Positions 1-64,000 of a stretch of 64,000 bases of DNA are shown in pieces (within the stretch, counting starts at the first letter, position 1; each line of letters begins with the position of its first letter). The DNA comes from an uncultured Spirochaeta sp. (GTDB lineage Bacteria > Spirochaetota > Spirochaetia > DSM-27196 > Alkalispirochaetaceae): NCBI GenBank assembly GCA_913030605.1, contig CAJWEZ010000001.1:1-64000 (forward strand), in the 5' to 3' direction. The notes beneath the pieces are model-generated. The model was given only the letters and a program-made list of their open reading frames with translations. It made no database searches and was not told the DNA's origin. The translations under genes were made by a program, and so were the position numbers.

Positions 1-1362
1 CCCTGCGAGCCTTGGCGCTGTCAACGAGATCAGTCCACGCAGTCACAACAGAATCCCTGTACTGCTGGATGTCGGCCGAGTGCGGGTTGCCCTTGGCCTG
101 AAGCTCGTTCGCGGAGCTCTTAAACGCCTCCACACGCGGCAGAAACAGCGCCACGCTGCTGTCGGCTGCGTCCTGTTTGCTCAGCAGCGTCTGCACCGCA
201 GTGAGGTCCTTGCCGTAGTTGGCGGCCTCCTGCGGTGACAAGGTCTTGTCCTTTACCCACGACAAAATTGACTCCGCCTCCCGGCTGAACGTGAGGTAGT
301 CCAGTCGCCCAGCAAGCGCGTCCTTGCGCTCCTTTGCCGAGGACGTCAGCGCCTTCATCGCGCCGTCCAGCTCGCCAACCATCTCCTCAATCTCGGCAGC
401 GCGGTGGTTCCCCGCAGCCACCAGCTTGCGGCCCGTCGCCACCATCTCTGCCGCCTGCCGCCCGTGCTCAGCCAGGTCGACCTCAAACGCGTCGTGCTTC
501 CTCGACAGCGCCTGTGCGCCCGAGAGCGTCTGGATGTCTGCCACGTCCGTCATCATCGCCTGCTTCTCCGCAACCCACGACAGCTCCTCGTCCACGTCCG
601 CCGTCAGCTGCTGGAACGAGATGGCTTCTGCCAGCTTCGCCCCACGCGCCTTGCTCTGCCCCAGCAGCGCCTCCCACGCCTGCTCCAGCACCCTTCGCCG
701 CGCGTCGAGCGTCTCTGCCGCGTAGTGGCCTGAGGAAACAAGCTGCGCAGTTTGCTCCAGCACAGCACGCACCTTGCCCTCGTGTGCACGCACCTCCTCC
801 TCAAAGTGCTCGTGCTTCTTCTGCAGGTTCTGCGCCCCAGTCAGGTCCTTGCCAAAGTCCTCCGACGCGGCCACACGCGCCCGGTCCCTGATCCACTCCT
901 CCTCGTCATCAATGGCCCGCAGCGCCTTCTGCAGCTGCAGCGACGCCTCAAGGCGCGTGCGCCGCTCCCCAGCGCGCGCCTGCACCGCCGCAAACCGCCC
1001 GCTAATCTGCTCCTGCCGCGCGCGGATGTTGTCTGCGTCAAAGTGGCCCGCGTCAAGAAACGCCTGCGCCTGCTGCGAAATCTCGTCAATGCGCCCTTGG
1101 TGAGCAGCCACGTCTGCCTCAACAAGCTCGTGCTTCTTCAGCAGCGACTGCACGCCAGGCAGGTCCTTGCCCACGTCTTGCGACGCAAGCTGCAGCTCAA
1201 CCTCTGCCAGCCAAAAATCAACGTCCTCGAGGCTCACGTTGAACTGCTGGAGCTCCTCGGCGTCGCTGAGCTTGCTGCTCTTGTCCTCGGACTGCGAGCA
1301 CAGCCCGCGCCACGCCCGCTCCAGCTCGGCAATGCGGTCCGAGATGGGCGCCGCATGCCCCG
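1..1362 (-). CDS. Partial alpha-spectrin-like protein (eukaryotic), runs off window start
   Basis: The minus strand is open without a stop from about 1362 to base 1; the ORF track misses it because neither start nor stop lies inside. It translates to about 450 residues of tandem ~106-residue spectrin repeats: one partial repeat then about four complete or nearly complete ones. Diagnostic features repeat in register: the A-helix Trp (DFWLAEVE, EEWIRDRA, LSWVAEKQ, ILSWVKDK), the GKDL motif, the B-helix LLKKHE / LQKKHEHFE, and a C-helix Trp (LERAWRGL, LEQAWEAL). The repeat order and wording resemble the C-terminal third of animal alpha-spectrin (compare DFGKDLTGAQNLQKKH with the alphaII DYGRDLTGVQNLRKKH). 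Spectrin cross-links actin under eukaryotic membranes and has no known bacterial role. No introns or frameshifts are seen. Most likely a eukaryotic read joined to a bacterial contig; transfer is the less likely alternative. Confidence 0.85.
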
Positions 1363-1363
1363 G

Positions 1364-1771
1364 GGCCAGACGGCGTTCGAGCGCTTCCCCACGGGAACCT
1401 ACCGCGTTCGAGTGTCACAACGCCGCGGTGGCACACCCACAACGCTCGCCGATACCGAGGTGACCGTGGGGGACGGCGCGTCGGTGACCGTGTCAGCGGA
1501 TGTCCCACGGGTTACCGAGGCGGAACGTACAGCGCTCTCGGCCGCGGTTTCCTCCAACGACCGTGGGGCGGTTCTGCGGCGCGTGTCGGAACTCCCGCTG
1601 GACGCTACGGCGCGGCGGGCGGTGCTGGACGAGTATCTGCCCGGAGCCTCGCTGTCATCGGAGGAACAGACCGCCGTGGCGATTCATGAGTTCACAATGC
1701 CCGGGGGCAGCCCGACACCGACGGTGGTGCGCGAGCGGGTGGGCGAGATTGCGGAGCTGGCAGAGAGGTAG
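1364..1771 (+). CDS. C-terminal fragment of a bacterial PEGA-like domain protein (5' end missing)
   Basis: In the plus frame used by ORF 752..1771, bacterial-looking sequence starts abruptly near 1364 and gives about 135 residues to the stop. The first 45 residues (FERFPTGTYRVRVS, then TLADTEVTVGDG) have the beta-rich 'lP.GtYrvrV' pattern of PEGA-type carbohydrate-binding or surface domains. The rest is an acidic helical tail without a recognised family. The upstream part of ORF 752..1771 is only the antisense of the spectrin sequence, so the reported ATG at 752 is spurious and the true N-terminal part is lost at the junction. Whether the intact protein was exported cannot be seen. Confidence 0.55.
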   Translation, partial: GQTAFERFPTGTYRVRVSQRRGGTPTTLADTEVTVGDGASVTVSADVPRVTEAERTALSAAVSSNDRGAVLRRVSELPLDATARRAVLDEYLPGASLSSEEQTAVAIHEFTMPGGSPTPTVVRERVGEIAELAER

Positions 1772-1828
1772 CGCGGGAGCGTGGCCACACCCCGCGCCGG
1801 TCAGCGGGCAATCCCCGGTGGAGCAGGG

Positions 1829-2716
1829 CTAGTGCGACCGCGCGTCATCCAGCAGACTCTGGACGTAGTAGTTTTCGTCCTCCCGGGCGACCGTGTCCGC
1901 GTCCAGCGTCCGCACAGCACCGGTGCCGTCGTTGGTCTCCACGGCGAGGTCGATCGTGGCGCCGGCGGCAATGACGGAGGATGCCATATTCCAATCGGTA
2001 CGCGTTGCGATGATCAGTGGCGTGTCCCGGAACGGAGCCGACCCGTCCGCCGGCGTACGTATCCGCACTGCGTCGAGGTCAGCGCCGTGCTCCGCCAGCA
2101 TCGTCACGATGTCGTAGGCGACCTGTTCAACCGCCGGATGAATCGGTGAGAACCGGTATTGGCCGTCGGTGCCGCGCTCCTCGCACTCGACGTTCGGGTC
2201 GGCGCTGGCGTCCAGCAACATGCCGGCGGCCTCCGTATCCGCCGTCTCCGCTGCAATGCACAGCGGGTAGGTGACCGCGCCGTCCGGCTGAACGATCGGC
2301 GCGTCGGGGTCCACACCCACCTGCTCCAGCATGAACGTAAGGTCGTAGGGCCCCGGGGCGTGATCGATGAACGCGCGAATCAGCTGCCCGTCCAGTGACT
2401 CCGGCGTGTCGATAAAGGCGCCGTAGGTCCACACGATGTGCCCGCCGTCGTCGAGGATCGCGAGCCAGTAATCGTTCATCTCGCCGATGGGCACCCGCTC
2501 CGGGCCGCGGGAGACAATGACCACCTCATCCCCGGTGTTCAGGTGGCCGGCTACACGCGCGGAAAGGGTGGGGGTGTCGCGAATCCGAAGCCGATCGGCG
2601 TTGACGACCCCGGTGAACGGTCTGTGGTCCGGGGTGTGCGCCTGTGCCGGTGCCTGCACCGGAACGCCGGAGCCGAACGCCGCAACCAGGAACAGAACCA
2701 GCACCGTGTGTCCCAT
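1829..2716 (-). CDS. Exported SH3-like / ankyrin-repeat protein
   Basis: A 295-residue protein with a strong ribosome site (GGGAGG) six bases before the ATG. Residues 1-26 form a signal peptide (VLVLFLVAAFGSG, cleavage near AQA). Residues about 35-105 read as a bacterial SH3 domain (ADRLRIRDTPTLSARVAG, then GDEVVIVSRG), a fold that binds cell wall or peptides. Residues about 150-260 contain ankyrin-like repeats (AAGMLLDASADPNVE, IVTMLAEHGADLDA, TPLIIATRTDW), which mediate protein contacts. The architecture suggests a periplasmic binding or scaffold protein; no enzymatic motif is seen. It faces the truncated PEGA gene and is divergent from the LacI gene. Exact role unknown. Confidence 0.7.
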   Translation of the reverse strand: MGHTVLVLFLVAAFGSGVPVQAPAQAHTPDHRPFTGVVNADRLRIRDTPTLSARVAGHLNTGDEVVIVSRGPERVPIGEMNDYWLAILDDGGHIVWTYGAFIDTPESLDGQLIRAFIDHAPGPYDLTFMLEQVGVDPDAPIVQPDGAVTYPLCIAAETADTEAAGMLLDASADPNVECEERGTDGQYRFSPIHPAVEQVAYDIVTMLAEHGADLDAVRIRTPADGSAPFRDTPLIIATRTDWNMASSVIAAGATIDLAVETNDGTGAVRTLDADTVAREDENYYVQSLLDDARSH

Positions 2717-2787
2717 ATCCGCCTCCCTTCAAACCCAAGAATTTCTGTAAAGATTAACCGATCCGGCCCCTGAGCGCGAATTTTCCT

Positions 2788-2816
2788 TTGACAACGGCGG
2801 AGACAGGGGCTACGAT
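2788..2816 (+). promoter_or_regulatory. Sigma-70-type promoter of the ribose-type operon
   Basis: A perfect -35 TTGACA (2788-2793) is followed after exactly 17 bases by TACGAT (2811-2816) as -10. The predicted start falls near 2823, inside the operator repeats, so repressor binding would block initiation. It drives the LacI gene and, through overlapping genes, the whole transport operon. Confidence 0.7.
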
Positions 2817-2821
2817 ACCTG

Positions 2822-2858
2822 TAAATCGATTACGCAATCGATTACGCAAACGATTGCG
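2822..2858 (+). promoter_or_regulatory. Three tandem 12-bp LacI-family operator units
   Basis: Three consecutive 12-bp units (TAAATCGATTAC, GCAATCGATTAC, GCAAACGATTGC) each centre on CGAT with a strict 12-bp period. The last forms the near palindrome CGCAAACGATTGCG with a central CG, the classical LacI/PurR-type operator layout. They sit directly over the predicted transcription start and 21 bp before the LacI start codon, which implies autorepression. Confidence 0.7.
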
Positions 2859-2879
2859 CGAGAGGAAGCACCGAACACG

Positions 2880-3932
2880 ATGGCGACGATGAAGGACGTT
2901 GCGGCGCGCTCCGGCGTGTCCACGGCAACGGTCAGCCACATCATCAACAACACCCGCCCGGTGAGCGACGAGTTGCGGGAGCGTGTCCTGGCGGCGATCC
3001 GGGAGCTGGACTACCGGCCCTACGGCCTGGCCCGCAGTCTCCGCCGCCGCACGTCGCGGACGGTTGGCGTGCTCGTGCCGGACAACACCAACCCGTATTT
3101 CGCAGAGATGGCGCGATTGCTGGAGGATCACTTCTTTGCCCAGGGCTACAACGTGATCATCTGCAACACCGAACAGGATCCGTCCAAGGAGGAGGTGTAC
3201 CTCGATCTGCTTCTGGAGAAGGCGGTCGATGGAATCGTGTTTGTGTCCACGGGGAACGACCCGGAGGCGATCGACAAGCTCAACCGCGGGACCACGCCGT
3301 GTGTGCTCGTGGACCGCGACATCGATTCCCTGGCGGTGGACCGGGTGCTCTCGGACAACCTTGCCGGCGCCTACGAGGCGACCCGCTATCTGCTCGAGCT
3401 GGGGCACCGGCGCGTCGCGTGCATCAGCGGGCCGCAGGGGCTGGCGTCGACCACCGACCGTCTGCGCGGTTACCAGCGGGCGATGGCGGAGGCCGGCCTG
3501 GCGGAACGCGTGGTCCACGGGGATTTCCAGATCGAGAGCGGACGGGCGGCGCTGGTGGAGCTGATGTCCTCAGGCGACCGGCCCACGGCCGTGTTTTCGT
3601 CCAACGACCTTATGGCGCTCGGTGCGATCAACGCAGCGGCCGCCGCGGGGATTCGCATCCCGGATGAGCTTTCGGTCGTGGGATTCGACGATATCGCTTT
3701 TGCCGCCTACGCGGTCCCGCCGCTGACAACGGTCCGGCAGGCGAAGGAAGAGATCGCGATGCGCACCGTCCAGACGCTCCTTGGTGAACGCGGCCGACAC
3801 GACGACGCCGCCGGCGACGGACGCAAACACCAGGGTGGTGGCACCGAGTCCTGGGTGGTGAAGCCGGAGCTCGTGGTGCGGGCGTCGGTGGCGCCGCCGG
3901 CGCCGATCGATACAGCGGAGGAAGAGTCATGA
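2880..3932 (+). CDS. LacI-family transcriptional regulator of the ribose-type operon
   Basis: A 350-residue regulator of normal family length. Residues 1-60 are the LacI helix-turn-helix and hinge (TMKDVAARSGVSTATVSHII, then YRPYGLARSLR). Residues 60-330 are a periplasmic-binding-protein-like sensor (VGVLVPDNTNPYFAEM, VVGFDDIAFA) that would bind a pentose or related sugar. It overlaps the RbsD start by ATGA, making it the first gene of the operon, and lies just downstream of the triple operator it probably binds. The ligand is inferred from its neighbours only. The C-terminal tail has a slightly long insert around GRHDDAAGDG. Confidence 0.9.
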   Translation: MATMKDVAARSGVSTATVSHIINNTRPVSDELRERVLAAIRELDYRPYGLARSLRRRTSRTVGVLVPDNTNPYFAEMARLLEDHFFAQGYNVIICNTEQDPSKEEVYLDLLLEKAVDGIVFVSTGNDPEAIDKLNRGTTPCVLVDRDIDSLAVDRVLSDNLAGAYEATRYLLELGHRRVACISGPQGLASTTDRLRGYQRAMAEAGLAERVVHGDFQIESGRAALVELMSSGDRPTAVFSSNDLMALGAINAAAAAGIRIPDELSVVGFDDIAFAAYAVPPLTTVRQAKEEIAMRTVQTLLGERGRHDDAAGDGRKHQGGGTESWVVKPELVVRASVAPPAPIDTAEEES

Positions 3933-4324
3933 AGCAGCACGGAACGCTCAATCGACAACTCTCGTGGACGATCGCGTCCATGGGCCACACCGACGCGATC
4001 GTCGTCGCCGACGCGGGACTGCCGATCCCCGATTCCACCGAGCGGATCGACCTTGCTCTCCGGGAGGGCGTCCCGGGATTCCTGGAAACGGTGAAAACGG
4101 TCCTGGAAGACCTCAAGGTGGAACGCGCGGTGGTCGCGGCGGAGACGCTGGAGCGGAGTCCTGAGCTCCATGGAAAGCTCACGGCTCTGCTGGGGGACAT
4201 CCCCGTGGACTCGGTGAGCCACGAGGAGCTCAAAGACCGGACCTCCTCGGCCAGGGCGGTGGTGCGAACCGGTGAGTTCACGCCCTTTGCCAACGTGATT
4301 CTGTATTCGGGAGTGGTGTTTTGA
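3929..4324 (+). CDS. rbsD: D-ribose pyranase (RbsD/FucU family)
   Basis: A 131-residue protein of the usual RbsD length. It has the conserved N-terminal segment with the catalytic His and Asp (ASMGHTDAIVVADAGLPIP) and the C-terminal TGEFTPFANVIL motif of the family. RbsD is a cytoplasmic mutarotase that interconverts pyranose and furanose forms of ribose as it enters the cell. The gene overlaps its neighbours on both sides (ATGA with the LacI gene, TTGA with the permease), so translation is probably coupled. No ribokinase gene is present in the operon. FucU-type fucose mutarotase activity is the main alternative. Confidence 0.85.
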   Translation: MKQHGTLNRQLSWTIASMGHTDAIVVADAGLPIPDSTERIDLALREGVPGFLETVKTVLEDLKVERAVVAAETLERSPELHGKLTALLGDIPVDSVSHEELKDRTSSARAVVRTGEFTPFANVILYSGVVF

Positions 4325-5265
4325 CGACGACCTTTGACCTGGGAGCACTGTTCCGACGCTTTGGACTGCTGATAGCGATCGCGGTGCTCGTGTTTGGGCT
4401 CGCGCTCCTGTCTCCGCAGTTTCTGGCGGTGCAGAACGTGCTCAACCTGCTGTTGCAGGCGACCGTCAACGCGATCATCGCCGCCGGTATGACGCTGGTG
4501 ATCCTCACCGCCGGTATCGACCTTTCCGTTGGATCGGTCCTGGCGCTCACGGCGGTCATCACGGCGGATGTGCTGCAGGCCGGTGTGCCGGTGGTACTCG
4601 CGGTGGTGATCGGACTGGGCGCCGGTGCAGTGACCGGGCTGGTCAACGGCCTGCTCATTACGCTCGGGCGTATTCCACCGTTTATCGCCACGCTCGGGAT
4701 GATGACACTGGCCCGGGGGCTGGCGTTGAGCTACGCGCAGGGACGACCGATCACGGGACTGCCGGATCGCTTTCTGCTGGTCGGAACCTCGTCGATGCTG
4801 GGCATTCCGACGCCAATCTGGATCACGGCGGTAGTCTACGGCGCCGGGATGTTCGTGCTTCGCCGGACGGTGCTGGGGCGCTACATCTACGCGATCGGCA
4901 ACAGCTCCCGCGCCGCGCGATTCACCGGCATTCCGGTTCGCTCGGCGACGGTGGCGGTGTACGTCATCTCCGGGGCCCTGGCGGCTCTCGCGGGGATGAT
5001 TCTGACCGCACGCCTCAACTCCGCCCAGCCGATCATGGGGCTGCAGTACGAGCTGAACGCGATCGCTGCGGTGGTCGTCGGCGGCGCCGCCCTCAGCGGC
5101 GGAGAAGGGGGCCTCGGCGGCACGTTCCTTGGCGCCCTGCTCATGGCGATTATCGCCAACGCGATCAACATCCTGAACATCTCGCCCTTCGTGGCGCAGG
5201 TGCTCCAGGGAAGTGTCATTCTCGCGGCATTGCTCCTGCACGGGCTGTCGCGACGGAACCAATGA
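4321..5265 (+). CDS. rbsC: Ribose-type ABC transporter permease, first copy (RbsC family)
   Basis: A 314-residue integral membrane protein with 8-10 predicted segments. It carries the BPD_transp_2 hallmarks TAGIDLSVGSVLAL in the first third and ELNAIAAVVVGGAALSGG near the C terminus, the cytoplasmic loop that contacts the RbsA ATPase. It forms the channel for sugar import. Start is a TTG overlapping the RbsD stop. A second, diverged permease is encoded at the end of the same operon, which suggests a heterodimeric channel as in LsrC/LsrD, or two alternative transporters. Confidence 0.9.
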   Translation: MTTTFDLGALFRRFGLLIAIAVLVFGLALLSPQFLAVQNVLNLLLQATVNAIIAAGMTLVILTAGIDLSVGSVLALTAVITADVLQAGVPVVLAVVIGLGAGAVTGLVNGLLITLGRIPPFIATLGMMTLARGLALSYAQGRPITGLPDRFLLVGTSSMLGIPTPIWITAVVYGAGMFVLRRTVLGRYIYAIGNSSRAARFTGIPVRSATVAVYVISGALAALAGMILTARLNSAQPIMGLQYELNAIAAVVVGGAALSGGEGGLGGTFLGALLMAIIANAINILNISPFVAQVLQGSVILAALLLHGLSRRNQ

Positions 5266-5271
5266 AGAAAA

Positions 5272-5290
5272 CCGGCCTCGTTGGGGCCGG
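5272..5290 (+). other. Intercistronic stem-loop between rbsC and rbsB
   Basis: CCGGCC (5272-5277), a 7-base loop, then GGCCGG (5285-5290): a perfect 6-bp GC stem ahead of the binding-protein ribosome site. Such hairpins commonly stabilise or set differential expression of the abundant binding-protein message. There is no U tract, so it is not a full terminator. Confidence 0.45.
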
Positions 5291-5315
5291 AGGAAATCAT
5301 GAAGGAGGGAATATC

Positions 5316-6251
5316 ATGAGACGCACACTTTCGATTCTCGTCTCGCTTCTGCTCGTGGTGAGTGGATTTGCATTTGCCGGAGGCAGTCAGGAGGCCGGCG
5401 AGTCGGCGGCGCAGGAAGCGGCCGAATCGGGGCCGATGGTGATCGGTCTGTCGGTCTCCACGCTGAACAACCCGTTCTTCGTCACGCTCCGTGACGGTGC
5501 CCAGGAGACCGCCGACGGTCTGGGGGTTGAGCTGGTTGTCGTGGACAGTCAGGACGATCCCGCCCGCGAGGCGAGCAACATTCAGGACCTCATCCAGCAG
5601 GGCGTGGATGCACTGCTGATCAACCCGACCGACTCCGACGCGGTGGTCCCGAGCGTCCAGCGCGCCAACCAGGCCGGCATTCCGGTCTTCACGGTTGACC
5701 GCGGCGCCAACGGTGGTGAGGTTGTGGCCCACATCGCAAGCGACAACGTCGCCGGTGGTGAGATGGCCGCCAACTATCTCATCGACGCGATCGGTGGCAG
5801 CGGCAAGGTCGTGGAGCTCCAGGGCATCCCGGGTACCTCCGCCGCCCGTGACCGTGGCGAGGGATTCAACAACGTGGTGAACGACACCTCCGGTGTTGAG
5901 ATCGTCGCAGCGCAGACCGCCAACTTCAACCGGACCGAGGGCCTCAACGTGTTCCAGAACATCCTGCAGGCTGAGCCGGAGATCGACGGCGTATTCGCCC
6001 ACAACGACGAGATGATTCTCGGTGCGCTGCAGGCGGCGGAGGCCGCCGGTCGTGCCGACCAGATCGTGTTCGTCGGCTTCGACGCGGTCGATGACGCCGT
6101 TGCTGCGGTCGAGGACGGTCGCCTCGCGGCCACCGTGGCGCAGCAGCCGTCCGAGATCGGTTCGCTCGGTGTGAGCACGGCGGTGACGTACCTGGAAGGT
6201 CAGGACGTGGACTCCTACATTCCGGTTCCGCTGAGTCTGGTAACCCAGTAG
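5316..6251 (+). CDS. rbsB: Ribose-type periplasmic sugar-binding protein
   Basis: A 311-residue protein from the ATG at 5316, chosen because AAGGAGG lies just upstream; the ORF-track start at 5262 is too early. The N terminus is a signal peptide (LSILVSLLLVVSGFAFA) followed by GGSQEA, the spirochaete-style export region. The mature part is a type I periplasmic binding protein (Peripla_BP_4): IGLSVSTLNNPFFVTLRDGA, NPTDSDAVV, GIPVFTVDRGA, IFAHNDEM-like VFAHNDEMILGALQ and VGFDAVDDAVAAV. It delivers sugar to the RbsC-type permeases. No Cys is visible at the cleavage site, so it is probably soluble rather than a lipoprotein. Confidence 0.92.
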   Translation: MRRTLSILVSLLLVVSGFAFAGGSQEAGESAAQEAAESGPMVIGLSVSTLNNPFFVTLRDGAQETADGLGVELVVVDSQDDPAREASNIQDLIQQGVDALLINPTDSDAVVPSVQRANQAGIPVFTVDRGANGGEVVAHIASDNVAGGEMAANYLIDAIGGSGKVVELQGIPGTSAARDRGEGFNNVVNDTSGVEIVAAQTANFNRTEGLNVFQNILQAEPEIDGVFAHNDEMILGALQAAEAAGRADQIVFVGFDAVDDAVAAVEDGRLAATVAQQPSEIGSLGVSTAVTYLEGQDVDSYIPVPLSLVTQ

Positions 6252-6394
6252 GGCACCCGATCCGGCACAATCGGACGACGGGTCCGACGTCGGGGCGTTC
6301 ATTGGCGTCCCCGGCGTCGACCGGTCGTGCGGCCCGCGTTCCCAGGACCGCGGGCTGCATGACCGACACCGGTCCGAACACAGGAGCAGACGGT

Positions 6395-7888
6395 ATGCAG
6401 TACTCCCTGAAGATGCAGGGAATCCACAAACACTTTCCCGGTGTGCACGCGCTGGACGACGTGTCGTTCGACGTGGAGGCGGGGTCCGTCCACGCCCTGG
6501 TCGGCGAGAACGGCGCGGGAAAATCGACGCTCATGAAACTGATCTCCGGCAGCCTCGTGCCGGACGAGGGGTCGATCGAGGTCTTCGGCGAGGCGGTGCG
6601 TTTTCGCTCCCCGGCGGAGGCGCAGCACCACGGAATCAGCATGATCCACCAGGAACTCACCGTGGTACCGGAGCGCAGCGTCGCGTCCAATATCTTTCTG
6701 GGGCGCGAACCGCGTGCGCTGGGCGGGCTGTTCATCGACTATCGGGCCCTCAACACCCAGGCAAAGGCGCTGCTTGACCGCCTGGATGTGCGGGTCGATC
6801 CCACGGTTCCCATCTCGGAGCTGTCGATCGCGCAGCAGCAGATGGTGGAGGTGGCCAAGGCGCTCTCGTACAACGCCCGCGTCATCATCATGGACGAGCC
6901 CACCAGCTCGCTCACGGAACGCGAAACGGCGACCCTGTTTCGGATCATTCGCGATCTCCGCGCCGACGGTATTACGGTGATCTACATCTCTCACCGTCTG
7001 GAGGAGATCTTCGAAATCTCCGACCGGGTGACCGTACTCCGCGATGGCCGGACGATCCGGACCGATGCCACCGCCGACCTCGACGAGGACACGATCGTGA
7101 GCTCCATGGTCGGGCGTACGATCGACACGATCTTCCCCAAGCGGGAGGTGGAGATCGGCGAGACGATCCTGCACGTGGACGGGCTCTCCGGAAACGGGTT
7201 CCGCGATGTCAGTTTCTCCCTCAGGAAGGGAGAGATCCTCGGCATCTCCGGGCTGGTCGGTGCGGGACGATCGGAGATGGTCCGTGGCCTCATGGGGATC
7301 GATCCCGTCGACGGCGGGTCGATCGACCTGTTCGGTCAGCCGGTCACCACACCGCGCGTGGCGGGAATGATGCGGCGCGGGTTTGCCTTTGTCCCGGAGG
7401 ATCGCAAGGAAGAGGCGCTGTTTCTCGGCATGTCGGTTCGGGACAATCTGGTCGTTTCGCTCCTCTCGCGGCTGTTCCGGTCGGGACTCATTCAGTACGG
7501 TCGCCTCGGTGAGGTGACTGCGCAGTACATCGACAAACTTCGGATCCAGACGCCTTCGCAGGGGCAGTTGATTCGGAACCTCTCCGGGGGAAACCAGCAG
7601 AAGGTGATCATCGCCCGCTGCCTGGCGCTCAAGCCGTCGGTGTTGATTCTGGATGAGCCGACCCGTGGTATCGATGTCGGGGCCAAGGCGGAGATTCACA
7701 CGATCATTGGTGATCTCGCCGCGCAGGGCGTCGGCATCATCATGATTTCATCGGAACTGCCGGAGATACTCGGGGTATCGGACCGGATCGTCGTCATGAA
7801 GGAGGGGCGAGTGGCGGCCCAGCTCGACCGGACCGAGGCAACCCAGGATCTCATCATGCAGAAGGCCGCCACGGGAGGTGGATCGTGA
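6395..7888 (+). CDS. rbsA: Ribose-type ABC transporter double ATPase
   Basis: A 497-residue protein from the ATG at 6395, which has AGGAG eight bases upstream; the track start at 6302 lacks a ribosome site. It has two fused ABC domains. The first has Walker A GENGAGKST, signature LSIAQQQ and Walker B VIIMDEP. The second has the degenerate Walker A GLVGAGRSE usual for this family, and an intact LSGGNQQK and VLILDEPTRG. It powers sugar import through the two permeases. It starts 143 bases after rbsB and overlaps the next permease by GTGA. Confidence 0.93.
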   Translation: MQYSLKMQGIHKHFPGVHALDDVSFDVEAGSVHALVGENGAGKSTLMKLISGSLVPDEGSIEVFGEAVRFRSPAEAQHHGISMIHQELTVVPERSVASNIFLGREPRALGGLFIDYRALNTQAKALLDRLDVRVDPTVPISELSIAQQQMVEVAKALSYNARVIIMDEPTSSLTERETATLFRIIRDLRADGITVIYISHRLEEIFEISDRVTVLRDGRTIRTDATADLDEDTIVSSMVGRTIDTIFPKREVEIGETILHVDGLSGNGFRDVSFSLRKGEILGISGLVGAGRSEMVRGLMGIDPVDGGSIDLFGQPVTTPRVAGMMRRGFAFVPEDRKEEALFLGMSVRDNLVVSLLSRLFRSGLIQYGRLGEVTAQYIDKLRIQTPSQGQLIRNLSGGNQQKVIIARCLALKPSVLILDEPTRGIDVGAKAEIHTIIGDLAAQGVGIIMISSELPEILGVSDRIVVMKEGRVAAQLDRTEATQDLIMQKAATGGGS

Positions 7889-8826
7889 TCCCGACTGTGC
7901 GACGAATCGTGGTGCGCTACAGCACCTTTCTCATCCTTGCTGCTCTCATGCTGCTGTTCTCGCTGGTATCGTCACGGTTTCTGCAGGTCAACAACCTCCT
8001 CAACATCGTGGACCAGTCGGCGCTGCTGGCGATTGTGGCGATCGGCGTTACCTACACGATCATTTCCGGCGGAATCGACCTCTCGGTCGGGTCGGTGGTG
8101 GCCCTCGTTGGCGCGGTGTCGGCGGGGCTGATCGTCAGGGCGGGGCTGCCGGTGCCCGTCGGGATCCTCCTGGGGTTGGTATTCGGCGCGCTCCTGGGGC
8201 TCGTGAACGGGCTCTTCGTGGTGTACGGCCGTCTGCAGCCCTTTGTCGCCACCCTGGCGATGATGGCGATCGCCCGGGGTCTCACACTCCTGTACACGCA
8301 GGGGCGGCCGATCTCGGGCATGGGAGAGGCGTACACCTTCTTCGGCTCGCGTCTGGGACCGATCCCGGTGTCGATCCTTGTCCTTCTCGTGGTGGTGCTG
8401 GTAAGCGGCACGGTGCTGCGGCGCACGCCATTTGGCGCCTACGTCTACGCCGTCGGTGGAAACGAAGAGACCACACGCCTTGCCGGTGTCGCCGTGAGTC
8501 GGGTCAAACTCGGCGCATACGCCTTCAGCGGCCTCATGGCGGCCGTCGGCGGGATCATCCTCACCGCGAGGCTCTGGAGCGCGCAGCCGCAGGCGGCGAC
8601 GGGACTCGAGTTGCAGGCGATCGCGGCGACAGTGCTCGGCGGTGCGTCGCTCATGGGCGGCGCGGGAACGATCCTGGGCACGGTTGCCGGCGCCCTGATC
8701 ATGGGGGTCCTGGCCAACGGGCTCAATCTGGCCGGCGTTTCCTCGTACCTTCAGCAGGTGATCACCGGTGGAATCTTCATTCTCGCGGTGCTTCTCGACA
8801 TGTGGACAAAACGGCAAAAGGTCTGA
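7885..8826 (+). CDS. Ribose-type ABC transporter permease, second copy
   Basis: A 313-residue membrane protein of the RbsC family with the same hallmarks as the first copy (ISGGIDLSVGSVVALVG near residue 60, ELQAIAATVLGGASLMGGAG near residue 235). It starts with GTG overlapping the rbsA stop and is the last gene of the operon. The two copies are clearly diverged, so this is an old duplication or an intended heterodimer rather than a recent tandem repeat. Confidence 0.9.
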   Translation: MIPTVRRIVVRYSTFLILAALMLLFSLVSSRFLQVNNLLNIVDQSALLAIVAIGVTYTIISGGIDLSVGSVVALVGAVSAGLIVRAGLPVPVGILLGLVFGALLGLVNGLFVVYGRLQPFVATLAMMAIARGLTLLYTQGRPISGMGEAYTFFGSRLGPIPVSILVLLVVVLVSGTVLRRTPFGAYVYAVGGNEETTRLAGVAVSRVKLGAYAFSGLMAAVGGIILTARLWSAQPQAATGLELQAIAATVLGGASLMGGAGTILGTVAGALIMGVLANGLNLAGVSSYLQQVITGGIFILAVLLDMWTKRQKV

Positions 8827-8895
8827 CCCGGGGGAATCCACGGAATTCGGGCGGCCCCCCTATGAACGAACGGGAATCCGTGCGAAAATGACTTA

Positions 8896-8920
8896 ATCGG
8901 TCGCGGACCGAATTTCGTTT
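8896..8920 (+). terminator. Possible terminator after the ribose-type operon
   Basis: CGGTC-GCG-GACCG forms a short GC stem followed by AATTTCGTTTT, a weak U-rich tail. It lies between the last permease and the next gene. The stem is short, so the call is tentative. Confidence 0.4.
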
Positions 8921-8943
8921 TCCTCGCCATTTGGAGGCTCCAC

Positions 8944-10314
8944 ATGACCCAATCCCGTTTTGACTCTGTTGTATCTGCACTTCGTGCGCTTACCGATGAC
9001 GTATCGTCGTTCCTTCCAATCCGGACGGCACGAACCCTTTTGTCGCGATCCGTCCAGCGACCGGCGCCACCGGCGCTGCGCATTGGACAGCACGAGGCGG
9101 CGCTGCCGATCGTACAGGGCGGGATGGGCGTCGGGATATCGCTGTCGGGTCTCGCCTCCGCCGTCGCCAACGCCGGCGGCATCGGTGTGATCGCCGCCAA
9201 CGGGATCGGACTGCTGGAACAGGACTACTATCGCGACGGCCGCGCCGCCAACCTGCGGGCGTTCAGGCGGGAGATCCGCACGGCGCGGGAAAAGACGAAC
9301 GGTCTCATCGGCGCCAACATCATGGTGGCGGTAAACGACTTCCACGAACTCCTGGATGTTGCCATCGAGGAGCGTGTGGATGTCGTCTTCATGGGCGCCG
9401 GACTCCCGATCAAGGGGTTGCCCGTTGACCGCATGCGCTCTGCAGGTGTCGCGGCGGTGCCGATCGTGAGTTCCGTCCGGGCGGTCGACATGATCTTCCG
9501 TATGTGGAACAAGATCTACAAGGACGTACCGGACGCGGTCGTTTTCGAGGGGCCGTTGGCGGGCGGTCACCTCGGTTTTTCGGCGGAACAGATCGACGAC
9601 CCGGAGTACCAGCTGGAAGCGATCGTGCCGCAGATTGTGGAGGCCCTGGTGCCCCACGAGGAACAGGCGGGGCGCCGCATCCCGGTGATCGCCGGCGGCG
9701 GCGTCTTCACCGGTGAAGACATGCAGCGGGTCCTCGATCTCGGTGCAGCGGGCGTTCAGATGGGCACGCGTTTTGTGGCCACCGATGAGTGTGATGCCGA
9801 CCAGGCGTTCAAGGACGCGTTTGTCTCCGCGACGGCGGAGGACATCGGCCTGATCAAGAGCCCCGTGGGGATGCCCGGTCGGGCGATCCGCAACCAGTTC
9901 ATTCGCGATGCGGAGGAGGGTAAGCGACCGGCGTTCCGCTGTGCGTGGCAGTGCCTGTCGAGCTGCAAGGCCGACGACGCGCGCTACTGCATCTCCATCG
10001 CGCTGAACAACGCGCGGCTGGGGCGGCTGCGGCAGGGGTTCGTGTTTGCCGGCTCCAACGCCGCCAGGGTGACCGCGATTCAGCCGGTGGCCGACCTGAT
10101 CGCCGAGCTGCGGGACGGGTACGTGGCGGCGGTTCAGCGTATAGTCGGCGGCCGCGTCGGGGCGTTGGTCGAGCGGATCGACGCGCTGCGTCGGCAGTAC
10201 GCCGCAAAGCGGGCGGCCGACGCTGCTGCGGCCGCCGAGATCCGAGACCAGATCGCCGCCCGTCTGGCGGAGGCGTGGAGCCTGGTCACGGCGAGAACTG
10301 ACGCGGTGCGATAG
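8944..10314 (+). CDS. Nitronate monooxygenase / FMN-dependent oxidoreductase (NPD family)
   Basis: A 456-residue TIM-barrel flavoprotein preceded by TTTGGAGG. Family motifs are visible: the N-terminal PIVQGGMGVGISLSGLASAV, the FMN-phosphate and catalytic stretch EGPLAGGHLGF near residue 200, IPVIAGGGVFTGEDM near 255 and GAAGVQMGTRFVATDEC. These enzymes oxidise alkyl nitronates or act as enoyl reductases related to FabK. After the barrel there is a four-Cys cluster (CAWQCLSSCKADDARYC), spaced C-x3-C-x3-C-x7-C, and then a coiled C-terminal tail rich in Ala, Arg and Glu. It is longer than the ~330-residue classic enzymes and belongs to the Cys-containing subgroup. Substrate unknown. Confidence 0.85.
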   Translation: MTQSRFDSVVSALRALTDDVSSFLPIRTARTLLSRSVQRPAPPALRIGQHEAALPIVQGGMGVGISLSGLASAVANAGGIGVIAANGIGLLEQDYYRDGRAANLRAFRREIRTAREKTNGLIGANIMVAVNDFHELLDVAIEERVDVVFMGAGLPIKGLPVDRMRSAGVAAVPIVSSVRAVDMIFRMWNKIYKDVPDAVVFEGPLAGGHLGFSAEQIDDPEYQLEAIVPQIVEALVPHEEQAGRRIPVIAGGGVFTGEDMQRVLDLGAAGVQMGTRFVATDECDADQAFKDAFVSATAEDIGLIKSPVGMPGRAIRNQFIRDAEEGKRPAFRCAWQCLSSCKADDARYCISIALNNARLGRLRQGFVFAGSNAARVTAIQPVADLIAELRDGYVAAVQRIVGGRVGALVERIDALRRQYAAKRAADAAAAAEIRDQIAARLAEAWSLVTARTDAVR

Positions 10315-10382
10315 TCGCACCGCCGGGACAGGTAGTCGTGGACTCCCGGCCGGCGGTCGCCGACCGGGGCCGTTCCGGAGGG

Positions 10383-10901
10383 CTACACTTCCGCGAGATA
10401 GACGATTGGCTCGGTGAACTTGTGGAAGCTCTTGCGCGATTCCGGCGAGAGCGCGCGGAACGCCGCCGGCGAGATCACCATACGCCCCCGGTGTGAGTTC
10501 TGCCCACCCGAGCCCAGGGACGCTGCGATGTTCACGGTGTCGCCGTGAATGTCCTCAATGGCCACCGGTGGAAGAGCGGCTACGGCAAACTCGCCGTAGT
10601 GCGCGCCGACCCGGAGGTGCGGATAGGACCCGGCCACTTCCAGCGTTGCCTCCGTTTCACGCTTGAGGGCGATCAGGGCCGCCACGCCGGCGTCCACCTG
10701 CGATGCGGGGAAGTACCCCAGCGCGCTGTCCCCGAGGTACTTGACCACCGTTCCTCCGGCGCCTTCTACGTGGCGCTGGGTGAGAACCGCGAAGCGGCCC
10801 AGCGTGTCCACAAGGCGCGCAAGGTCCATCCCCTTGATCAGGCGACCAAAGCCGGTGAGATCGGTCAGGAAAACCAACCCTTTCGTAATGTGAGTGTCCA
10901 T
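10383..10901 (-). CDS. Class III nucleotidyl-cyclase-like domain protein, probably degenerate
   Basis: A 172-residue stand-alone cyclase homology domain. The ATG at 10901 is preferred over 10907 because GGAGG lies eight bases upstream of it. The first metal Asp is in FLTDLTGFG, the second in VVKYLGDSALGYF, and the strand HYGEFAVAAL and GDTVNIAASL follow. The transition-state Asn is kept (VN), but the Arg expected four residues later is replaced by Ser (NIAAS instead of N-A-A-R). That predicts weak or no cyclase activity, perhaps nucleotide sensing. No transmembrane or receptor domain is attached. Confidence 0.72.
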   Translation of the reverse strand: MDTHITKGLVFLTDLTGFGRLIKGMDLARLVDTLGRFAVLTQRHVEGAGGTVVKYLGDSALGYFPASQVDAGVAALIALKRETEATLEVAGSYPHLRVGAHYGEFAVAALPPVAIEDIHGDTVNIAASLGSGGQNSHRGRMVISPAAFRALSPESRKSFHKFTEPIVYLAEV

Positions 10902-11056
10902 TGACATCCTCCGTCGATGAGTTGCGCAGACGGTCCATACGCCCGACAGTCCAAGGATGTATCGCCGGCCCGTGCGTCCGGCAGTTTGGTGAGCATGTTT
11001 AGAATACCATGAAAAAGGCGCCGCCGGGAGAAGATCGTGCCGTCGGCCCGGAAAAT

Positions 11057-11086
11057 TTTGAACCGGACGGAGAATCAGGCTAAAAT
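11057..11086 (+). promoter_or_regulatory. Promoter candidate for a leaderless DinB-fold mRNA
   Basis: TTGAAC (11057-11062), 18-base spacer, TAAAAT (11081-11086). The ATG at 11094 is only seven bases past the -10, and no Shine-Dalgarno sequence fits, so the transcript may begin at the start codon. Confidence 0.4.
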
Positions 11087-11093
11087 CGGGTGC

Positions 11094-11615
11094 ATGACTC
11101 CCAGCGAACTCCGTGCACGTCTCGAACGGGCACGTTCAGTGACCCTGGAACTCTACTCTCGTGTGCCATCGCACCGACGCGGCGAGCACTCCGGCCCGGA
11201 TCGGTGGTCGCCGGCGATGGTGCTGGAGCATCTCCGTCTGGTTGACCAGTCGACCGCGGCGGTAGTCGGGCGCCTGGCGCGAAGGGCCGGTGGCATCGCC
11301 GGCGCCGCGCCCACCGAGATCGACATGCCCCACGACCTGGACGCCCTTGTGGACACCGTCATGGACTACCCCGTGGTGGCGGGCGCCGAGCCTGTAGACC
11401 GGGACCCCGAGACGGTGGCAGCGGAACTGGACGTGGCGAGAGCGCAACTCAACGAAAGTGTCGACGCCGCCCTCGCGGTTGACTGCGGCGCGCGTACGTT
11501 CCCGCATCCGATCATCGGCCCGCTGACGGCGTACGAGTGGATCGCCTTTGTAAGCGTCCACGAGACGGGCCACCACCGTCAGTTGCGGGACATCCTCGAC
11601 GAGCTGGCCGGATAG
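11094..11615 (+). CDS. DinB-fold (YfiT/bacillithiol-transferase-like) metalloenzyme
   Basis: A 173-residue four-helix protein of the DinB_2 type. The metal-binding histidines are recognisable as EHL in helix 2 (AMVLEHLRLVDQS) and the closing HETGHHRQL in helix 4, preceded by the tyrosine-glutamate segment LTAYEWIAFVSVHE. Such proteins are thiol S-transferases or uncharacterised hydrolases, sometimes damage-inducible. The substrate cannot be read from sequence. It converges on the OmpA lipoprotein gene across a strong hairpin. Confidence 0.7.
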   Translation: MTPSELRARLERARSVTLELYSRVPSHRRGEHSGPDRWSPAMVLEHLRLVDQSTAAVVGRLARRAGGIAGAAPTEIDMPHDLDALVDTVMDYPVVAGAEPVDRDPETVAAELDVARAQLNESVDAALAVDCGARTFPHPIIGPLTAYEWIAFVSVHETGHHRQLRDILDELAG

Positions 11616-11645
11616 GTCGCCGGTGCCGTTGGCACCACCGGCGAC
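11616..11645. terminator. Bidirectional hairpin between convergent genes
   Basis: GTCGCCGGTG (11616-11625) and CACCGGCGAC (11636-11645) form a perfect 10-bp stem directly after the DinB-fold stop codon and 11 bases before the end of the convergent lipoprotein gene. No U tract follows, but position and stability suggest shared termination. Confidence 0.6.
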
Positions 11646-11656
11646 GCTATCGATCC

Positions 11657-14101
11657 CTATCGCTCTTCCAGCACAAACTCCACGCGACGGCTCTTCCACC
11701 GGTTGATGGTGTCGCCGTGGGGTACCACCGGGCGGGACCCGCCGAACCCACGGGTCGTGATGCGCGCCGGTTCGATGCCGCGCTGAATGAGCGCTCGCCG
11801 AATCGCGTCGGCTCGTGCCAGCGAGAGGGGAAGCAGTACTTCATCCTGTTCGCGTCTCGCTCTGACCGGATCTGCCCAGAGCAGACTCACCGCGTGCCCC
11901 TCGATCCGAATGTCGTAGGTCGGGTATCGCTGCAGCACCTCCGTCACGCGGTCAAGGGTGGTGAGGTTCGCCTGCACGATCTCCGGTTCCAGGTTGAGAT
12001 AGTCGGCGGTGAACGGTGCGAAGTTGATGCTGGACAGGACGATGCGCAGGGAGTCACCCTGCTGGAGGACGAGTACGTCGGTCATTATGTCGGTCGTCGT
12101 CGAGCCTGCGTTGCCGTACACGTCAGTGGCCGAAACCTCGAGCGGATATCGGGAAACCGATTGAACCCGTTCACCGGAGGCGGAACGGCCGTCCCACGGC
12201 ACCTGTCGCGGTATGGTGCGGTCCCCACTCCGGCGCCAGAACTCCTGGCCATAGGGGTCGACGATGCGCGCCTGCCAGGATGTGACCAGGCTTGGGTCAC
12301 GAATCGCGAGGCCGATGGTGAGCACGTCGTTCACACCGTCGTCGTCGGGCGAGAAACGGCTCGGCGAGAGGGCCACGTCGATCACCGGCCCGGTTGTGTC
12401 TACGGCGAAGGTCCTCGAGGTGGCGGTGGATACGTTCCCCTTTTCGAATTCCACGGTGAGCTGCGCTTCGTAGGTGCCGTCGGGTGCGATACCGGCGCCG
12501 TCGCGCTGGCCGTTCCACTCCACACGGTCGGTCAAAGGCGAGCCTTCACCGGTGAGAACGAACACCTCGTTGCGGCGAGTGTCGCGGACCGCCGCGGTCC
12601 ACCGAGACACCTCGATGTCCGGGGGAATCGTGAACACCAGCGGAAGCGTATCGAACAACCCGTCGCCGTTCGGCGAAAAGCCCGCAGCATCCGCACGGAT
12701 CGCGATCGGCGTGGGGCGTGTGTCGAGGCGGATCGCGTCCACCGACGCTCGGCTGCGGTTTCCGACGACGTCGTGCGTCTCAACCCGGTACAGGTAGGTG
12801 CCGTTCGCCACGAGGGTCCCGGAGGCGTCGGTGCCATCCCAAACGAGATCTCCTGCGGCTCCGTCCCATTGATACCGTCTCACGACCGTCCCGTCGCGGG
12901 AGACGATCTCACCGACACCGGAGCCGTCGAACCCCGAGCTCTGACGAATCGTGATTGTGTCACGGCGGCCGTCGCCGTCCGGAGAGAAGAGGCGATAGTC
13001 GGCGGAGGCTGTCACCGCCGGCGGTGTGGTATCGAGTTCGAACGCCGGACTGGCGGTGGATACGACATCGCCGTTGCGATGCTCGACGGTGAGGACGGCG
13101 CGATACGTCCCGTCCGGAAGAACGGCGCCGGAATCAGCGGTGCCGTCGAACACAACCGCTTGCGCCGCCCCGGAGACCGGGAGGTTTCGCACGGGCCGAC
13201 CGGCGATGTTGACGACCGTCAGCGACGCCCCGGTAACCGTGTCGCGGTTCGTTCCCGCGATCGTCAGTGACACGGTGTCCTGATCGCCGTCGCCGTTGGG
13301 GGAGAACACGCGCCGGTCCACGGAGACGGACACCGCCCGCGGCACGGTATCCAGGATGAGGCCCGGTACGTCAAAGCTGGCGGAGTTGCCGGCCAGGTCG
13401 GTGCTGGATACGCGGTAGGAATACGGAGCCGACGGGAGGATTGCGCCGGTGTCGTCGGCGCCGTCCCATACCACATCGGTGGCGGCGCCGGTCCAGGTCC
13501 AGTGGCGACGCACCGACCCCGTCGCGTCGAGGATTTCGCCGGTCCACTGCTCCTCAATGGATGACCGACGCTGAAACACGGTGATCGTATCCAGTCGCCC
13601 GTCTCCATTGGGCGAAAAGGCGGGGAAGGCCACCGTGGGCTCGACAAACGGAGGGAGGTTGTCCACAAACACCACGATGTCGTCGAGCCGCGCGACGCGG
13701 TCGCGGTTATCGCGGACTTCAACGGCGACGCGGTAGGGACCGTCGAACGCCCACTCGCCGGTGTCGGTCGTGCCGTCCCACAGCAGGACCTCCGGCGGGG
13801 CCACTCCGCCACGCCTGCGGAGCTGATACCAGCGCCGAGGTTCCGCGGTCTCCTGGATCGAATAGACGGAGTTACCGCCGGCGTCGAGGACGTCGATCCG
13901 AAACTCCGTGATGATCGACCGGTCGACCGGGAGCACCGACGCGGGTATCGACAGCTCGTCCTGCACGCCGTCCTGGTTTTTCGGAGAGATATAGAACTCG
14001 CGCTCCTGCCCGAGATCGACACCGATATCACCGGTTGTCGCACACGAGGCGACGGCGAGAACCGCGGCGACCACCACCAGTCGCCAAATCTGTCTGTCCA
14101 T
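11657..14101 (-). CDS. Large OmpA-family lipoprotein with tandem FSPNGDG (FlgD-like) modules
   Basis: An 814-residue protein from the ATG at 14101 (AAAGGA upstream); the track start at 14191 is 30 codons too early. A lipoprotein signal with lipobox AVASC ends near residue 20. At least five modules open with FSPNGDG, FSPDGDG or FSPDDDG, plus a variant SPKNQDG at the N terminus. Each is followed by a beta-rich region with WDGT/WDGA and G.YRV strands, the FlgD/Ig-like pattern with an Asp-rich Ca-binding-like turn. Residues about 680-814 are an OmpA peptidoglycan-binding domain (YDIRIEGHAV, SLARADAIRRAL, ITTRGFGGSRPV). It probably links outer membrane and cell wall. This layout is common in spirochaetes. 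Confidence 0.85.
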   Translation of the reverse strand: MDRQIWRLVVVAAVLAVASCATTGDIGVDLGQEREFYISPKNQDGVQDELSIPASVLPVDRSIITEFRIDVLDAGGNSVYSIQETAEPRRWYQLRRRGGVAPPEVLLWDGTTDTGEWAFDGPYRVAVEVRDNRDRVARLDDIVVFVDNLPPFVEPTVAFPAFSPNGDGRLDTITVFQRRSSIEEQWTGEILDATGSVRRHWTWTGAATDVVWDGADDTGAILPSAPYSYRVSSTDLAGNSASFDVPGLILDTVPRAVSVSVDRRVFSPNGDGDQDTVSLTIAGTNRDTVTGASLTVVNIAGRPVRNLPVSGAAQAVVFDGTADSGAVLPDGTYRAVLTVEHRNGDVVSTASPAFELDTTPPAVTASADYRLFSPDGDGRRDTITIRQSSGFDGSGVGEIVSRDGTVVRRYQWDGAAGDLVWDGTDASGTLVANGTYLYRVETHDVVGNRSRASVDAIRLDTRPTPIAIRADAAGFSPNGDGLFDTLPLVFTIPPDIEVSRWTAAVRDTRRNEVFVLTGEGSPLTDRVEWNGQRDGAGIAPDGTYEAQLTVEFEKGNVSTATSRTFAVDTTGPVIDVALSPSRFSPDDDGVNDVLTIGLAIRDPSLVTSWQARIVDPYGQEFWRRSGDRTIPRQVPWDGRSASGERVQSVSRYPLEVSATDVYGNAGSTTTDIMTDVLVLQQGDSLRIVLSSINFAPFTADYLNLEPEIVQANLTTLDRVTEVLQRYPTYDIRIEGHAVSLLWADPVRARREQDEVLLPLSLARADAIRRALIQRGIEPARITTRGFGGSRPVVPHGDTINRWKSRRVEFVLEER

Positions 14102-14313
14102 GGATGTCCTTTCAGCGTCGCCCGCATCGGGTGCCGGCGTCGGCTGATGAAATAACCATCCACACCCCGAAAGGTGACATTTTCCGGACAATGTCGTGCC
14201 GAAAGGCGCAAAAACTACAGAAATATGTGCCCAAGGCTGTCGGGTGCGGTCCGGAGGCCTTGCGAAAACCGATCATGACCCTCAGACTTGAGGACCAACG
14301 GGAGGCTGACACT

Positions 14314-14748
14314 ATGGAACGCTCGTCCGAACAGAACGAACGCCGTGACGAATACGACGACTACGAGGAACTCAGGGAGCGCCGGGACCAGATAGCCGCC
14401 GAGATCGAAGAGTACAACAAGGAGCATAACCGAATCCGCACCATGCTCGGCAGCATCGGCGGTCAACGGTACTCCAAGCGCGACATGATCGTGAACGCCG
14501 CGTTTCTGGTGGCGATTATCGGGCTGTTCGGCCTGGAACTGATCACAAAGTTCATGCCCACGTACATTTCTCTCGAGGTTGGTGTACTCCTGGTATCGAT
14601 CAAGATCGTGTGGATGATCCACAGTCAGCACCGGTTCAACCATTTTCAGTTCTGGGTTCTGAACTCGATCGAATACCGCGTGAACGAGGTGCAGTCACGC
14701 GTTCATACGATCGAGAAAACGATGAACAAGCTCACGACGGATCGCTGA
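14314..14748 (+). CDS. Small membrane protein with flanking coiled coils
   Basis: A 144-residue protein from the ATG at 14314, chosen for GGGAGG eight bases upstream. An acidic, charged coiled-coil N terminus (ELRERRDQIAAEIEEYNKEH) precedes two transmembrane helices (about residues 66-85 and 90-110: FLVAIIGLFGLELI, VGVLLVSIKIVWMI). A short C-terminal helical region follows (EVQSRVHTIEKTMNKL). The family is not recognised. Its end overlaps the convergent metallo-hydrolase gene by 17 bases. A scaffold or signalling role is possible, but nothing direct shows it. Confidence 0.65.
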   Translation: MERSSEQNERRDEYDDYEELRERRDQIAAEIEEYNKEHNRIRTMLGSIGGQRYSKRDMIVNAAFLVAIIGLFGLELITKFMPTYISLEVGVLLVSIKIVWMIHSQHRFNHFQFWVLNSIEYRVNEVQSRVHTIEKTMNKLTTDR

Positions 14749-15580
14749 TCACGCAATACGACGACCCGGTGACGTTCCGGTAGAACCCGGTGGTCATGGT
14801 TCGCAGGCGGTCCATGGCTGCGTCGCCGGTGCAGTGCGAGAGCCCAAGCAGCGGGATTGTGTCGTCGGTCAGATATGCCAGAGCCTCCTCGAGCCGCTCC
14901 CCATGTGCTTCCACCAGGTGCGTGCCCCCGAGTACCGCGTGGATCGGCGTGTCGAATCGCCATCGCACAGTGTCCAGCATGTTCATGATGCCGGGGTGTG
15001 AGCATCCGACGAGGACGACCAGCCCCTTCGGGGTCTCCACCGCCAGGGACACTTCGTCGCGGAAATCGTCCACCTCGACCGCGGCAGCCGGTGCCCGTTG
15101 AACCACAAATCGCGGGTTGGGGCCCTCGCAGTCGTGGGTCCGTTCGAAACTCCCGATTGCGTGAACTCCGGGTACGAGTTCCCGGACCGGATCGTCCAGC
15201 TCGTGCAGCGAGCGTGCGTGACCGGTGCACCACGTGCGGTCCCAGGACGGGCCGAGATAGGTCTGCGAGTATCCGTCCGTGGAAAACTTTGGGTCGAAGA
15301 ACGACCGCCCCACATACAGGTCAAACCCCGTGACCCCGGCTTCCACGAGGTACGGCAGGCCGTTTGTGTGGTCGTAGTGCCCGTGGCTGAGCACGACGGC
15401 CTCCCCCGCCGAAAGATCGATGCGTAGGAGGCGCGCGTTGTGCACCAGCCCGCCGCTCTGGCCGGTGTCGAAGAGCAGCGTGTGACCGTCGTGTTCCACA
15501 AGCATGGACAGACCGTGCTCGGTTGCCAGTGACCGGTGCGCCCCGGGACGGTTCTCAACCAGCGTGGTGATCCGTGTCAT
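14732..15580 (-). CDS. Metallo-beta-lactamase-fold hydrolase (pterin-synthase-like subgroup)
   Basis: A 282-residue protein with the di-metal motif HGHYDH (LSHGHYDHTNGL), the third ligand in GCSHPGIMNML, and the later LGGTHLVEAHGE and GLSHCTG motifs. This combination is typical of the subgroup annotated as 7,8-dihydropterin-6-methyl-4-(beta-D-ribofuranosyl)aminobenzene-5'-phosphate synthase-like proteins, found in many bacteria without methanopterin. The reaction in bacteria is uncertain. Cytoplasmic, no signal peptide. Confidence 0.8.
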   Translation of the reverse strand: MTRITTLVENRPGAHRSLATEHGLSMLVEHDGHTLLFDTGQSGGLVHNARLLRIDLSAGEAVVLSHGHYDHTNGLPYLVEAGVTGFDLYVGRSFFDPKFSTDGYSQTYLGPSWDRTWCTGHARSLHELDDPVRELVPGVHAIGSFERTHDCEGPNPRFVVQRAPAAAVEVDDFRDEVSLAVETPKGLVVLVGCSHPGIMNMLDTVRWRFDTPIHAVLGGTHLVEAHGERLEEALAYLTDDTIPLLGLSHCTGDAAMDRLRTMTTGFYRNVTGSSYCVISDPS

Positions 15581-15609
15581 CGTCCATGCCTCCTGCGTGC
15601 GTCTTCAGT

Positions 15610-16650
15610 CTACCCCCGACGGTCGGGCAGCTCAATCGGAACTGCGACCTCGAGGAGGTCTGACCAGCGGCACAGGTCCGCTGCCAGTTGGTCGGAAATC
15701 GGAATCCCGTGGCGCCGGGAGTCGTCGCCGGCGGCTCCGGAGCGCGCCCCCGGCATGCGGAGGGCAGGGGCACGGTCCTGCATCGCCGAGAACGCGCTCG
15801 CCACACGCCGCCCGAGGTCGTCGGACCCGCCGAACCGGTTGAGGTTGATTGCCAGCACCGTCTGACTGTGCACCCGCCAGCCCCCCACCGGGACCACGTC
15901 CGTGCACATCTCGCCGCCGGAGAGACCGGCGGTCAGTACTTCATGCATCATCGCAAGACCGAAGCCCTTGTGTTCACCCATCGGGGCCGGGACTCCACCG
16001 TCCAGGATCGCGCCGGCGTCGGTGGAGAACCGGCCACGGTCGTCGCGTCCCCAGTGGGGTGGAACGGGCTGGTTGTGCGATCGCCGTTCTCCGAGTGTGC
16101 CGAGACTCGCGTAGGCCATGGCGATATCCAAAAGAAACGGGTGGTCACCGCCTGAGGGAGCGGCAAATCCGATCGGATTGTTTCCGATGACACGGGCGGT
16201 GGCGTCCGGACTTCCCATGCACGGGTCGGTATTGCTCCAGACTATGGCGAGGCAGTTGGATTCCAGCGCCTTCTCCGCGTACGGCGCCGCGGCCAGAAAG
16301 TGGTTGGAATGGCGAACGGTTGCCAGGGCGACCCCAAAGTGCGCGGCGTCTGCGACAGCGCGGTCGGTAATGGTGCTGACGCAGTACTCGCCCAGCGCGC
16401 CACCACCGTCGAAGGCCGATACCGCCCCCTCGTGGGAGATTTCCCGGATCTCCGCATCCGCCACAATCATCCGGTCCCGGAGCAACCGCAGCCGCTGGGG
16501 CAACGAATGAATGTCGTGGTGCCCCACCTGGCGGATGGAGGCGCGAAGAAACACGTCGGCCGCCGCGGTGGCAGCGGCGGTGCCCACACCGGAGGCCCGC
16601 AAAAGGCGCTCCGTCCATGAGCGAAGATCAGCTGTCGCCACACGTATCAT
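15610..16650 (-). CDS. Malate/L-lactate dehydrogenase, LDH2 family
   Basis: A 346-residue NAD(P)-dependent oxidoreductase of the type II malate/lactate/sulfolactate dehydrogenase family. Motifs include HHDIHSLPQRL near residue 45, ATVRHSNHFLAAAPYAEKA with the catalytic His near 115, GNNPIGFAAP near 155 and GEHKGFGLAMMHEVL near 225. The family reduces or oxidises 2-oxoacids such as malate, lactate, ureidoglycolate or 2,3-diketogulonate. No pathway genes adjoin it on the same strand, so the substrate is open. The final ~60 residues, around the RMPGARSGAAGDD stretch, are less conserved. Confidence 0.82.
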   Translation of the reverse strand: MIRVATADLRSWTERLLRASGVGTAAATAAADVFLRASIRQVGHHDIHSLPQRLRLLRDRMIVADAEIREISHEGAVSAFDGGGALGEYCVSTITDRAVADAAHFGVALATVRHSNHFLAAAPYAEKALESNCLAIVWSNTDPCMGSPDATARVIGNNPIGFAAPSGGDHPFLLDIAMAYASLGTLGERRSHNQPVPPHWGRDDRGRFSTDAGAILDGGVPAPMGEHKGFGLAMMHEVLTAGLSGGEMCTDVVPVGGWRVHSQTVLAINLNRFGGSDDLGRRVASAFSAMQDRAPALRMPGARSGAAGDDSRRHGIPISDQLAADLCRWSDLLEVAVPIELPDRRG

Positions 16651-16708
16651 GGCGACAGCATACCGGAGAGTTGCGGCGGATGTTTACCGGCGGCGGCACA
16701 TCCCAACA

Positions 16709-16734
16709 AACGACAGACAAGGCTGCCTGTCGTT
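16709..16734 (-). terminator. Hairpin terminator downstream of the GNAT gene
   Basis: AACGACAG and CTGTCGTT form a perfect 8-bp stem with a 10-base loop. Read on the minus strand it is followed by a TTTGTT tract, 35 bases after the end of the minus-strand GNAT gene. Confidence 0.55.
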
Positions 16735-16769
16735 CGGGAGCGGCCCTGGAGCAACCATTCCCGGAACAT

Positions 16770-17684
16770 TCATTCCAGGTCAGCCTGCATCTCCACCTGG
16801 GACACGAACGTCTCGAATCCGCACGCCGCGAGCACTCGGAGGGCTTCGGCGTCGGGTGCCGGCACATTGATGACGGTGAGGCGGGAGGGTTCGGCCAGCC
16901 TGGCGGCGCGGGCAAGGACGCGCATCAGGTGCTCGACCGTCGTCCACCCGAGTTGCATCAGGCTCCCGGAGTCCGTGTTGAGCACACAGAACGCCTGTGG
17001 CCGGGCCGCGCGGCCCGCCTCCGGGAGACACTCGACCAACCGACAGGTGGCGGATACCGCGTTGATCGATTCGGCGGCGTTCTGCCACGACGGCGTGAAC
17101 GTACGCAGATGGGTGAAACGGGCGGGGAGGAACGTACCCACAGGGCCTTCCGTGACGCTGTCGCCGGAGGACCCGTACTCGCCCACGCTCCGGCGCAGGC
17201 AGCGTAGCTCGTGAAGAACGGAAAACCCACTGCGTTCGTAGAGGCGAATTGCGGGCGTGTTGTCTGCAAGAACCTCAAGGAGGCAGCGTCGGTATCCATG
17301 AGATCGAAGACCGCCCATCCAGGTCTGCATGAGTTCGGTGCCCAGACCGTTGCCCTGGGCGCGGGCCCGAACGCCCGTGCCGGCGTTGTACGCGGTCAGG
17401 ACGCCGTTCAGATATCGGGCGCCACACAGAACGAAGGCGGTCAGCCGTCCACCGTCGAAAACGCCGAGGGAGTGATCGAGGCGCACGCTCCTGGCGCGGA
17501 TGAGCCTTGAAAGCGCATCGGCATCCATCGTCACGGGGACCTGGTATCCGGAGAACGCGTCGTTGAATGCGTCGGCGATTTCTTCGAGGGAGGTGTTTTC
17601 AAGGGACCCGATACGGTCGTTCACCCCAGGAGTGTTCCTCGGTTTGCCGCTGTCGTCAATGCGGATCCGCTTCAGCGCCTCCAC
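16770..17684 (-). CDS. GNAT-family acetyltransferase (two-lobed)
   Basis: A 304-residue protein. The N-terminal lobe has a canonical acetyl-CoA site: TGVRARAQGNGLGTELMQ near residue 110 matches the GNAT Q/RxxGxG/A loop, followed by LEVLADNTPAIRLYERSGF. The C-terminal ~130 residues look like a second, degenerate GNAT lobe (GWTTVEHLMRVLARA, INVPAPDAEALRVLAACGF) without an intact CoA loop. Such tandem proteins acetylate small amines or aminoglycoside-like substrates. The actual acceptor is unknown. Confidence 0.75.
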   Translation of the reverse strand: MEALKRIRIDDSGKPRNTPGVNDRIGSLENTSLEEIADAFNDAFSGYQVPVTMDADALSRLIRARSVRLDHSLGVFDGGRLTAFVLCGARYLNGVLTAYNAGTGVRARAQGNGLGTELMQTWMGGLRSHGYRRCLLEVLADNTPAIRLYERSGFSVLHELRCLRRSVGEYGSSGDSVTEGPVGTFLPARFTHLRTFTPSWQNAAESINAVSATCRLVECLPEAGRAARPQAFCVLNTDSGSLMQLGWTTVEHLMRVLARAARLAEPSRLTVINVPAPDAEALRVLAACGFETFVSQVEMQADLE

Positions 17685-17694
17685 GTACGGTTCG

Positions 17695-17703
17695 TGCTAC
17701 AAT
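17695..17703 (+). promoter_or_regulatory. Extended -10 element before the semialdehyde dehydrogenase
   Basis: TGCTACAAT is an extended -10 (TG-n-TACAAT) 79 bases before the GTG start of the next gene. No convincing -35 is seen, as is usual for extended -10 promoters. Confidence 0.4.
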
Positions 17704-17781
17704 ACCGTCATCCCGATACACGCATGCCGCGCCGTCTCCACCCAGGGACGCGGCGGCGTGCACCACAAGGAGTTCTCCACC

Positions 17782-19407
17782 GTGACACTGACAGGATCAC
17801 AGATCATCGCGTGTGAACTGGTCGCCGCCGGGAAGGATGGGGTTCGTACCGTATCGCCGCTGGATGGCGTCGAACTGGATCCGGCCGTTCGATCGGCGAC
17901 GCACCGTGAGATAGACCAGGCTGCCGACGCCGCCGGATCGGCGTGGCCCGCGTACCGCGCCGTGCCGCCGGCGGCACGGGCGCGATTCCTCCGCGCCATC
18001 GCGGCAGAAATCGAAGATCTCGGCGACACCCTGATCGATCGCGGGTATCGGGAAACGGCATTGCCGTCTGCTCGTCTCGCCGGAGAACGCGGGCGAACCT
18101 GCGCCCAGTTGCGCATGTTTGCGGACCTCATCGAGGAAGGGTCGTGGGTGGACGCCCGCATCGATACGGCGCTCCCCGATCGCACGCCGGCGCCGCGTCC
18201 CGACCTTCGGCGCATGCTCGTCCCGCTGGGGCCGGTGGCGGTGTTCTGCGCGAGCAATTTCCCGCTCGCGTTCTCCGTCGCCGGCGGCGATACCGCCAGC
18301 GCACTCGCCGCAGGATGCCCCGTGGTGGTGAAGGCGCACAGTTCGCATCCCGGGACGGCGGAGCTGGTGGGTCGTGCGGTGATGGCGGCGGCGCGCTCGA
18401 CGGGCATGCCGGCGGGGGTGTTTTCGATGCTGCACGGGCCCGGCAGGTCGGTGGGGATCGCCCTGGTGGAGCACGAGGCGATCACCGCTGTCGGGTTCAC
18501 CGGGTCCTACAGTGGCGGGCGGGCTCTCTTTGACGCCGCCGCCCGGCGGCCACACCCGATTCCGGTGTACGCGGAGATGGGAAGCATCAACCCGGTGTTC
18601 GTACTCCCCGGTGCGGCGCGGGAACGTGGCGATGCGATCGCCGCCGGACTCACCACGTCGGTGACCCTCGGGGTCGGGCAGTTCTGCACCAATCCGGGCC
18701 TGGTGGTGGGGATCGCCGGCGACGAGTTCGACGCCCTCGCCGCGGCAACCGGCCGCACCATCTCCAACGCCGACGCGGGGGTCATGCTCAACACGCGTAT
18801 TCGGGACGCGTACGTGGACGGTATCGCCGCCCTCGGGGCCCGCGTGGCGGTCGAACAGATTGCGATGGGACGTGGGCACGCGGGGCCGGAACAGGGAACG
18901 GGGGATGCCGGTGCCGGCGGTGGCCGGGCGGCACTCTTCCGCACCAGCGCCGCCGCCCTCCTCGAGGACCGCAGCCTTGCGGTGGAAGTATTCGGGCCGT
19001 CCACGCTCTTCGCCGCCGCCCGCGACCGCGACGAACTCATGGCCCTGGCGCGATCCCTGACCGGCCACCTGACGTGTACGGTTCACGGTACGGACGAGGA
19101 CCTGGCGGAGTGGGGCGACCTCCTCGCGATTCTTGAGGAAAGGGCGGGTCGGCTCATCTGCAACGGGTATCCCACCGGCGTGGAGGTCTCCGCGGCGATG
19201 ACCCACGGGGGACCGTTTCCGGCCACCTCGGACCCGCACTTCACCTCCGTGGGTACCGCGGCGATTCTCCGGTTCGCCCGGCCGGTGACCTACCAGGACT
19301 TTCCTGACGTGGCACTTCCGCCGGAACTGCAGGAAGCGAATCCACGACGGATCCTCCGTCTCGTTGACGGTGAGTACACCCGCAACGGGTTCTCGCGGGG
19401 CGGGTGA
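17782..19407 (+). CDS. Alpha-ketoglutarate semialdehyde (2,5-dioxovalerate) dehydrogenase
   Basis: A 541-residue aldehyde dehydrogenase from a GTG at 17782 with AAGGAG nine bases upstream; the track start at 17500 has no support. The catalytic Cys lies in VGQFCTNPG, the general base Glu in YAEMGSINPVFV, the NAD(P)-binding segment is VVVKAHSSHPGTAELV and the Gly motif GFTGSYSGGRAL. The PGTAEL wording and the C-terminal HGGPFPATSDPHFTSVG are typical of the KGSADH subgroup. That subgroup finishes the non-phosphorylative degradation of pentoses or glucarate to 2-oxoglutarate. The next gene follows after 9 bases. Confidence 0.88.
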   Translation: MTLTGSQIIACELVAAGKDGVRTVSPLDGVELDPAVRSATHREIDQAADAAGSAWPAYRAVPPAARARFLRAIAAEIEDLGDTLIDRGYRETALPSARLAGERGRTCAQLRMFADLIEEGSWVDARIDTALPDRTPAPRPDLRRMLVPLGPVAVFCASNFPLAFSVAGGDTASALAAGCPVVVKAHSSHPGTAELVGRAVMAAARSTGMPAGVFSMLHGPGRSVGIALVEHEAITAVGFTGSYSGGRALFDAAARRPHPIPVYAEMGSINPVFVLPGAARERGDAIAAGLTTSVTLGVGQFCTNPGLVVGIAGDEFDALAAATGRTISNADAGVMLNTRIRDAYVDGIAALGARVAVEQIAMGRGHAGPEQGTGDAGAGGGRAALFRTSAAALLEDRSLAVEVFGPSTLFAAARDRDELMALARSLTGHLTCTVHGTDEDLAEWGDLLAILEERAGRLICNGYPTGVEVSAAMTHGGPFPATSDPHFTSVGTAAILRFARPVTYQDFPDVALPPELQEANPRRILRLVDGEYTRNGFSRGG

Positions 19408-19416
19408 CGCAGCGCC

Positions 19417-20358
19417 ATGACGACCGTACTCGACATCGTTCTCCAGAGCGGGCGCAGCGTGGTGGAGCTGTCGCTTTTCACCCTCCTGCCGATCATGACG
19501 CTCATGATGGCGATCATGCGACTCCTCGATGACCGGGGAGTGTTGCGGGCGATTGCCGTCGTGCTTGCCGGGCCCTTCGTGCTCATTGGACTGCCCGGGA
19601 TCGCCTCCCTGGCGATGCTCCAGTTGACGTTTGTCAGCTACGCCGCGCCACTGGCTACCCTGCGGCTGATCGATTCCGACACGCGGATAGACCGGCGTCA
19701 CCTTGCGGCGACTTTCGCCATGATCATGGCGATGAGCCAGGCCAACGCGGTCTTTCCCATGGCTGCGGTCGGGCTCAACGTGGGGTTCACGATCGCAACG
19801 TCGGTCGGCGCGGGGCTGGTGGCTGCCGCGCTGTGCTACTACGTGTTTGCCCGCGGATACGGCGACGCGGCAGACGCACCGGGAGAGGAACTCTCCGAAC
19901 AGGCACACGAGCGTCGTCCGGCGTTCGCGAGTTTGAGCGCCGGTGGTGAAGAGGGCATGGTCATGGCGTTCAAGGCGGTACCCCTCCTCCTCATCGCCCT
20001 CGTGTTCGTGAACAGCCTCCGCGCCCTGGGGCTGATCGAATGGTTGGGCGTGGTCCTTGGCCCCGTCCTGACCCGGGTTGGTATCCCCGGCGTGGCGGTC
20101 GTTCCGATCGTCACCAAGTATATCGCCGGCGGAACCGCCATGATGGGCATCGCCATGGACCTGATCCGGGAGGGTGCGATGACCGCGGTTGAACTCAACC
20201 GCATCGCCGGATTCATCATCAACCCGTTCGACGTAATCGGCGTCGCGTTGTACGGCAACATAGGCGCGAGGACGGGGCAGGTCGTCAGACCGGCGGTGGC
20301 GGCGGCGGCCGTGGCGATGGTGTTGCGGGGGGTTGTGCATCTGATCGTGTTTGCGTGA
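19417..20358 (+). CDS. Nucleoside-recognition (Gate) domain membrane protein
   Basis: A 313-residue integral membrane protein with about eight hydrophobic segments, such as LFTLLPIMTLMMAIM and LIALVFVNSLRALGLI. It contains the paired Gate/SpmA-SpmB-like motifs: PGIASLAMLQLTFVSYAAPL in the first half and PGVAVVPIVTKYIAGGTAMMG in the second. Members are poorly characterised permease-like proteins. It follows the dehydrogenase after only 9 bases, so uptake of a substrate for that pathway is a reasonable guess, not shown. Confidence 0.75.
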   Translation: MTTVLDIVLQSGRSVVELSLFTLLPIMTLMMAIMRLLDDRGVLRAIAVVLAGPFVLIGLPGIASLAMLQLTFVSYAAPLATLRLIDSDTRIDRRHLAATFAMIMAMSQANAVFPMAAVGLNVGFTIATSVGAGLVAAALCYYVFARGYGDAADAPGEELSEQAHERRPAFASLSAGGEEGMVMAFKAVPLLLIALVFVNSLRALGLIEWLGVVLGPVLTRVGIPGVAVVPIVTKYIAGGTAMMGIAMDLIREGAMTAVELNRIAGFIINPFDVIGVALYGNIGARTGQVVRPAVAAAAVAMVLRGVVHLIVFA

Positions 20359-20421
20359 CGTGATGGGTCGTTCGGGTCGCGGACAGGCGTCGGTCGGTCA
20401 CGTCCCCGCCTTAACGTCGTT

Positions 20422-20450
20422 TTGAAGGCGTCCGGGAAATGCACGATATT
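20422..20450 (+). promoter_or_regulatory. Promoter candidate for a leaderless sensor-kinase mRNA
   Basis: TTGAAG (20422-20427), a 17-base spacer and GATATT (20445-20450), with the ATG at 20459 only eight bases further and no ribosome-binding sequence. This again suggests transcription starting at the start codon. Confidence 0.35.
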
Positions 20451-20458
20451 TAACTCAT

Positions 20459-21481
20459 ATGGCAGCTCGACCCGAGTCTTCAGCACATGTCCCGCACAAA
20501 GCGTACGTGGCGGCGGCGATCGAAAATGCCCCGTACGGCTTCGATATTGTCGATCACACGGCGACGCTTATCTACGTCAACAACGCGTACCTTCGAATGT
20601 GGGGATACGAACACGCAGCCGAGGTTGTCGGGATGTCGCCGATCCACCACTGCGTCGACCCGGAGGTTCCGGCGCGAATTATCGCCGGATTGCGGGAACA
20701 CGGGGTTTTCGAGACGGAGTTCAAAGCCCGACGCAAGGATGGATCAACGTTCGATGTTCGAATGTACTCGTATCTGGGACACGCTCCCGATGGCAGTGAG
20801 GTGTACTACGGCACGTCAATCGACGTGAGCGACCAGAAGGAGTACATTGCCACGCTTGAGCGACTGTCCAGTCAAAAGGAATCGCTTCTCCGCGAGGTGT
20901 ATCACCGTACGAAAAACACGATGCAGCTGATCCTGTCGATGCTCCATACGCGGGCAGCATCGTACGCAGAAGATTCGACTGCGGCGGAACTTGCCCTCGA
21001 TATCGAAAGCCGCGTGATGGCGATGGCTCTGGTTCACGACCAGGTGTACCAGGCGGAGGACCTCGCCAACATCAGCCTGGACTCGTACGTCCACAATCTG
21101 GTTGAGTTTCTGGTTTCCGGGACAAAACCGGTCGGTCTGGACGTTACCGTGGATTACAGCATGACGAACACGGTCGTCGGCATCGACACCGCGATCAGCT
21201 GTGGTCTCGTGGTAAACGAACTGGTCCGCAACGCGTTGGAACACGCCTTCGATGAACCGGGTGCAGGAGCGCTCTCGATCCTGCTGGAAACGACCGACGC
21301 CGGGAGTGTCGTCATCAGTGTGCTCGACGACGGATGCGGAGCGCCGCCGGGATTCTCGATCGAGACGGACGCGTCTCTCGGGCTTCAAACAGCTGCGAGC
21401 CTTGTTGAGGGTCAACTCGGAGGCCGTCTCGAGCTCGTTGACGCAGCGGGTTTCGGCGTGCGCTTTTCGATTCAACCATAA
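20459..21481 (+). CDS. Cytosolic PAS-domain sensor histidine kinase, HisKA_2 family
   Basis: A 340-residue kinase without membrane segments. Residues about 20-130 form a PAS domain (APYGFDIVDHTATLIYVNNAY, then FKARRKDGSTFDV). Residues about 140-200 are a HisKA_2 dimerisation domain with the phospho-acceptor His in LLREVYHRTKNTMQLI. The rest is a HATPase_c domain (N box VVNELVRNALEHAF, G boxes SVLDDGCGAPPG and SLGLQTAASLV). These kinases usually feed a response regulator encoded elsewhere; none adjoins it here. The signal could be a small molecule, light or redox. No chromophore residue is obvious. Confidence 0.85.
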   Translation: MAARPESSAHVPHKAYVAAAIENAPYGFDIVDHTATLIYVNNAYLRMWGYEHAAEVVGMSPIHHCVDPEVPARIIAGLREHGVFETEFKARRKDGSTFDVRMYSYLGHAPDGSEVYYGTSIDVSDQKEYIATLERLSSQKESLLREVYHRTKNTMQLILSMLHTRAASYAEDSTAAELALDIESRVMAMALVHDQVYQAEDLANISLDSYVHNLVEFLVSGTKPVGLDVTVDYSMTNTVVGIDTAISCGLVVNELVRNALEHAFDEPGAGALSILLETTDAGSVVISVLDDGCGAPPGFSIETDASLGLQTAASLVEGQLGGRLELVDAAGFGVRFSIQP

Positions 21482-21579
21482 CTCGGGGGCGTGCGTGGTC
21501 GCCGACACGATCGGAACGGTCGTTCGCCGGGGATGACGATGCTCGACCGGGTTGTTACTTTCAGCCGGGAGAGACATCA

Positions 21580-22503
21580 GTGAAGGCAATTACATACAAC
21601 ACATACGGAGACAACTCGGTCCTCGAGCTCACCGACCAGCCGGTACCCAAGGTGGGGCCCGACGACATCCTGGTGCGGGTGAAGAGTGCGTCGGTCAACC
21701 CGGTCGACTGGAAGGTGATGATGGGGTACCTCGATCCGATCGCCCACGTCTGGTTCCCGGTGACGCCGGGGTGGGACGTCGCCGGCGTGGTGGAACAGGT
21801 CGGCATGGACGTGCCGGAGTGGAACGTCGGGGATGAGGTGATCGCCTACGCCCGCCGCGACATGGTCAATGACGGGACGTTCGCGGAGTTCGCCCCCGTT
21901 CCCGTACGGGCGGCGGCGCGGAAACCCTCCGCCCTCTCGTGGGACGAGGCGGCGGGGCTGCCGCTGGCGGGGCTTACCGCCTACCAGGTGCTGCGGTGGC
22001 TCGCGGTGTCCGACGGCATCACGGTACTCATTCACAACGCCTCCGGCGGCGTCGGTATCCTGGGCTCGCAGATCGCGCGTGCCTTCGGCGCTCGGGTGAT
22101 CGGGACCGCGTCACCCAAGAACCACGACCGCCTGCGGTCCTACGGGGTCGAACCGGTGGAGTACGGTGAGGGACTCGCCGAGCGCGTCCGGGCGCTCGCG
22201 CCGGACGGCGTCGACGCCGTGGCTGACTTTGTCGGTGGGGTGTTGGAGACGACGATGGCGGTCCTCAAGGACGGCGGCCGGCACGCCTCTATTGCGGACC
22301 CCTCCGTCGCCGGCGCCGGAGGGCGCAACATGTGGGTCAGACCCAGCGCCGAGGATCTGCAGGCGCTCGCCGATATGGTGGAGGCCGGGAGTCTTGAGGT
22401 GCCGATCGCTGCGACGTTCCCGCTGGAACGGACGGCGGAGGCGTTCGCCCTGAGTCAGGGCGGCCACGCCGGCGGAAAGATCGCGATTCGCGTCAGCGAG
22501 TAG
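21580..22503 (+). CDS. Medium-chain dehydrogenase/reductase, quinone-oxidoreductase-like
   Basis: A 307-residue NADP-dependent MDR enzyme without the structural zinc. It has the N-terminal GroES-like domain (VKSASVNPVDWKVMMGYL, PVTPGWDVAGVVEQVG) and a Rossmann fold with IHNASGGVGILGSQIARAFGA followed by VIGTASPKNHDRLRSYG. The C-terminal HAGGKIAIRV matches the family ending. It probably reduces quinones or enones. Its last 11 bases overlap the end of the convergent GDPD gene. Confidence 0.85.
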   Translation: MKAITYNTYGDNSVLELTDQPVPKVGPDDILVRVKSASVNPVDWKVMMGYLDPIAHVWFPVTPGWDVAGVVEQVGMDVPEWNVGDEVIAYARRDMVNDGTFAEFAPVPVRAAARKPSALSWDEAAGLPLAGLTAYQVLRWLAVSDGITVLIHNASGGVGILGSQIARAFGARVIGTASPKNHDRLRSYGVEPVEYGEGLAERVRALAPDGVDAVADFVGGVLETTMAVLKDGGRHASIADPSVAGAGGRNMWVRPSAEDLQALADMVEAGSLEVPIAATFPLERTAEAFALSQGGHAGGKIAIRVSE

Positions 22504-23524
22504 CGGGTCCCAGGAGCTCGATGCGGTCTGTCTGGATGTACCCATCGAAGGAGGGCGGGAGTCGCGACAGCAGGCCGGGATCGTCAAAGCCCCGCGTGCC
22601 CACATTGCCGGGGACGTGGGGGCCAATCATCACCACCGTTGCGCCCGCTGCGCGCATTCGCGACAGGAATCGGTCCGGCCAGCCCCACAACAGCCACGTC
22701 AGATTGACCGGGGCGTAGACGGTGGCGTCGGTGCAGACGCCGGGAACGCGTCCGGTCCAGCCTCCTTTCACGTATTCGGTGAGGCAACCGATGGCGCTAC
22801 CGGCGGTGAACGTGCGCACCCCGGGGTGCGTCGCAGCGAAACGGCTCACCGGCCGAGGGCCGCCGTAGACGCCCCATACCGCCGGGAGCCACGCGGGATG
22901 CACGTCAAAGAATCGAACGAGCGCCTCGCCCACAGCGGGATCGTTGCTTTTGATCTCGATGAGGAACGATCGTCCCGGAAACGCCTCGAACACGTCTTCG
23001 AGACGAGGCATCATCCCCACGCCGGTACCCCGGAACGGATACGTCTCGCCGCCGTCGGCGGTGTATCCGTACCCGATGTCGAGCAATCGCAGCTCACTCC
23101 AGGTCGCCTCGTGGGTCACGCCGCTCCCGTCGGTGCGGCAGTCGAGGGTCCAGTCGTGGAAAACGGCAAGCGATCCGTCCCGTGTCAGCTGGACGTCGAG
23201 CTCAACGACCGAGGCGCCCAGCGCGAACGCCGCACGCATCGATGGGACCGTGTTCTCGAGGTAGTGATGATCGGTGGGAAGGCTGCGTGCGGCGGTGCAC
23301 GTGTCGTTGGTCAGCCCGACGGTATCGAACGGCTGATGCACGCCACGGTGGGCGATAAGGAGCGGCGCGGTCGGTGTGCCGTCCCCACCCGTGGTGATGC
23401 GGAAGAGCAGGGCGCTGTTGGCGACGACCACGGTGAGCAGAGCGAGGACCGCGATCGCGACCAGCGAGAACAGCCCGCGTCGTGCCCGCCGCCACATCCC
23501 GGGCGATTGCTTGCGTGACGACAT
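22493..23524 (-). CDS. Membrane-anchored glycerophosphodiester phosphodiesterase
   Basis: A 343-residue protein from the ATG at 23524, which has AAAGGAG upstream; the 473-residue track ORF starts inside the RND gene and is wrong. One N-terminal membrane anchor (LFSLVAIAVLALLTVVVANSAL) precedes a GDPD barrel with the catalytic set: LIAHRGVHQP, LENTVPSMRAAFALGA, VVELDVQLTRDG and AVFHDWTLDCRTDG. It hydrolyses glycerophosphodiesters outside the cytoplasmic membrane. It begins 23 bases after the RND pump gene on the same strand and may be cotranscribed. Confidence 0.85.
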   Translation of the reverse strand: MSSRKQSPGMWRRARRGLFSLVAIAVLALLTVVVANSALLFRITTGGDGTPTAPLLIAHRGVHQPFDTVGLTNDTCTAARSLPTDHHYLENTVPSMRAAFALGASVVELDVQLTRDGSLAVFHDWTLDCRTDGSGVTHEATWSELRLLDIGYGYTADGGETYPFRGTGVGMMPRLEDVFEAFPGRSFLIEIKSNDPAVGEALVRFFDVHPAWLPAVWGVYGGPRPVSRFAATHPGVRTFTAGSAIGCLTEYVKGGWTGRVPGVCTDATVYAPVNLTWLLWGWPDRFLSRMRAAGATVVMIGPHVPGNVGTRGFDDPGLLSRLPPSFDGYIQTDRIELLGPATR

Positions 23525-23547
23525 GCGTTCTCCTTTCGCGCTCCCCG

Positions 23548-26500
23548 TTAGCGGGAGCGTACGGCAACCGCGCGCAGGCGCAGAGACCGACGCTCGGTCC
23601 ACCGTCTCACGTCGGTCAGAATCGAGAGGATCGTCGGGAGCACGACCAGCGTCAGGAACGTTCCGAACAGCAATCCGAAGGCGATTGAGACAGCGATGGG
23701 TACCAGGAGCTGGCCGCCCTCTCCTTTCTGAAAGATCAGGGGAGCGACACCCCCGGCGGTCGTGACCGTCGTCATCACGATCGCGCGAAAGCGCTGGGTC
23801 GCCGCGTCGATCACGGCCTCGCGCGGTCGATCGGGGGCCGCCTGGAGCATTCGGTTGTACGTGTCGATCATGACCACCGAGTCGTTCACGATGATGCCCG
23901 CCAGGGCGATGCATCCCAGGAACGAAATAAACGACATCGGAATGCCGATGATGGCGTGACCGATCGTCGCGCCGATCACACCTAGCGGAATGAGCGCGAG
24001 CACGGTGAGCGCCTGGCCGTAGGACTTCATCTGGAACACGAGAATCGTGAACATAAACAGCAGCGCCGTCACCAGGCTGAAGATCATGGAGCGAACCATG
24101 CGGTCGACCTCCTGTGCCTGACCGCTCCGGGAGAGCGACACACCGTCCACGTGGGCCAGCACGTCCGGGAGGATCTCCTCGTTGATCTGGCGGTTGACCA
24201 CGTTCACGTCGTTGCGGGTGGTGTCGAGCGAGGCACTGACGCGGATTGACCGGTATCCATCCTGCCGGGCGATTCGTCTGAGGCTCCGCTGCAACGAGAA
24301 ATCCGCGACCTCCCGGAGCGGAACAAAGGCGCCGGTGGGCGTCATGATCGGCGCCTCCTCCAGGCGACGAAGCGAATCCCGATCCCGCCGCGGGTAGCGG
24401 ACCATGAGCGGAATCGACCGGGATCCGTCCTGCAGCGTCATAACCTCGAGTCCGCCGAAGGCGCTGGATACCTGGTGGGAGATGTCTGTTTCGGTGAGTC
24501 CCAGCGCACGGCCGCGGTCGGTTACCGAGAACACGTATTCGCGGGCGCCGAGGGGCAGATCGTCGCGGATGTCAGTGACCCCGTCGATGTGCCCGATCCG
24601 TTCCTTGAAGAGGTCCGCCGCCATTCGCAGTTGGCCGGGATCCTTCCCGAGAAAACGGATCGAGATCGGATCGCCCCCGAACACACCGTCCTCGCCGATC
24701 ACCAGGGACTCCAGCTCCGGGAAGCCCGTGATCGACCGGTTGAGTTCCCGGCCGAACGCCTTCACGGAAAAGTCGCGTTCCTCGTTGGGAATGAGGAGCA
24801 GGTACACGATCAGGCTGTCGCCGTCCTGCCAGGAGAGGTGGTTCACGATGCCGTTGTCGTAGCCGAGCCGCGGCCGGGCATAGCGCTCCCCGAACGCCAG
24901 AACCTGCTCCTCCATCCGGAGTCGTACGCGTTCCATTTCCGTCGCCGGTGTTCCGGCCGGAAACGTGGCCTCGACGTACACGTACTGCGACTCCACCTCG
25001 GGAAAGAACTCGGCGCGGATGTGGTTTCCGGCAAAGGCGCCCACGAGGACGATCACGGTGGCGAGGAGAGCGGCGATTACGACCGGGCGGTTGTCGAGAC
25101 TCCGCGCCAGAAACGGTCGGTACCACCCGCGTATGAAGCGCTCCTGCACGCGCTCGATGCGTTCGCGAAGCGGGTGAGGCCGCGCGTCGGAGAGCGCGTT
25201 GGAATGGGCAAGGTGAGCGGGAAGCAGGATCAGTGCCTCCACCAGCGAAAACCCAAGACTCACGATCACGACCAGGCCGATCTGCGATGTGTACTTGCCC
25301 ATGTCGCCGTGAATGAAGAAGTAGGGTGCAAAGGCGAGCATCGTGGTGGCGATGGAGACACACACGGGAACCAGGACCTCCATCGTGCCGTCCACCGCGG
25401 CTTGGACGCGTTCTTTGCCCAGCTCCTTCCAGTGGCGGTAGATGTTCTCGCCGATCACGATGCCGTCGTCCACCAGGATGCCGATCACGATGATCATCCC
25501 GAACAGCGTCATCTCGTTGATCGTGATCCCGAGGACCCATTCCAGAAAGAGCAACCCGAAGAAGGAGATCGGGATACCCATGGCGACCCAGAACGACAGG
25601 CGAATGTTGAGCAGCAGCCCAAGGATGAAGAGCACAAGAGCGAGTCCCATCGCTCCGCTTGCCGTCAACGTTCCCAGGCGACGATCGAGTTCGTCAACGT
25701 CGCGGATTCCCGGTACAAAGTGGATGAGCCCCTCGTAGCGGGCGTTGTACTCCGCCACCTTCTCATCGGCGAGTCGACCGAGCTCGATCACGTCTTCGGA
25801 CTCGTTGTACATGATCTGGAGGCCGATCGCATTACGCCCGTTCACCCGCGTGTAGAGCGCGTTCTCCGAGCGCTGGCGCCTCACGCCGGCGACATCGCCC
25901 ACCGTGACGATGCGCCCGGTGGTGGTCGTCGTTACCGGAATCGCGGCGATGCGGTCGGCGGCGAGTTCCTTGTCGTAGTTCCTGATCCGTACCTGCTCCC
26001 GTGTTGTGAGAACGGACCCTGCCGAGGCGTCCAGATTGCTGGCCCGAATCACCTCCGCAAGGCGGTCGAGCCCGATCCCCAGGCGCTGTTGCGCCGCCGG
26101 ATCCAGCTCCACCACGATCTCCTCGCGAGGAAACCCCCATTCCCGGATCTCCGAGGCCTGCCCCGACTTCAGCAGGTCGTCGCGGAATTCGTCAGCGACG
26201 TCCTCGAGAATCGACGGGTCCTGATCATCCTCACCGTAGATGAACAGCAGCATCACGCGGGCCCATTCGGTTTCCCGCTCGATCCGGGGCGGCCGGGCAT
26301 CCTCCGGATAGTCGTTGATACTGTCGAAGATCCGTTCGATTTCGTCGGTCAGATCGCGTTTGTCCACCGTGGAGGTGGTCTCGAGGCCGAAGTAGGCGCT
26401 CCCGTCGTAGGAGGTGGCCATGACGGACACCACCCCCTCCAGCCCCGCGAGGCGGTCCTCGACCTTCATCACGATACCGTCCTCAACCTCGCGAGCCGAG

Positions 26501-26664
26501 GCGCCGGGCCACGCGATGCTGATGGAGATCCAGTCGAACTCGATCGCGGGCCAGATGCGTTTCTTGATGTTCATGAGCCCGAAGGTCCCGGCGATGAAGA
26601 TCAGCAGCATCAACCAGTTCGTGAGGATGCGATGGTTGGTAAAGAGGCGAATGAGTCTGTTCAC
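23548..26664 (-). CDS. RND efflux transporter, HAE1/AcrB-like inner-membrane pump
   Basis: A 1038-residue RND pump with the duplicated 6+6 transmembrane topology and two large periplasmic loops. The proton-relay Asp pair is intact in TM4 (ILVDDGIVIGENIYR) and the equivalent repeat in TM10 reads IIVNDSVVMIDTYN. The N terminus has the FTNHRILTNWLMLLI pattern of TM1. It probably exports lipids, drugs or other amphiphiles with the adaptor encoded just upstream, which it overlaps by GTGA. No outer-membrane TolC homologue lies in the window. It is closer to the multidrug/lipid subgroups than to the CusA type: the methionine relay of copper pumps is not evident. Confidence 0.9.
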   Translation of the reverse strand: MNRLIRLFTNHRILTNWLMLLIFIAGTFGLMNIKKRIWPAIEFDWISISIAWPGASAREVEDGIVMKVEDRLAGLEGVVSVMATSYDGSAYFGLETTSTVDKRDLTDEIERIFDSINDYPEDARPPRIERETEWARVMLLFIYGEDDQDPSILEDVADEFRDDLLKSGQASEIREWGFPREEIVVELDPAAQQRLGIGLDRLAEVIRASNLDASAGSVLTTREQVRIRNYDKELAADRIAAIPVTTTTTGRIVTVGDVAGVRRQRSENALYTRVNGRNAIGLQIMYNESEDVIELGRLADEKVAEYNARYEGLIHFVPGIRDVDELDRRLGTLTASGAMGLALVLFILGLLLNIRLSFWVAMGIPISFFGLLFLEWVLGITINEMTLFGMIIVIGILVDDGIVIGENIYRHWKELGKERVQAAVDGTMEVLVPVCVSIATTMLAFAPYFFIHGDMGKYTSQIGLVVIVSLGFSLVEALILLPAHLAHSNALSDARPHPLRERIERVQERFIRGWYRPFLARSLDNRPVVIAALLATVIVLVGAFAGNHIRAEFFPEVESQYVYVEATFPAGTPATEMERVRLRMEEQVLAFGERYARPRLGYDNGIVNHLSWQDGDSLIVYLLLIPNEERDFSVKAFGRELNRSITGFPELESLVIGEDGVFGGDPISIRFLGKDPGQLRMAADLFKERIGHIDGVTDIRDDLPLGAREYVFSVTDRGRALGLTETDISHQVSSAFGGLEVMTLQDGSRSIPLMVRYPRRDRDSLRRLEEAPIMTPTGAFVPLREVADFSLQRSLRRIARQDGYRSIRVSASLDTTRNDVNVVNRQINEEILPDVLAHVDGVSLSRSGQAQEVDRMVRSMIFSLVTALLFMFTILVFQMKSYGQALTVLALIPLGVIGATIGHAIIGIPMSFISFLGCIALAGIIVNDSVVMIDTYNRMLQAAPDRPREAVIDAATQRFRAIVMTTVTTAGGVAPLIFQKGEGGQLLVPIAVSIAFGLLFGTFLTLVVLPTILSILTDVRRWTERRSLRLRAVAVRSR

Positions 26665-27821
26665 TGGTTCACCGCCTCAGTACTCAGGCGCATGCCCTCG
26701 ACGGGGATCTGGATCGCGGTAGTGACCAGTTCCATACCGTCCCGCAGCGCGGGCCCGGTAACGACGATGTCGTCGCCGCGGTAGCCCTGAATGTCCACCG
26801 CGTACCGGGCCAGCGTTCCGTCTTCGAGGACGTTGATCGTACCGTCCTCGTTGACCAGTCCCCGAGGAAGAAGCAGGGCGTTGTCGATCGGATCGCCGCT
26901 GATGTCGACGCGTACGAAGCTCCCGGGCAGGAACTCGAGTAGTCGGTCGGGGTTCTGAAAACGAACGTAGACCGTCACCATCTGGGACTCCCGTTCGGTC
27001 TGTCCCGCCACGCGATCGAGGACGCCGGAGAGGGCGGACGCGTTGCGCGAGGCACGGGCGTCGCCGGACTGTACGGTGACCGCGACCCGACTGGACCGGT
27101 CAAGATAGAGCAGTTCGTCCCGGGTGAGGGAGAGGGCAACCTCGAGGTTGACGGGATCGATCAGTGTCACCAGCAGCTGCCCCGGCGACACAGCCAGGCC
27201 CTCGGGGATCGTCCCGGTGAGAACTGCGCCGTCGAAGGGCGCGGTAAGATTGTGATGGCTCAGGGTGCGACCGGACCGCACCAGGGCGTGGTAGCTCTCG
27301 ATTATTCCGTGGGAGCTCAGCACCAGACGTTCCCGTTGCGAGCCGATCGGGGGAAGATCCGGCACCACGCCGGACACGATCGCCGCGTGGAACGCCGCCC
27401 ACTTCGGGCGTACACCCATGGGATCCTCGGTATCGAGGGTCGCCATCAGCGCCGCCAGTCCTCTGAGGAGCGCCGTCTCCGCCAGTTCCACCTCGCTGCG
27501 AACGTCGGTGGAATCGATCGATACCAGAAGCTGTCCCCGTGAGACCGTGGAGCCGGGGCGAACGGCGTCGCGGGAGTAGACGACCTCACCGCCGACCTGG
27601 GCCACAAGCGGCAGCGTCTGGCGCGACTCAACGTAACCTTCGACGGTGACGGCCCGCGTGATCGGCGCGAGTTCGATCCGCTCGGTGGTGACCTGGCGGG
27701 CCGGTGTCTCCGGTACGGCTTCTTCGCTGTGACGACTCTGCACCGCCAGGAGTGTACCTGCTCCACCGGCGACGAGGATAATGAGGATAACGACGATACT
27801 CTTTCGCAAGCCCGGACGCAT
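26661..27821 (-). CDS. RND membrane-fusion adaptor protein (HlyD/AcrA family)
   Basis: A 386-residue protein from the ATG at 27821 (GGGAGG upstream) with an N-terminal membrane anchor (IVVILIILVAGGAGTLLAV). A barrel-sandwich or lipoyl-like domain follows (LPLVAQVGGEVVYSRDAV, GSTVSRGQLLVSID, LTAPFDGAVLTGTIPEGLAV). Then come a beta-barrel region (VEVALSLTRDELLYL-type strands, actually EVALSLTRDELLYLD) and the C-terminal membrane-proximal domain. The hairpin between the lipoyl halves is short and helical. It bridges the RND pump to an outer-membrane channel. The gene overlaps the pump start. Confidence 0.87.
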   Translation of the reverse strand: MRPGLRKSIVVILIILVAGGAGTLLAVQSRHSEEAVPETPARQVTTERIELAPITRAVTVEGYVESRQTLPLVAQVGGEVVYSRDAVRPGSTVSRGQLLVSIDSTDVRSEVELAETALLRGLAALMATLDTEDPMGVRPKWAAFHAAIVSGVVPDLPPIGSQRERLVLSSHGIIESYHALVRSGRTLSHHNLTAPFDGAVLTGTIPEGLAVSPGQLLVTLIDPVNLEVALSLTRDELLYLDRSSRVAVTVQSGDARASRNASALSGVLDRVAGQTERESQMVTVYVRFQNPDRLLEFLPGSFVRVDISGDPIDNALLLPRGLVNEDGTINVLEDGTLARYAVDIQGYRGDDIVVTGPALRDGMELVTTAIQIPVEGMRLSTEAVNQ

Positions 27822-27873
27822 GAGGCCTCCCACACACTACAACACGCTGGCGGCAAAAAGTGTCACCCCGTCA

Positions 27874-28278
27874 TCAGCGCCAGACCCATATTCGGTTTCC
27901 GGTGAAGTTCACCGTGACCGACGCCGCGGTTGCCGCGATTTTCCCCACCGCGAGTGAGGTGTGCGCCAGATCGCGAAACACCCACAGAGCGATGAGAGCC
28001 ACACCCAGCGAGACCAGGTTGACCGCCAGGAACCGGAGCGCCCGGCGCAGCTGGAACGGGCCCCGGTGCCCGAACGTCCAGCCGCGGTTGAGGACGTACG
28101 AGTTCAGGAGTCCGCATCCGTACGAGCAGATCTGCGCCGCCGGGTAGTTGATCCCTCCCCAGGTGAGCGCGGTAAACACCGCAACGTCGATCGTCGTGTT
28201 CAGCACGCCGACGATGTTGAACCTGAGAAACTGACGCAGCGCCTCCGGCAGCCGGCGTGCACCGGAACCGGGGCTCAT
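27874..28278 (-). CDS. GtrA-family membrane protein
   Basis: A 134-residue protein with four predicted membrane helices from the ATG at 28278, overlapping the glycosyltransferase stop by ATGA; the 342-residue track ORF is a wrong-frame extension. It has the GtrA pattern: FLRFNIVGVLNTTIDVAVF at the N terminus, SYVLNRGWTF in the middle and VTVNFTGNRIWVWR at the end. GtrA-type proteins are thought to move undecaprenyl-phosphate-linked sugars across the membrane. Its partner is the GT2 enzyme just upstream. Confidence 0.88.
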   Translation of the reverse strand: MSPGSGARRLPEALRQFLRFNIVGVLNTTIDVAVFTALTWGGINYPAAQICSYGCGLLNSYVLNRGWTFGHRGPFQLRRALRFLAVNLVSLGVALIALWVFRDLAHTSLAVGKIAATAASVTVNFTGNRIWVWR

Positions 28279-29237
28279 CGTTGTTCCGGGCGCTCGTCGG
28301 GCGCGTAGCCCAGGATATCCCGAACGACGTAGAGCGGCCGGTTTTTGGACTCGTCGTAGATCCGACCGATGTACTCGCCGATAATCCCGAGGATGAGCAG
28401 AATCATGCCGTTGAACACCAGCGTCAGGGACACGATGGAGGTCCAGCCGGGTACCGTTCGGTCGGTGAACAGACGTTGGTACAAGACCACAAACAGATAG
28501 ACGAACCCGGCGGCTGAGACGAGGGAGCCCAGAACCGTGGCGATCTTCAGCGGGACGTACGAGAAGGAGGTCACCGCGTCGAGCATGAAGTGAACCATCT
28601 TGCGGAGCGGGTACTTGGTCTGACCGGCGAACCGTCTGTCGCGGCGATACGGCACCTCTGTCTGGGAAAAGCCCAGCCAGCTGATCAGCCCGCGTACGAA
28701 ACGATTTCGCTCGCCGACGGTATTCATTGCATCGCAGACCGCACGATCCACGAGCCGGAAGTCCCCGACATCCACCGGGATCGCCACATTGGTGAGGCGC
28801 CGGAGGACCCGGTAGAACAGTCGCGCGCTGAGCTTTTTGAACACGGTTTCGCCCTGTCGCGAGGTGCGTTTCCCGTATACCACGTGGAACCCGTCGCGCC
28901 ATTTGGCGATCATGTGCGGAATCACCTCCGGCGGATCCTGGAGATCCGCGTCGATGACGACGATAGCGTCGCCCCGGGCGAAGTGCATCCCTGCGGTGAT
29001 GGCGATCTGGTGTCCGAAGTTTCGGGAAAACGTGATCACTCGCACGTTCGGGTCGCGCTCACTGAGCATCCTGAGTATCGACGGTGTGGCGTCGACGCTG
29101 CCATCGTCCACGAATACCAGCTCGTACGGCCCGTCGGCGGTGTCCATCACCGCCTTCAGCCGCCGGTGGCACTCACCGACGACCTCGTCCTCATTGAACA
29201 CCGGGACGATGACCGTGTAGCGCGGCGGGGACCTCAT
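28275..29237 (-). CDS. GT2 polyprenyl-phosphate glycosyltransferase (GtrB/DPM1-like)
   Basis: A 320-residue enzyme from the ATG at 29237, overlapping the stop of the upstream gene by ATGA. The GT-A domain shows YTVIVPVFNEDEVV, ELVFVDDGSVDAT and the metal-binding VVIDADLQDPPE. Two C-terminal membrane helices follow (VLGSLVSAAGFVYLFVVLY, LVFNGMILLILGIIGEYIG). It transfers a sugar, often glucose, from a nucleotide to polyprenyl phosphate on the cytosolic face. With GtrA and the GT39-like protein it forms a lipid-linked sugar modification module. Confidence 0.92.
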   Translation of the reverse strand: MRSPPRYTVIVPVFNEDEVVGECHRRLKAVMDTADGPYELVFVDDGSVDATPSILRMLSERDPNVRVITFSRNFGHQIAITAGMHFARGDAIVVIDADLQDPPEVIPHMIAKWRDGFHVVYGKRTSRQGETVFKKLSARLFYRVLRRLTNVAIPVDVGDFRLVDRAVCDAMNTVGERNRFVRGLISWLGFSQTEVPYRRDRRFAGQTKYPLRKMVHFMLDAVTSFSYVPLKIATVLGSLVSAAGFVYLFVVLYQRLFTDRTVPGWTSIVSLTLVFNGMILLILGIIGEYIGRIYDESKNRPLYVVRDILGYAPDERPEQR

Positions 29238-31051
29238 CGGTCGGCCGTCCCCGGTCGGCAGTCGTACAACGTCAACCCCAAGAGCTCTCCGGGGCGTTTC
29301 CATTCCCGGTTGAGGACGATATCGCCGTGCTGTACGACCCACGCGGTAACCGGGGCGATGTAGGCGCTCTCGGCGGTTAGCAGAAAAAAGCGAATCGTTC
29401 CGTTTTCCACCAGCGCTTCGATGTCGTTGTAGTTGAGTATCGGGTCGATCCCCGCGAACCCACCCACGGCCATAATATCTCCGTCGGTGAGCAACATGAG
29501 GTTTGATCCTTCCGCGAGCGCCGATTCCACGCCAAGGAGAAACTCCTCGCCGTCCCGGGACGTGTTGAGGAAGGCGAGCAGCGGTTGGTACTCAGCCGGG
29601 TCGCGGTACGTGACACGAAAGTACTCCTCGGCCATCTTCATCTCCCTGAGGTCCGGTCGGGCGTACGGGATTCCCGGGTCACCGCCGTAGAGCAGGGGCG
29701 TCAAGGCCCACGAGAACGGAAGAATGGAAAGGGCAAGGAGGCCGGCGGCGTAGGCCGGCACGACCAGTCGCCCGGCCCGTCGCGTGATCAGGGCCAGCAG
29801 GATCGTCCCGGCAGCAACCACGGACACGACGACCATGGCGGTCGTCATGGGGCGGTTCCATTCGGCGAACGGCTGAGCCAGGCGCCATTGTGACACCATC
29901 GTCAGGAGGAGGATCGCCGGCGGAAACCACTTCAGAACGGTGTTCCCGCGGAGGGCGCCGACGGATGCCGCAACGCCGATTCCACCGAGCGCCGCAACCG
30001 CGGGACTCGCCATGGCGATGTAGTGGGTGTGAAAATAGCCGGTGTTGAACGAGAGATACAGGTAGAGGGTGACACACCAGGTGGCCCAGAACAGAAGGTC
30101 CCTCCGTTCCGCTGACTTCGCGACTCCCGCCGCGCTCACGACATACAAAAGTGTTCCAAGGACCGCAAACGGAAGAAGCCACCCGATCTGTCCACCGATC
30201 AGCGGGTTGAACAGCCGGAAGAATCCCGGTCGCCCGGTCTCAAAGTAGAGGTTGTGCCGTCCCGGGGCGGCGTCCTCCCGCGCCCGGTCCAGCCCGTTGT
30301 AGTGCACCATCAGGTCGACCGCGCTGTTGGTGGACGACCCACCGACGTACGGGCGCTGGTCATCCGGCGTCATATCCACGGCGACGGCCCAGGAAAACGA
30401 GACCGCCACGAGCACGGCGGTGACAAGAACGGCGTGCCCGATCTTCGTCGCCAGTGGCGGCCGGTGATACACCAGAAACACCAGGAAAAACGCGGGAAGG
30501 ACCACGTACGCCTGTGCCATCTTGATGTTAAACGCGACGCCCACGACGATGGCGGACAACAATACGTCCCGCAGCCTGCCGGAACCGATCCCTTTCATGA
30601 AAAGCCAGGTGGCTCCGAGTAGAACGGCGATCAGCATGGCGTCCATCGTGTTGTTCCGTGCCAGAGCGACCGATACCGGCGTGATCGCCAGCAGGAACGC
30701 CGCGGACAGGCCCGCGATGTCTCCGAACGTCTGCCGGACGAGAAGGTACATGAGGCATACCGACGCGATCCCGGCGAGGATGCTCGGGAGCATGACGGAG
30801 AATGTGTTGAGCCCAAAGGCGCGGATCACCAGCGCCTGTACCCAGAGCCCGACCGGCGGTTTGTCTACCGAGACAAAGCCCCGGGAGTCGAACGAACCGA
30901 AGAAGAAGTTTGACAGGCTGGAGGTCATGTTTCTGGCCGCGGCGGTGTAGTAGTGATTGCCGAGCCCGTCCTGGCGGATGTTCACCGTGTACAGCGCCGT
31001 GGCAAGGACGATGATCGCGGCGAGCACCACTCGCCGGGTGTGGGTGGACAT
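29234..31051 (-). CDS. GT39-like polytopic glycosyltransferase (PMT_2/ArnT family)
   Basis: A 605-residue membrane protein with about 11-12 hydrophobic helices. The first periplasmic loop contains HYYTAAARNM and SVDKPPVGLWVQ, the acidic/basic catalytic loop pattern of PMT/ArnT enzymes that take sugars from polyprenyl phosphate. A long C-terminal extracytoplasmic region includes EFLLGVESA and LLTDGDIMAVGGFAGIDP, like YkcB/YkcA-type proteins. It probably glycosylates a lipid or surface protein using the GT2/GtrA product. First gene of the three-gene cluster; both downstream junctions overlap by ATGA. Confidence 0.85.
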   Translation of the reverse strand: MSTHTRRVVLAAIIVLATALYTVNIRQDGLGNHYYTAAARNMTSSLSNFFFGSFDSRGFVSVDKPPVGLWVQALVIRAFGLNTFSVMLPSILAGIASVCLMYLLVRQTFGDIAGLSAAFLLAITPVSVALARNNTMDAMLIAVLLGATWLFMKGIGSGRLRDVLLSAIVVGVAFNIKMAQAYVVLPAFFLVFLVYHRPPLATKIGHAVLVTAVLVAVSFSWAVAVDMTPDDQRPYVGGSSTNSAVDLMVHYNGLDRAREDAAPGRHNLYFETGRPGFFRLFNPLIGGQIGWLLPFAVLGTLLYVVSAAGVAKSAERRDLLFWATWCVTLYLYLSFNTGYFHTHYIAMASPAVAALGGIGVAASVGALRGNTVLKWFPPAILLLTMVSQWRLAQPFAEWNRPMTTAMVVVSVVAAGTILLALITRRAGRLVVPAYAAGLLALSILPFSWALTPLLYGGDPGIPYARPDLREMKMAEEYFRVTYRDPAEYQPLLAFLNTSRDGEEFLLGVESALAEGSNLMLLTDGDIMAVGGFAGIDPILNYNDIEALVENGTIRFFLLTAESAYIAPVTAWVVQHGDIVLNREWKRPGELLGLTLYDCRPGTADR

Positions 31052-31214
31052 GCCGGTACCCCGCCTTACGTGCGGTCGACGGGTGATCGGGCGTTGTGTG
31101 TCTCTTGGCTGATCAGCAGGGTCACCCTACCGAGCGCGGGTTTGAGTCTGAATGTATTGTACGGTCAGTTCGGCACCCGCGCCAGTGGCACCTGCGCCCG
31201 GCGGACGCCTGTGG

Positions 31215-31481
31215 CTACCGCTCGTCCCGCCGTGGCTCCACGGTCACGGTGCACCGATTGTCCCGGAAGGACAGCAACCCGCTCTCGATCGGCAGGACGT
31301 GTTCCTGACCGATCGCGTCGCGGAACCGGACCTCGGAGTTCTGCTGCAGCGCTCCCAGAAACGGCTCGTGCCGCGCCTCGAACCCGATCTCGCCGGTGGG
31401 CGTGGACACCCGACAGGAGCGCGCCTCGTCGTCGAAGTGAACCGTCGTTGCCGATACAATCGTCAGCACAAAGGTTTGCAT
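31215..31481 (-). CDS. atpC: F-type ATP synthase epsilon subunit, N-terminal domain only
   Basis: An 88-residue protein from the ATG at 31481. It matches only the N-terminal beta-sandwich of epsilon: FVLTIVSATTVHFDDEARSC, TPTGEIGFEARHEPFLGAL, then VLPIESGLLSFRDNRCTVTV. It stops where the two-helix C-terminal domain normally begins, so about 45-50 residues are absent compared with the usual 130-140. The sandwich anchors gamma to the c-ring; the missing helices are the ATP-sensitive inhibitor of hydrolysis. Naturally short epsilons are known in some bacterial phyla. No in-frame continuation is seen past the stop. Confidence 0.85.
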   Translation of the reverse strand: MQTFVLTIVSATTVHFDDEARSCRVSTPTGEIGFEARHEPFLGALQQNSEVRFRDAIGQEHVLPIESGLLSFRDNRCTVTVEPRRDER

Positions 31482-31482
31482 A

Positions 31483-33773
<2,291 letters not shown>

Positions 33774-33784
33774 CGCGTCGTTCC

Positions 33785-35974
33785 CTATTTCCCCGTCAGT
33801 TCCTTGATCCGGAGAATCAGATCTCTCAGGTCCTGAGCCGACCGGGCCGCCATCCAGGACTCCTCAAAGGATGGATGGTTCACGATGAGCGCGAGCGTGG
33901 ACAGGACGACGAGATGGAAGTGGCGCTGGTCGATCGAGCCGGCCAGAAAGAACAGCGCGTGTACCTCCGGAGCCGCCTCGGTGAACGCCACACCGTGTTT
34001 GGATCGGACGATGAGCATCTCGAACTCGTTTTTCCCCGGCGTGACGATGTGGGGCAGTGCGAAAAAGGGTTTGAGCGCCGTGGAACTGGACTGCTCCCGG
34101 GCGATCAGTTTCTCGTACATCTCCTTCGTGCTCAGTCCATCGAAACTCTTCGCCATTCGTTTTGCGGCAAACCTGAACACCGGTTCCATCCTCGTGGACT
34201 TGTCGTAGTCGATGATCTCGCAGTTCGTCACCAGGGTTCGGAAGCGATCCTCCTCGAGGGCATCGTTTCCCGTGATGATCTGCTCGAGCTCCTTCTCGAG
34301 CGACGGGGACGACAGCTCCCGGGAGGTGACGCGCTCCACGAGCGAGAGCATATCCCGGTTGATCCGGGACGATTTCTGACTGAGCGCCATCGCCAGATTG
34401 ACGGTGTAACCGGAGTCGATGCCGTCCTCCACGGAATCGGGCCGAAACCGCTCCTCGAAGGCGTCGAAGAGCGCGTTCAGCTCGTCTTCCACCTCGTCGG
34501 TGATGCTGCCGGCGGCGCGCAGCGTCTCCAGTACGCCCTGTCCCTCGCTGTCGATGTAGTCAAACAGCTCGCGCTGGTAGTGTAGGAGCTTGGCCGTCGG
34601 GTATTTGTCGAGGCGGCCGGATACGCCGGCTTTCAGGATCAAGACCTGCTTGAGGACGTCGATCGGCGAGTACTGCGGTTGCTTGAGGATCTCGGTCAGC
34701 CGTTCGCCGCGGTCGAGTTGTTTCTTCGTCGCCGCATCCAGGTCGGAGGAGAACTGCATGAACGCCGCCAGCTCGCGGAACTGCGCAAGATCGATGCGCA
34801 GGGAACTTGCCGTCTGCTTCATCGCCTTGATCTGGGCGTCACCACCGACGCGGGATACGGAAATCCCCACGTTGATCGCCGGTCGGAGCCCGGAGTTGAA
34901 CAGGTCTGCCTCGAGGAAGATCTGGCCGTCGGTGATCGATATGGTGTTGGTAGGAATGTAGGCGGAGACGTCGCCCTCCTGCGTCTCGACGATCGGAAGG
35001 GCCGTCAGCGATCCCCCGCCTTCGGCGTCGCTCATCTTCGCGGCGCGTTCCAGGAGTCGGGAGTGCAGGTAGAAGATATCTCCCGGGTAGGCCTCCCGCC
35101 CGGGGGAGCGACGCATGAGCAGGGACAGTTCGCGGTACGCCTGGGAATGCTTGGTCAGGTCGTCGAACACGACCAGGGCGTGTTCTCCCCGATCCCGAAA
35201 GTACTCCGCCATGGCGGTCGCCGAATACGGCGCCAGGTACTGCAGCGCCGCGGGATCGGAGGCGGTGGCGGCGACGACTGTCGTATACTCCATCACCCCG
35301 AACCGTTTGAGCGTCTCGATCAGCTGCACGACCGACGAGCGCTTCTGCCCGATGGCCACGTAGAAGCAGCGCACCGGCCCGTCCTGTTGATCCTGCTTCT
35401 GGTTGATGATCGTATCGATGGCGATGGTGGTCTTGCCGGTGCGACGGTCGCCGATGATCAGTTCGCGTTGACCGCGTCCGATCGGGATCATGGCGTCGAT
35501 CGCCTTGATCCCCGTCTGAAGGGGCTGGACCACGTTCTGGCGGTCGATGATACCGGGGCCCTTGCGCTCAACCCGGGAGAACGTGTCGGCAGCTATGGGG
35601 CCCTGGGCATCGATCGGGTTCCCGAGCGGATCAACCACCCTGCCCAGGAGGCTCTCGCCCACCGGGACCTCTGCCACGCGGTTGGTTCTCCTGACCACAC
35701 AGCCTTCCCTGACCCGTTCGTAGTCCGAAAAAAGAATGATGCCGACCGTCTGTTCCTCGAGGTTCATGACCATACCGGTGACAGGCGTATCACCGGAGAC
35801 ATCAACTTCGACGAGCTCGCCGGACATAATGTTGTCGAGCCCCCAGACCTGGGCGATACCGTCGCCGGCCTGGATGACCCGACCGACCTCCATTTCGCCG
35901 GTTTCGGGTTCGAATCCGGATATTCGCTTTCTGAGGAGATCGAGGATCTCGTCAGGCTTGATTTCGTCTCTCAT
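33785..35974 (-). CDS. atpA: F-type ATP synthase alpha subunit fused to a C-terminal PTS EIIA type-2 domain
   Basis: A 729-residue protein, against about 505 for a normal alpha. Residues 1-510 are a complete alpha subunit: beta-barrel start [19 protein letters not shown], Walker [10 protein letters not shown] at 176-184, [20 protein letters not shown], the Arg-finger region with [15 protein letters not shown], and a helical C-terminal domain. Residues about 511-578 are a helical linker. Residues about 580-725 read as a PTS EIIA type-2 (PtsN/FruA IIA) domain: helix [15 protein letters not shown], then the phospho-acceptor motif ALPH with His642, and the second conserved His in [13 protein letters not shown]. 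The ORF is continuous, with no frameshift or internal stop. The domain would sit on the membrane-proximal side of F1, three copies per complex, near the shortened epsilon. A regulatory role through phosphorylation is inferred. Confidence 0.93.
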
Positions 35975-35990
35975 AACACACCCTGCGGCT

Positions 35991-36536
35991 TCACGCCGTC
36001 TCGATCCACGCGCGCATGCGCTTCAACCTGAATGCAGCCGACAGATCGATCAATCGGGAATCCCAGCTGATCCGCACGCCTCCGAGAATCTCCGGCGTCA
36101 CGGCCGTCTCCATCCGCACGCGCTTTCCGGTCCGTCGTTCCATCGACGCCCGCACCTGTTCGACGATCTCCGAAGCAGGCTCCCGCGCGGTTTCCAGGAG
36201 CACACGGACCGTTCCCTCGGACCGATCGCTCACCGTACGATACGCCGCCGGCAGGAACGGAAGAATGCCGATGCGTCCGTTGCGTATCGCCACGGCCACC
36301 GTCCTGCCGGTCAGGTCGCCCAGATAGGGGAGCAGGGCAATCTCCGCGAACTCACGTTCGGACGCGCTGCTGTCCCGTTTCCGCTGCCGCAGACAGTAGC
36401 GCCGCAGCTCCGGAATCTCCGAGAACAGGCGCCGCAGGACCGCCATGTCTTCGACCACCTGGTCCGAACGGTCTTGCTCCCGGGCGAGGTCGTACAGCGC
36501 GCGAGCGTAGCGGAACGCAACTCCGGTATCGATCAT
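35991..36536 (-). CDS. atpH: F-type ATP synthase delta (OSCP) subunit
   Basis: A 181-residue subunit of normal length. The N-terminal helical domain starts with the family pattern [19 protein letters not shown]. The C-terminal part has [21 protein letters not shown], matching the conserved I-GG-R-I-D-LID-S signature. It joins the peripheral stalk to the top of alpha. It overlaps the b subunit gene and precedes alpha by 16 bases. Confidence 0.93.
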
Positions 36537-37015
36537 AGGTTTTTGACGAGCTCCCGGACCCAGTCGCGGTCATCCTCAGAGGTGAACGACCGGCCGATGA
36601 CCTGTTCGGAGGTCGCGCAGACGAGCTCCGCGATCTCTGCGCGTATCGCTTCCACCGCCTGCGTCCGTTCCTCATCGATGCGCGCTACCGCCCGGGCATG
36701 AAGCTCCTGGACTTCCGCGTCAGCCTGTTCCAGCAGTTTCCGCCGGAGTTCCTCGGCTTCGGCCCTGGTTCGACGTAGAATCTCGTCGCCTTCCTCCCGA
36801 GACCGTCGCAGAATTTCCGTGTGTTCCCGCTCAATATCGGCGAGACGCTGTTCCACCCTGTCGGCGTTGTCGACGGCCTCCCGGATCTTCTTTTCCCGGG
36901 CGTCGATGGAATCGAACAGGCCGGGAAACACGAACTTTCCGAGCAGCACGAGCAGGACTCCAAACGTTATCCAGGTCCAGAGGATCAGTCCGGGGTCCAG
37001 TTTGAATAGATCCAA
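36533..37015 (-). CDS. atpF: F-type ATP synthase b subunit
   Basis: A 160-residue stator protein: one N-terminal membrane helix (LILWTWITFGVLLVLLGKF) and then a long, charged coiled coil (IREAVDNADRVEQRLADIE onward to residue 140). It dimerises and links subunit a to delta and alpha. Its end overlaps the delta start by ATGA-type spacing. Confidence 0.93.
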   Translation of the reverse strand: MDLFKLDPGLILWTWITFGVLLVLLGKFVFPGLFDSIDAREKKIREAVDNADRVEQRLADIEREHTEILRRSREEGDEILRRTRAEAEELRRKLLEQADAEVQELHARAVARIDEERTQAVEAIRAEIAELVCATSEQVIGRSFTSEDDRDWVRELVKNL

Positions 37016-37036
37016 AAGAATCCCCCTCGCTCGCCG

Positions 37037-37267
37037 TCACCCTGAGAAGATCACCAGCAAGGCGATGATCGCGCTGAAGAACGCCAGTCCTTCGATCAGC
37101 GCCGCCATCAGAATCATGTTGGTGCGGATGTCTTTCTTTTCCTCAGGCTGTCGGGCGATCGCTTCCATCGCCTTCGCGCCGATCAGTCCAATTCCGATAC
37201 CACCGCCGGCCGCGCCGATACCGGCACCGATCACTGCGATGGCATGGGAAAGCATCGTCAAATCCAT
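37037..37267 (-). CDS. atpE: F-type ATP synthase c subunit, proton-type
   Basis: A 76-residue hairpin protein from the ATG at 37267 (AAGGAG upstream); the track start at 37321 is too early. Two membrane helices flank the polar loop ARQPEEKK. The ion-binding carboxylate is Glu59 in MAALIEGLAFFS. The Gln and Ser found in Na-binding c-rings are Ile and Gly here (GIGIGLIGAK, IEGLA), so the ring should translocate protons rather than sodium. Helix 1 has the Gly-rich packing motif GAAGGGIGIG. Confidence 0.94.
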   Translation of the reverse strand: MDLTMLSHAIAVIGAGIGAAGGGIGIGLIGAKAMEAIARQPEEKKDIRTNMILMAALIEGLAFFSAIIALLVIFSG

Positions 37268-37286
37268 AGACTCTCCTTCATAGCGG

Positions 37287-38126
37287 TCATTCTTCCCCGT
37301 GGACGCTGCTCGCCTGGGCAATGAAGATGCAGCTGAGCAGTGTAAACACGAGGGCCTGAATCAGGGCCACCAGTACTTCCAAAAGATATGTGAACAACGC
37401 GAACGGAATGGACACGACCGCGAAGAACGGGCTGAGTACGAAAATCAGAGCGATGAACGACAGGATGGCCAGGTGGCCCGCGAACATGTTCGCGAAAATC
37501 CGCAGCGAGAGAACGATCGCCTTGATAAAGAACCCGAGAAACTCGAGGAGGGCCACGAAGAGCCCGATCGGGAGTGCCGTGTCCTCGGGATAGAAGTTTC
37601 GAAAGAACCGGCCAATCCCGATCTCCCTGATCCCGACCACAATCATGAGTGCGAACACCATGAGCGCCATGGCGGAGGTCACGTTGATATTTCCCGTGGC
37701 CGTTTTGAACGCAGGAATCAGGCCGAGGAAATTCACGACGAGGAGGAACAGAAACAACGTCGAAAAGAACGAAAGCCACCGGCGGCCGCGCTCGGGCCCC
37801 ATAATCGGGTACACGATGTCGTCGCGGACGAAGAGCAGTACCGATTCCAGGGCGATCGCCGTTTTCCTGGGTCGCACCGTCGGTGTGCGAAACACGATCG
37901 CGTAAACGGTGTAGATCAGTACGACCGAAAGAATCAGCATGAACTGGTGCACCGTCATCCCCGCGGGGAGGTTGATCACGGGGAGAAAGGGAAACAGCTC
38001 GATCGTGCGGCCGTTCTCAATGTGCGAAAAGAGGGCGTCGGAGATACTGGATTCGTGCGCCTGGGCAAACAGGACGCGGGGTGCGGCGAGGAACAGGATG
38101 AGAAAAACGGATGTCCTAGGCTTCAT
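37287..38126 (-). CDS. atpB: F-type ATP synthase a subunit
   Basis: A 279-residue membrane protein with five to six helices. The essential Arg of the proton half-channel is in VLSLRIFANMFAGH near residue 205, and the partner helix FTLLSCIFIAQA lies near the C terminus. The N terminus looks like a cleavable signal (FLILFLAAPRVLFA), as in several bacterial a subunits. It is the first gene of the operon; no atpI or uncI is found upstream. Confidence 0.92.
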   Translation of the reverse strand: MKPRTSVFLILFLAAPRVLFAQAHESSISDALFSHIENGRTIELFPFLPVINLPAGMTVHQFMLILSVVLIYTVYAIVFRTPTVRPRKTAIALESVLLFVRDDIVYPIMGPERGRRWLSFFSTLFLFLLVVNFLGLIPAFKTATGNINVTSAMALMVFALMIVVGIREIGIGRFFRNFYPEDTALPIGLFVALLEFLGFFIKAIVLSLRIFANMFAGHLAILSFIALIFVLSPFFAVVSIPFALFTYLLEVLVALIQALVFTLLSCIFIAQASSVHGEE

Positions 38127-38235
38127 GCGGCATGACCAGACTCATCGCACCGAAAATCTTAGTACAATCGGCAACCCGTGTACACACAACGTGACGAACT
38201 CGAACGCGGAGCGCGCGGTGTGATAGCCTTCCGGC

Positions 38236-38967
38236 ATGGACACGCGCCGCTCAACCCCCGTCAGACACAATACCATTCCTCCGGAAGCCTGCTCGACGGA
38301 CCTGCGCCGCCGACTGCTCCGTGAGAGCCCCTTTTTTGCGGACCTCACGGGAGGAGATATCGACCGCGTCAACGCGCGGTTCAACGACGTCGGCTACGAG
38401 CCCGGACGGGCGATCATCAGGGAAGGAGATCCGGCGACGCGATTGGGTATCGTCGCCGCCGGCGTGGTGAAGCTGTTCAACTACGGTGACAGCGGCAACC
38501 TCGTCCTCATTGACGTTCTGGGACCGGGGGACCATTTCGGATCGATCGCCGGTTTCGGCCCCGATACGTACCAGGAATCGGCGCAGGCCAGCGATCTCGT
38601 GTGCGCGCTCCAGATCGACGCATCGGTCTTCCGTACCCTGCTGGAGACGATTCCCGCGATCGCGGTTCGTGCCGTAGAGGTTCTGTCCAACCGACTCCGC
38701 CTGTCGCACGAGCTGGTCCGGCAGCTTGGGGCTCACAACGCCGAGTCGCGGGTGGCCTACGTCCTGAAGCGCCTCGCCACCCGGTTCGGGAGGTCCTGGG
38801 AGCACATGACGCTGATCGACGTGTCTCTCAGCCGGGAGGAAATCGCCGCGATGGCGGGGATTCAGACCGAGACGTGCAGCCGCATCCTCAGCGCCATGCG
38901 GCGCGACGGGATTGTGGAGGCGGGGCGCGGCTGGGTGGCCGTGCGGGATCCTGCGCGGCTGGAATAG
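38236..38967 (+). CDS. Crp/Fnr-family transcription regulator (FNR/DNR-like recognition helix)
   Basis: A 243-residue regulator. Residues about 25-140 form a cyclic-nucleotide-binding-fold sensor (FFADLTGGDIDRV, EGDPATRLGIVAAGVVKLF). Residues about 165-235 form a winged helix with VSLSREEIAAMAGIQTETCSRIL. The ETCSR recognition helix carries the Glu, Ser and Arg used by FNR to read TTGAT. The FNR cluster cysteines are not present: only two Cys occur before the DNA-binding domain. It may therefore be DNR-like, sensing NO, heme or another effector. It is divergent from the ATP synthase operon and precedes an FNR-like box in front of a metal ATPase pair. Confidence 0.85.
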   Translation: MDTRRSTPVRHNTIPPEACSTDLRRRLLRESPFFADLTGGDIDRVNARFNDVGYEPGRAIIREGDPATRLGIVAAGVVKLFNYGDSGNLVLIDVLGPGDHFGSIAGFGPDTYQESAQASDLVCALQIDASVFRTLLETIPAIAVRAVEVLSNRLRLSHELVRQLGAHNAESRVAYVLKRLATRFGRSWEHMTLIDVSLSREEIAAMAGIQTETCSRILSAMRRDGIVEAGRGWVAVRDPARLE

Positions 38968-39007
38968 CCCCTTCGAACCACAGGTCCGGCGATTCGCCTG
39001 CGCTTGT

Positions 39008-39049
39008 TTGACGCAGATCATGGTTGGCGTTCTCCCCGCCCGCTATCGT
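39008..39049 (+). promoter_or_regulatory. FNR/DNR-like box and -10 before the HMA/P-type ATPase pair
   Basis: TTGAC-GCAG-ATCAT (39008-39021) matches the FNR consensus TTGAT-N4-ATCAA at 8 of 10 positions. A TATCGT -10 lies at 39044-39049, placing the box centre about 41.5 bp before the predicted start, the standard class II activation position. No good -35 is present, as expected for an activated promoter. The adjacent regulator has the matching recognition helix. Confidence 0.5.
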
Positions 39050-39079
39050 TTCCCCATCAGATTCGATAGGAGGAACACC

Positions 39080-39295
39080 ATGAACACAACACTGAGAAGC
39101 CAGGAACTCTCGTGCCCCTCGTGCGTCGCCAAAATCGAGAAGTCACTCACAGCACTCGATGGTGTCACCGAGGCCCGCGTTCACTTCACCACCGGCAGGA
39201 TCGTCGTTGAGCACGACCCGGACCTGACCGACCGGACGGAACTGGTCGCCGCGGTCCGCCGTGCCGGCTACGAGTCGAGGGTGGTCCAGCGATGA
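39080..39295 (+). CDS. Heavy-metal-associated (HMA) domain protein, CopZ-like chaperone
   Basis: A 71-residue protein preceded by AGGAGG. It is a single ferredoxin-like HMA domain with the metal site LSCPSCVAKI (C-x2-C) near residues 11-14 and the closing AVRRAGYES motif. It probably delivers a soft metal ion to the P-type ATPase whose start codon overlaps its stop (ATGA). The metal is not determined by this sequence. Confidence 0.85.
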   Translation: MNTTLRSQELSCPSCVAKIEKSLTALDGVTEARVHFTTGRIVVEHDPDLTDRTELVAAVRRAGYESRVVQR

Positions 39296-41271
39296 GCACT
39301 GCAGGAGCACACGCCGCACGCTCAGCACGTTCGGTATTCACAGCACTCTCCGCACTCAGCGTGCGGGGGAGGGCCTCGGTGGTCACCGCCGGCGCCTTCA
39401 TCGGCGGGGGGCTGATCGCGCGCCTCGCAGCTCCCGGGCTCGTTGCCGCCGATGCGCTGATGATCGCAGCGGCCGTCGTGGCCGGGCTGCCGATCGCCCT
39501 GACCGCGGTCCGCGCACTCCGGACGGGCACCGTCGGTATCGAGGCCCTTGTCACGATCGCCGCGGTTGGCGCCGTACTGATCGGCAACTACTGGGAGGCC
39601 GCCGCCGTCACGTTTCTGTTCGACCTTGGCGGCTACCTGGAGGCGCGGACGATGGCTCGCACGCGTCGCGTCATCGGCGAGCTCCTGGATCTGACGCCTC
39701 CCACCGCGATCGTCCTGCGCGGCGAGAGGCGGGAGACGGTCCCGGCGGAAGAGGTTGCGTTGGGTGATGCGGTTGTGGTGAAGCCGGGATCGAGGGTGCC
39801 GGTGGACGGCACGGTGACCGCCGGCTCCTCCCGGGTGGACGAGAGCGCGATCACCGGAGAGCCGATGCCTCAGGGCAAGGTTCCGGGTTCCCGGGTTTTC
39901 GCCGGGACCGTCAACCAGAACGCCGTGCTGACGATCCGGACGACCAGAGTCGCCGGCGACACGACGCTTGCGCGCATCGTGGAACGGGTGGAGGACGCAC
40001 AGGAAACAAAGGCTCCAACCCAGCGGTTCATCGAGCGGTTTGCACGGTGGTACACACCGTCGATCGTCGTCCTCGCCGTGGGGGCCATTGTGGTCACTGG
40101 GGATGTCGAACTGGCGTTGACGGTTCTGGTCATCGGGTGCCCCGGCGCGCTGGTCATATCCACACCGGTTTCCATCGTTGCGGGAATCGGCGGGGCCGCC
40201 CGCGAAGGCATCCTCATGAAGGGAGGCAGCTATCTGGAGCGCAGCGGACGAATCACCGCGGTGGCCCTGGACAAGACCGGTACGCTGACCCGCGGCCGTC
40301 CGGCGGTCACCAACGTGACATGGGCCCCCTCCACCGCACCGACGCCCGTCGGGCACCGGGTGGACCCGCTGCGTATGGCGGCGATCGCCGAGGCCGGGTC
40401 AGACCATCCGATCGGCGGGTGCGATCGTGCGGGCGGCCCGGGGGCGACCGCGGCTGCGACCGCCGCGGCGACCGCCCCGGCCGTGACTGTGCCGCCGCCG
40501 TCGTATGTGCCCCCGCCGGTGGCGGAGGAGATGGAAGATCTCCCCGGGCTCGGTGTCAGCGCGGTGTACCGCGGACAGCGCATTCTTGTCGGCAGGCCAG
40601 CGCTCCTGGAGCGGCGTGGCGTGGCGATCGATGGAGATGCCGCGCCGGCAGACCCGTCCGGCACGACGGTGCACGTGGCGGTCGACGGCGTCCACGTGGG
40701 CGCGATGACCGTCGCAGATCCGATCCGTACCGACGGCGCAGACGCGATTGCGATGCTGCGACGGGCGGGTGTCAGCCGGATCGTGATGCTCACCGGAGAC
40801 ACCCGGGCGGCGGCCGAATCGGTTGCGGACGCCGTCGGGATAGACGAGGTCCACGCCGAACTCATGCCGGAGGAAAAACTCGAGCACATCGCCGCGCTGC
40901 AGGGGCAGGGACACGTTACCGCCATGATCGGCGACGGCATCAACGACGCGCCGGCACTGGCGACCGCCGACATCGGAATAGCCGTTGGCGCCGGCGGCAC
41001 CGATGTGGCGATCGAGACGGCGGATATCGCGCTCCTGCGGGACGACCTGATTCTGGCGGCCCGGGCGATCGACCGATCGCACCGGACGCTGGCGAACATC
41101 CGGCAGAACGTCGTGGTGGCGCTCATAACGGTGGGGGTGTTGCTGGTCGGCGTGATGACCTCACGCGTTCACATGGCCGGCGGCATGCTGATCCACGAAG
41201 CCTCGGTGCTGGCGGTGATCCTCAACGGCACGCGGCTGCTCGGCGGTCGCGATGCGCCCTCGTCGGTCTAA
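39292..41271 (+). CDS. P1B-type heavy-metal ATPase with CPG membrane motif
   Basis: A 659-residue pump with the P-type set: TGEPMPQGK actuator loop, DKTGTLTRG phosphorylation site, HP motif in SDHPIG, and MIGDGINDAPAL hinge. The ion-site motif in helix 6 is GCPGALVIS, so CPG replaces the usual CPC or SPC. CPG variants exist in the family, but their substrate is not well assigned. An Ala/Pro-rich low-complexity insert (GATAAATAAATAPAV and PPPSYVPPP) interrupts the N domain after the HP motif. No HMA domain is fused; the small HMA protein upstream supplies it. Likely exports Zn, Cd, Fe or a related ion. Confidence 0.85.
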   Translation: MSTAGAHAARSARSVFTALSALSVRGRASVVTAGAFIGGGLIARLAAPGLVAADALMIAAAVVAGLPIALTAVRALRTGTVGIEALVTIAAVGAVLIGNYWEAAAVTFLFDLGGYLEARTMARTRRVIGELLDLTPPTAIVLRGERRETVPAEEVALGDAVVVKPGSRVPVDGTVTAGSSRVDESAITGEPMPQGKVPGSRVFAGTVNQNAVLTIRTTRVAGDTTLARIVERVEDAQETKAPTQRFIERFARWYTPSIVVLAVGAIVVTGDVELALTVLVIGCPGALVISTPVSIVAGIGGAAREGILMKGGSYLERSGRITAVALDKTGTLTRGRPAVTNVTWAPSTAPTPVGHRVDPLRMAAIAEAGSDHPIGGCDRAGGPGATAAATAAATAPAVTVPPPSYVPPPVAEEMEDLPGLGVSAVYRGQRILVGRPALLERRGVAIDGDAAPADPSGTTVHVAVDGVHVGAMTVADPIRTDGADAIAMLRRAGVSRIVMLTGDTRAAAESVADAVGIDEVHAELMPEEKLEHIAALQGQGHVTAMIGDGINDAPALATADIGIAVGAGGTDVAIETADIALLRDDLILAARAIDRSHRTLANIRQNVVVALITVGVLLVGVMTSRVHMAGGMLIHEASVLAVILNGTRLLGGRDAPSSV

Positions 41272-42350
41272 AACAGCGCCGGATTGGTGGGAACGAAGCG
41301 AACCTCACGGTCTCGCCGCGACCACACACCGTCCGTGCCGATCGGAGCGACGACCGTCACCGACTCGCCGTGTACCTCGAGTTGCAGGAGCTCTCGCCGG
41401 CCGTCCAGGAACGAACTGCCGGTGACGCGGCCAACGATCCCCCCGTCCGCCACGAGCCGTGTCTCCTCGGGACGAAAGCACAGGTGCCGTTGACCCGTGC
41501 CGGGGCCCGCACCGTCCAGCGGCGTTCCAGGGGGTAGGGGCGATCCGGCGGGTGGCACGGGCAGGTCGTAGGGCTGCAGGCGGCCCGTGTCCACATCCAC
41601 GTCCACAGCCAGCGCGTTGAGTCCCAGGGGCGAAAGCATCTCCATCGTCACGCGGTGGCGGGGATGGGCGTACACCTCGCCGGCGGGCCCCTGCTCCACG
41701 AGTTCCCCGCGGTCGGTCACCGCGATTGAGTCGCCCATGGAGAGCGCGTCCTCCGGGTCCGTGAGCGCGACCACCGTGGTCTTTCCAAACGACCGTACCA
41801 GTTCCCGCAGAAACACGCGCATGTGCTTCCGGATGAAGGAATCCATCTGGCTCATCGGTTCGTCCAGAATCAGCAGATCAAACAGATGTGCGCGTTCGCG
41901 ACCGATCGCCGCCAGCTGTTTGATTCCCTCGGGAAGCTGATCCACGTCACGGGGCAGATAGTCCGCCGCGATTCCGAGTTCGTCGGCGATCTCTGAGACG
42001 CGGCGACCGATGTCCGATCGGTCCAGGTTGCGCATGCGCATCGGAAACTCGATGTTCCCGCCGGTGGTCAGGTTGGGGAACAGGGCGTAGGTCTGGAACA
42101 CGTACCCGATCCGTCGCTCGGCGGGTTCGCGGAAGCGCAGATCTTCTCCGCCGAACCGGATGGCTCCACCTTCGGCGGACTGGAACCCGGCGATCGTCCG
42201 CAACAGAGTCGACTTGCCCGAACCCGAAGGCCCCAGCACTGCCAACGTCGTACCCGGCGGAACCGACAGACTCATCGGGCCCAGGCGGAACGTTCCGACC
42301 GTCGCGGCGATCTGGTCGAGGTCAAGTGCGGAGCTGACAGTCGCGATCAT
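41268..42350 (-). CDS. Orphan MalK/UgpC-like ABC ATPase with degenerate catalytic motifs
   Basis: A 360-residue protein from the ATG at 42350. The ABC domain has intact Walker A (GPSGSGKSTLL), Q-loop and Walker B (DLLILDEPMSQMD). The signature LSGGQ reads LPEGIKQ, and the switch His is replaced by Thr (VVALTDPEDAL where V-T-H-D is expected). The C-terminal ~130 residues form a TOBE/MalK-type regulatory region (HLCFRPEETRLVADGG). No permease or binding protein adjoins it, so it may energise a transporter encoded elsewhere or be regulatory. It overlaps the end of the convergent P-type ATPase by 4 bases. Confidence 0.75.
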   Translation of the reverse strand: MIATVSSALDLDQIAATVGTFRLGPMSLSVPPGTTLAVLGPSGSGKSTLLRTIAGFQSAEGGAIRFGGEDLRFREPAERRIGYVFQTYALFPNLTTGGNIEFPMRMRNLDRSDIGRRVSEIADELGIAADYLPRDVDQLPEGIKQLAAIGRERAHLFDLLILDEPMSQMDSFIRKHMRVFLRELVRSFGKTTVVALTDPEDALSMGDSIAVTDRGELVEQGPAGEVYAHPRHRVTMEMLSPLGLNALAVDVDVDTGRLQPYDLPVPPAGSPLPPGTPLDGAGPGTGQRHLCFRPEETRLVADGGIVGRVTGSSFLDGRRELLQLEVHGESVTVVAPIGTDGVWSRRDREVRFVPTNPALF

Positions 42351-42484
42351 GTTCGTATCCCATCGCCTTCCGGATCCCCACCGTACCAACCGGGACCCGC
42401 ACCGATGCCGCACAGCGCCTTGGGCGTGCACGGCCTATCTGAATATCTGAATTCTATTGTCAACCCGCGGGGGATGGTTGTCTA

Positions 42485-42889
42485 CTACGGTTTCGGGGTC
42501 GTGACCACACACGCGACCACGACACCACCGATTCCCTGTTCGAACACGTGGTACAGCGCATTGCGAACCTCGTAGCCGATCGATGTGCCGTGGACCCCGG
42601 CCATGGCCAACCCGTGGGGAAAGACCCACAGGACGCCCACGACCGCGCCAAGCACCAGACCGCGAACGACCGTACGCTGTGGCCATCGACTTGTGACAAA
42701 CAGATACGTCATGATCGCCGCGAGTATCACGTAGGCCAGAAGACCGATCAGCAAACCCTCGTGATGCGCTGCGGCGTTCGGATGTACCAGCGGCAGAACC
42801 AGGTTGTGCCAGAATCCCGCGAGGATCCACATCGAGACCCCGGCGACGACGGTCGCGAGGATCCCGCGCCGTGCATTGAAAATGTTCAT
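42485..42889 (-). CDS. Four-helix membrane protein of unknown function
   Basis: A 134-residue hydrophobic protein with AGGAGG before its ATG. Four membrane helices are visible (ILATVVAGVSMWILAGFWHN, LLIGLLAYVILAAIMTYLF, GLVLGAVVGVLWVFP, VFEQGIGGVVVACVV), with histidines between helices 1 and 2 (HPNAAAHHEG). The pattern resembles small DUF1761-like membrane proteins, but I do not recognise the family with certainty. Single-gene unit between an ABC ATPase and an AraC regulator. Confidence 0.6.
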   Translation of the reverse strand: MNIFNARRGILATVVAGVSMWILAGFWHNLVLPLVHPNAAAHHEGLLIGLLAYVILAAIMTYLFVTSRWPQRTVVRGLVLGAVVGVLWVFPHGLAMAGVHGTSIGYEVRNALYHVFEQGIGGVVVACVVTTPKP

Positions 42890-42960
42890 ATCAAGTCCTC
42901 CTCGGAAACATGGTTTCCGAAGCCTACGCGATGGTACGTGGAGGTACTTGTATCGAGTTG

Positions 42961-43713
42961 CTAACGTTTCACCGACGAGGGGGACACCCCGAACGCCTTC
43001 CTGAACGCGTTGCTGAAGTGTGGCTGATCGGCGAAACCGCTCGAGAACGAGGCATCGGTGAAGCCGCTTCCGTGGTGAATGGCGCGCAGCGAGCGGACGA
43101 GTTTCTGGTGCAGAACGAAATCGCGAAACGTGCGACCTGTTTCCCGACGGAACAGATGGGACAGCCGGCTCGGAGACAATGACGATGCCTTCGCCGCGCT
43201 CGTCAGGCTCACGTCGGCGATGTCGGTGCGTTTCACGAAATCGATACAGCGCATGATTCGGCGATCGAGCACGACGAGGTCGAGATCACTCCCGATCAGT
43301 TCGGTCGCAAGATGCTGAAGAACCGCGTCCGCACACTCGCGACGCTGGACGGGATCCTTGCCGGCGAGTACCCATTCATCGATCTTCCGGGCGACTGGAG
43401 CACACCGTCGCCGTGCCACGGGGCTGATACCGGACCCATCGCGGACCCGCAGCATGCCGTTGTCCCGAAACGGGTCGAGGTGAACGAACGCGGTGAGTCC
43501 GTCGTCACCGGTGTGCACGGCGTACTGGATACCCGGCGGGACCAGTGCAGCGGCGCACGCGAGGCGGTTCCCCGAGGCGTCGATCACCGTGACGTCGGAT
43601 ACCAGGCCCAGCACGAAGGCGATGTACTGGTCCCGGTGATGGTCCGAACGAACGTGACTGGCGAGGACAAACCCGCCTTCGGTGGCGAAACCGATCCCGT
43701 GGTGAAATGTCAT
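42961..43713 (-). CDS. AraC-family transcriptional regulator
   Basis: A 250-residue regulator. The C-terminal ~100 residues carry two helix-turn-helix units (VSLTSAAKASSLSPSRLSHLFRRETG, then SFSSGFADQPHFSNAFRKAFGVSPS), the AraC/XylS DNA-binding domain. The N-terminal half is a cupin-like ligand domain (AALVPPGIQYAVHTGDDG). The ligand is unknown. It lies upstream of the four-helix membrane protein on the same strand and may control it. Confidence 0.82.
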   Translation of the reverse strand: MTFHHGIGFATEGGFVLASHVRSDHHRDQYIAFVLGLVSDVTVIDASGNRLACAAALVPPGIQYAVHTGDDGLTAFVHLDPFRDNGMLRVRDGSGISPVARRRCAPVARKIDEWVLAGKDPVQRRECADAVLQHLATELIGSDLDLVVLDRRIMRCIDFVKRTDIADVSLTSAAKASSLSPSRLSHLFRRETGRTFRDFVLHQKLVRSLRAIHHGSGFTDASFSSGFADQPHFSNAFRKAFGVSPSSVKR

Positions 43714-43752
43714 GTGAATCGCAGGTTCTCGCCGGGCATTGCGGCGGTATGA

Positions 43753-44250
43753 CTACCCACGTCGTATCACCTCATTCTGCCGTTCGACGAGATAGTCTTT
43801 GATGCTCTGCCTGTATGATCTGTAGATCAGAAACGGAATCAACCCCACAACGTTGACCCCGATGGCGATCTCGCGAAAGCGGACATACAGTCCGAGTGTA
43901 ACAGAGAGAGAAGGGAACTCCACGCCGCTCACCTGGTAGGTCACGACCATCGACAGAAGAAGGAGCGTTGCGGGAACGCGTACGGTTCGATTTTGAAAGA
44001 GGAGATACGCAACCCATATGCTCAGGGCAAACTGGACAACCGTTTTTGCGTAGAACGCATAGGTGCCGATGCTAAGCGGAACATCGGTCGCTTTCGTGAT
44101 AGACGTATGTGCACCGAGACTCCATATGAGCGCAGTGATCAGCGTTGCCGTTGCTGCGATGAGCACGACGATCGCAAACGTCGCCCTGCGTCGGCGAATA
44201 CGGTCCTGCAGGTGCTCAATTCGAACCGACGAAAAACCGTTCTCTCTCAC
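43753..44250 (-). CDS. Four-helix membrane protein of unknown function
   Basis: A 165-residue protein starting with a GTG at 44250 that overlaps the upstream GNAT stop by GTGA; the longer track ORF is a wrong start. A basic N-terminal helix (IEHLQDRIRRRRATFA) precedes four membrane helices (FAIVVLIAATATLITALIW, FYAKTVVQFALSIWVAYLLF, VPATLLLLSMVVTYQVS, IGVNVVGLIPFLIYRSY). It ends in a charged cytosolic tail. No family is recognised. Coupled translation with the acetyltransferase suggests a shared operon. Confidence 0.6.
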   Translation of the reverse strand: MRENGFSSVRIEHLQDRIRRRRATFAIVVLIAATATLITALIWSLGAHTSITKATDVPLSIGTYAFYAKTVVQFALSIWVAYLLFQNRTVRVPATLLLLSMVVTYQVSGVEFPSLSVTLGLYVRFREIAIGVNVVGLIPFLIYRSYRQSIKDYLVERQNEVIRRG

Positions 44251-45053
44251 GTCGTTTGCTCCGCCCTGCCGGCTCTCAACTCGTAGCACCAGTACACGCG
44301 CTCCGGGACGAACCCGAGCCTGCGGGCGAGGGTGGCTGAGGCCGGGGTCATGGCATCCCAGTGGCACTGCAGCGATCGGCGGGAACACTCCGCCAGCATA
44401 CGCGTTGCCAGTTCCGTTGCCACACCGCGTCGTCGGAAGCCCTCACGGGTGTCGATCTGGATTTCGATGCCGTCCCTGTAGATCGCAAAACAGCCCACGG
44501 CACCAATGATCCGGCCGTTGTGGCGGGCAACGAAGCCGAACGCCTTCGGATAGCCCGCACCCACGGAGCGCGTGTTTGCGACCACATCCGCGGACCAGGT
44601 TTCGCTCAGAAGCTCTTCGGCGGCACTGTGGTTGATCGCGGAGATTTCGAGGGGACTCCCATCTATCGTCGGTGTCCGGGCGCCGGAGGTGCCGGCGGCG
44701 CGGGTGCCTGGACCCTCGACGGCGCCCGGTCGCATCGGCCGGAACGCCTCTCTCCTGAACGCCACAAACCGATCGGGCGTTGCGTCCGGGATCCCGGCAA
44801 CCCAGCCCGCGGGCGGTTCGACGAGGTGCGCTTCTGCGATCCTCCCAACGACGTCGTACACCTCCGGGTCGAAGGTCCCCGACAGCTCCACAAAGTCCCC
44901 GACGATCACCGCTGCACCGGACCGTCCCGCAACGGCCTCACCATGGACGCCGTCCGTGTACGCCCGGGCGATCTGGTGTACCGGGCGCTGGAATCCGAGG
45001 TCGGAGATGGTGGCGAGATAGTCATCTCTCCGGGACGGTGGGAACACGGTCAT
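44247..45053 (-). CDS. GNAT-family acetyltransferase
   Basis: A 268-residue protein of the GNAT_acetyltran type. The C-terminal third has the CoA-binding core IEIQIDTREGFRRRGVATELATRM (R-x-x-G-V/A) followed by CHWDAMTPASATLARRLGF. The N-terminal ~150 residues are a variable lobe (VIVGDFVELSGTFDPEVYD) that selects the acceptor. Acceptor unknown. Its stop overlaps the downstream membrane protein start. Confidence 0.78.
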   Translation of the reverse strand: MTVFPPSRRDDYLATISDLGFQRPVHQIARAYTDGVHGEAVAGRSGAAVIVGDFVELSGTFDPEVYDVVGRIAEAHLVEPPAGWVAGIPDATPDRFVAFRREAFRPMRPGAVEGPGTRAAGTSGARTPTIDGSPLEISAINHSAAEELLSETWSADVVANTRSVGAGYPKAFGFVARHNGRIIGAVGCFAIYRDGIEIQIDTREGFRRRGVATELATRMLAECSRRSLQCHWDAMTPASATLARRLGFVPERVYWCYELRAGRAEQTT

Positions 45054-45349
45054 TCCAGAAACCTACCACGAACCGATGGCTTCGGGGAGCGGTCCGGGAG
45101 TCAGTGCCGTGTCTCACGGATATCGCCGGCGGGGGTAAAGACAGGCACCGTTCGCCGCGTTCTCGGTCTGTCGGAGTCTTTCGAAACGAACGTTTCCGGC
45201 GACGACGCTCCGGGTTTTTCACGGTGGATCTCTCGAGGAGAGTATGGGACTTGTTGTGCATCCATTCGCCGAGGCTGGAGCCGCGTCATACGTCCACCGC
45301 GGCGGCGGGCTTCACCCGGATGTGAACCTGAGTTACACTCCGAAATCGA
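45054..45349. other. Intergenic region, no gene seen
   Basis: About 300 bases between divergent genes. Several short ORFs exist in all frames but none has a ribosome site or family resemblance. No clear promoter pair or RNA gene was recognised. Confidence 0.4.
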
Positions 45350-45733
45350 ATGAACCGTCTGCATTACGATGTCCGTCTATCGCAGGACCGGTCGTACATC
45401 ATCGTCCAACTCGAGGGCCATGTCGACCACGAGAATGCGAAGCGCTTTCTGCGCGACGCGTTCGAGATGGTGGCTGAGACGGGTATCGACCGCGTCCTGC
45501 TCGACTCCAGGAAGGCGCGGAATGCGGACTCGGTTCAGGACACCATTCGCTTTGTCCGGCCGAGTCGGGAACTGGAAAACCCCGACCTGAAACGGGTAGT
45601 CCGGGTGCTCCTCGTGGATGAGCATGACCGGAGCCATGACTTTGTCACCCGGGCGCTGCGACTCAAGGGCCACAACATCGTGGTCTCCCGCGACGAGGCT
45701 CACGCGATCGAGATGCTCCACAACGCGCCGTGA
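45350..45733 (+). CDS. STAS/SpoIIAA-like small protein
   Basis: A 127-residue protein with alternating strands and helices. VQLEGHVDHENAKRFL, followed by a helix and GIDRVLLDSRKAR, resembles SpoIIAA-like (STAS-type) domains found in lipid-binding or anti-sigma-antagonist proteins. The C-terminal VVRVLLVDEHDRSHDFVTRA continues the fold. No phosphorylatable Ser can be assigned with confidence. It is a single gene next to the mobile zone. Confidence 0.55.
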   Translation: MNRLHYDVRLSQDRSYIIVQLEGHVDHENAKRFLRDAFEMVAETGIDRVLLDSRKARNADSVQDTIRFVRPSRELENPDLKRVVRVLLVDEHDRSHDFVTRALRLKGHNIVVSRDEAHAIEMLHNAP

Positions 45734-45867
45734 CGCCGTTCTGTGGCGGCCCGCGCCACGCCTGCGACAACTCGACCGGATGAGAACGTTTCTCACGTGT
45801 ACAACTGACGCAACTCCGCCTATTATGGATAATCGAGAATCGATACACCATAATCAGGACGGACCAA

Positions 45868-46038
45868 ATGGCGACAAAGAGAAACGTGCTTGCAAGTAAA
45901 AAAGTCACACGCGTCTTTGTTGTAACGGTCGCATCGCTCGCTGTGTGGGGTGCGCTCAGCTTTCGCGTCTACCAGCGACAACCGGGATGGGAGCACCTCG
46001 CGTTCGGCATGATGGTAATGTCCTACAGAGTGGTGTAA
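45868..46038 (+). pseudogene. Small membrane-protein gene cut by IS insertion
   Basis: An ORF of 56 codons too short for the track: MATKRNVLASKKVTRVF, one membrane helix (FVVTVASLAVWGALSF), then YQRQPGWEHLAFGMMVM. Its last codons and stop (AGAGTGGTGTAA) lie in the left inverted repeat of the IS256-family element, so the native 3' end has been displaced. The remainder was not found with certainty to the right of the element. Function unknown. Confidence 0.5.
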
Positions 46039-47363
46039 TTCCGAGCGGAGGTTGAAGCAAGCCACCGCCGTCTCCGGTAAGCTGTGGTCACCACAACAAC
46101 ACAGCGAAGGAGACTGACACGGTGGCAGAAGACAGGATCGCATTGTTGGAGCTCGTTGAAAAGTACGCGGACGCGGATCTGTTCAGAGAGCTCGGGCAGT
46201 ACGCGTTACAGCGACTGATGGAGATGGAGGCTGAGCAGATCGTGGGCGCCGGTCATCACGAGCGGAGCGAGGAACGAACGACTCATCGCAACGGATATCG
46301 CGACCGACGTCTTGAGACGCGCCTTGGGACGATGAACCTGAAGATCCCGAAGCTGCGCAGCGGCACGTACTTCCCGTCGTTCCTCGAGCCTCGCAAGATG
46401 AGCGAGCAGGCGCTCGTGGCGGTGGTACAGGAAGCGTACGTGAAGGGCGTGAGCACGAGGAAGGTCGACGACCTTGTCCAAGCGCTCGGGATGAGCGGAA
46501 TCTCCAAGAGCCAGGTCTCGAAGCTATGCAGCGAGCTCGACGAGCGCGTGCAGAACTTTCTGAAGCGAGAACTCATCGGGCAGTGGCCCTACGTGTGGCT
46601 CGACGCGACGTACCTGAAGTCGCGTGAGAACGGTCACGTGGTCACCAGAGCACTCGTCGTGGCCGTAGGGGTCAACCAGGAGGGCCGTAGAGAGGTTCTG
46701 GGTCTCGCCTGTGGGCTAGCGGGACCGAGGCGTTCTGGACCGAGTTCCTGCGCAGCCTCGCGGCTCGAGGGCTCGCCGGCGTGCGCCTGGTTATCTCTGA
46801 CGCCCATCAGGGCCTGAAGAACGCGGCTGCGAAGGTCCTGGGAGCAACCTGGCAACGGTGTCGGGTCCACTTCATGAGGAACGCGCTGGCCTACGTGCCG
46901 AAGTCGCAGAACCAGATGGTCGCCGCGGTGATTCGCACCGCGTTCGTCCAGCCAACTCGTGAGGAGGCGGTAGCGCAGTGGCGAGAGACCGCCGACCGGC
47001 TGCGAGAGCGATTCGAGAAGCTCGGCGCCCTCATGGACGAGGCTGAAGCTGACGTGTTGGCGTTCATGGGGTTCCCGAAGGACCATTGGAAGAAGATCGC
47101 GAGCACCAACCCGCTCGAGCGCGTGAACAAGGAAATCAAGCGCCGTTCGAACGTGGTCGGCATCTTCCCGAACGACGCCGCGATCATGAGGCTCGTCGGA
47201 GCACTGATCGTTGAGCAGAACGAGGAATGGCACCTAACACGTCGTTACATGAGTAATGAGAGTCTGGCGAAGGTCATCAAGCCAGATCCCGAGAACAAGC
47301 TCTTGGAGGCAAGAGGAGAGGTGGCGTAACCACAGAAACCCGGAGACCGGAAATTACACCACT
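46029..47363 (+). mobile_element. IS256-family (Mutator-type) insertion sequence
   Basis: About 1.33 kb bounded by inverted repeats: AGTGGTGTAATT at 46029-46040, and its complement AATTACACCACT at 47352-47363. It encloses a Mutator-type transposase. No convincing 8-bp target duplication is visible (TCCTACAG left, TGACTGGA right), which suggests an old insertion or later rearrangement. Confidence 0.8.
46122..47329 (+). pseudogene. IS256-family transposase, frameshifted
   Basis: Two overlapping ORFs (46122..46817 and 46781..47329) together give a full ~400-residue IS256/Mutator transposase. The first part has the N-terminal AEQIVGAGHHERSEERTTHRNGYRDR-type region (THRNGYRDRRLETRLGTMNL) and the first catalytic Asp in YVWLDATYLKSRENG. 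The second has the second Asp in VRLVISDAHQGLKNA, WQRCRVHFMRNAL, and the Glu region NPLERVNKEIKRR. The frame shifts by -1 near 46715, around TGTGGGCTAGCGGG, where the family needs a single reading frame. Either a one-base deletion or a sequence error; no classic slippery heptamer is present. Confidence 0.85.
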
Positions 47364-47526
47364 TGACTGGACGCTACCGGAACTCCAAACAGTCGGCTGG
47401 AACGACTTGTTAGACCGAGTACGAATCTGACCACGGCTCAACCATCCGATTCGAGATTGGAGAATCCGTATCTGCACGGCCTGCTTGAGTTGGAATGCTG
47501 TCCGCAGATCTCGGTGAGGCCCCCGT

Positions 47527-47802
47527 TTACTCGTAGTGGGTCCACATTCGAAGAACTTTTATTGTCTTTTCCTCTTCGATCACCTGGTAAACAAGGCGAT
47601 GCTGGATGTCTATTCGGCGAGAGATGGCGCCGGAGAGATTTCCGACTAACTTCTCGAAACGAGGCGGGGACTGATAGGGGTCGTGCGCGATGATATCGAG
47701 GAGCTCTTGAGCTTTCCCCTTGAGGCCGGCGACTGACAGTTTCTTCGCGTCCTTTTGGGCTTGCTTTGCAAAGACGAGCTTGTAATCCTGCCTACCACTC
47801 AA
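47527..47802 (-). CDS. Toxin of a type II system, Txe/YoeB family
   Basis: A 91-residue protein of RelE-superfamily fold with the YoeB/Txe features: FAKQAQKDAKKL at the N terminus, PRFEKLVGNLSGAISRRIDIQHRLVYQV in the core and the terminal catalytic-type motif VLRMWTHYE, whose last residues include the essential His and Tyr. YoeB toxins cleave mRNA on the ribosome. The gene starts with TTG inside the end of the antitoxin gene (11-base overlap). Confidence 0.9.
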   Translation of the reverse strand: MSGRQDYKLVFAKQAQKDAKKLSVAGLKGKAQELLDIIAHDPYQSPPRFEKLVGNLSGAISRRIDIQHRLVYQVIEEEKTIKVLRMWTHYE

Positions 47803-48034
47803 GTGAGTCGTCCATTTCGGAGGAGGGGGTGTTCATCCCATCGCGAATAGACTCAGTCATGCCGGGTACGGAGTTGAGAAACAAGGTTTCCTCGATCGCT
47901 CGCCAGTCAGCCTCGGAGACGAGCACAGCTGACGCCTTCTTCCCTGTAATGAGCAGAGGCTCATGATCCTCGTTTACTTGCTCAATCAGTCGAAACAGGT
48001 TTTGCCGAGCTTTTGTGACATTCGTGGCACTCAT
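47792..48034 (-). CDS. Antitoxin of a type II system, Phd/YefM family
   Basis: An 80-residue protein from the ATG at 48034, with GGAGGGGG upstream. The N-terminal DNA-binding region reads MSATNVTKARQNLFRLIEQV, then HEPLLITGKKASAVLVSEADW, the YefM/Phd signature. The acidic C-terminal tail (MDDSLEW) wraps the toxin. It neutralises the YoeB-type toxin and autorepresses the operon. Confidence 0.9.
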   Translation of the reverse strand: MSATNVTKARQNLFRLIEQVNEDHEPLLITGKKASAVLVSEADWRAIEETLFLNSVPGMTESIRDGMNTPSSEMDDSLEW

Positions 48035-48322
48035 CTGCCCCCTCCATGTACGGAATAATGTACGTCGACTATGCTGAGCAATGCAAGCATTTGAGACACA
48101 CCGTTCCGGGACAAAGCCGGCCGGGAGAATGAGTCCGGAAACCAAGTCATGATGCGCGGCATGATACGGGACCAAGGGGAGATGTTCCGTCGTACTGAGG
48201 ATGGTATCGTCGGAATCCTGACTATCTCCATTGATGTCAGTCATAGATCATCGACGTTCGGACGCCCATTGAAACACTATTGCCCTTGAACGTCTCTACC
48301 TTTCCAGTAGCGTTGGGTCCGC

Positions 48323-49081
48323 TCATAAAGTCTGCGCGTTCCCTGTTAAGAACGGGTCAACCTCGGAGAAAAACTCGGTGGGACTCGTCCATATCACGGG
48401 ATGGTCTCCAACCGAAAAAACCTTCACATCGCACCGGCGAATATCTCTCTCCAGTTGTGCGGCGGTTTCCTCGACGTTGGGCAAAAAGCTATCATGCGCG
48501 GAAAATGTAAGAAGAACGGGACACACGATCTCTTTGGGCGACCCGCTCAAACAGGCACCACCGTTCCGCACAACACTCCTGATCATCTCGGTGTCTTTGT
48601 CGACAACGTTTTGCCAATCGTCTCCATGCATCATTTTCCAGAAGGTTCGTTGCTGGTCAGAGACCTGCGCTCGCTCTTTCAAAACGTTGTGATTGAACAT
48701 CTCGTCTGTAAACCGCAACGAAAAACTGTCCGCAACGACGCGAGCGATACGTTCTGGGTAATTGATGGCAGCTGCAATGGCAACAATTGCACCGCCACTC
48801 ACTCCCAGGAGAGCCGCTTCGTTATAGCCCAAATGGTCCATCAAAGCGACGACTTGATGGCTTCCCTGTTCCCACCAGTCGGCCGGCCATTTGTCCAGAC
48901 GATCTGATTTACCCGTTCCCAAAAAATCGATCGACACCGAAAAAAACTGTTTGGAATACCTGTCGATTTCGTTTTGGTGGGCGACCGACGTTGCCGTGTT
49001 TCCGGGAAGAATGATCAGAAGCGGTCCTCTCCCACCAGTCAAGTAGAATACGTTTTCGCCTTGAAACTCGAAATACGGCAC
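48323..49081 (-). CDS. Alpha/beta-fold hydrolase
   Basis: A 252-residue enzyme starting at a GTG with AAGGAGG upstream. The catalytic triad is readable: nucleophile Ser in LLGVSGGAIVAIA near residue 95, Asp in FSAHDSFLPN near 205 and His in VGDHPVIW near 230. The oxyanion region is ILPGNTATSV, and FDFLGTGKSD-like IDFLGTGKSDR follows. It may act on esters, lactones or peptides. Single gene between the toxin-antitoxin pair and a decayed transposon. Confidence 0.83.
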   Translation of the reverse strand: MPYFEFQGENVFYLTGGRGPLLIILPGNTATSVAHQNEIDRYSKQFFSVSIDFLGTGKSDRLDKWPADWWEQGSHQVVALMDHLGYNEAALLGVSGGAIVAIAAAINYPERIARVVADSFSLRFTDEMFNHNVLKERAQVSDQQRTFWKMMHGDDWQNVVDKDTEMIRSVVRNGGACLSGSPKEIVCPVLLTFSAHDSFLPNVEETAAQLERDIRRCDVKVFSVGDHPVIWTSPTEFFSEVDPFLTGNAQTL

Positions 49082-49398
49082 GATGTCCTCCTTGTTCGAA
49101 TCGTTCCTCGACCGAATTGCGAGCAGCCGGTGGTTATTTCGGCTCCCTTGAGTTCAGCAATACACTCTACGATACTTCTCTCCGATGAGGTATGGGAGAT
49201 CCGGAGACCTCGGACAGATGCATCGCGACCGCATCACCTGCGCCCTCGCAGGAGCGCAGCGACGAGAATGCGTCTGGTGAATGCGCGATGTTATGTGGCG
49301 CGCGGTGACCTCGCCCCCTATCTGAGGCAGGAAGCTCGTTACGCCCGTATGTGTTTATGTGAGCACGGTAATCTCTGTCGCTGACCACGGTAAGGAAT
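49082..49398. other. Intergenic region, no gene seen
   Basis: About 317 bases left of the IS91-like ruin with only short overlapping ORFs, none with a family resemblance. It is probably decayed mobile-element flank. Confidence 0.35.
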
Positions 49399-50020
49399 CA
49401 GTACGTTCCCCGCGGCCGCAACGAGCTCCATACCATATTCGAGCGGCACTTCGGCGACTTCTGCGCCCAGTACGATGAGAAGTACGCCGCCACTTACGGT
49501 CATTCTTTCGCCACGATCGACGCTTGTTCGCAGAGGTGTCTCGCCTAATCTGCGGCATCCTCCGTGATTTCTACCAAGAGGCCGCGGGCAGACCGCTACT
49601 CGTCGGCATGGTCATCGCGCATCAGAGCTTCGGAGACCAACAGCGTACGCATACTCGACGAGTCCTCCCGGGACAGCCTGGCGGAGTACATAACACGGCC
49701 GCCGATCTCGCTGAAAAAGATCCGCTACGAGCCGTTCAAAGGGAAGGTCCTATTCCACACCAAGTACTCGGAGTATTTCAAGCAGAACGCCCACCTGTTC
49801 GATGCCTTAGACTTTTTGGCCGAGTTAACGCAACACTTCCCACCGAAGGGACTCCAGCACATCCGGCGCTACGGGCTCTATGCTTCACGTACGAAAGGGC
49901 GCTGGCAGGAGATGCCCTGGGTTGTGGAGCGTGCGCCGGAGGGATGGAAGATCGCCCATCAAAACAGCTCCGGCAGTGACGACGTGGGTTACCACTCGCC
50001 GTCAGATGGAGATGAATTCG
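49399..50020 (+). pseudogene. IS91-like (Y2/REP-type) transposase remnant
   Basis: Three collinear pieces in different frames resemble one transposase. Piece 1 (49399-49500): YVPRGRNELHTIFERHFGDF and YDEKYAATYG, the N-terminal zinc-binding region. Piece 2 (about 49524-49650): EVSRLICGILRDFYQEAAGR and VIAHQSFGDQQ. Piece 3 (about 49660-49960): EYITRPPISLKKIRY, FDALDFLAELTQHFPPKG and RRYGLYASRTKGRW, the C-terminal core. Large internal deletions removed the catalytic HUH region, so it is non-functional. Confidence 0.65.
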
Positions 50021-50115
50021 CCCCATCGGTTGGTCTATGCCCTCAAATGACGCCAGAAGGTGCCGTCAGCATCCCGCGCCCCACGATTCTCGTCGTGATT
50101 TCGTCGAATCTTCTG

Positions 50116-50292
50116 CTACCCGGCTGTTTCGCGGGTGCACCCCGAGATAGGGTTTACTATCACTAATACCGCTGCGTCGGCGTCCAACTTCTTGGCGAAG
50201 CGACACGCCTCCAGCCCAAGTTCCAGAGACTCCGCTTGGATATCGGTCGGGGATAGCTGCAGCATCGCGATTGAAATCGTATCGGCGTTCAT
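50116..50292 (-). pseudogene. N-terminal stump of a nitrilase-family (C-N hydrolase) gene
   Basis: An ORF of 58 codons too short for the track, starting with an ATG that overlaps the SDR stop (TGATG). Its first 45 residues (ISIAMLQLSPTDIQAESLEL, then GLEACRFAKKLDADAAVL) match the N terminus of carbon-nitrogen hydrolases. The catalytic Glu, Lys and Cys regions are missing because the sequence runs into the IS91-like ruin. Probably truncated by a transposon-mediated deletion. Confidence 0.6.
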
Positions 50293-51116
50293 CACTCCAT
50301 TACAAAAATACCACCGTGGTTTGCCGCCATGACCCTACTGATGATCTTCCCCGCCTGGATAGGCATGACCCTATACAGGATGTCCATGACAACGCTATCG
50401 GTCCCTACGAGTATTTTCGCTTTGTTTCGGGCGATTCCTTTGAGGATCACAGACGCCGCTTTTTCCGGGGAGGTGACTTTGATACCGGCGGATTTCTTCT
50501 CGCTCTCGGTACTGTTCGTCGTTTCTAACCCCGAGTTTTTCTTGATATCTGTTTCTATACCCCCAGGGAGGATGAGCGACACGTTTACGGTGGTTTTACT
50601 CAATTCCATTCTCAGACCTTCGGTGGCGATTTTCACGGCGGCCTTCGACGCTCCGTAAATCGCCTGTCCTGGTACGGGAAGAAACCCGCCCATACTGGAG
50701 ACATTGCCGATAAACGCCTCGGGCCGTTCCGCGAGAAGGGGAGCAAAGGCTCTCGTCATGTACATCGTTCCGTAAAAATTGATGTTCATTAGACGTTCGA
50801 TGCTATCTTCTTTGAGTTTAAGAATGGTGACGAAATCCTGAATGATTCCTGCATTGTTGATCAGACCGTCGACCCGCCCATGAGTCTGTTTCACCTCATG
50901 TGCCAACTGCAAGACACCGGAGCTGTCGGTAATATCGATCTGATGGATCGACAAACGCTCCGGGCGATCTACTTGTGCCTTTGTCCGATCCAGCGCTTCG
51001 GGATTGACGTCTACAGCGGCGACAAATGCGCCCTTTTCCAACAATTGAAGCACCAACTGCTGTCCAACACCGCCGCCGGCTCCGGTTACAACAACGACCT
51101 TATCTTCGTATCTCAT
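50292..51116 (-). CDS. Short-chain dehydrogenase/reductase
   Basis: A 274-residue SDR from the ATG at 51116, with GGAGAG upstream; the 393-residue track ORF extends into the promoter of the divergent gene. The nucleotide-binding motif is VVVTGAGGGVGQQLVLQL, NNAG appears in LINNAGIIQDF, and the catalytic Ser and Tyr-x3-Lys in NVSSMGG and YGASKAAVK. The C-terminal helix (VMDILYRVMPIQAGKII) resembles membrane-associated SDRs acting on lipophilic alcohols. It is transcribed away from an AraC regulator and was once coupled to a nitrilase gene. Confidence 0.9.
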   Translation of the reverse strand: MRYEDKVVVVTGAGGGVGQQLVLQLLEKGAFVAAVDVNPEALDRTKAQVDRPERLSIHQIDITDSSGVLQLAHEVKQTHGRVDGLINNAGIIQDFVTILKLKEDSIERLMNINFYGTMYMTRAFAPLLAERPEAFIGNVSSMGGFLPVPGQAIYGASKAAVKIATEGLRMELSKTTVNVSLILPGGIETDIKKNSGLETTNSTESEKKSAGIKVTSPEKAASVILKGIARNKAKILVGTDSVVMDILYRVMPIQAGKIISRVMAANHGGIFVME

Positions 51117-51311
51117 ATAACGCTTCTCTCCCATCTGTTTGGTTGTTTCTCGTTCTTGCGCAGAAAATACCAACCTCTCGATGGCAAATAGAAGTTCCCT
51201 TGAACCCCGAAATTGTCCTATTGCACGCTTTTTGAGCCTCAGAAGCCATCTATGCGGCCGTACGTTGGACAATTTGAGAACTATCGGGCAACATCGTCCA
51301 AGGAGGATCTC

Positions 51312-52193
51312 GTGAACGAAACGATCCGCTTTTTTGACTGGAAAGAGGAAATCGAAAAGGTCGGTATGCAATCTATCGGAGACGATCTGATACTCTTTGA
51401 TCAACCCGTATTGTCTTCGGTTCTGGACCATCCGGTGAAGGTAGATGTCACTACGATAATCATCTGCCGACAAGGACGTTGCAGAGGAACCGTAAACCTA
51501 GAGCCGAATGAAGGCGAGGGGCCAGGGCTGATCATTCTCCCTCGGAATAGCATCCTTCAATTCAAAGAGATCAGCGACGACTTCTCATCGCTTTTTATAA
51601 TCATGTCGGAGAGCTTCCTAAACAGTCTGAACATCGAAGAAAAGATGCCCCTATGGATGTCCGTGAGGGAAACCCCCTATATCCCCGTCACGGAGGAAGA
51701 ACTGGAAGCTCTGGTTATCTACTACGAAATGCTAAAGAACGCCATGAGATTCGAGGACAATCCCTACCTGCTCAATACGGCCAGGCATCTTACGATAGCT
51801 TTCTTCTACGGTATGGGGTATAGCCTCCATAGGAAGGGTCTCCGCGACAATAAACGGACGAGTTCGCGTTCAGACGTGATACTGGAACGGTTTTTGAACC
51901 AATTACGGAACGAATATCGAACGCATAGAAGCCTAAACCACTATGCGGACGTTCTGTGTTTGAGTCCCAAGTATTTGTCCAAGATGATAACCGAATCGAG
52001 CGGGAAATCCCCCGTCCAATGGATCAAAGAGTACGTTATCCACGAAGCGCAAGCCCTCCTGACATCGTCGAATCTGACGATTCAGCAGATAAGCGACGAA
52101 CTGAACTTCCCGTCGCAATCCTTCTTTGGGAAATACTTCAAGAGATATACAGGAGTTTCTCCGAAAAACTACAGGTCTCAAGAATTCCGATAG
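51312..52193 (+). CDS. AraC-family transcriptional regulator
   Basis: A 293-residue regulator from the GTG at 51312, chosen because AAGGAGG lies five bases upstream; the track start (TTG at 51213) has no ribosome site. The N-terminal cupin-like sensor (VDVTTIIICRQGRCRG, GLIILPRNSILQF) is followed by a C-terminal AraC DNA-binding domain (LNHYADVLCLSPKYLSKMI, QQISDELNFPSQSFFGKYFK). It is divergent from the SDR/nitrilase operon and is its likely regulator. Its GC content is lower than that of the main chromosome. Confidence 0.85.
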   Translation: MNETIRFFDWKEEIEKVGMQSIGDDLILFDQPVLSSVLDHPVKVDVTTIIICRQGRCRGTVNLEPNEGEGPGLIILPRNSILQFKEISDDFSSLFIIMSESFLNSLNIEEKMPLWMSVRETPYIPVTEEELEALVIYYEMLKNAMRFEDNPYLLNTARHLTIAFFYGMGYSLHRKGLRDNKRTSSRSDVILERFLNQLRNEYRTHRSLNHYADVLCLSPKYLSKMITESSGKSPVQWIKEYVIHEAQALLTSSNLTIQQISDELNFPSQSFFGKYFKRYTGVSPKNYRSQEFR

Positions 52194-52306
52194 GGGCGCT
52201 CTCGTACGAACGGGAGAAAGACGATCGCGTCTGTAATCATCCCCGCCAGCAGTGCAGCGCATAACTTCGTGCCGCCGGTTAGAATACCAGCGGAAAAGGA
52301 GTTTCT

Positions 52307-52573
52307 ATGCGCAAGTCTCGATTCACGGAGACACAGATCATCGGCATCCTGAATGAGGTCGAGGCCGGCACATCAGTCAAAGACGTGTGCCGCAAACACG
52401 GTATGAGCGATGCCACGTTCTACAACTGGCGAGCCAAGTACGGTGGCATGGAGGTCTCTCAGGTCAAGCGGCTGAAAGAGCTCGAAGATGAAAACCGACA
52501 GCTGAAGCACATGTATGCCGAGCTCAGCCTGGATCATCGGATCCTCAAGGACATCGTCGAAAAAAAGCTCTAA
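52307..52573 (+). CDS. IS3-family transposase OrfA
   Basis: An 88-residue protein with the OrfA helix-turn-helix (FTETQIIGILNEVEAG, VCRKHGMSDATFYNWRAKYG) and a leucine-rich coiled coil (VKRLKELEDENRQLKHMYAEL). Near its end the heptamer A AAA AAG (52561-52567) sits in frame, the classical site for the -1 ribosomal frameshift that makes the OrfAB transposase. Confidence 0.93.
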   Translation: MRKSRFTETQIIGILNEVEAGTSVKDVCRKHGMSDATFYNWRAKYGGMEVSQVKRLKELEDENRQLKHMYAELSLDHRILKDIVEKKL

Positions 52574-52608
52574 GGCCAGCCGAGAAGCGTACGCTGGTCG
52601 ACCATGCG

Positions 52609-53427
52609 GTGAGCGAACACGGAGCAAGCGTGCTCCGAGGCTGCCGCATCCTCGACTTCAGCCGTACGAGCTACGCGTATCAGCCCGATATGGAACGGGA
52701 TCGGGTTGTACGCGAAGCGCTTCTTGAGCTGGCCGACAGGCACCCACGATGGGGCTTTCGGCTCATGTTTGACTCACTACGCCGGAGAGGCCACCGATGG
52801 AACCACAAGCGCGTACATCGCGTGTATGTGGCTCTGGGGCTGAATCTACGGCGCAAGGCGAAACGGCGCTTGCCAACGCGTAATCCCGAGCCGCTGTCGG
52901 TGCCCGAGCAGGTAAACCAGTCGTGGTCCATGGACTTCATGAGCGACGCGCTGGAGAACGGACATCGCTTCAGGACGTTCAACGTCATCGACGACTACAA
53001 CCGCGAGGCGCTGGCCATCGAGATCGATCTGAGCCTTCCGGCACCACGCGTGACTCGTGTTCTCGACAGGCTGGTTGAACAGCGCGGCTATCCGAAGCAG
53101 CTACGTAGCGACAATGGCCCGGAGTTTATCAGCATCACCCTTGCCGAATGGGCTGAGCGTCATGGTGTTCACCTGGAGTTCATCAAGCCGGGAAAACCGA
53201 CTCAGAACTCCTACGTCGAACGGTTCAACCGCACCTATCGAGAGGAGATCCTCGACGCATACATCTTTCGGAGCTTGGACGAGGTCAGGGAGCTGACTCG
53301 GACATGGATAGACCAATACAATGGGGAGCGACCCCACAAAGCTCTCGGTAGGATCACTCCGCTGGACTACCGAAGAGCCAACAACCGGGACGGTGCCAAG
53401 TTATCGCCTGCACAAAAGGCGGGATGA
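52609..53427 (+). CDS. IS3-family transposase OrfB (DDE integrase)
   Basis: A 272-residue integrase-like domain in the -1 frame relative to orfA, normally made as an OrfAB fusion. The DDE triad is readable: SMDFMSDALENG, RSDNGPEFIS and NSYVERFNRTYREE. The helical HTH region (HPRWGFRLMFDSLRRRGHRWN) precedes it. The frame is intact, so the element may still be active. Confidence 0.93.
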   Translation: MSEHGASVLRGCRILDFSRTSYAYQPDMERDRVVREALLELADRHPRWGFRLMFDSLRRRGHRWNHKRVHRVYVALGLNLRRKAKRRLPTRNPEPLSVPEQVNQSWSMDFMSDALENGHRFRTFNVIDDYNREALAIEIDLSLPAPRVTRVLDRLVEQRGYPKQLRSDNGPEFISITLAEWAERHGVHLEFIKPGKPTQNSYVERFNRTYREEILDAYIFRSLDEVRELTRTWIDQYNGERPHKALGRITPLDYRRANNRDGAKLSPAQKAG

Positions 53428-53432
53428 TTACA

Positions 53433-53743
53433 CCGCCGCGCCAATCCCTCCGCTTTGCTTCGGGAACGCAGCCAACCGCTGAGCTTGTCGTTATGTGGAC
53501 ACAGGTACTGATCATGGAGATGGTTTACAGAAAGCTAAGGACATTGTTGACAGGTGAATGCCTTGGTAACTTCGGCTATTCGCAGGACGTTAGATGCAAT
53601 TACCCCGCCCTTTTTTGGGAGAAGGGATTATATATAGGCAAACTGGCATCCGTGCCAGTTTGGAAATGTATAAACACACATCGCATCGCATAAAAAGGTG
53701 AGATCATAGAATTAAAATTTATTACTATGCATAACAAGGAAGC
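53433..53743. other. Intergenic region with a strong stem-loop
   Basis: About 310 bases between the IS3-family element and the AT-rich AraC gene; no gene is seen. AAACTGGCA-TCCG-TGCCAGTTT (53640-53661) is a perfect 9-bp hairpin. Base composition changes from GC-rich to AT-rich across it, marking an island junction. Confidence 0.5.
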
Positions 53744-53749
53744 ATGATA

Positions 53750-54544
53750 ATGGAATGGTCTGAAAGAATGAATATGGCAATCAATTATATTGAAGATAAT
53801 ATTAAATATGAACTACTGATTTCAGAAGTAGCAAAGATAGCCAATTGTTCATCATTTCATTTTCAGCGAATGTTTTATGCAATCATTGGGATTACGCCTG
53901 CTGAATATATCAGACGACGAAGATTGAATTTAGCAGCCTCTGATCTCGCTGCTGGGAATGAAAAAGTCATTGATATCGCTCTGAAATATGGTTATGAATC
54001 ACCAAATGCGTTTACTAGAGCATTCCGGAATATGCATGGTATTAATCCACGAGAAGTGCGCAGCTCTGAGGTTAAATTATCGGCATATAATCGTGTTTCT
54101 TTTCATATCGAAATCAAAGGAGGAAATGATATGGATTATAAAATAGTCGAAAAACCGTCTTTTGAATTGGTAGGGAAGAGTAAAAACTTTACACATGAAA
54201 ACTTTTTTAAAGAAGGCCCTAAATTCTGGAAAGAATACGTATGTACAGATGAATACCAAGAGCTTTGGAATTTGACAAATGGTAGATGGGGAGAGGTGAC
54301 TGATTCTCCTCTGATATCAGTCTATTTGCCTAGTGAAAAAAATGATGAATCATTTATTGATATTCTTGGTGTTGAAAAGTCAGATAGTTTTAATAATGAT
54401 AAATTTGAACTATTTCAGATACCAGCTGCTACCTATAGATGCTTCCAAATTCCTTTTTGCTTGTTCATTTCTTCTACATTATACAAACAAAGTCCGAAAA
54501 ATCGTAGGTTCGACACCTGCGGCTCAAGGTCGCTGATATACTGA
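53750..54544 (+). pseudogene. Foreign AT-rich AraC-type regulator with GyrI-like domain, 3' truncated
   Basis: The ATG at 53750 (AAGGA upstream) opens an AraC domain (NYIEDNIKYELLISEVAKIA, ALKYGYESPNAFTRAFRNMHG) followed by a GyrI-like effector domain (MDYKIVEKPSFELVGKSKNF, FELFQIPAATY). Base and codon use are strongly AT-rich, unlike every neighbour, as in a low-GC Firmicute. The homology stops near 54440, after IPAATY. The last ~35 codons are unrelated and run into a tRNA-3'-end-like sequence, so the gene is broken. Confidence 0.7.
54490..54528 (+). repeat. tRNA/tmRNA 3'-end-like fragment, possible attachment-site remnant
   Basis: GTAGG-TTCGACA-CCTGC (54504-54520) has the exact T-arm geometry: 5-bp stem and a 7-base TTCGA loop. 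It is followed by 7 bases that could be an acceptor strand. No matching 5' half is present. Integrated islands often leave such 3' tRNA pieces at their ends, and here it lies exactly between AT-rich foreign DNA and the metal island. The acceptor strand would pair with an unusual T1, so this is tentative. Confidence 0.35.
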
Positions 54545-54550
54545 TTACAG

Positions 54551-55054
54551 ATGCACAGTCGTTCTCGATTAACCGTCTTCGTTCTGCTCCTGTTTGTACT
54601 CCCGGCACTTTCCCTTTTTCCCGATGAACAATCGGTTATGGAAATCACCGCCCGCATCATGGAAGAACAGGGGGTACGCAGACCGGGTGACATAGACCCC
54701 GACCTGGTATCCCCGGCGGATATGGAAGAACTCGGTTTCCAAATCATGGGTGCCATTGTAGATGACCCGGACTGGCACAAGTGGTTAAACGACATAATGG
54801 GCGGCCGCGGCTCACCGCGAAACATGGCCGTCCATATACGTTTTGCCCGCCACTACCTTGAAATGGACGGTACCATTCCGCAATGGAACAACACCATAAT
54901 GGCCCCGGGTATAACTACCGACCGGTGGTCTCCCTGGTTTTCCCCGGACCGACATATCCTTCACCGACCAATCCATGTACGGGTATACCATTTGCTCATA
55001 TTTGTTGCGGTACTTGCATTGGTTTTTTGGGGAGTCTTCCGGAGGAAGAAATGA
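54551..55054 (+). CDS. Exported single-pass protein, paralogue of the SHOCT-tailed protein at 59 kb
   Basis: A 167-residue protein: signal peptide (FVLLLFVLPALSLF), a soluble domain of about 90 residues, and a C-terminal membrane helix (LLIFVAVLALVFWGVF) ending in RRKK. The soluble domain (EITARIMEEQGVRRPGDID, PDWHKWLNDIMGGRGSP, YLEMDGTI) aligns along its length with the domain encoded at 59103..59798 (EILQQIIQVQGVERVGQID, EWMDRMMGGEGSA, YLQNDGNL). The family is not one I recognise. Its placement beside copper genes suggests periplasmic metal stress. It overlaps the next gene by ATGA. Confidence 0.7.
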   Translation: MHSRSRLTVFVLLLFVLPALSLFPDEQSVMEITARIMEEQGVRRPGDIDPDLVSPADMEELGFQIMGAIVDDPDWHKWLNDIMGGRGSPRNMAVHIRFARHYLEMDGTIPQWNNTIMAPGITTDRWSPWFSPDRHILHRPIHVRVYHLLIFVAVLALVFWGVFRRKK

Positions 55055-55695
55055 GACTCCCGGTTCTGCTTGTACGAGTACTTGTCGCCCTGCTTATCGC
55101 CTCGGGTCTGTTGTTTTCGTTTCAATATTTTCCGCTGTTGGTTTCCGTCATCGCCCAGTACGCCATCGACTACCCCGTAGGTACGGCGATGATCTATGTA
55201 GCCGTGACGGCCGCGGCGATCGTGGTCCTTCCCCTTTCTTCCATGCCACTGATACCCATAGCGGCAGCGGCATGGGGTATTACCATAGGAGGTATCCTGA
55301 GCATCCTTGGCTGGTGGATCGGTGCCGTCATCGCTTTTCTCATCGCTCGGTATCTTGGCAGACCGGTTCTGGTAAAACTGGTTTCCCCGGAGAGACTGCA
55401 GGAATGGGAGAACAGGATACCCCGGGACACGGGTTTTCTGGCGATCGTCATTATACGGATGATATTTCCCGTGGAGATACCAAGTTACGTGCTTGGTTTG
55501 ACCAAAGCGGTCTCCTTCCGCACTTACGCTCTCGCCAGCCTTATCGGTATGACACCCTTTGCCTTTGTCATTCTCTCCATGGGCAGTGCACTTGCCCGAA
55601 ACGATTGGATACGTTTGTCACTGATGGGAATTGGCGTTTCAGTCGCGATTTTTGCCCTGCGCCGCCTCTATGTGAAATTCCGCGACGGTAGATAA
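55051..55695 (+). CDS. TVP38/TMEM64 (DedA-related, VTT domain) membrane protein
   Basis: A 214-residue protein from the ATG at 55051 (GGAGG upstream), overlapping the previous stop. It has 5-6 membrane helices with the VTT motifs: LPLSSMPLIPIAAAAWGI, GWWIGAVIAFLIARYLGRP and FPVEIPSYVLGLT. Family members are lipid scramblase- or transport-like; in metal islands they are often annotated as mercury- or copper-associated membrane proteins. The 270-residue track ORF starts inside the upstream gene. Confidence 0.83.
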   Translation: MRLPVLLVRVLVALLIASGLLFSFQYFPLLVSVIAQYAIDYPVGTAMIYVAVTAAAIVVLPLSSMPLIPIAAAAWGITIGGILSILGWWIGAVIAFLIARYLGRPVLVKLVSPERLQEWENRIPRDTGFLAIVIIRMIFPVEIPSYVLGLTKAVSFRTYALASLIGMTPFAFVILSMGSALARNDWIRLSLMGIGVSVAIFALRRLYVKFRDGR

Positions 55696-55725
55696 TCTAT
55701 CTGTTTCGCGCCCCCGCGAATATCT

Positions 55726-56004
55726 TCACTTCCGATACTTGCCAAGCACATCCATAATTTCGGTCGTCTTCAGGCGTTGTTCCTCAGGATCTCCGCTCCG
55801 AATCGCATCGACGACACATGTGTTCAAGTGGTTCTCCATTACGATATTCTCAACGTTCCTGATCGCCGCGATGACGGCCGACGTTTGGTTGAGAATGTCG
55901 ACACAGTATCGGTCATCATCAATCATACGACCAATCCCGGCAATCTGTCCTTCAATCCGGCGTAACCTGTTCCGTACTTTTTCCCTCTGTTCTTCTTTCA
56001 TCAT
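55726..56004 (-). CDS. csoR: CsoR/FrmR-family metal-sensing repressor, first copy
   Basis: A 92-residue all-helical repressor from the ATG at 56004. It keeps the copper ligand set: Cys in DRYCVDILNQ, then His and Cys in ENHLNTCVVDAI, the C-H-C triad of CsoR. The basic N-terminal helix (RNRLRRIEGQIAGIGRMI) contacts DNA. Cu(I) binding releases the operator. GGGGGTAT immediately upstream of its start resembles half an operator. It converges on the TVP38-like gene. Confidence 0.9.
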   Translation of the reverse strand: MMKEEQREKVRNRLRRIEGQIAGIGRMIDDDRYCVDILNQTSAVIAAIRNVENIVMENHLNTCVVDAIRSGDPEEQRLKTTEIMDVLGKYRK

Positions 56005-56210
56005 ACCATACCCCCGTAGTCTACGACATCCTAACGTAACCAACAAAGGCATCGAATGGCAACAGCAAAACGAGGCAACTGTATTTCGTCCGGAGAAAAC
56101 AATTCATCAAACTGTAATATCGCCGTCAATTCTCATACATACCATAGCGTTATATTTAAGATGTTCGGGAAGCAGGCGCGTGAAAAGAAACTTTGACTAA
56201 GGTACATGAT

Positions 56211-56825
56211 ATGACAAAACAAATTAACAAAATCCAACAACGGTACGACCGAATCGCTCCCGTATATGATCTATTAGAAAACCCGATGGAGCGGATGGCG
56301 TCGTCGTGGCGCGAAGAATTGTTGAGTTTCGCGAAAGGTGCAGTTCTTGAAGTGGGAGTCGGTACGGGTAAAAACCTTCCCTACTACCCGAAGGACGTCT
56401 CGGTCACGGCGATCGATTTCAGCCGGGCGATGATTGCACGTGCAGCCGACCGAAAAGCGCAGCATGGCCTATCTAACGTAACGCTCCTGGAAATGGATGC
56501 ACAGCACCTCGATTTTGACGACAATACGTTCGATACGGTTGTCTCGACATGCGTGTTTTGCTCGGTACCACTTCCCGTAGCCGGTCTCAAAGAGATTCAC
56601 CGTGTATGCAAACCGGACGGTAAGGTGCTCATGCTCGAGCACGTTCGCAGTGAAGGCCCGATACTCGGTCCTCTTATGGACGTTCTAAACCCTCTTCCAC
56701 TCCATCTTTATGGGGCAAACATCAACCGCCGAACCGTGGATAATCTTCGCCGGGCGGGATTTCGCGATATCGAAGTGACAAATCTCTGGAAGGACATCAT
56801 AAAACGTATTACGGCCTATCCTTAA
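56211..56825 (+). CDS. Class I SAM-dependent methyltransferase (UbiE/type 11)
   Basis: A 204-residue enzyme from the ATG at 56211. SAM-binding motif I is VLEVGVGTGKNLPYYP, the acidic strand VTAIDFSRAMIARA, motif II NTFDTVVSTCVFCSV, and HRVCKPDGKVLMLEHVRSEG follows. Closely similar methyltransferases often sit in copper/silver resistance clusters; the substrate, lipid or metal species, is not known. It lies between the first csoR and the CsoR-controlled copZ promoter. Confidence 0.85.
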   Translation: MTKQINKIQQRYDRIAPVYDLLENPMERMASSWREELLSFAKGAVLEVGVGTGKNLPYYPKDVSVTAIDFSRAMIARAADRKAQHGLSNVTLLEMDAQHLDFDDNTFDTVVSTCVFCSVPLPVAGLKEIHRVCKPDGKVLMLEHVRSEGPILGPLMDVLNPLPLHLYGANINRRTVDNLRRAGFRDIEVTNLWKDIIKRITAYP

Positions 56826-56891
56826 GCGGAACAACCAAATCGGGAACGGCGGTGAGCGTTTGTTACGCCATGAAAATATTCTGGGGAGCAC

Positions 56892-56941
56892 TTGACCCAC
56901 AAATATCGACGATGTATAATTCTATATACCCTACAGGGGTA
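56892..56941 (+). promoter_or_regulatory. copZ promoter with CsoR-type operator
   Basis: TTGACC (56892-56897), 17-base spacer, perfect TATAAT (56915-56920), then the palindrome TATACCCTACAGGGGTA (56925-56941) over the predicted start site. The palindrome matches the CsoR class ATACCC-n4-GGGTAT. Repressor binding would block initiation until copper arrives. Confidence 0.75.
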
Positions 56942-56963
56942 ATGTATTTTTCAGGAGGTCGAT

Positions 56964-57173
56964 ATGACACAACAAGTTTACATTAAGGATATGAGTTGCG
57001 ATCACTGTGCGATGAGTGTTCGGCAAGCGCTTGAAAAAATCGACGGCGTCTCCACCGTAACGGTTGATTTGCAGTCGGGAGTCGCTTCCGTAAATGTTCA
57101 AGCTGAGATTCCCTTGGAGACGTACGCTCAATCAGTTTCCGAGGCGGGTTATACGGTTGGAGCGGTCAGATAA
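56964..57173 (+). CDS. copZ: Copper chaperone CopZ (HMA domain)
   Basis: A 69-residue single HMA domain with the site DMSCDHCAMSV (C-x2-C) and closing VSEAGYTVG. The start is supported by AGGAGG seven bases upstream. It carries Cu(I) in the cytosol to the export ATPase. It has its own CsoR-controlled promoter and is followed by a hairpin terminator. Confidence 0.9.
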   Translation: MTQQVYIKDMSCDHCAMSVRQALEKIDGVSTVTVDLQSGVASVNVQAEIPLETYAQSVSEAGYTVGAVR

Positions 57174-57190
57174 GAGCGGCAAACATCCGG

Positions 57191-57211
57191 GTGCGGAGCG
57201 TCACTCCGCAC
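57191..57211. terminator. Hairpin terminator between copZ and copS
   Basis: GTGCGGAG-CGTCA-CTCCGCAC is a perfect 8-bp stem between convergent genes, followed on the plus strand by TCGTT. It probably ends copZ transcription and may also end the long minus-strand operon. Confidence 0.55.
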
Positions 57212-57267
57212 TCGTTCATACCCATCAACACGAATACGTTCTGCCATGTGTCAGACGGATAAATTGT

Positions 57268-58389
57268 TTAATCTTTCGGTCGTGGGATGACGAAAGAAAA
57301 AACACTTCCTTGACCAATCCCATTACTTTTGACCGCGATTGTTCCACCATGAGCCTTCACCAAATGAGCGGCAATAGTGAGACCGATTCCGCTCCCACCG
57401 CGGGAGCGTGCTCGCGACTTATCCACCCGATAGAATCGCTCAAACACCCGAGGGAGATCCTCGGGCGGAATGCCGATTCCATCATCAGAAACGGAAAACC
57501 GAACCAAATCTCCCTCCGCTTGGCACTGTACCTGGACGCTACCCTCCGGGTCGGTATATTGGAGTGCATTTCCGATTAAATTGAGCAGAACCTGGAGTAT
57601 CTTTTCGTCATCTACATCGACCCACGGCAGGTTTCGTTGTGGAAACCCGACCGTCAGCGCAATACCTTTGTCCTGGAATTGCGGACGAAGGCGATTAACG
57701 GCTATTCGGAGCAGTACTTTCGGATCCGTCAGCTTGGTTTCCAATGAAATCTCCCCCGCTTCGGCACGAGAGAGCTCGCTCAATTCTGAGGTGAGACGGC
57801 CGAGCCGTGATGCCTCGCGCTGTACGTCGAGAAAGGTTTCGGTATCCGCCGGCAACACACCATCAATGAGCCCTTCCATCATGCTCCGAATCGTTGTGAG
57901 CGGCGTGCGAAGTTCGTGGGCTACATTGCCAATAAGTTCCGCACGTCTCCTTTCGGTTTCATCGAGTGCGGCAGCCATGCGATTGAACGACGCGGCCAGC
58001 TCTCCCAACTCATCCTTCCAGACGGCCTCGACTCGGTGGGAGTAATCGCCGTCGGCGATACGTCTACTGGCAACCGTCAAAGAACGAACTGGCCCGATAA
58101 TTCGCCATGCCACGAAACTGCTCACCACTACCGCCGCCCCGACGGCGACGAGTCCCGCGACGAAGAGCACCTCGCCCACCGCAGCAAGAAAACTCTGCCT
58201 GAGATCCACTCCCATGCCGTGCATCCGCCCCATTGCTGCGTCCATTTCCGCCATGTGATGTGTCAGCGCGCGAGGTGCGTGCAGGTAGGCGACGGCCGCC
58301 AGGACCACGCTTCCCACGAGTACAACAATCAAATGGGAAAGAAAGAGCTTACGTCCAAGTTTCGGTTTTAAGAATGTTTCCAGCTTCAT
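57268..58389 (-). CDS. Sensor histidine kinase of the metal-resistance operon
   Basis: A 373-residue membrane kinase. Two N-terminal helices (FLSHLIVVLVGSVVLAAVAYL, VGEVLFVAGLVAVGAAVVV) flank a short periplasmic loop very rich in Met and His (HHMAEMDAAMGRMHGMG), a plausible Cu(I)/Ag(I) site. A HAMP domain (RRIADGDYSHRVEAVWKDE), HisKA with phospho-His (GNVAHELRTPLTTI) and HATPase_c (NLIGNALQYTD, SDDGIGIPPED, GGSGIGLTIAAHL) follow. Its ATG overlaps the stop of the response regulator gene. Confidence 0.9.
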   Translation of the reverse strand: MKLETFLKPKLGRKLFLSHLIVVLVGSVVLAAVAYLHAPRALTHHMAEMDAAMGRMHGMGVDLRQSFLAAVGEVLFVAGLVAVGAAVVVSSFVAWRIIGPVRSLTVASRRIADGDYSHRVEAVWKDELGELAASFNRMAAALDETERRRAELIGNVAHELRTPLTTIRSMMEGLIDGVLPADTETFLDVQREASRLGRLTSELSELSRAEAGEISLETKLTDPKVLLRIAVNRLRPQFQDKGIALTVGFPQRNLPWVDVDDEKILQVLLNLIGNALQYTDPEGSVQVQCQAEGDLVRFSVSDDGIGIPPEDLPRVFERFYRVDKSRARSRGGSGIGLTIAAHLVKAHGGTIAVKSNGIGQGSVFSFVIPRPKD

Positions 58390-59081
58390 GCGTGATTGGA
58401 ATCCAGGCGATAGCCGGCACCTCGCGCGGTGGCAATAATTCGGGCTTCTCGGGGATCGTCTTCGATCTTCCTGCGGAGTCTGCGAACGTGCACATCAACG
58501 ACACGCTCATCGATGTAGTAGTCGTCACCCCAGGCGTGGTCGATCAACTGATCTCGACTGAGGACTCGCCCGCTGTTGCGGGAAAGGGTGAGGAGCAAGT
58601 CAAACTCTATCGGAGTCAGGCTCAGTATTGTCGCATCTTTCCACGCTTGTCTGCTGCCCGGGTCGACGGTGATTCGGGAAAATCTAATAACGTCGCCCGG
58701 GTCGCCGTCCGCTCCCCGACCGCGCCGAAGGAGAACGCCGACCCGAGTTACAACCTCCCGGGGACTAAATGGTTTTACGACGTAGTCATCTGCCCCCATT
58801 TTGAGTCCCACGAGACGGTCGGACTCCTCGCCCTTGGCGCTGAGCATGAGCACCAATACGGAGGAGTCCTGCCGGAGTCGTCTTAATACTTCTATTCCAT
58901 CAATTCCTGGGAGCATAATATCAAGAATAACAACGTCAGGCTTAAATATCTGTACCCTCGGGAGCACCCAATCGCCTTCGGTTACTGACTCCGTGGCGTA
59001 TCCTTCATTTTCCAGATACGCCTTTAGTGTCTTCTGTATGCCGGCCTCATCGTCAACGATGAGAATGCGCTCACCGGCCAT
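58386..59081 (-). CDS. OmpR-family response regulator
   Basis: A 231-residue regulator. The receiver domain has the acidic pair IVDDEAG, the phospho-acceptor Asp in DVVILDIMLPGIDG, Thr/Ser in MLSAKG and Lys in VVKPFSP. The winged-helix effector has LTPIEFDLLLTL and VVDVHVRRLRRKIEDDP. It is translationally coupled to the kinase downstream and is fifth in the minus-strand metal operon. Confidence 0.93.
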   Translation of the reverse strand: MAGERILIVDDEAGIQKTLKAYLENEGYATESVTEGDWVLPRVQIFKPDVVILDIMLPGIDGIEVLRRLRQDSSVLVLMLSAKGEESDRLVGLKMGADDYVVKPFSPREVVTRVGVLLRRGRGADGDPGDVIRFSRITVDPGSRQAWKDATILSLTPIEFDLLLTLSRNSGRVLSRDQLIDHAWGDDYYIDERVVDVHVRRLRRKIEDDPREARIIATARGAGYRLDSNHA

Positions 59082-59102
59082 AAGCTACCCTGCTAATCGA
59101 AT

Positions 59103-59798
59103 TCACCGCAGCTCCTTTTTAATTTGACGATACTCTTCTTGAGAAAGCTCGCCCCTGGCATAGCGAGCCTGCAGGATGGCGACGGCGCTCTCACCTGATT
59201 TGCCCGATTGCGAGCCGTGTCGGGGCGTCCTGGTCCGCACGAGCGCTACAATGATAGCGACTATCAGTACCAAAACGAGAAGTCCGATAATCCAGAGGTA
59301 GGTACCGGCCTGCCGACTAAACGGCGTTCCGCCGTACCAGCTTCCCCGATCACCCCAGGTTTCCGACCAGGGTCCGTTACGGTCCGCGCCCCAGTTCCAG
59401 CCACCCATCATACCGGGGCCCATCATTCCGAACCCCATCATTCCGGGGCCGAAGGAGGCGAGATTACCGTCATTTTGAAGGTAGTTATATCCAAGCCAGG
59501 CGTGCGTGGAGGCAAGCTCAGCGGAGCCTTCGCCTCCCATCATTCGATCCATCCATTCGTGCCGCTCGTCGTCCGCAATCATGAGGCCCATGACGCCGTC
59601 TCCGAGCTCTTCAAGGAGATCCCGGTCGACCGCATTGGCGTCAATTTGGCCGACCCGTTCTACTCCCTGAACCTGTATGATCTGTTGGAGAATTTCCTCG
59701 ACGTCGCGTCCGTGTGCATCCTCCTGAGCAGTGGCAATTCCCGCTACAAAAAAAGCCAGTGCCACCGCAAACAAGAACGATTTTCGACTATAAATCAT
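59103..59798 (-). CDS. Exported protein with unrecognised domain, Met/Gly-rich linker, membrane helix and SHOCT tail
   Basis: A 231-residue protein with a signal peptide (FLFAVALAFFVAGIATA). The first domain (EILQQIIQVQGVERVGQID to YLQNDGNL) is the paralogue of the one encoded at 54551..55054. A Met/Gly-rich stretch (GPGMMGFGMMGPGMMGG) that could bind soft metals follows, then one membrane helix (LWIIGLLVLVLIVAIIVALV). The tail is a cytosolic SHOCT motif (ILQARYARGELSQEEYRQIK). Overlaps the upstream SHOCT gene (TAATG). Function unknown; location and methionines suggest copper handling. Confidence 0.75.
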   Translation of the reverse strand: MIYSRKSFLFAVALAFFVAGIATAQEDAHGRDVEEILQQIIQVQGVERVGQIDANAVDRDLLEELGDGVMGLMIADDERHEWMDRMMGGEGSAELASTHAWLGYNYLQNDGNLASFGPGMMGFGMMGPGMMGGWNWGADRNGPWSETWGDRGSWYGGTPFSRQAGTYLWIIGLLVLVLIVAIIVALVRTRTPRHGSQSGKSGESAVAILQARYARGELSQEEYRQIKKELR

Positions 59799-60064
59799 TA
59801 CTCTCCACCTCTTATGTCCGACAACATGCTTCGGTACTCTTCCCTGGAAATTTCACCTTTCGCGTACCGTTCCTTAAGTATCTCCGCCGGGTCACGTCGG
59901 CCTGATCCGCCGGGGGAAAGCCCGTCTCCATCGGTTCGACGGATAATCCACCGTATGAAGAAGAATCCTCCGATGAGAATTACCGCTATCAGCAGGATGG
60001 AGACGATACCGCCTCCGTATCCAAATCCCATGCCGGTTCCCCAGCCCCAGTTGTTGTGCATCAT
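59798..60064 (-). CDS. Small SHOCT-domain membrane protein
   Basis: An 88-residue protein from the ATG at 60064 (TTGGAGG upstream). A Trp/Gly-rich N terminus (WGWGTGMGFGYGGG) precedes one membrane helix (IVSILLIAVILIGGFFFI). It ends with a SHOCT motif (ILKERYAKGEISREEYRSML). SHOCT tails are short oligomerisation or signalling modules. Second of three consecutive SHOCT genes. Confidence 0.8.
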   Translation of the reverse strand: MMHNNWGWGTGMGFGYGGGIVSILLIAVILIGGFFFIRWIIRRTDGDGLSPGGSGRRDPAEILKERYAKGEISREEYRSMLSDIRGGE

Positions 60065-60086
60065 GTATTGTTCCTCCAAGTCAAAC

Positions 60087-60269
60087 TTAATTCAGATCTC
60101 GTCTGAGTCGCTCGTATTCTTCCCGGTCGATTTCACCCCGGGCGTAGCGCTCGTTGATAATATCGATCGGCACCTTTCGATCGGCGCCATCGAGAGACGC
60201 CGGGATCAATCCGTTCTTGTACATAAGGTATCCCACTGCAAGCAACACAATAATCAGTAAAAGTCCCAT
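60087..60269 (-). CDS. Minimal SHOCT-domain membrane protein
   Basis: A 60-residue protein from the ATG at 60269 (GGAGG five bases upstream). It consists only of one membrane helix (LLLIIVLLAVGYLMY) and a SHOCT motif (IINERYARGEIDREEYERLR). It lies between the copper ATPase and the next SHOCT gene in the same operon. Function unknown. Confidence 0.8.
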   Translation of the reverse strand: MGLLLIIVLLAVGYLMYKNGLIPASLDGADRKVPIDIINERYARGEIDREEYERLRRDLN

Positions 60270-60365
60270 TGTTTCCTCCTGGTGGTACAAATCATATCCA
60301 TTCAATGTTACATTCCGGCGACCCCTATGTTGCGATCATGTTACAATTACCAAAAATCGGGACGG

Positions 60366-62396
60366 TCAGGCCGTCGCCTCTTCCAATTCCTCTTTCTTGA
60401 CGCGCAATAGCCGTGCGTTTACGGCAACAATCACGGTGGAAAGGGACATCAGAATGGCACCAACCTCCGGCGAAAGCACAATACCGGCGCTACTGTATAG
60501 AACACCCGCTGCCAGGGGGATGGCTACCACGTTGTAACCCGTTGCCCATATCAGGTTCTGCACCATTTTTCGATAAGTAGCCCGACCAAAGAGAATTAAC
60601 GCGGTAATATCGAGGGGGTTGGAGTTGACCAGGATAATATCGGCCGTTGCGGCGGCAACGTCCGTTCCGGATCCGACGGCAATGCCGATCTGTGCCTGGG
60701 CGAGGGCCGGAGAATCGTTGACCCCGTCACCGGTCATGGCGACGTATTCTCCCTTGGCTTGTAACTCCTTCACCTTTTCCTGCTTCTGATCGGGAAGGAC
60801 CTCCGCAAAGAACCCATCCATTCCGAGTTCCTCCGCGACAGCTTCGGCGGTCTCCCGGTTATCTCCGGTGAGCATCCAGCATTCGATTCCCCGTTTTTTC
60901 AGCGCCTGAATCGCCCGGTAGGACTCCGGTCGAATGGTATCGGAAAGAGCCACGGATCCCGCAACTTCGCCGTCAACGAGGACGAAGACGCGTGTGACTC
61001 CGCCCCTGCGTTCCGCTCCCTGCGGCCTGTTGAGCCCCTGTTCTTCCAGATACCCCGGGCTCACCACCTGGACGCGCTTACTCCCGACGGTACCGGAGAC
61101 GCCTTTGCCCTTAATCGCCTCGAAGTCATCGACCGATTTGATGGTGATTCCGTCGCTCTTCGCTTTTGTCACAATTCCCTTACCGATGGGGTGTTCCGAC
61201 TGCCCCTCCAAGGCTGCCGCAAATGAGAGAATTTCCTTTTCTGTGTACGGACCGCTATGGACATTCACGGAGTTAACCTCGAAGGTTCCCTTGGTAAGCG
61301 TTCCCGTTTTATCAAAGAGGACCGCGCTTATCTTCCGGGCGTTTTCAAAGGCGGTGCGGTTGCGAATCAGCAGGCCGTTCTGGGCGGACTTGGCGGTGGA
61401 CTGTGCTACCACCAATGGTATCGCCAGCCCTAAAGCGTGGGGGCACGTAATGATCATGACCGTCGCCATCCGGGCAATGGAAAACTGCAACCCCTGCCCG
61501 GCAAACAACCACGCCACGAGGGTCGATAAACCCACCGTTATCGCGACAATCGTAAGCCAGAGCGCTGCACGATCTGAAAGTGCCTGCGTCTTGGACTTAG
61601 CTGCCTGGGCCTCTCTGACCATATTGATGACTTTTGAAAGGTAGGAATCTTCGCCCGAACTTTCCACCCGGAGTTCCATCGATCCGTCGCCGTTAATAGA
61701 ACCTCCGATGAGCTGATCCCCCGCTTCCTTGCGAACCGGGCGAGACTCGCCGGTCAACATCGACTCGTCCACATAGCTCGAACCGCGAGAAATCACCCCG
61801 TCGGAAGGTATTTTCTCTCCCGGCTTGATGACCAGGATATCACCCTTCCTGATCTCCGAGAGAGGAACGTCCGTAACGTCGTCTCCCGACTTTCTGTGAG
61901 CTTCATTCGGCATGAGTTGGGCAAGCTTCTCAAGGGCGGACGACGCACCCAATACCGAGGCCATTTCAATCCAGTGGCCCGCAAGCATAATCGCGATTAA
62001 GGTTGCCAATTCCCAATAAAAGGGTGTCCCTTCGAGACCGAACGTTACGGCCGCGCTGTAGACATACGCGACCGTTATGGCGAGACCGATAAGGGTCATC
62101 ATGCCCGGTGCTTTCTGCTTGAGTTCGCCTACCAGACCGCTAAGGAAGGGCCAGCCGCCATATACAAATATGATCGTGGCCAGGCCAAAGACGACATAAT
62201 CCGCTCCGGCAAAGGTGAACGAAAAGCCGAGGAACTGCTGAATGAGTTCCGATAACGCGAGGACCGGAATGGTGAACACCAGGGTCACGTAAAACCGCGT
62301 TCGGAAATCACGGATCATCATCCTGTGATGTTCATTGTGGTCATGGTGTTGATCACCGTGGTGATTGTGGTGATTGTGGTCAACCTGCTTACTCAT
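60366..62396 (-). CDS. copB: CopB-type copper P1B ATPase (CPH motif, His-rich N terminus)
   Basis: A 676-residue pump from the ATG at 62396 (AAAGGAG upstream). The N terminus is a histidine-rich metal-binding tail (HNHHNHHGDQHHDHNEHH) in place of HMA domains. The membrane ion site is TCPHALGLAIP, the CPH motif of CopB pumps. Other motifs: TGESRPV, DKTGTLTKG, SEHPIG and MTGDGVNDSPAL. CopB-type pumps export Cu(II)/Cu(I) or Ag(I). It is the first gene of a six-gene minus-strand operon preceded by a near-perfect CsoR-type operator. Confidence 0.93.
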   Translation of the reverse strand: MSKQVDHNHHNHHGDQHHDHNEHHRMMIRDFRTRFYVTLVFTIPVLALSELIQQFLGFSFTFAGADYVVFGLATIIFVYGGWPFLSGLVGELKQKAPGMMTLIGLAITVAYVYSAAVTFGLEGTPFYWELATLIAIMLAGHWIEMASVLGASSALEKLAQLMPNEAHRKSGDDVTDVPLSEIRKGDILVIKPGEKIPSDGVISRGSSYVDESMLTGESRPVRKEAGDQLIGGSINGDGSMELRVESSGEDSYLSKVINMVREAQAAKSKTQALSDRAALWLTIVAITVGLSTLVAWLFAGQGLQFSIARMATVMIITCPHALGLAIPLVVAQSTAKSAQNGLLIRNRTAFENARKISAVLFDKTGTLTKGTFEVNSVNVHSGPYTEKEILSFAAALEGQSEHPIGKGIVTKAKSDGITIKSVDDFEAIKGKGVSGTVGSKRVQVVSPGYLEEQGLNRPQGAERRGGVTRVFVLVDGEVAGSVALSDTIRPESYRAIQALKKRGIECWMLTGDNRETAEAVAEELGMDGFFAEVLPDQKQEKVKELQAKGEYVAMTGDGVNDSPALAQAQIGIAVGSGTDVAAATADIILVNSNPLDITALILFGRATYRKMVQNLIWATGYNVVAIPLAAGVLYSSAGIVLSPEVGAILMSLSTVIVAVNARLLRVKKEELEEATA

Positions 62397-62511
62397 ACGT
62401 GGCTCCTTTCGAAGGGCGCTGTGTACCTCTTCCGGACTCATCAGGAGCCCGGATTAATCAGCCGTATCGCCCTTCGATTAAAAAAGATTCATATACTGAT
62501 ATTAAGATAAT

Positions 62512-62528
62512 ATACCCCAAGGGGGTAT
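62512..62528 (-). promoter_or_regulatory. CsoR-type operator of the copB operon
   Basis: ATACCCCAAGGGGGTAT is a near-perfect palindrome 115 bases before the copB start codon. It shares the ATACCC...GGGTAT core with the copZ and second csoR operators. Confidence 0.75.
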
Positions 62529-62583
62529 GTCAAGTGATAAACTCGGATGAGACGCTTGTGTCGACGAGTGAGGGTTGATAGTA

Positions 62584-62602
62584 TATACCCTACCGGGGTA
62601 TA
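62584..62602 (+). promoter_or_regulatory. CsoR-type operator of the second csoR gene
   Basis: TATACCCTACCGGGGTATA is a near-perfect palindrome 33 bases before the second csoR start codon, consistent with autoregulation. With the copB operator 56 bp away it makes a divergent control region. Confidence 0.78.
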
Positions 62603-62634
62603 AAAACATATGAACCGACAATCAGAGGTACGGC

Positions 62635-62913
62635 ATGCTTGACGATAAACAAAAAAAGAGTATACGCGATCGCTTAAGCAGGATTCGGGGCCAGCTCGGC
62701 GGGGTCAGTAAAATGGTTGAAACAGATCGATACTGCTTAGACATACTGAACCAGACTTCGGCCGTAGTCGCGGCGATACGCAACGTCGAGAACATCGTTC
62801 TCCAGAATCATCTTGACACCTGTGTCGCCGATGCGATTCGAAGCGAGAATCTCACCGAGCAAACGGAAAAGCAAAAAGAGATCATGAGTATGCTCGGTAC
62901 ATATCGTCGGTAG
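62635..62913 (+). CDS. csoR: CsoR-family metal-sensing repressor, second copy
   Basis: A 92-residue repressor with the C-H-C ligand set (DRYCLDILNQ; QNHLDTCVADAI) and the basic helix RDRLSRIRGQLGGVSKMV. It is clearly homologous to the first copy at 55726 but diverged throughout. Divergent from copB and preceded by its own operator, it is the most likely master switch of the island. Whether the two CsoR proteins differ in metal or form mixed tetramers is unknown. Confidence 0.93.
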   Translation: MLDDKQKKSIRDRLSRIRGQLGGVSKMVETDRYCLDILNQTSAVVAAIRNVENIVLQNHLDTCVADAIRSENLTEQTEKQKEIMSMLGTYRR

Positions 62914-62949
62914 AAGGAAACGGAGTACGAATACCCATTCGACACCACA

Positions 62950-63000
62950 AAAAAGGCTACCGGTACCGAACGATCCGGAGATGGTCGCGTTGGTACCGGC
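62950..63000 (-). terminator. Rho-independent-like terminator on the minus strand
   Basis: CCGGTACC-G-AACG (62960-62972) and CGTTGGTACCGG (62988-62999) pair over 12 bp with one bulge. On the minus strand the hairpin is followed by TAGCCTTTTTTG, a run of six T. It would end transcription coming from the minus-strand ORF at 63018-63242. Confidence 0.55.
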
Positions 63001-63017
63001 ATTTCGCCCGCTCCGGA

Positions 63018-63242
63018 TCACGAATGTGCGGACCGCTTACCAGTACCTCCGGACTGTAGGAATTCTCGTATACCCCTGGGATCGGTCGGGTTACGTATGC
63101 CCTGGCGGGCAGAGTCAAACACTTTCCCTTTACCCATGTTCCGCTCGACAACTTTGGTAATATTCTGAACGGACTGAAGCTTTGCCGTACCCCGCGATAT
63201 CTCGCCGGGAAGGACGATCTCATCGGTTGCCCGTGGGGACAT
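63018..63242 (-). CDS. Short ORF of unknown family ahead of a terminator, possible gene remnant
   Basis: A 74-residue ORF with protein-like composition (DEIVLPGEISRGTAKLQSVQ, then NITKVVERNMGKGKVFDSAR). It has no good ribosome site, and an in-frame TAG lies shortly upstream, so it may be the tail of a decayed gene. A strong terminator follows it on the same strand, which supports past or present transcription. I do not recognise the family. Confidence 0.35.
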   Translation of the reverse strand: MSPRATDEIVLPGEISRGTAKLQSVQNITKVVERNMGKGKVFDSARQGIRNPTDPRGIREFLQSGGTGKRSAHS

Positions 63243-63503
63243 CAACGCGGCAGCGGGTGGTTGTTCCTGAGTCCTCTACATCCACTCATTCAATAACCGC
63301 CCGAAACAGTCTTATCGGACGCCGCCGTCATGGCTGTGTCCGGTTCGCCCTCGATACACTGTACATACGATACCTCGTATGGGTAACATCGTACCGGACG
63401 CTCATTCATAGAGGAAATCGGTGTTTATAATTGATCAGTGGGGAAAAGCAACAAATATGGAAGTGATCCATGGTGAGGGCACCTTCGATGCAATTACCCC
63501 GAT
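63243..63503. other. Intergenic region, no gene seen
   Basis: About 260 bases between the short minus-strand ORF and the last membrane protein. Only short ORFs without family resemblance. It contains one copy (63487-63501) of a 15-base sequence also present at 53593-53607. Confidence 0.35.
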
Positions 63504-63986
63504 ATGGTATCGAACAAGCAGCGTAAGCGCCTCGGAGATGCGGTAATGGGAGGCGGAGCTGTTTTGAAAAGTCCGACGGGCCGTTTCCTTCTGCGACTGT
63601 TCTTCATTTCCGTGGTCGTCAACTATGTTTGGGAGATGGCGCAAATGCCGCTCTACGAGAATATGCCCTTCAGTGAGCTTTCGAGCTGGTTAATCTGTTT
63701 GAGAGCGAGCTTAGGAGACGGGCTGATCATTGTCGCCATCTGGGCGACGGGGTATCTATTCTATCGCTCACTGGACTGGTTTCGTCCGCTCACCGCCGGA
63801 AATGTGGCGATCTTGGCAATTGTCGGTGCGGTTATCGCCGCCGCTATCGAGTTCCACGCTCTCGCGACCGGTCGTTGGGTATACTCCTCGCTCATGCCGA
63901 TGGTACCGCTCCTCGGTATTGGAGTTTCACCTTTTGTTCAGCTACTCGTCCTACCCTGGCCGTTAATGCTACTGGCAAAGAGGTAG
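63504..63986 (+). CDS. Four-helix membrane protein associated with the metal island
   Basis: A 160-residue protein with four membrane helices (FFISVVVNYVWEMAQMP, LGDGLIIVAIWATGYLFY, AGNVAILAIVGAVIAAAIEF, FVQLLVLPWPLMLLAK). The conserved-looking WEMAQMPLYENMPF and CLRASLGDG motifs resemble a small uncharacterised family I have seen near metal resistance genes; the function is not established. A second possible start lies at 63546 (MGGGAVLKS). Confidence 0.6.
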   Translation: MVSNKQRKRLGDAVMGGGAVLKSPTGRFLLRLFFISVVVNYVWEMAQMPLYENMPFSELSSWLICLRASLGDGLIIVAIWATGYLFYRSLDWFRPLTAGNVAILAIVGAVIAAAIEFHALATGRWVYSSLMPMVPLLGIGVSPFVQLLVLPWPLMLLAKR

Positions 63987-64000
63987 TTGCGACCAACCGT

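Follow-up and report, generated by a model that had tools for sequence, protein, structure and literature searches.

The probable copB operon and its predicted operators

In the window, the whole 64,000-nucleotide stretch of Spirochaeta DNA analysed here, three small genes on the minus strand encode proteins of 231, 88 and 60 residues (Table 1). Transcription runs from copB through the 60-, 88- and 231-residue genes to the response regulator gene and then the histidine kinase gene. Ribosome-binding sites are present upstream of copB, the 60-residue gene and the 88-residue gene. The 88-residue gene shares a stop/start overlap, TAATG, with the 231-residue gene, which is separated from the response regulator gene by 22 bp. 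The longest copB reading frame starts at 62441, and the likely start is MSKQ with the ribosome-binding site AAAGGAG. CopB is a copper P1B ATPase (TIGR01511, 610 bits against a cut-off of 397) that carries the CPH motif in ITCPHALG and a His-rich N-terminal segment, HNHHNHHGDQHHDH.

Table 1. Features of the copB region, with positions in the window.
Feature	Position	Strand	Description
MMG paralogue, 167 aa	54551..55054	+	TM helix; lacks SHOCT
Second CsoR-family repressor	55726..56052	-	
CopZ/HMA-type metallochaperone	56964..57173	+	CsoR-type palindrome with one mismatch at 56926
Histidine kinase	57268..58389	-	extracytoplasmic loop short, His/Met-rich: THHMAEMDAAMGRMHGMG
OmpR-type response regulator	58386..59081	-	
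231-aa protein ('MMG-SHOCT')	59103..59798	-	signal-peptide-like N-terminus, helical Met/His domain (predicted), Met-rich GMMG linker, one TM helix, SHOCT tail
SHOCT tail of 231-aa protein	59106..59186	-	
MMG domain (residues 25-118)	59445..59726	-	invariant set LGDxVM...HEWMDxMMGGEGS...H
88-aa protein	59798..60064	-	single-pass: short Trp/Gly/Met-rich N-terminus, TM helix, SHOCT tail
60-aa protein	60087..60269	-	single-pass: TM helix and SHOCT tail
copB	60366..62396	-	CPH-motif copper P1B ATPase, His-rich N-terminus
Perfect CsoR-type palindrome, ATACCCCAAGGGGGTAT	62512..62528	.	in spacer of promoter-like match facing copB
Second perfect CsoR-type palindrome	62585..62601	.	on divergent csoR side
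CsoR-family repressor	62635..62913	+	divergent from operon; Trns_repr_metal 88 bits; C-H-C ligand pattern by inspection

The promoter-like match directed toward copB reads TTGACA(62533)-18-TATCTT(62504). Perfect CsoR-type palindromes (ATACCC-n5-GGGTAT) occur only three times in the 110 kb examined, the third being upstream of a CPC-type copper ATPase gene at 81146. Looser matching gave counts near those of shuffled sequence; therefore, only the perfect sites carry weight. As one such site lies inside the promoter-like match upstream of copB, the 60-, 88- and 231-residue genes are likely to be part of a copper-controlled operon. The predicted operator within the promoter-like match, together with the nearby CsoR with its C-H-C ligands, would place this operon in a CsoR regulon. 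The histidine kinase and response regulator score below the curated CopS/CusS and CopR/CusR cut-offs (TIGR01386, 163 against 292 bits; TIGR01387, 171 against 279 bits), so a copper role for this pair is assigned from context.

These results bear out the description in the earlier note of three consecutive membrane proteins with SHOCT tails, each tail preceded by one membrane helix, in a copper operon between copB and a two-component system. The reading frames are present, the CPH-motif ATPase lies on one side and the response regulator and kinase on the other, and the arrangement recurs in other genomes.

A second genome of the genus (G003) retains the order response regulator, 219, 91 and 60 residues, the last being an orthologue of identical length to the 60-residue protein. 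The 88-residue protein is kept in G003 and also, next to CopB, in loci L090 and L091. All three genes are under purifying selection, with dN/dS values between the window and G003 of 0.14 (231 residues), 0.18 (88 residues) and 0.08 (60 residues), and selection is strongest on the MMG domain (0.05); these are simple Nei–Gojobori estimates with synonymous sites close to saturation. Only five SHOCT domains exceed the cut-off in the 4.07-Mb genome, all of them inside one 21-kb stretch of the same contig. This clustering, and a gene order kept in G003 with low dN/dS, argue that the block did not arise by chance. The MMG domain was not found in the other genus members searched, and the cluster is thus accessory.

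Transposase genes of the IS3-like (52307–53427) and IS256-like (46122–47329) kinds both lie to one side of the copper region, and their presence at its flank suggests mobility.

SHOCT tails and the small membrane proteins

The three tails score 34.3 (231 residues), 33.2 (88 residues) and 35.4 bits (60 residues) against the SHOCT profile (PF09851; Pfam gathering cut-off 27), and each follows a hydrophobic helix. In the AlphaFold model of the 231-residue protein, the tail forms the two short helices of a SHOCT domain (residues 201–214 and 220–230). The tails had been described as near-identical. They do share the SHOCT motif, but they are mutually 39–50% identical over 28 positions, whereas SHOCT tails of different, unrelated loci within the collection assembled for this analysis average 49%. 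Because identity is no higher than among unrelated loci, the likeness is that of the SHOCT family consensus, and recent tandem duplication or a special pairing of the three tails was rejected.

The same comparison bears on the proposal that SHOCT tails bring the three proteins together in one complex with either CopB or the sensor kinase, which we consider improbable. Co-assembly would fit the packing of three SHOCT genes into a single tight operon, a pattern that recurs as CopB-79-84-223 in loci L030–L032 and as CopB-88-222 in L090, and a 2024 study suggests that SHOCT-like domains aid membrane localisation and the assembly of membrane complexes (PMC11237479). However, the tails are no closer to each other than to those of unrelated SHOCT proteins, and when Eberhardt et al. 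(2013), in naming the domain, tested oligomerisation with one SHOCT, the fusion protein was not multimerised (PMC3581485). Moreover, many relatives of the 231-residue protein that are encoded next to copper pumps lack a SHOCT, and in some paralogues the SHOCT would sit outside the membrane. The co-assembly suggestion of the earlier note accordingly finds no backing here.

SHOCT was also rejected as a general marker of copper loci: of 59 SHOCTs in a Spirochaetota survey, at least four lie within 5 kb of a listed copper ATPase, a small share although above the 0.26 expected. A literature search for SHOCT with CopB or P-type ATPases, or for DUF2078 with copper, gave nothing pertinent except one silver-induced Haloferax SHOCT gene. 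By score, all three tails belong with the SHOCT domain proteins (PF09851), a class whose function is not established; here, in contrast, the domain is an optional tail on another domain. It would be a generic tail with a localisation or docking role, and not the business end of the 231-residue protein. The locus offers a clear genomic context for testing the function of a SHOCT tail.

Other P-type ATPases have small partners with a single membrane pass, such as KdpF and phospholamban. By analogy, the 60- and 88-residue proteins could be regulatory micropeptide subunits of CPH-type CopB, a reading that is compatible with the role favoured below for the 231-residue protein and that we regard as unlikely. 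Among Spirochaetota loci that contain the MMG domain, small SHOCT proteins accompany CopB (CPH) in 7/7 cases and CopA (CPC) in 0/10 (Fisher 5e-5), although these counts are small, share ancestry, were grouped post hoc and had near-identical relatives collapsed by hand. CopB does not need them, since none of four CPH-type CopB loci without the MMG domain has one, including the second CopB of the same genome. Nor do they occur in patescibacterial loci that combine CopB and the MMG domain, and in L051 a small SHOCT protein adjoins CopA where the MMG domain is missing. The 60- and 88-residue proteins are probably membrane-localised helpers, operon-mates of the CopB version of the locus in Spirochaetota.

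The MMG domain and its distribution

The distinctive part of the locus is the predicted exported Met/His domain of the 231-residue protein, here termed MMG. Twelve positions are invariant in 16 diverse members (domain numbering): L37, L40, G41, M45, H55, D59, M61, G63, G64, S67, L70 and H74. The invariant Gly and Met residues could be structural instead of metal-related. The 231-residue protein contains no Cys.

The 231-residue protein was modelled with AlphaFold with the use of 23 family members. The model of the MMG domain is confidently helical, with predicted helices at residues 33–44, 59–73, 77–86 and 93–108 (pLDDT about 90 or more) and a transmembrane helix at 164–190; overall pTM is low (0.47), and the linker at 121–161 has pLDDT below 50. 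The domain matched no Pfam or NCBIfam profile, no PDB entry by sequence below E 0.5 and, as a model searched with Foldseek, no PDB entry below E 1. Neither profile nor fold matches linked it to the known periplasmic copper chaperone families CusF, CopI, CupA and Csp, and it matched no phage family.

Topology was read by eye from the signal-peptide-like sequence and charge; positive charge after the transmembrane helix would place the SHOCT of the 231-residue protein inside. Five MMG-SHOCT proteins lack a transmembrane helix before the SHOCT (C1:70831, C1:80313, L033:7871-8395, L039:9923-10447 and L044:9354-10049). These paralogues, two of which are 178-residue copies from the same genome, would export their SHOCT, unlike the usual inner-leaflet proposal, which poses a puzzle. 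The genes for the 178-residue pair (C1:70831-71367 and C1:80313-80849; L011/L012) lie outside the window, 9.5 kb apart with differing flanks, and agree at 536 of 537 bases, the mark of a duplication that is recent or of gene conversion.

Most members belong to two bacterial groups. The family occurs in 17 of 393 Spirochaetota genomes, the present one included (about 4%), and among 287 genomes from the phylum of the patescibacterial locus there were 11 strong matches (about 4%) and 12 weak ones. In the phylum of a Stahlbacteria MMG locus, 120 genomes yielded no further member. A divergent patescibacterial subfamily (L124–L128) has the signature GDTQRHAVMNQMMxxMMG...EEQMHI..SGC, and its member in L124 adjoins a P1B ATPase with CPD in place of CPC or CPH. 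Plasmid carriage of MMG was rejected, as 72,556 plasmids gave no match to the domain; with the 88-residue protein as query, one plasmid matched, in the tail region only.

The Spirochaetota and patescibacterial samples were picked without regard to copper genes, and they supplied 31 MMG loci, 16 from Spirochaetota and 15 patescibacterial (among these 15, L128 and four of the weak-match subfamily). A heavy-metal P1B ATPase or CsoR is encoded within 5 kb of 22 of these loci: the ATPase in 10/16 Spirochaetota and 11/15 patescibacterial loci, and CsoR only in one more. The ATPases are of the CPC or CPH type, with CPD in two cases, and several MMG–ATPase or MMG–CsoR pairs share a strand with gaps of 2–65 bp. 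At assumed chance rates of 3% and 5%, 22/31 has a binomial P < 1e-20 even at the higher rate. Loci from the contig scan, which used less general, HEW-type patterns, agree with this copper context. The genome studied here has five MMG copies, and those at 59103, 54551, 80313 and on C10 are near copper genes; the copy at 70831 has none within 5 kb.

This association makes it improbable that MMG lacks copper specificity and hitch-hikes in metal islands as a structural or envelope-stress membrane protein. Hitch-hiking would account for the IS elements near the cluster, for the small share of Spirochaetota SHOCTs found near listed copper ATPases, and for the nine of 31 MMG loci that lack both a P1B ATPase and CsoR within 5 kb; of these nine, some are on short contigs or fragments, and L092, L095, L100 and L128 are not. 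It is at odds with invariant Met and His residues and with 22 unselected loci in two distant groups placed beside a P1B ATPase or CsoR.

Proposed role of the 231-residue protein

Periplasmic CusF receives copper from CopA and uses Met and His residues as ligands (PMC7558416). A comparable role is proposed for the 231-residue protein. We hold with middling confidence that it belongs to an undescribed 'MMG' family of accessory proteins that are encoded in P1B copper-export operons, are tethered to the membrane and bind copper on its extracytoplasmic side. A signal peptide would put the small helical MMG domain outside the membrane, where Cu(I) leaving CopB or CopA would be captured by the invariant Met and His residues of the domain together with the Met-rich linker. 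The domain would then hold Cu(I) or pass it on, as an acceptor or buffer beside the exporter. Export of the protein, its binding of copper and its receipt of copper from the pump, like any contact with other proteins, are inferred. This copper-helper role is favoured because of the invariant Met and His residues, the lack of Cys, the copper ATPase and CsoR neighbours, the CsoR-type operator, purifying selection, the confident helical model and the CusF precedent.

Alternatively, the MMG protein might be a sensor module that detects copper on the extracytoplasmic side and signals to the histidine kinase encoded nearby. The 22-bp spacing from the response regulator gene, the very short sensor loop of the kinase itself, and a response regulator and kinase also near the MMG genes in L033, L039, L117 and L118 are consistent with such signalling, but most MMG loci have no such pair within 5 kb, and a related kinase and CopB locus on C40 does without MMG, leaving the sensor module an improbable reading. 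At the latter locus (L129), a second CPH-type CopB (G000:C40:12223-14301) is divergent from a related two-component system, with neither SHOCT nor MMG genes. In a bolder version of the copper-helper reading, which is distinctly unlikely, the MMG domain would have a new Cu(I)-binding fold and would form with the two SHOCT micropeptides a dedicated membrane module that both takes copper from and regulates CPH-type CopB; if true, the copper exporter would in Spirochaetota come with an acceptor and small regulatory subunits of its own.

As a copper helper, the 231-residue protein would resemble the Cu(I)/Ag(I) chaperone CusF in its extracytoplasmic location, its His/Met ligands and its receipt of copper from an exporter. 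CusF is, however, a soluble, five-stranded beta-barrel (PMC7558416), whereas MMG is predicted to be helical and, in the 231-residue protein, membrane-tethered. CupA of Streptococcus pneumoniae is likewise a membrane-anchored copper chaperone of a copper-export operon, but it belongs to the cupredoxins and supplies CopA from a cysteine site (PMC7558416), while the 231-residue protein lacks Cys and its domain is predicted to lie outside. The copB-mco copper hypertolerance operon of Staphylococcus aureus (PMC6191537), compared by description only, similarly has accessory genes alongside CopB and is carried on a mobile element; its abstract names no SHOCT or MMG gene. Provisionally, MMG would be a new family of a functional kind already known. 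Members of this unnamed cross-phylum family are encoded beside copper pumps and likely handle copper; they share an invariant Met/His signature, and their domain matches no known fold. The family would help to trace copper after CopA or CopB in bacteria that lack known acceptors.

Two further genes were noted. In several copper loci, MMG genes have a class I SAM methyltransferase gene as their neighbour (56193–56825 in the window, C1:70095-70889, L025:2243-2887, L048 and L049). The contig that carries the G003 copper block also encodes a DUF305-like protein, named by eye, that contains MLPHHREAVESARVLG (L025:4247-4879).
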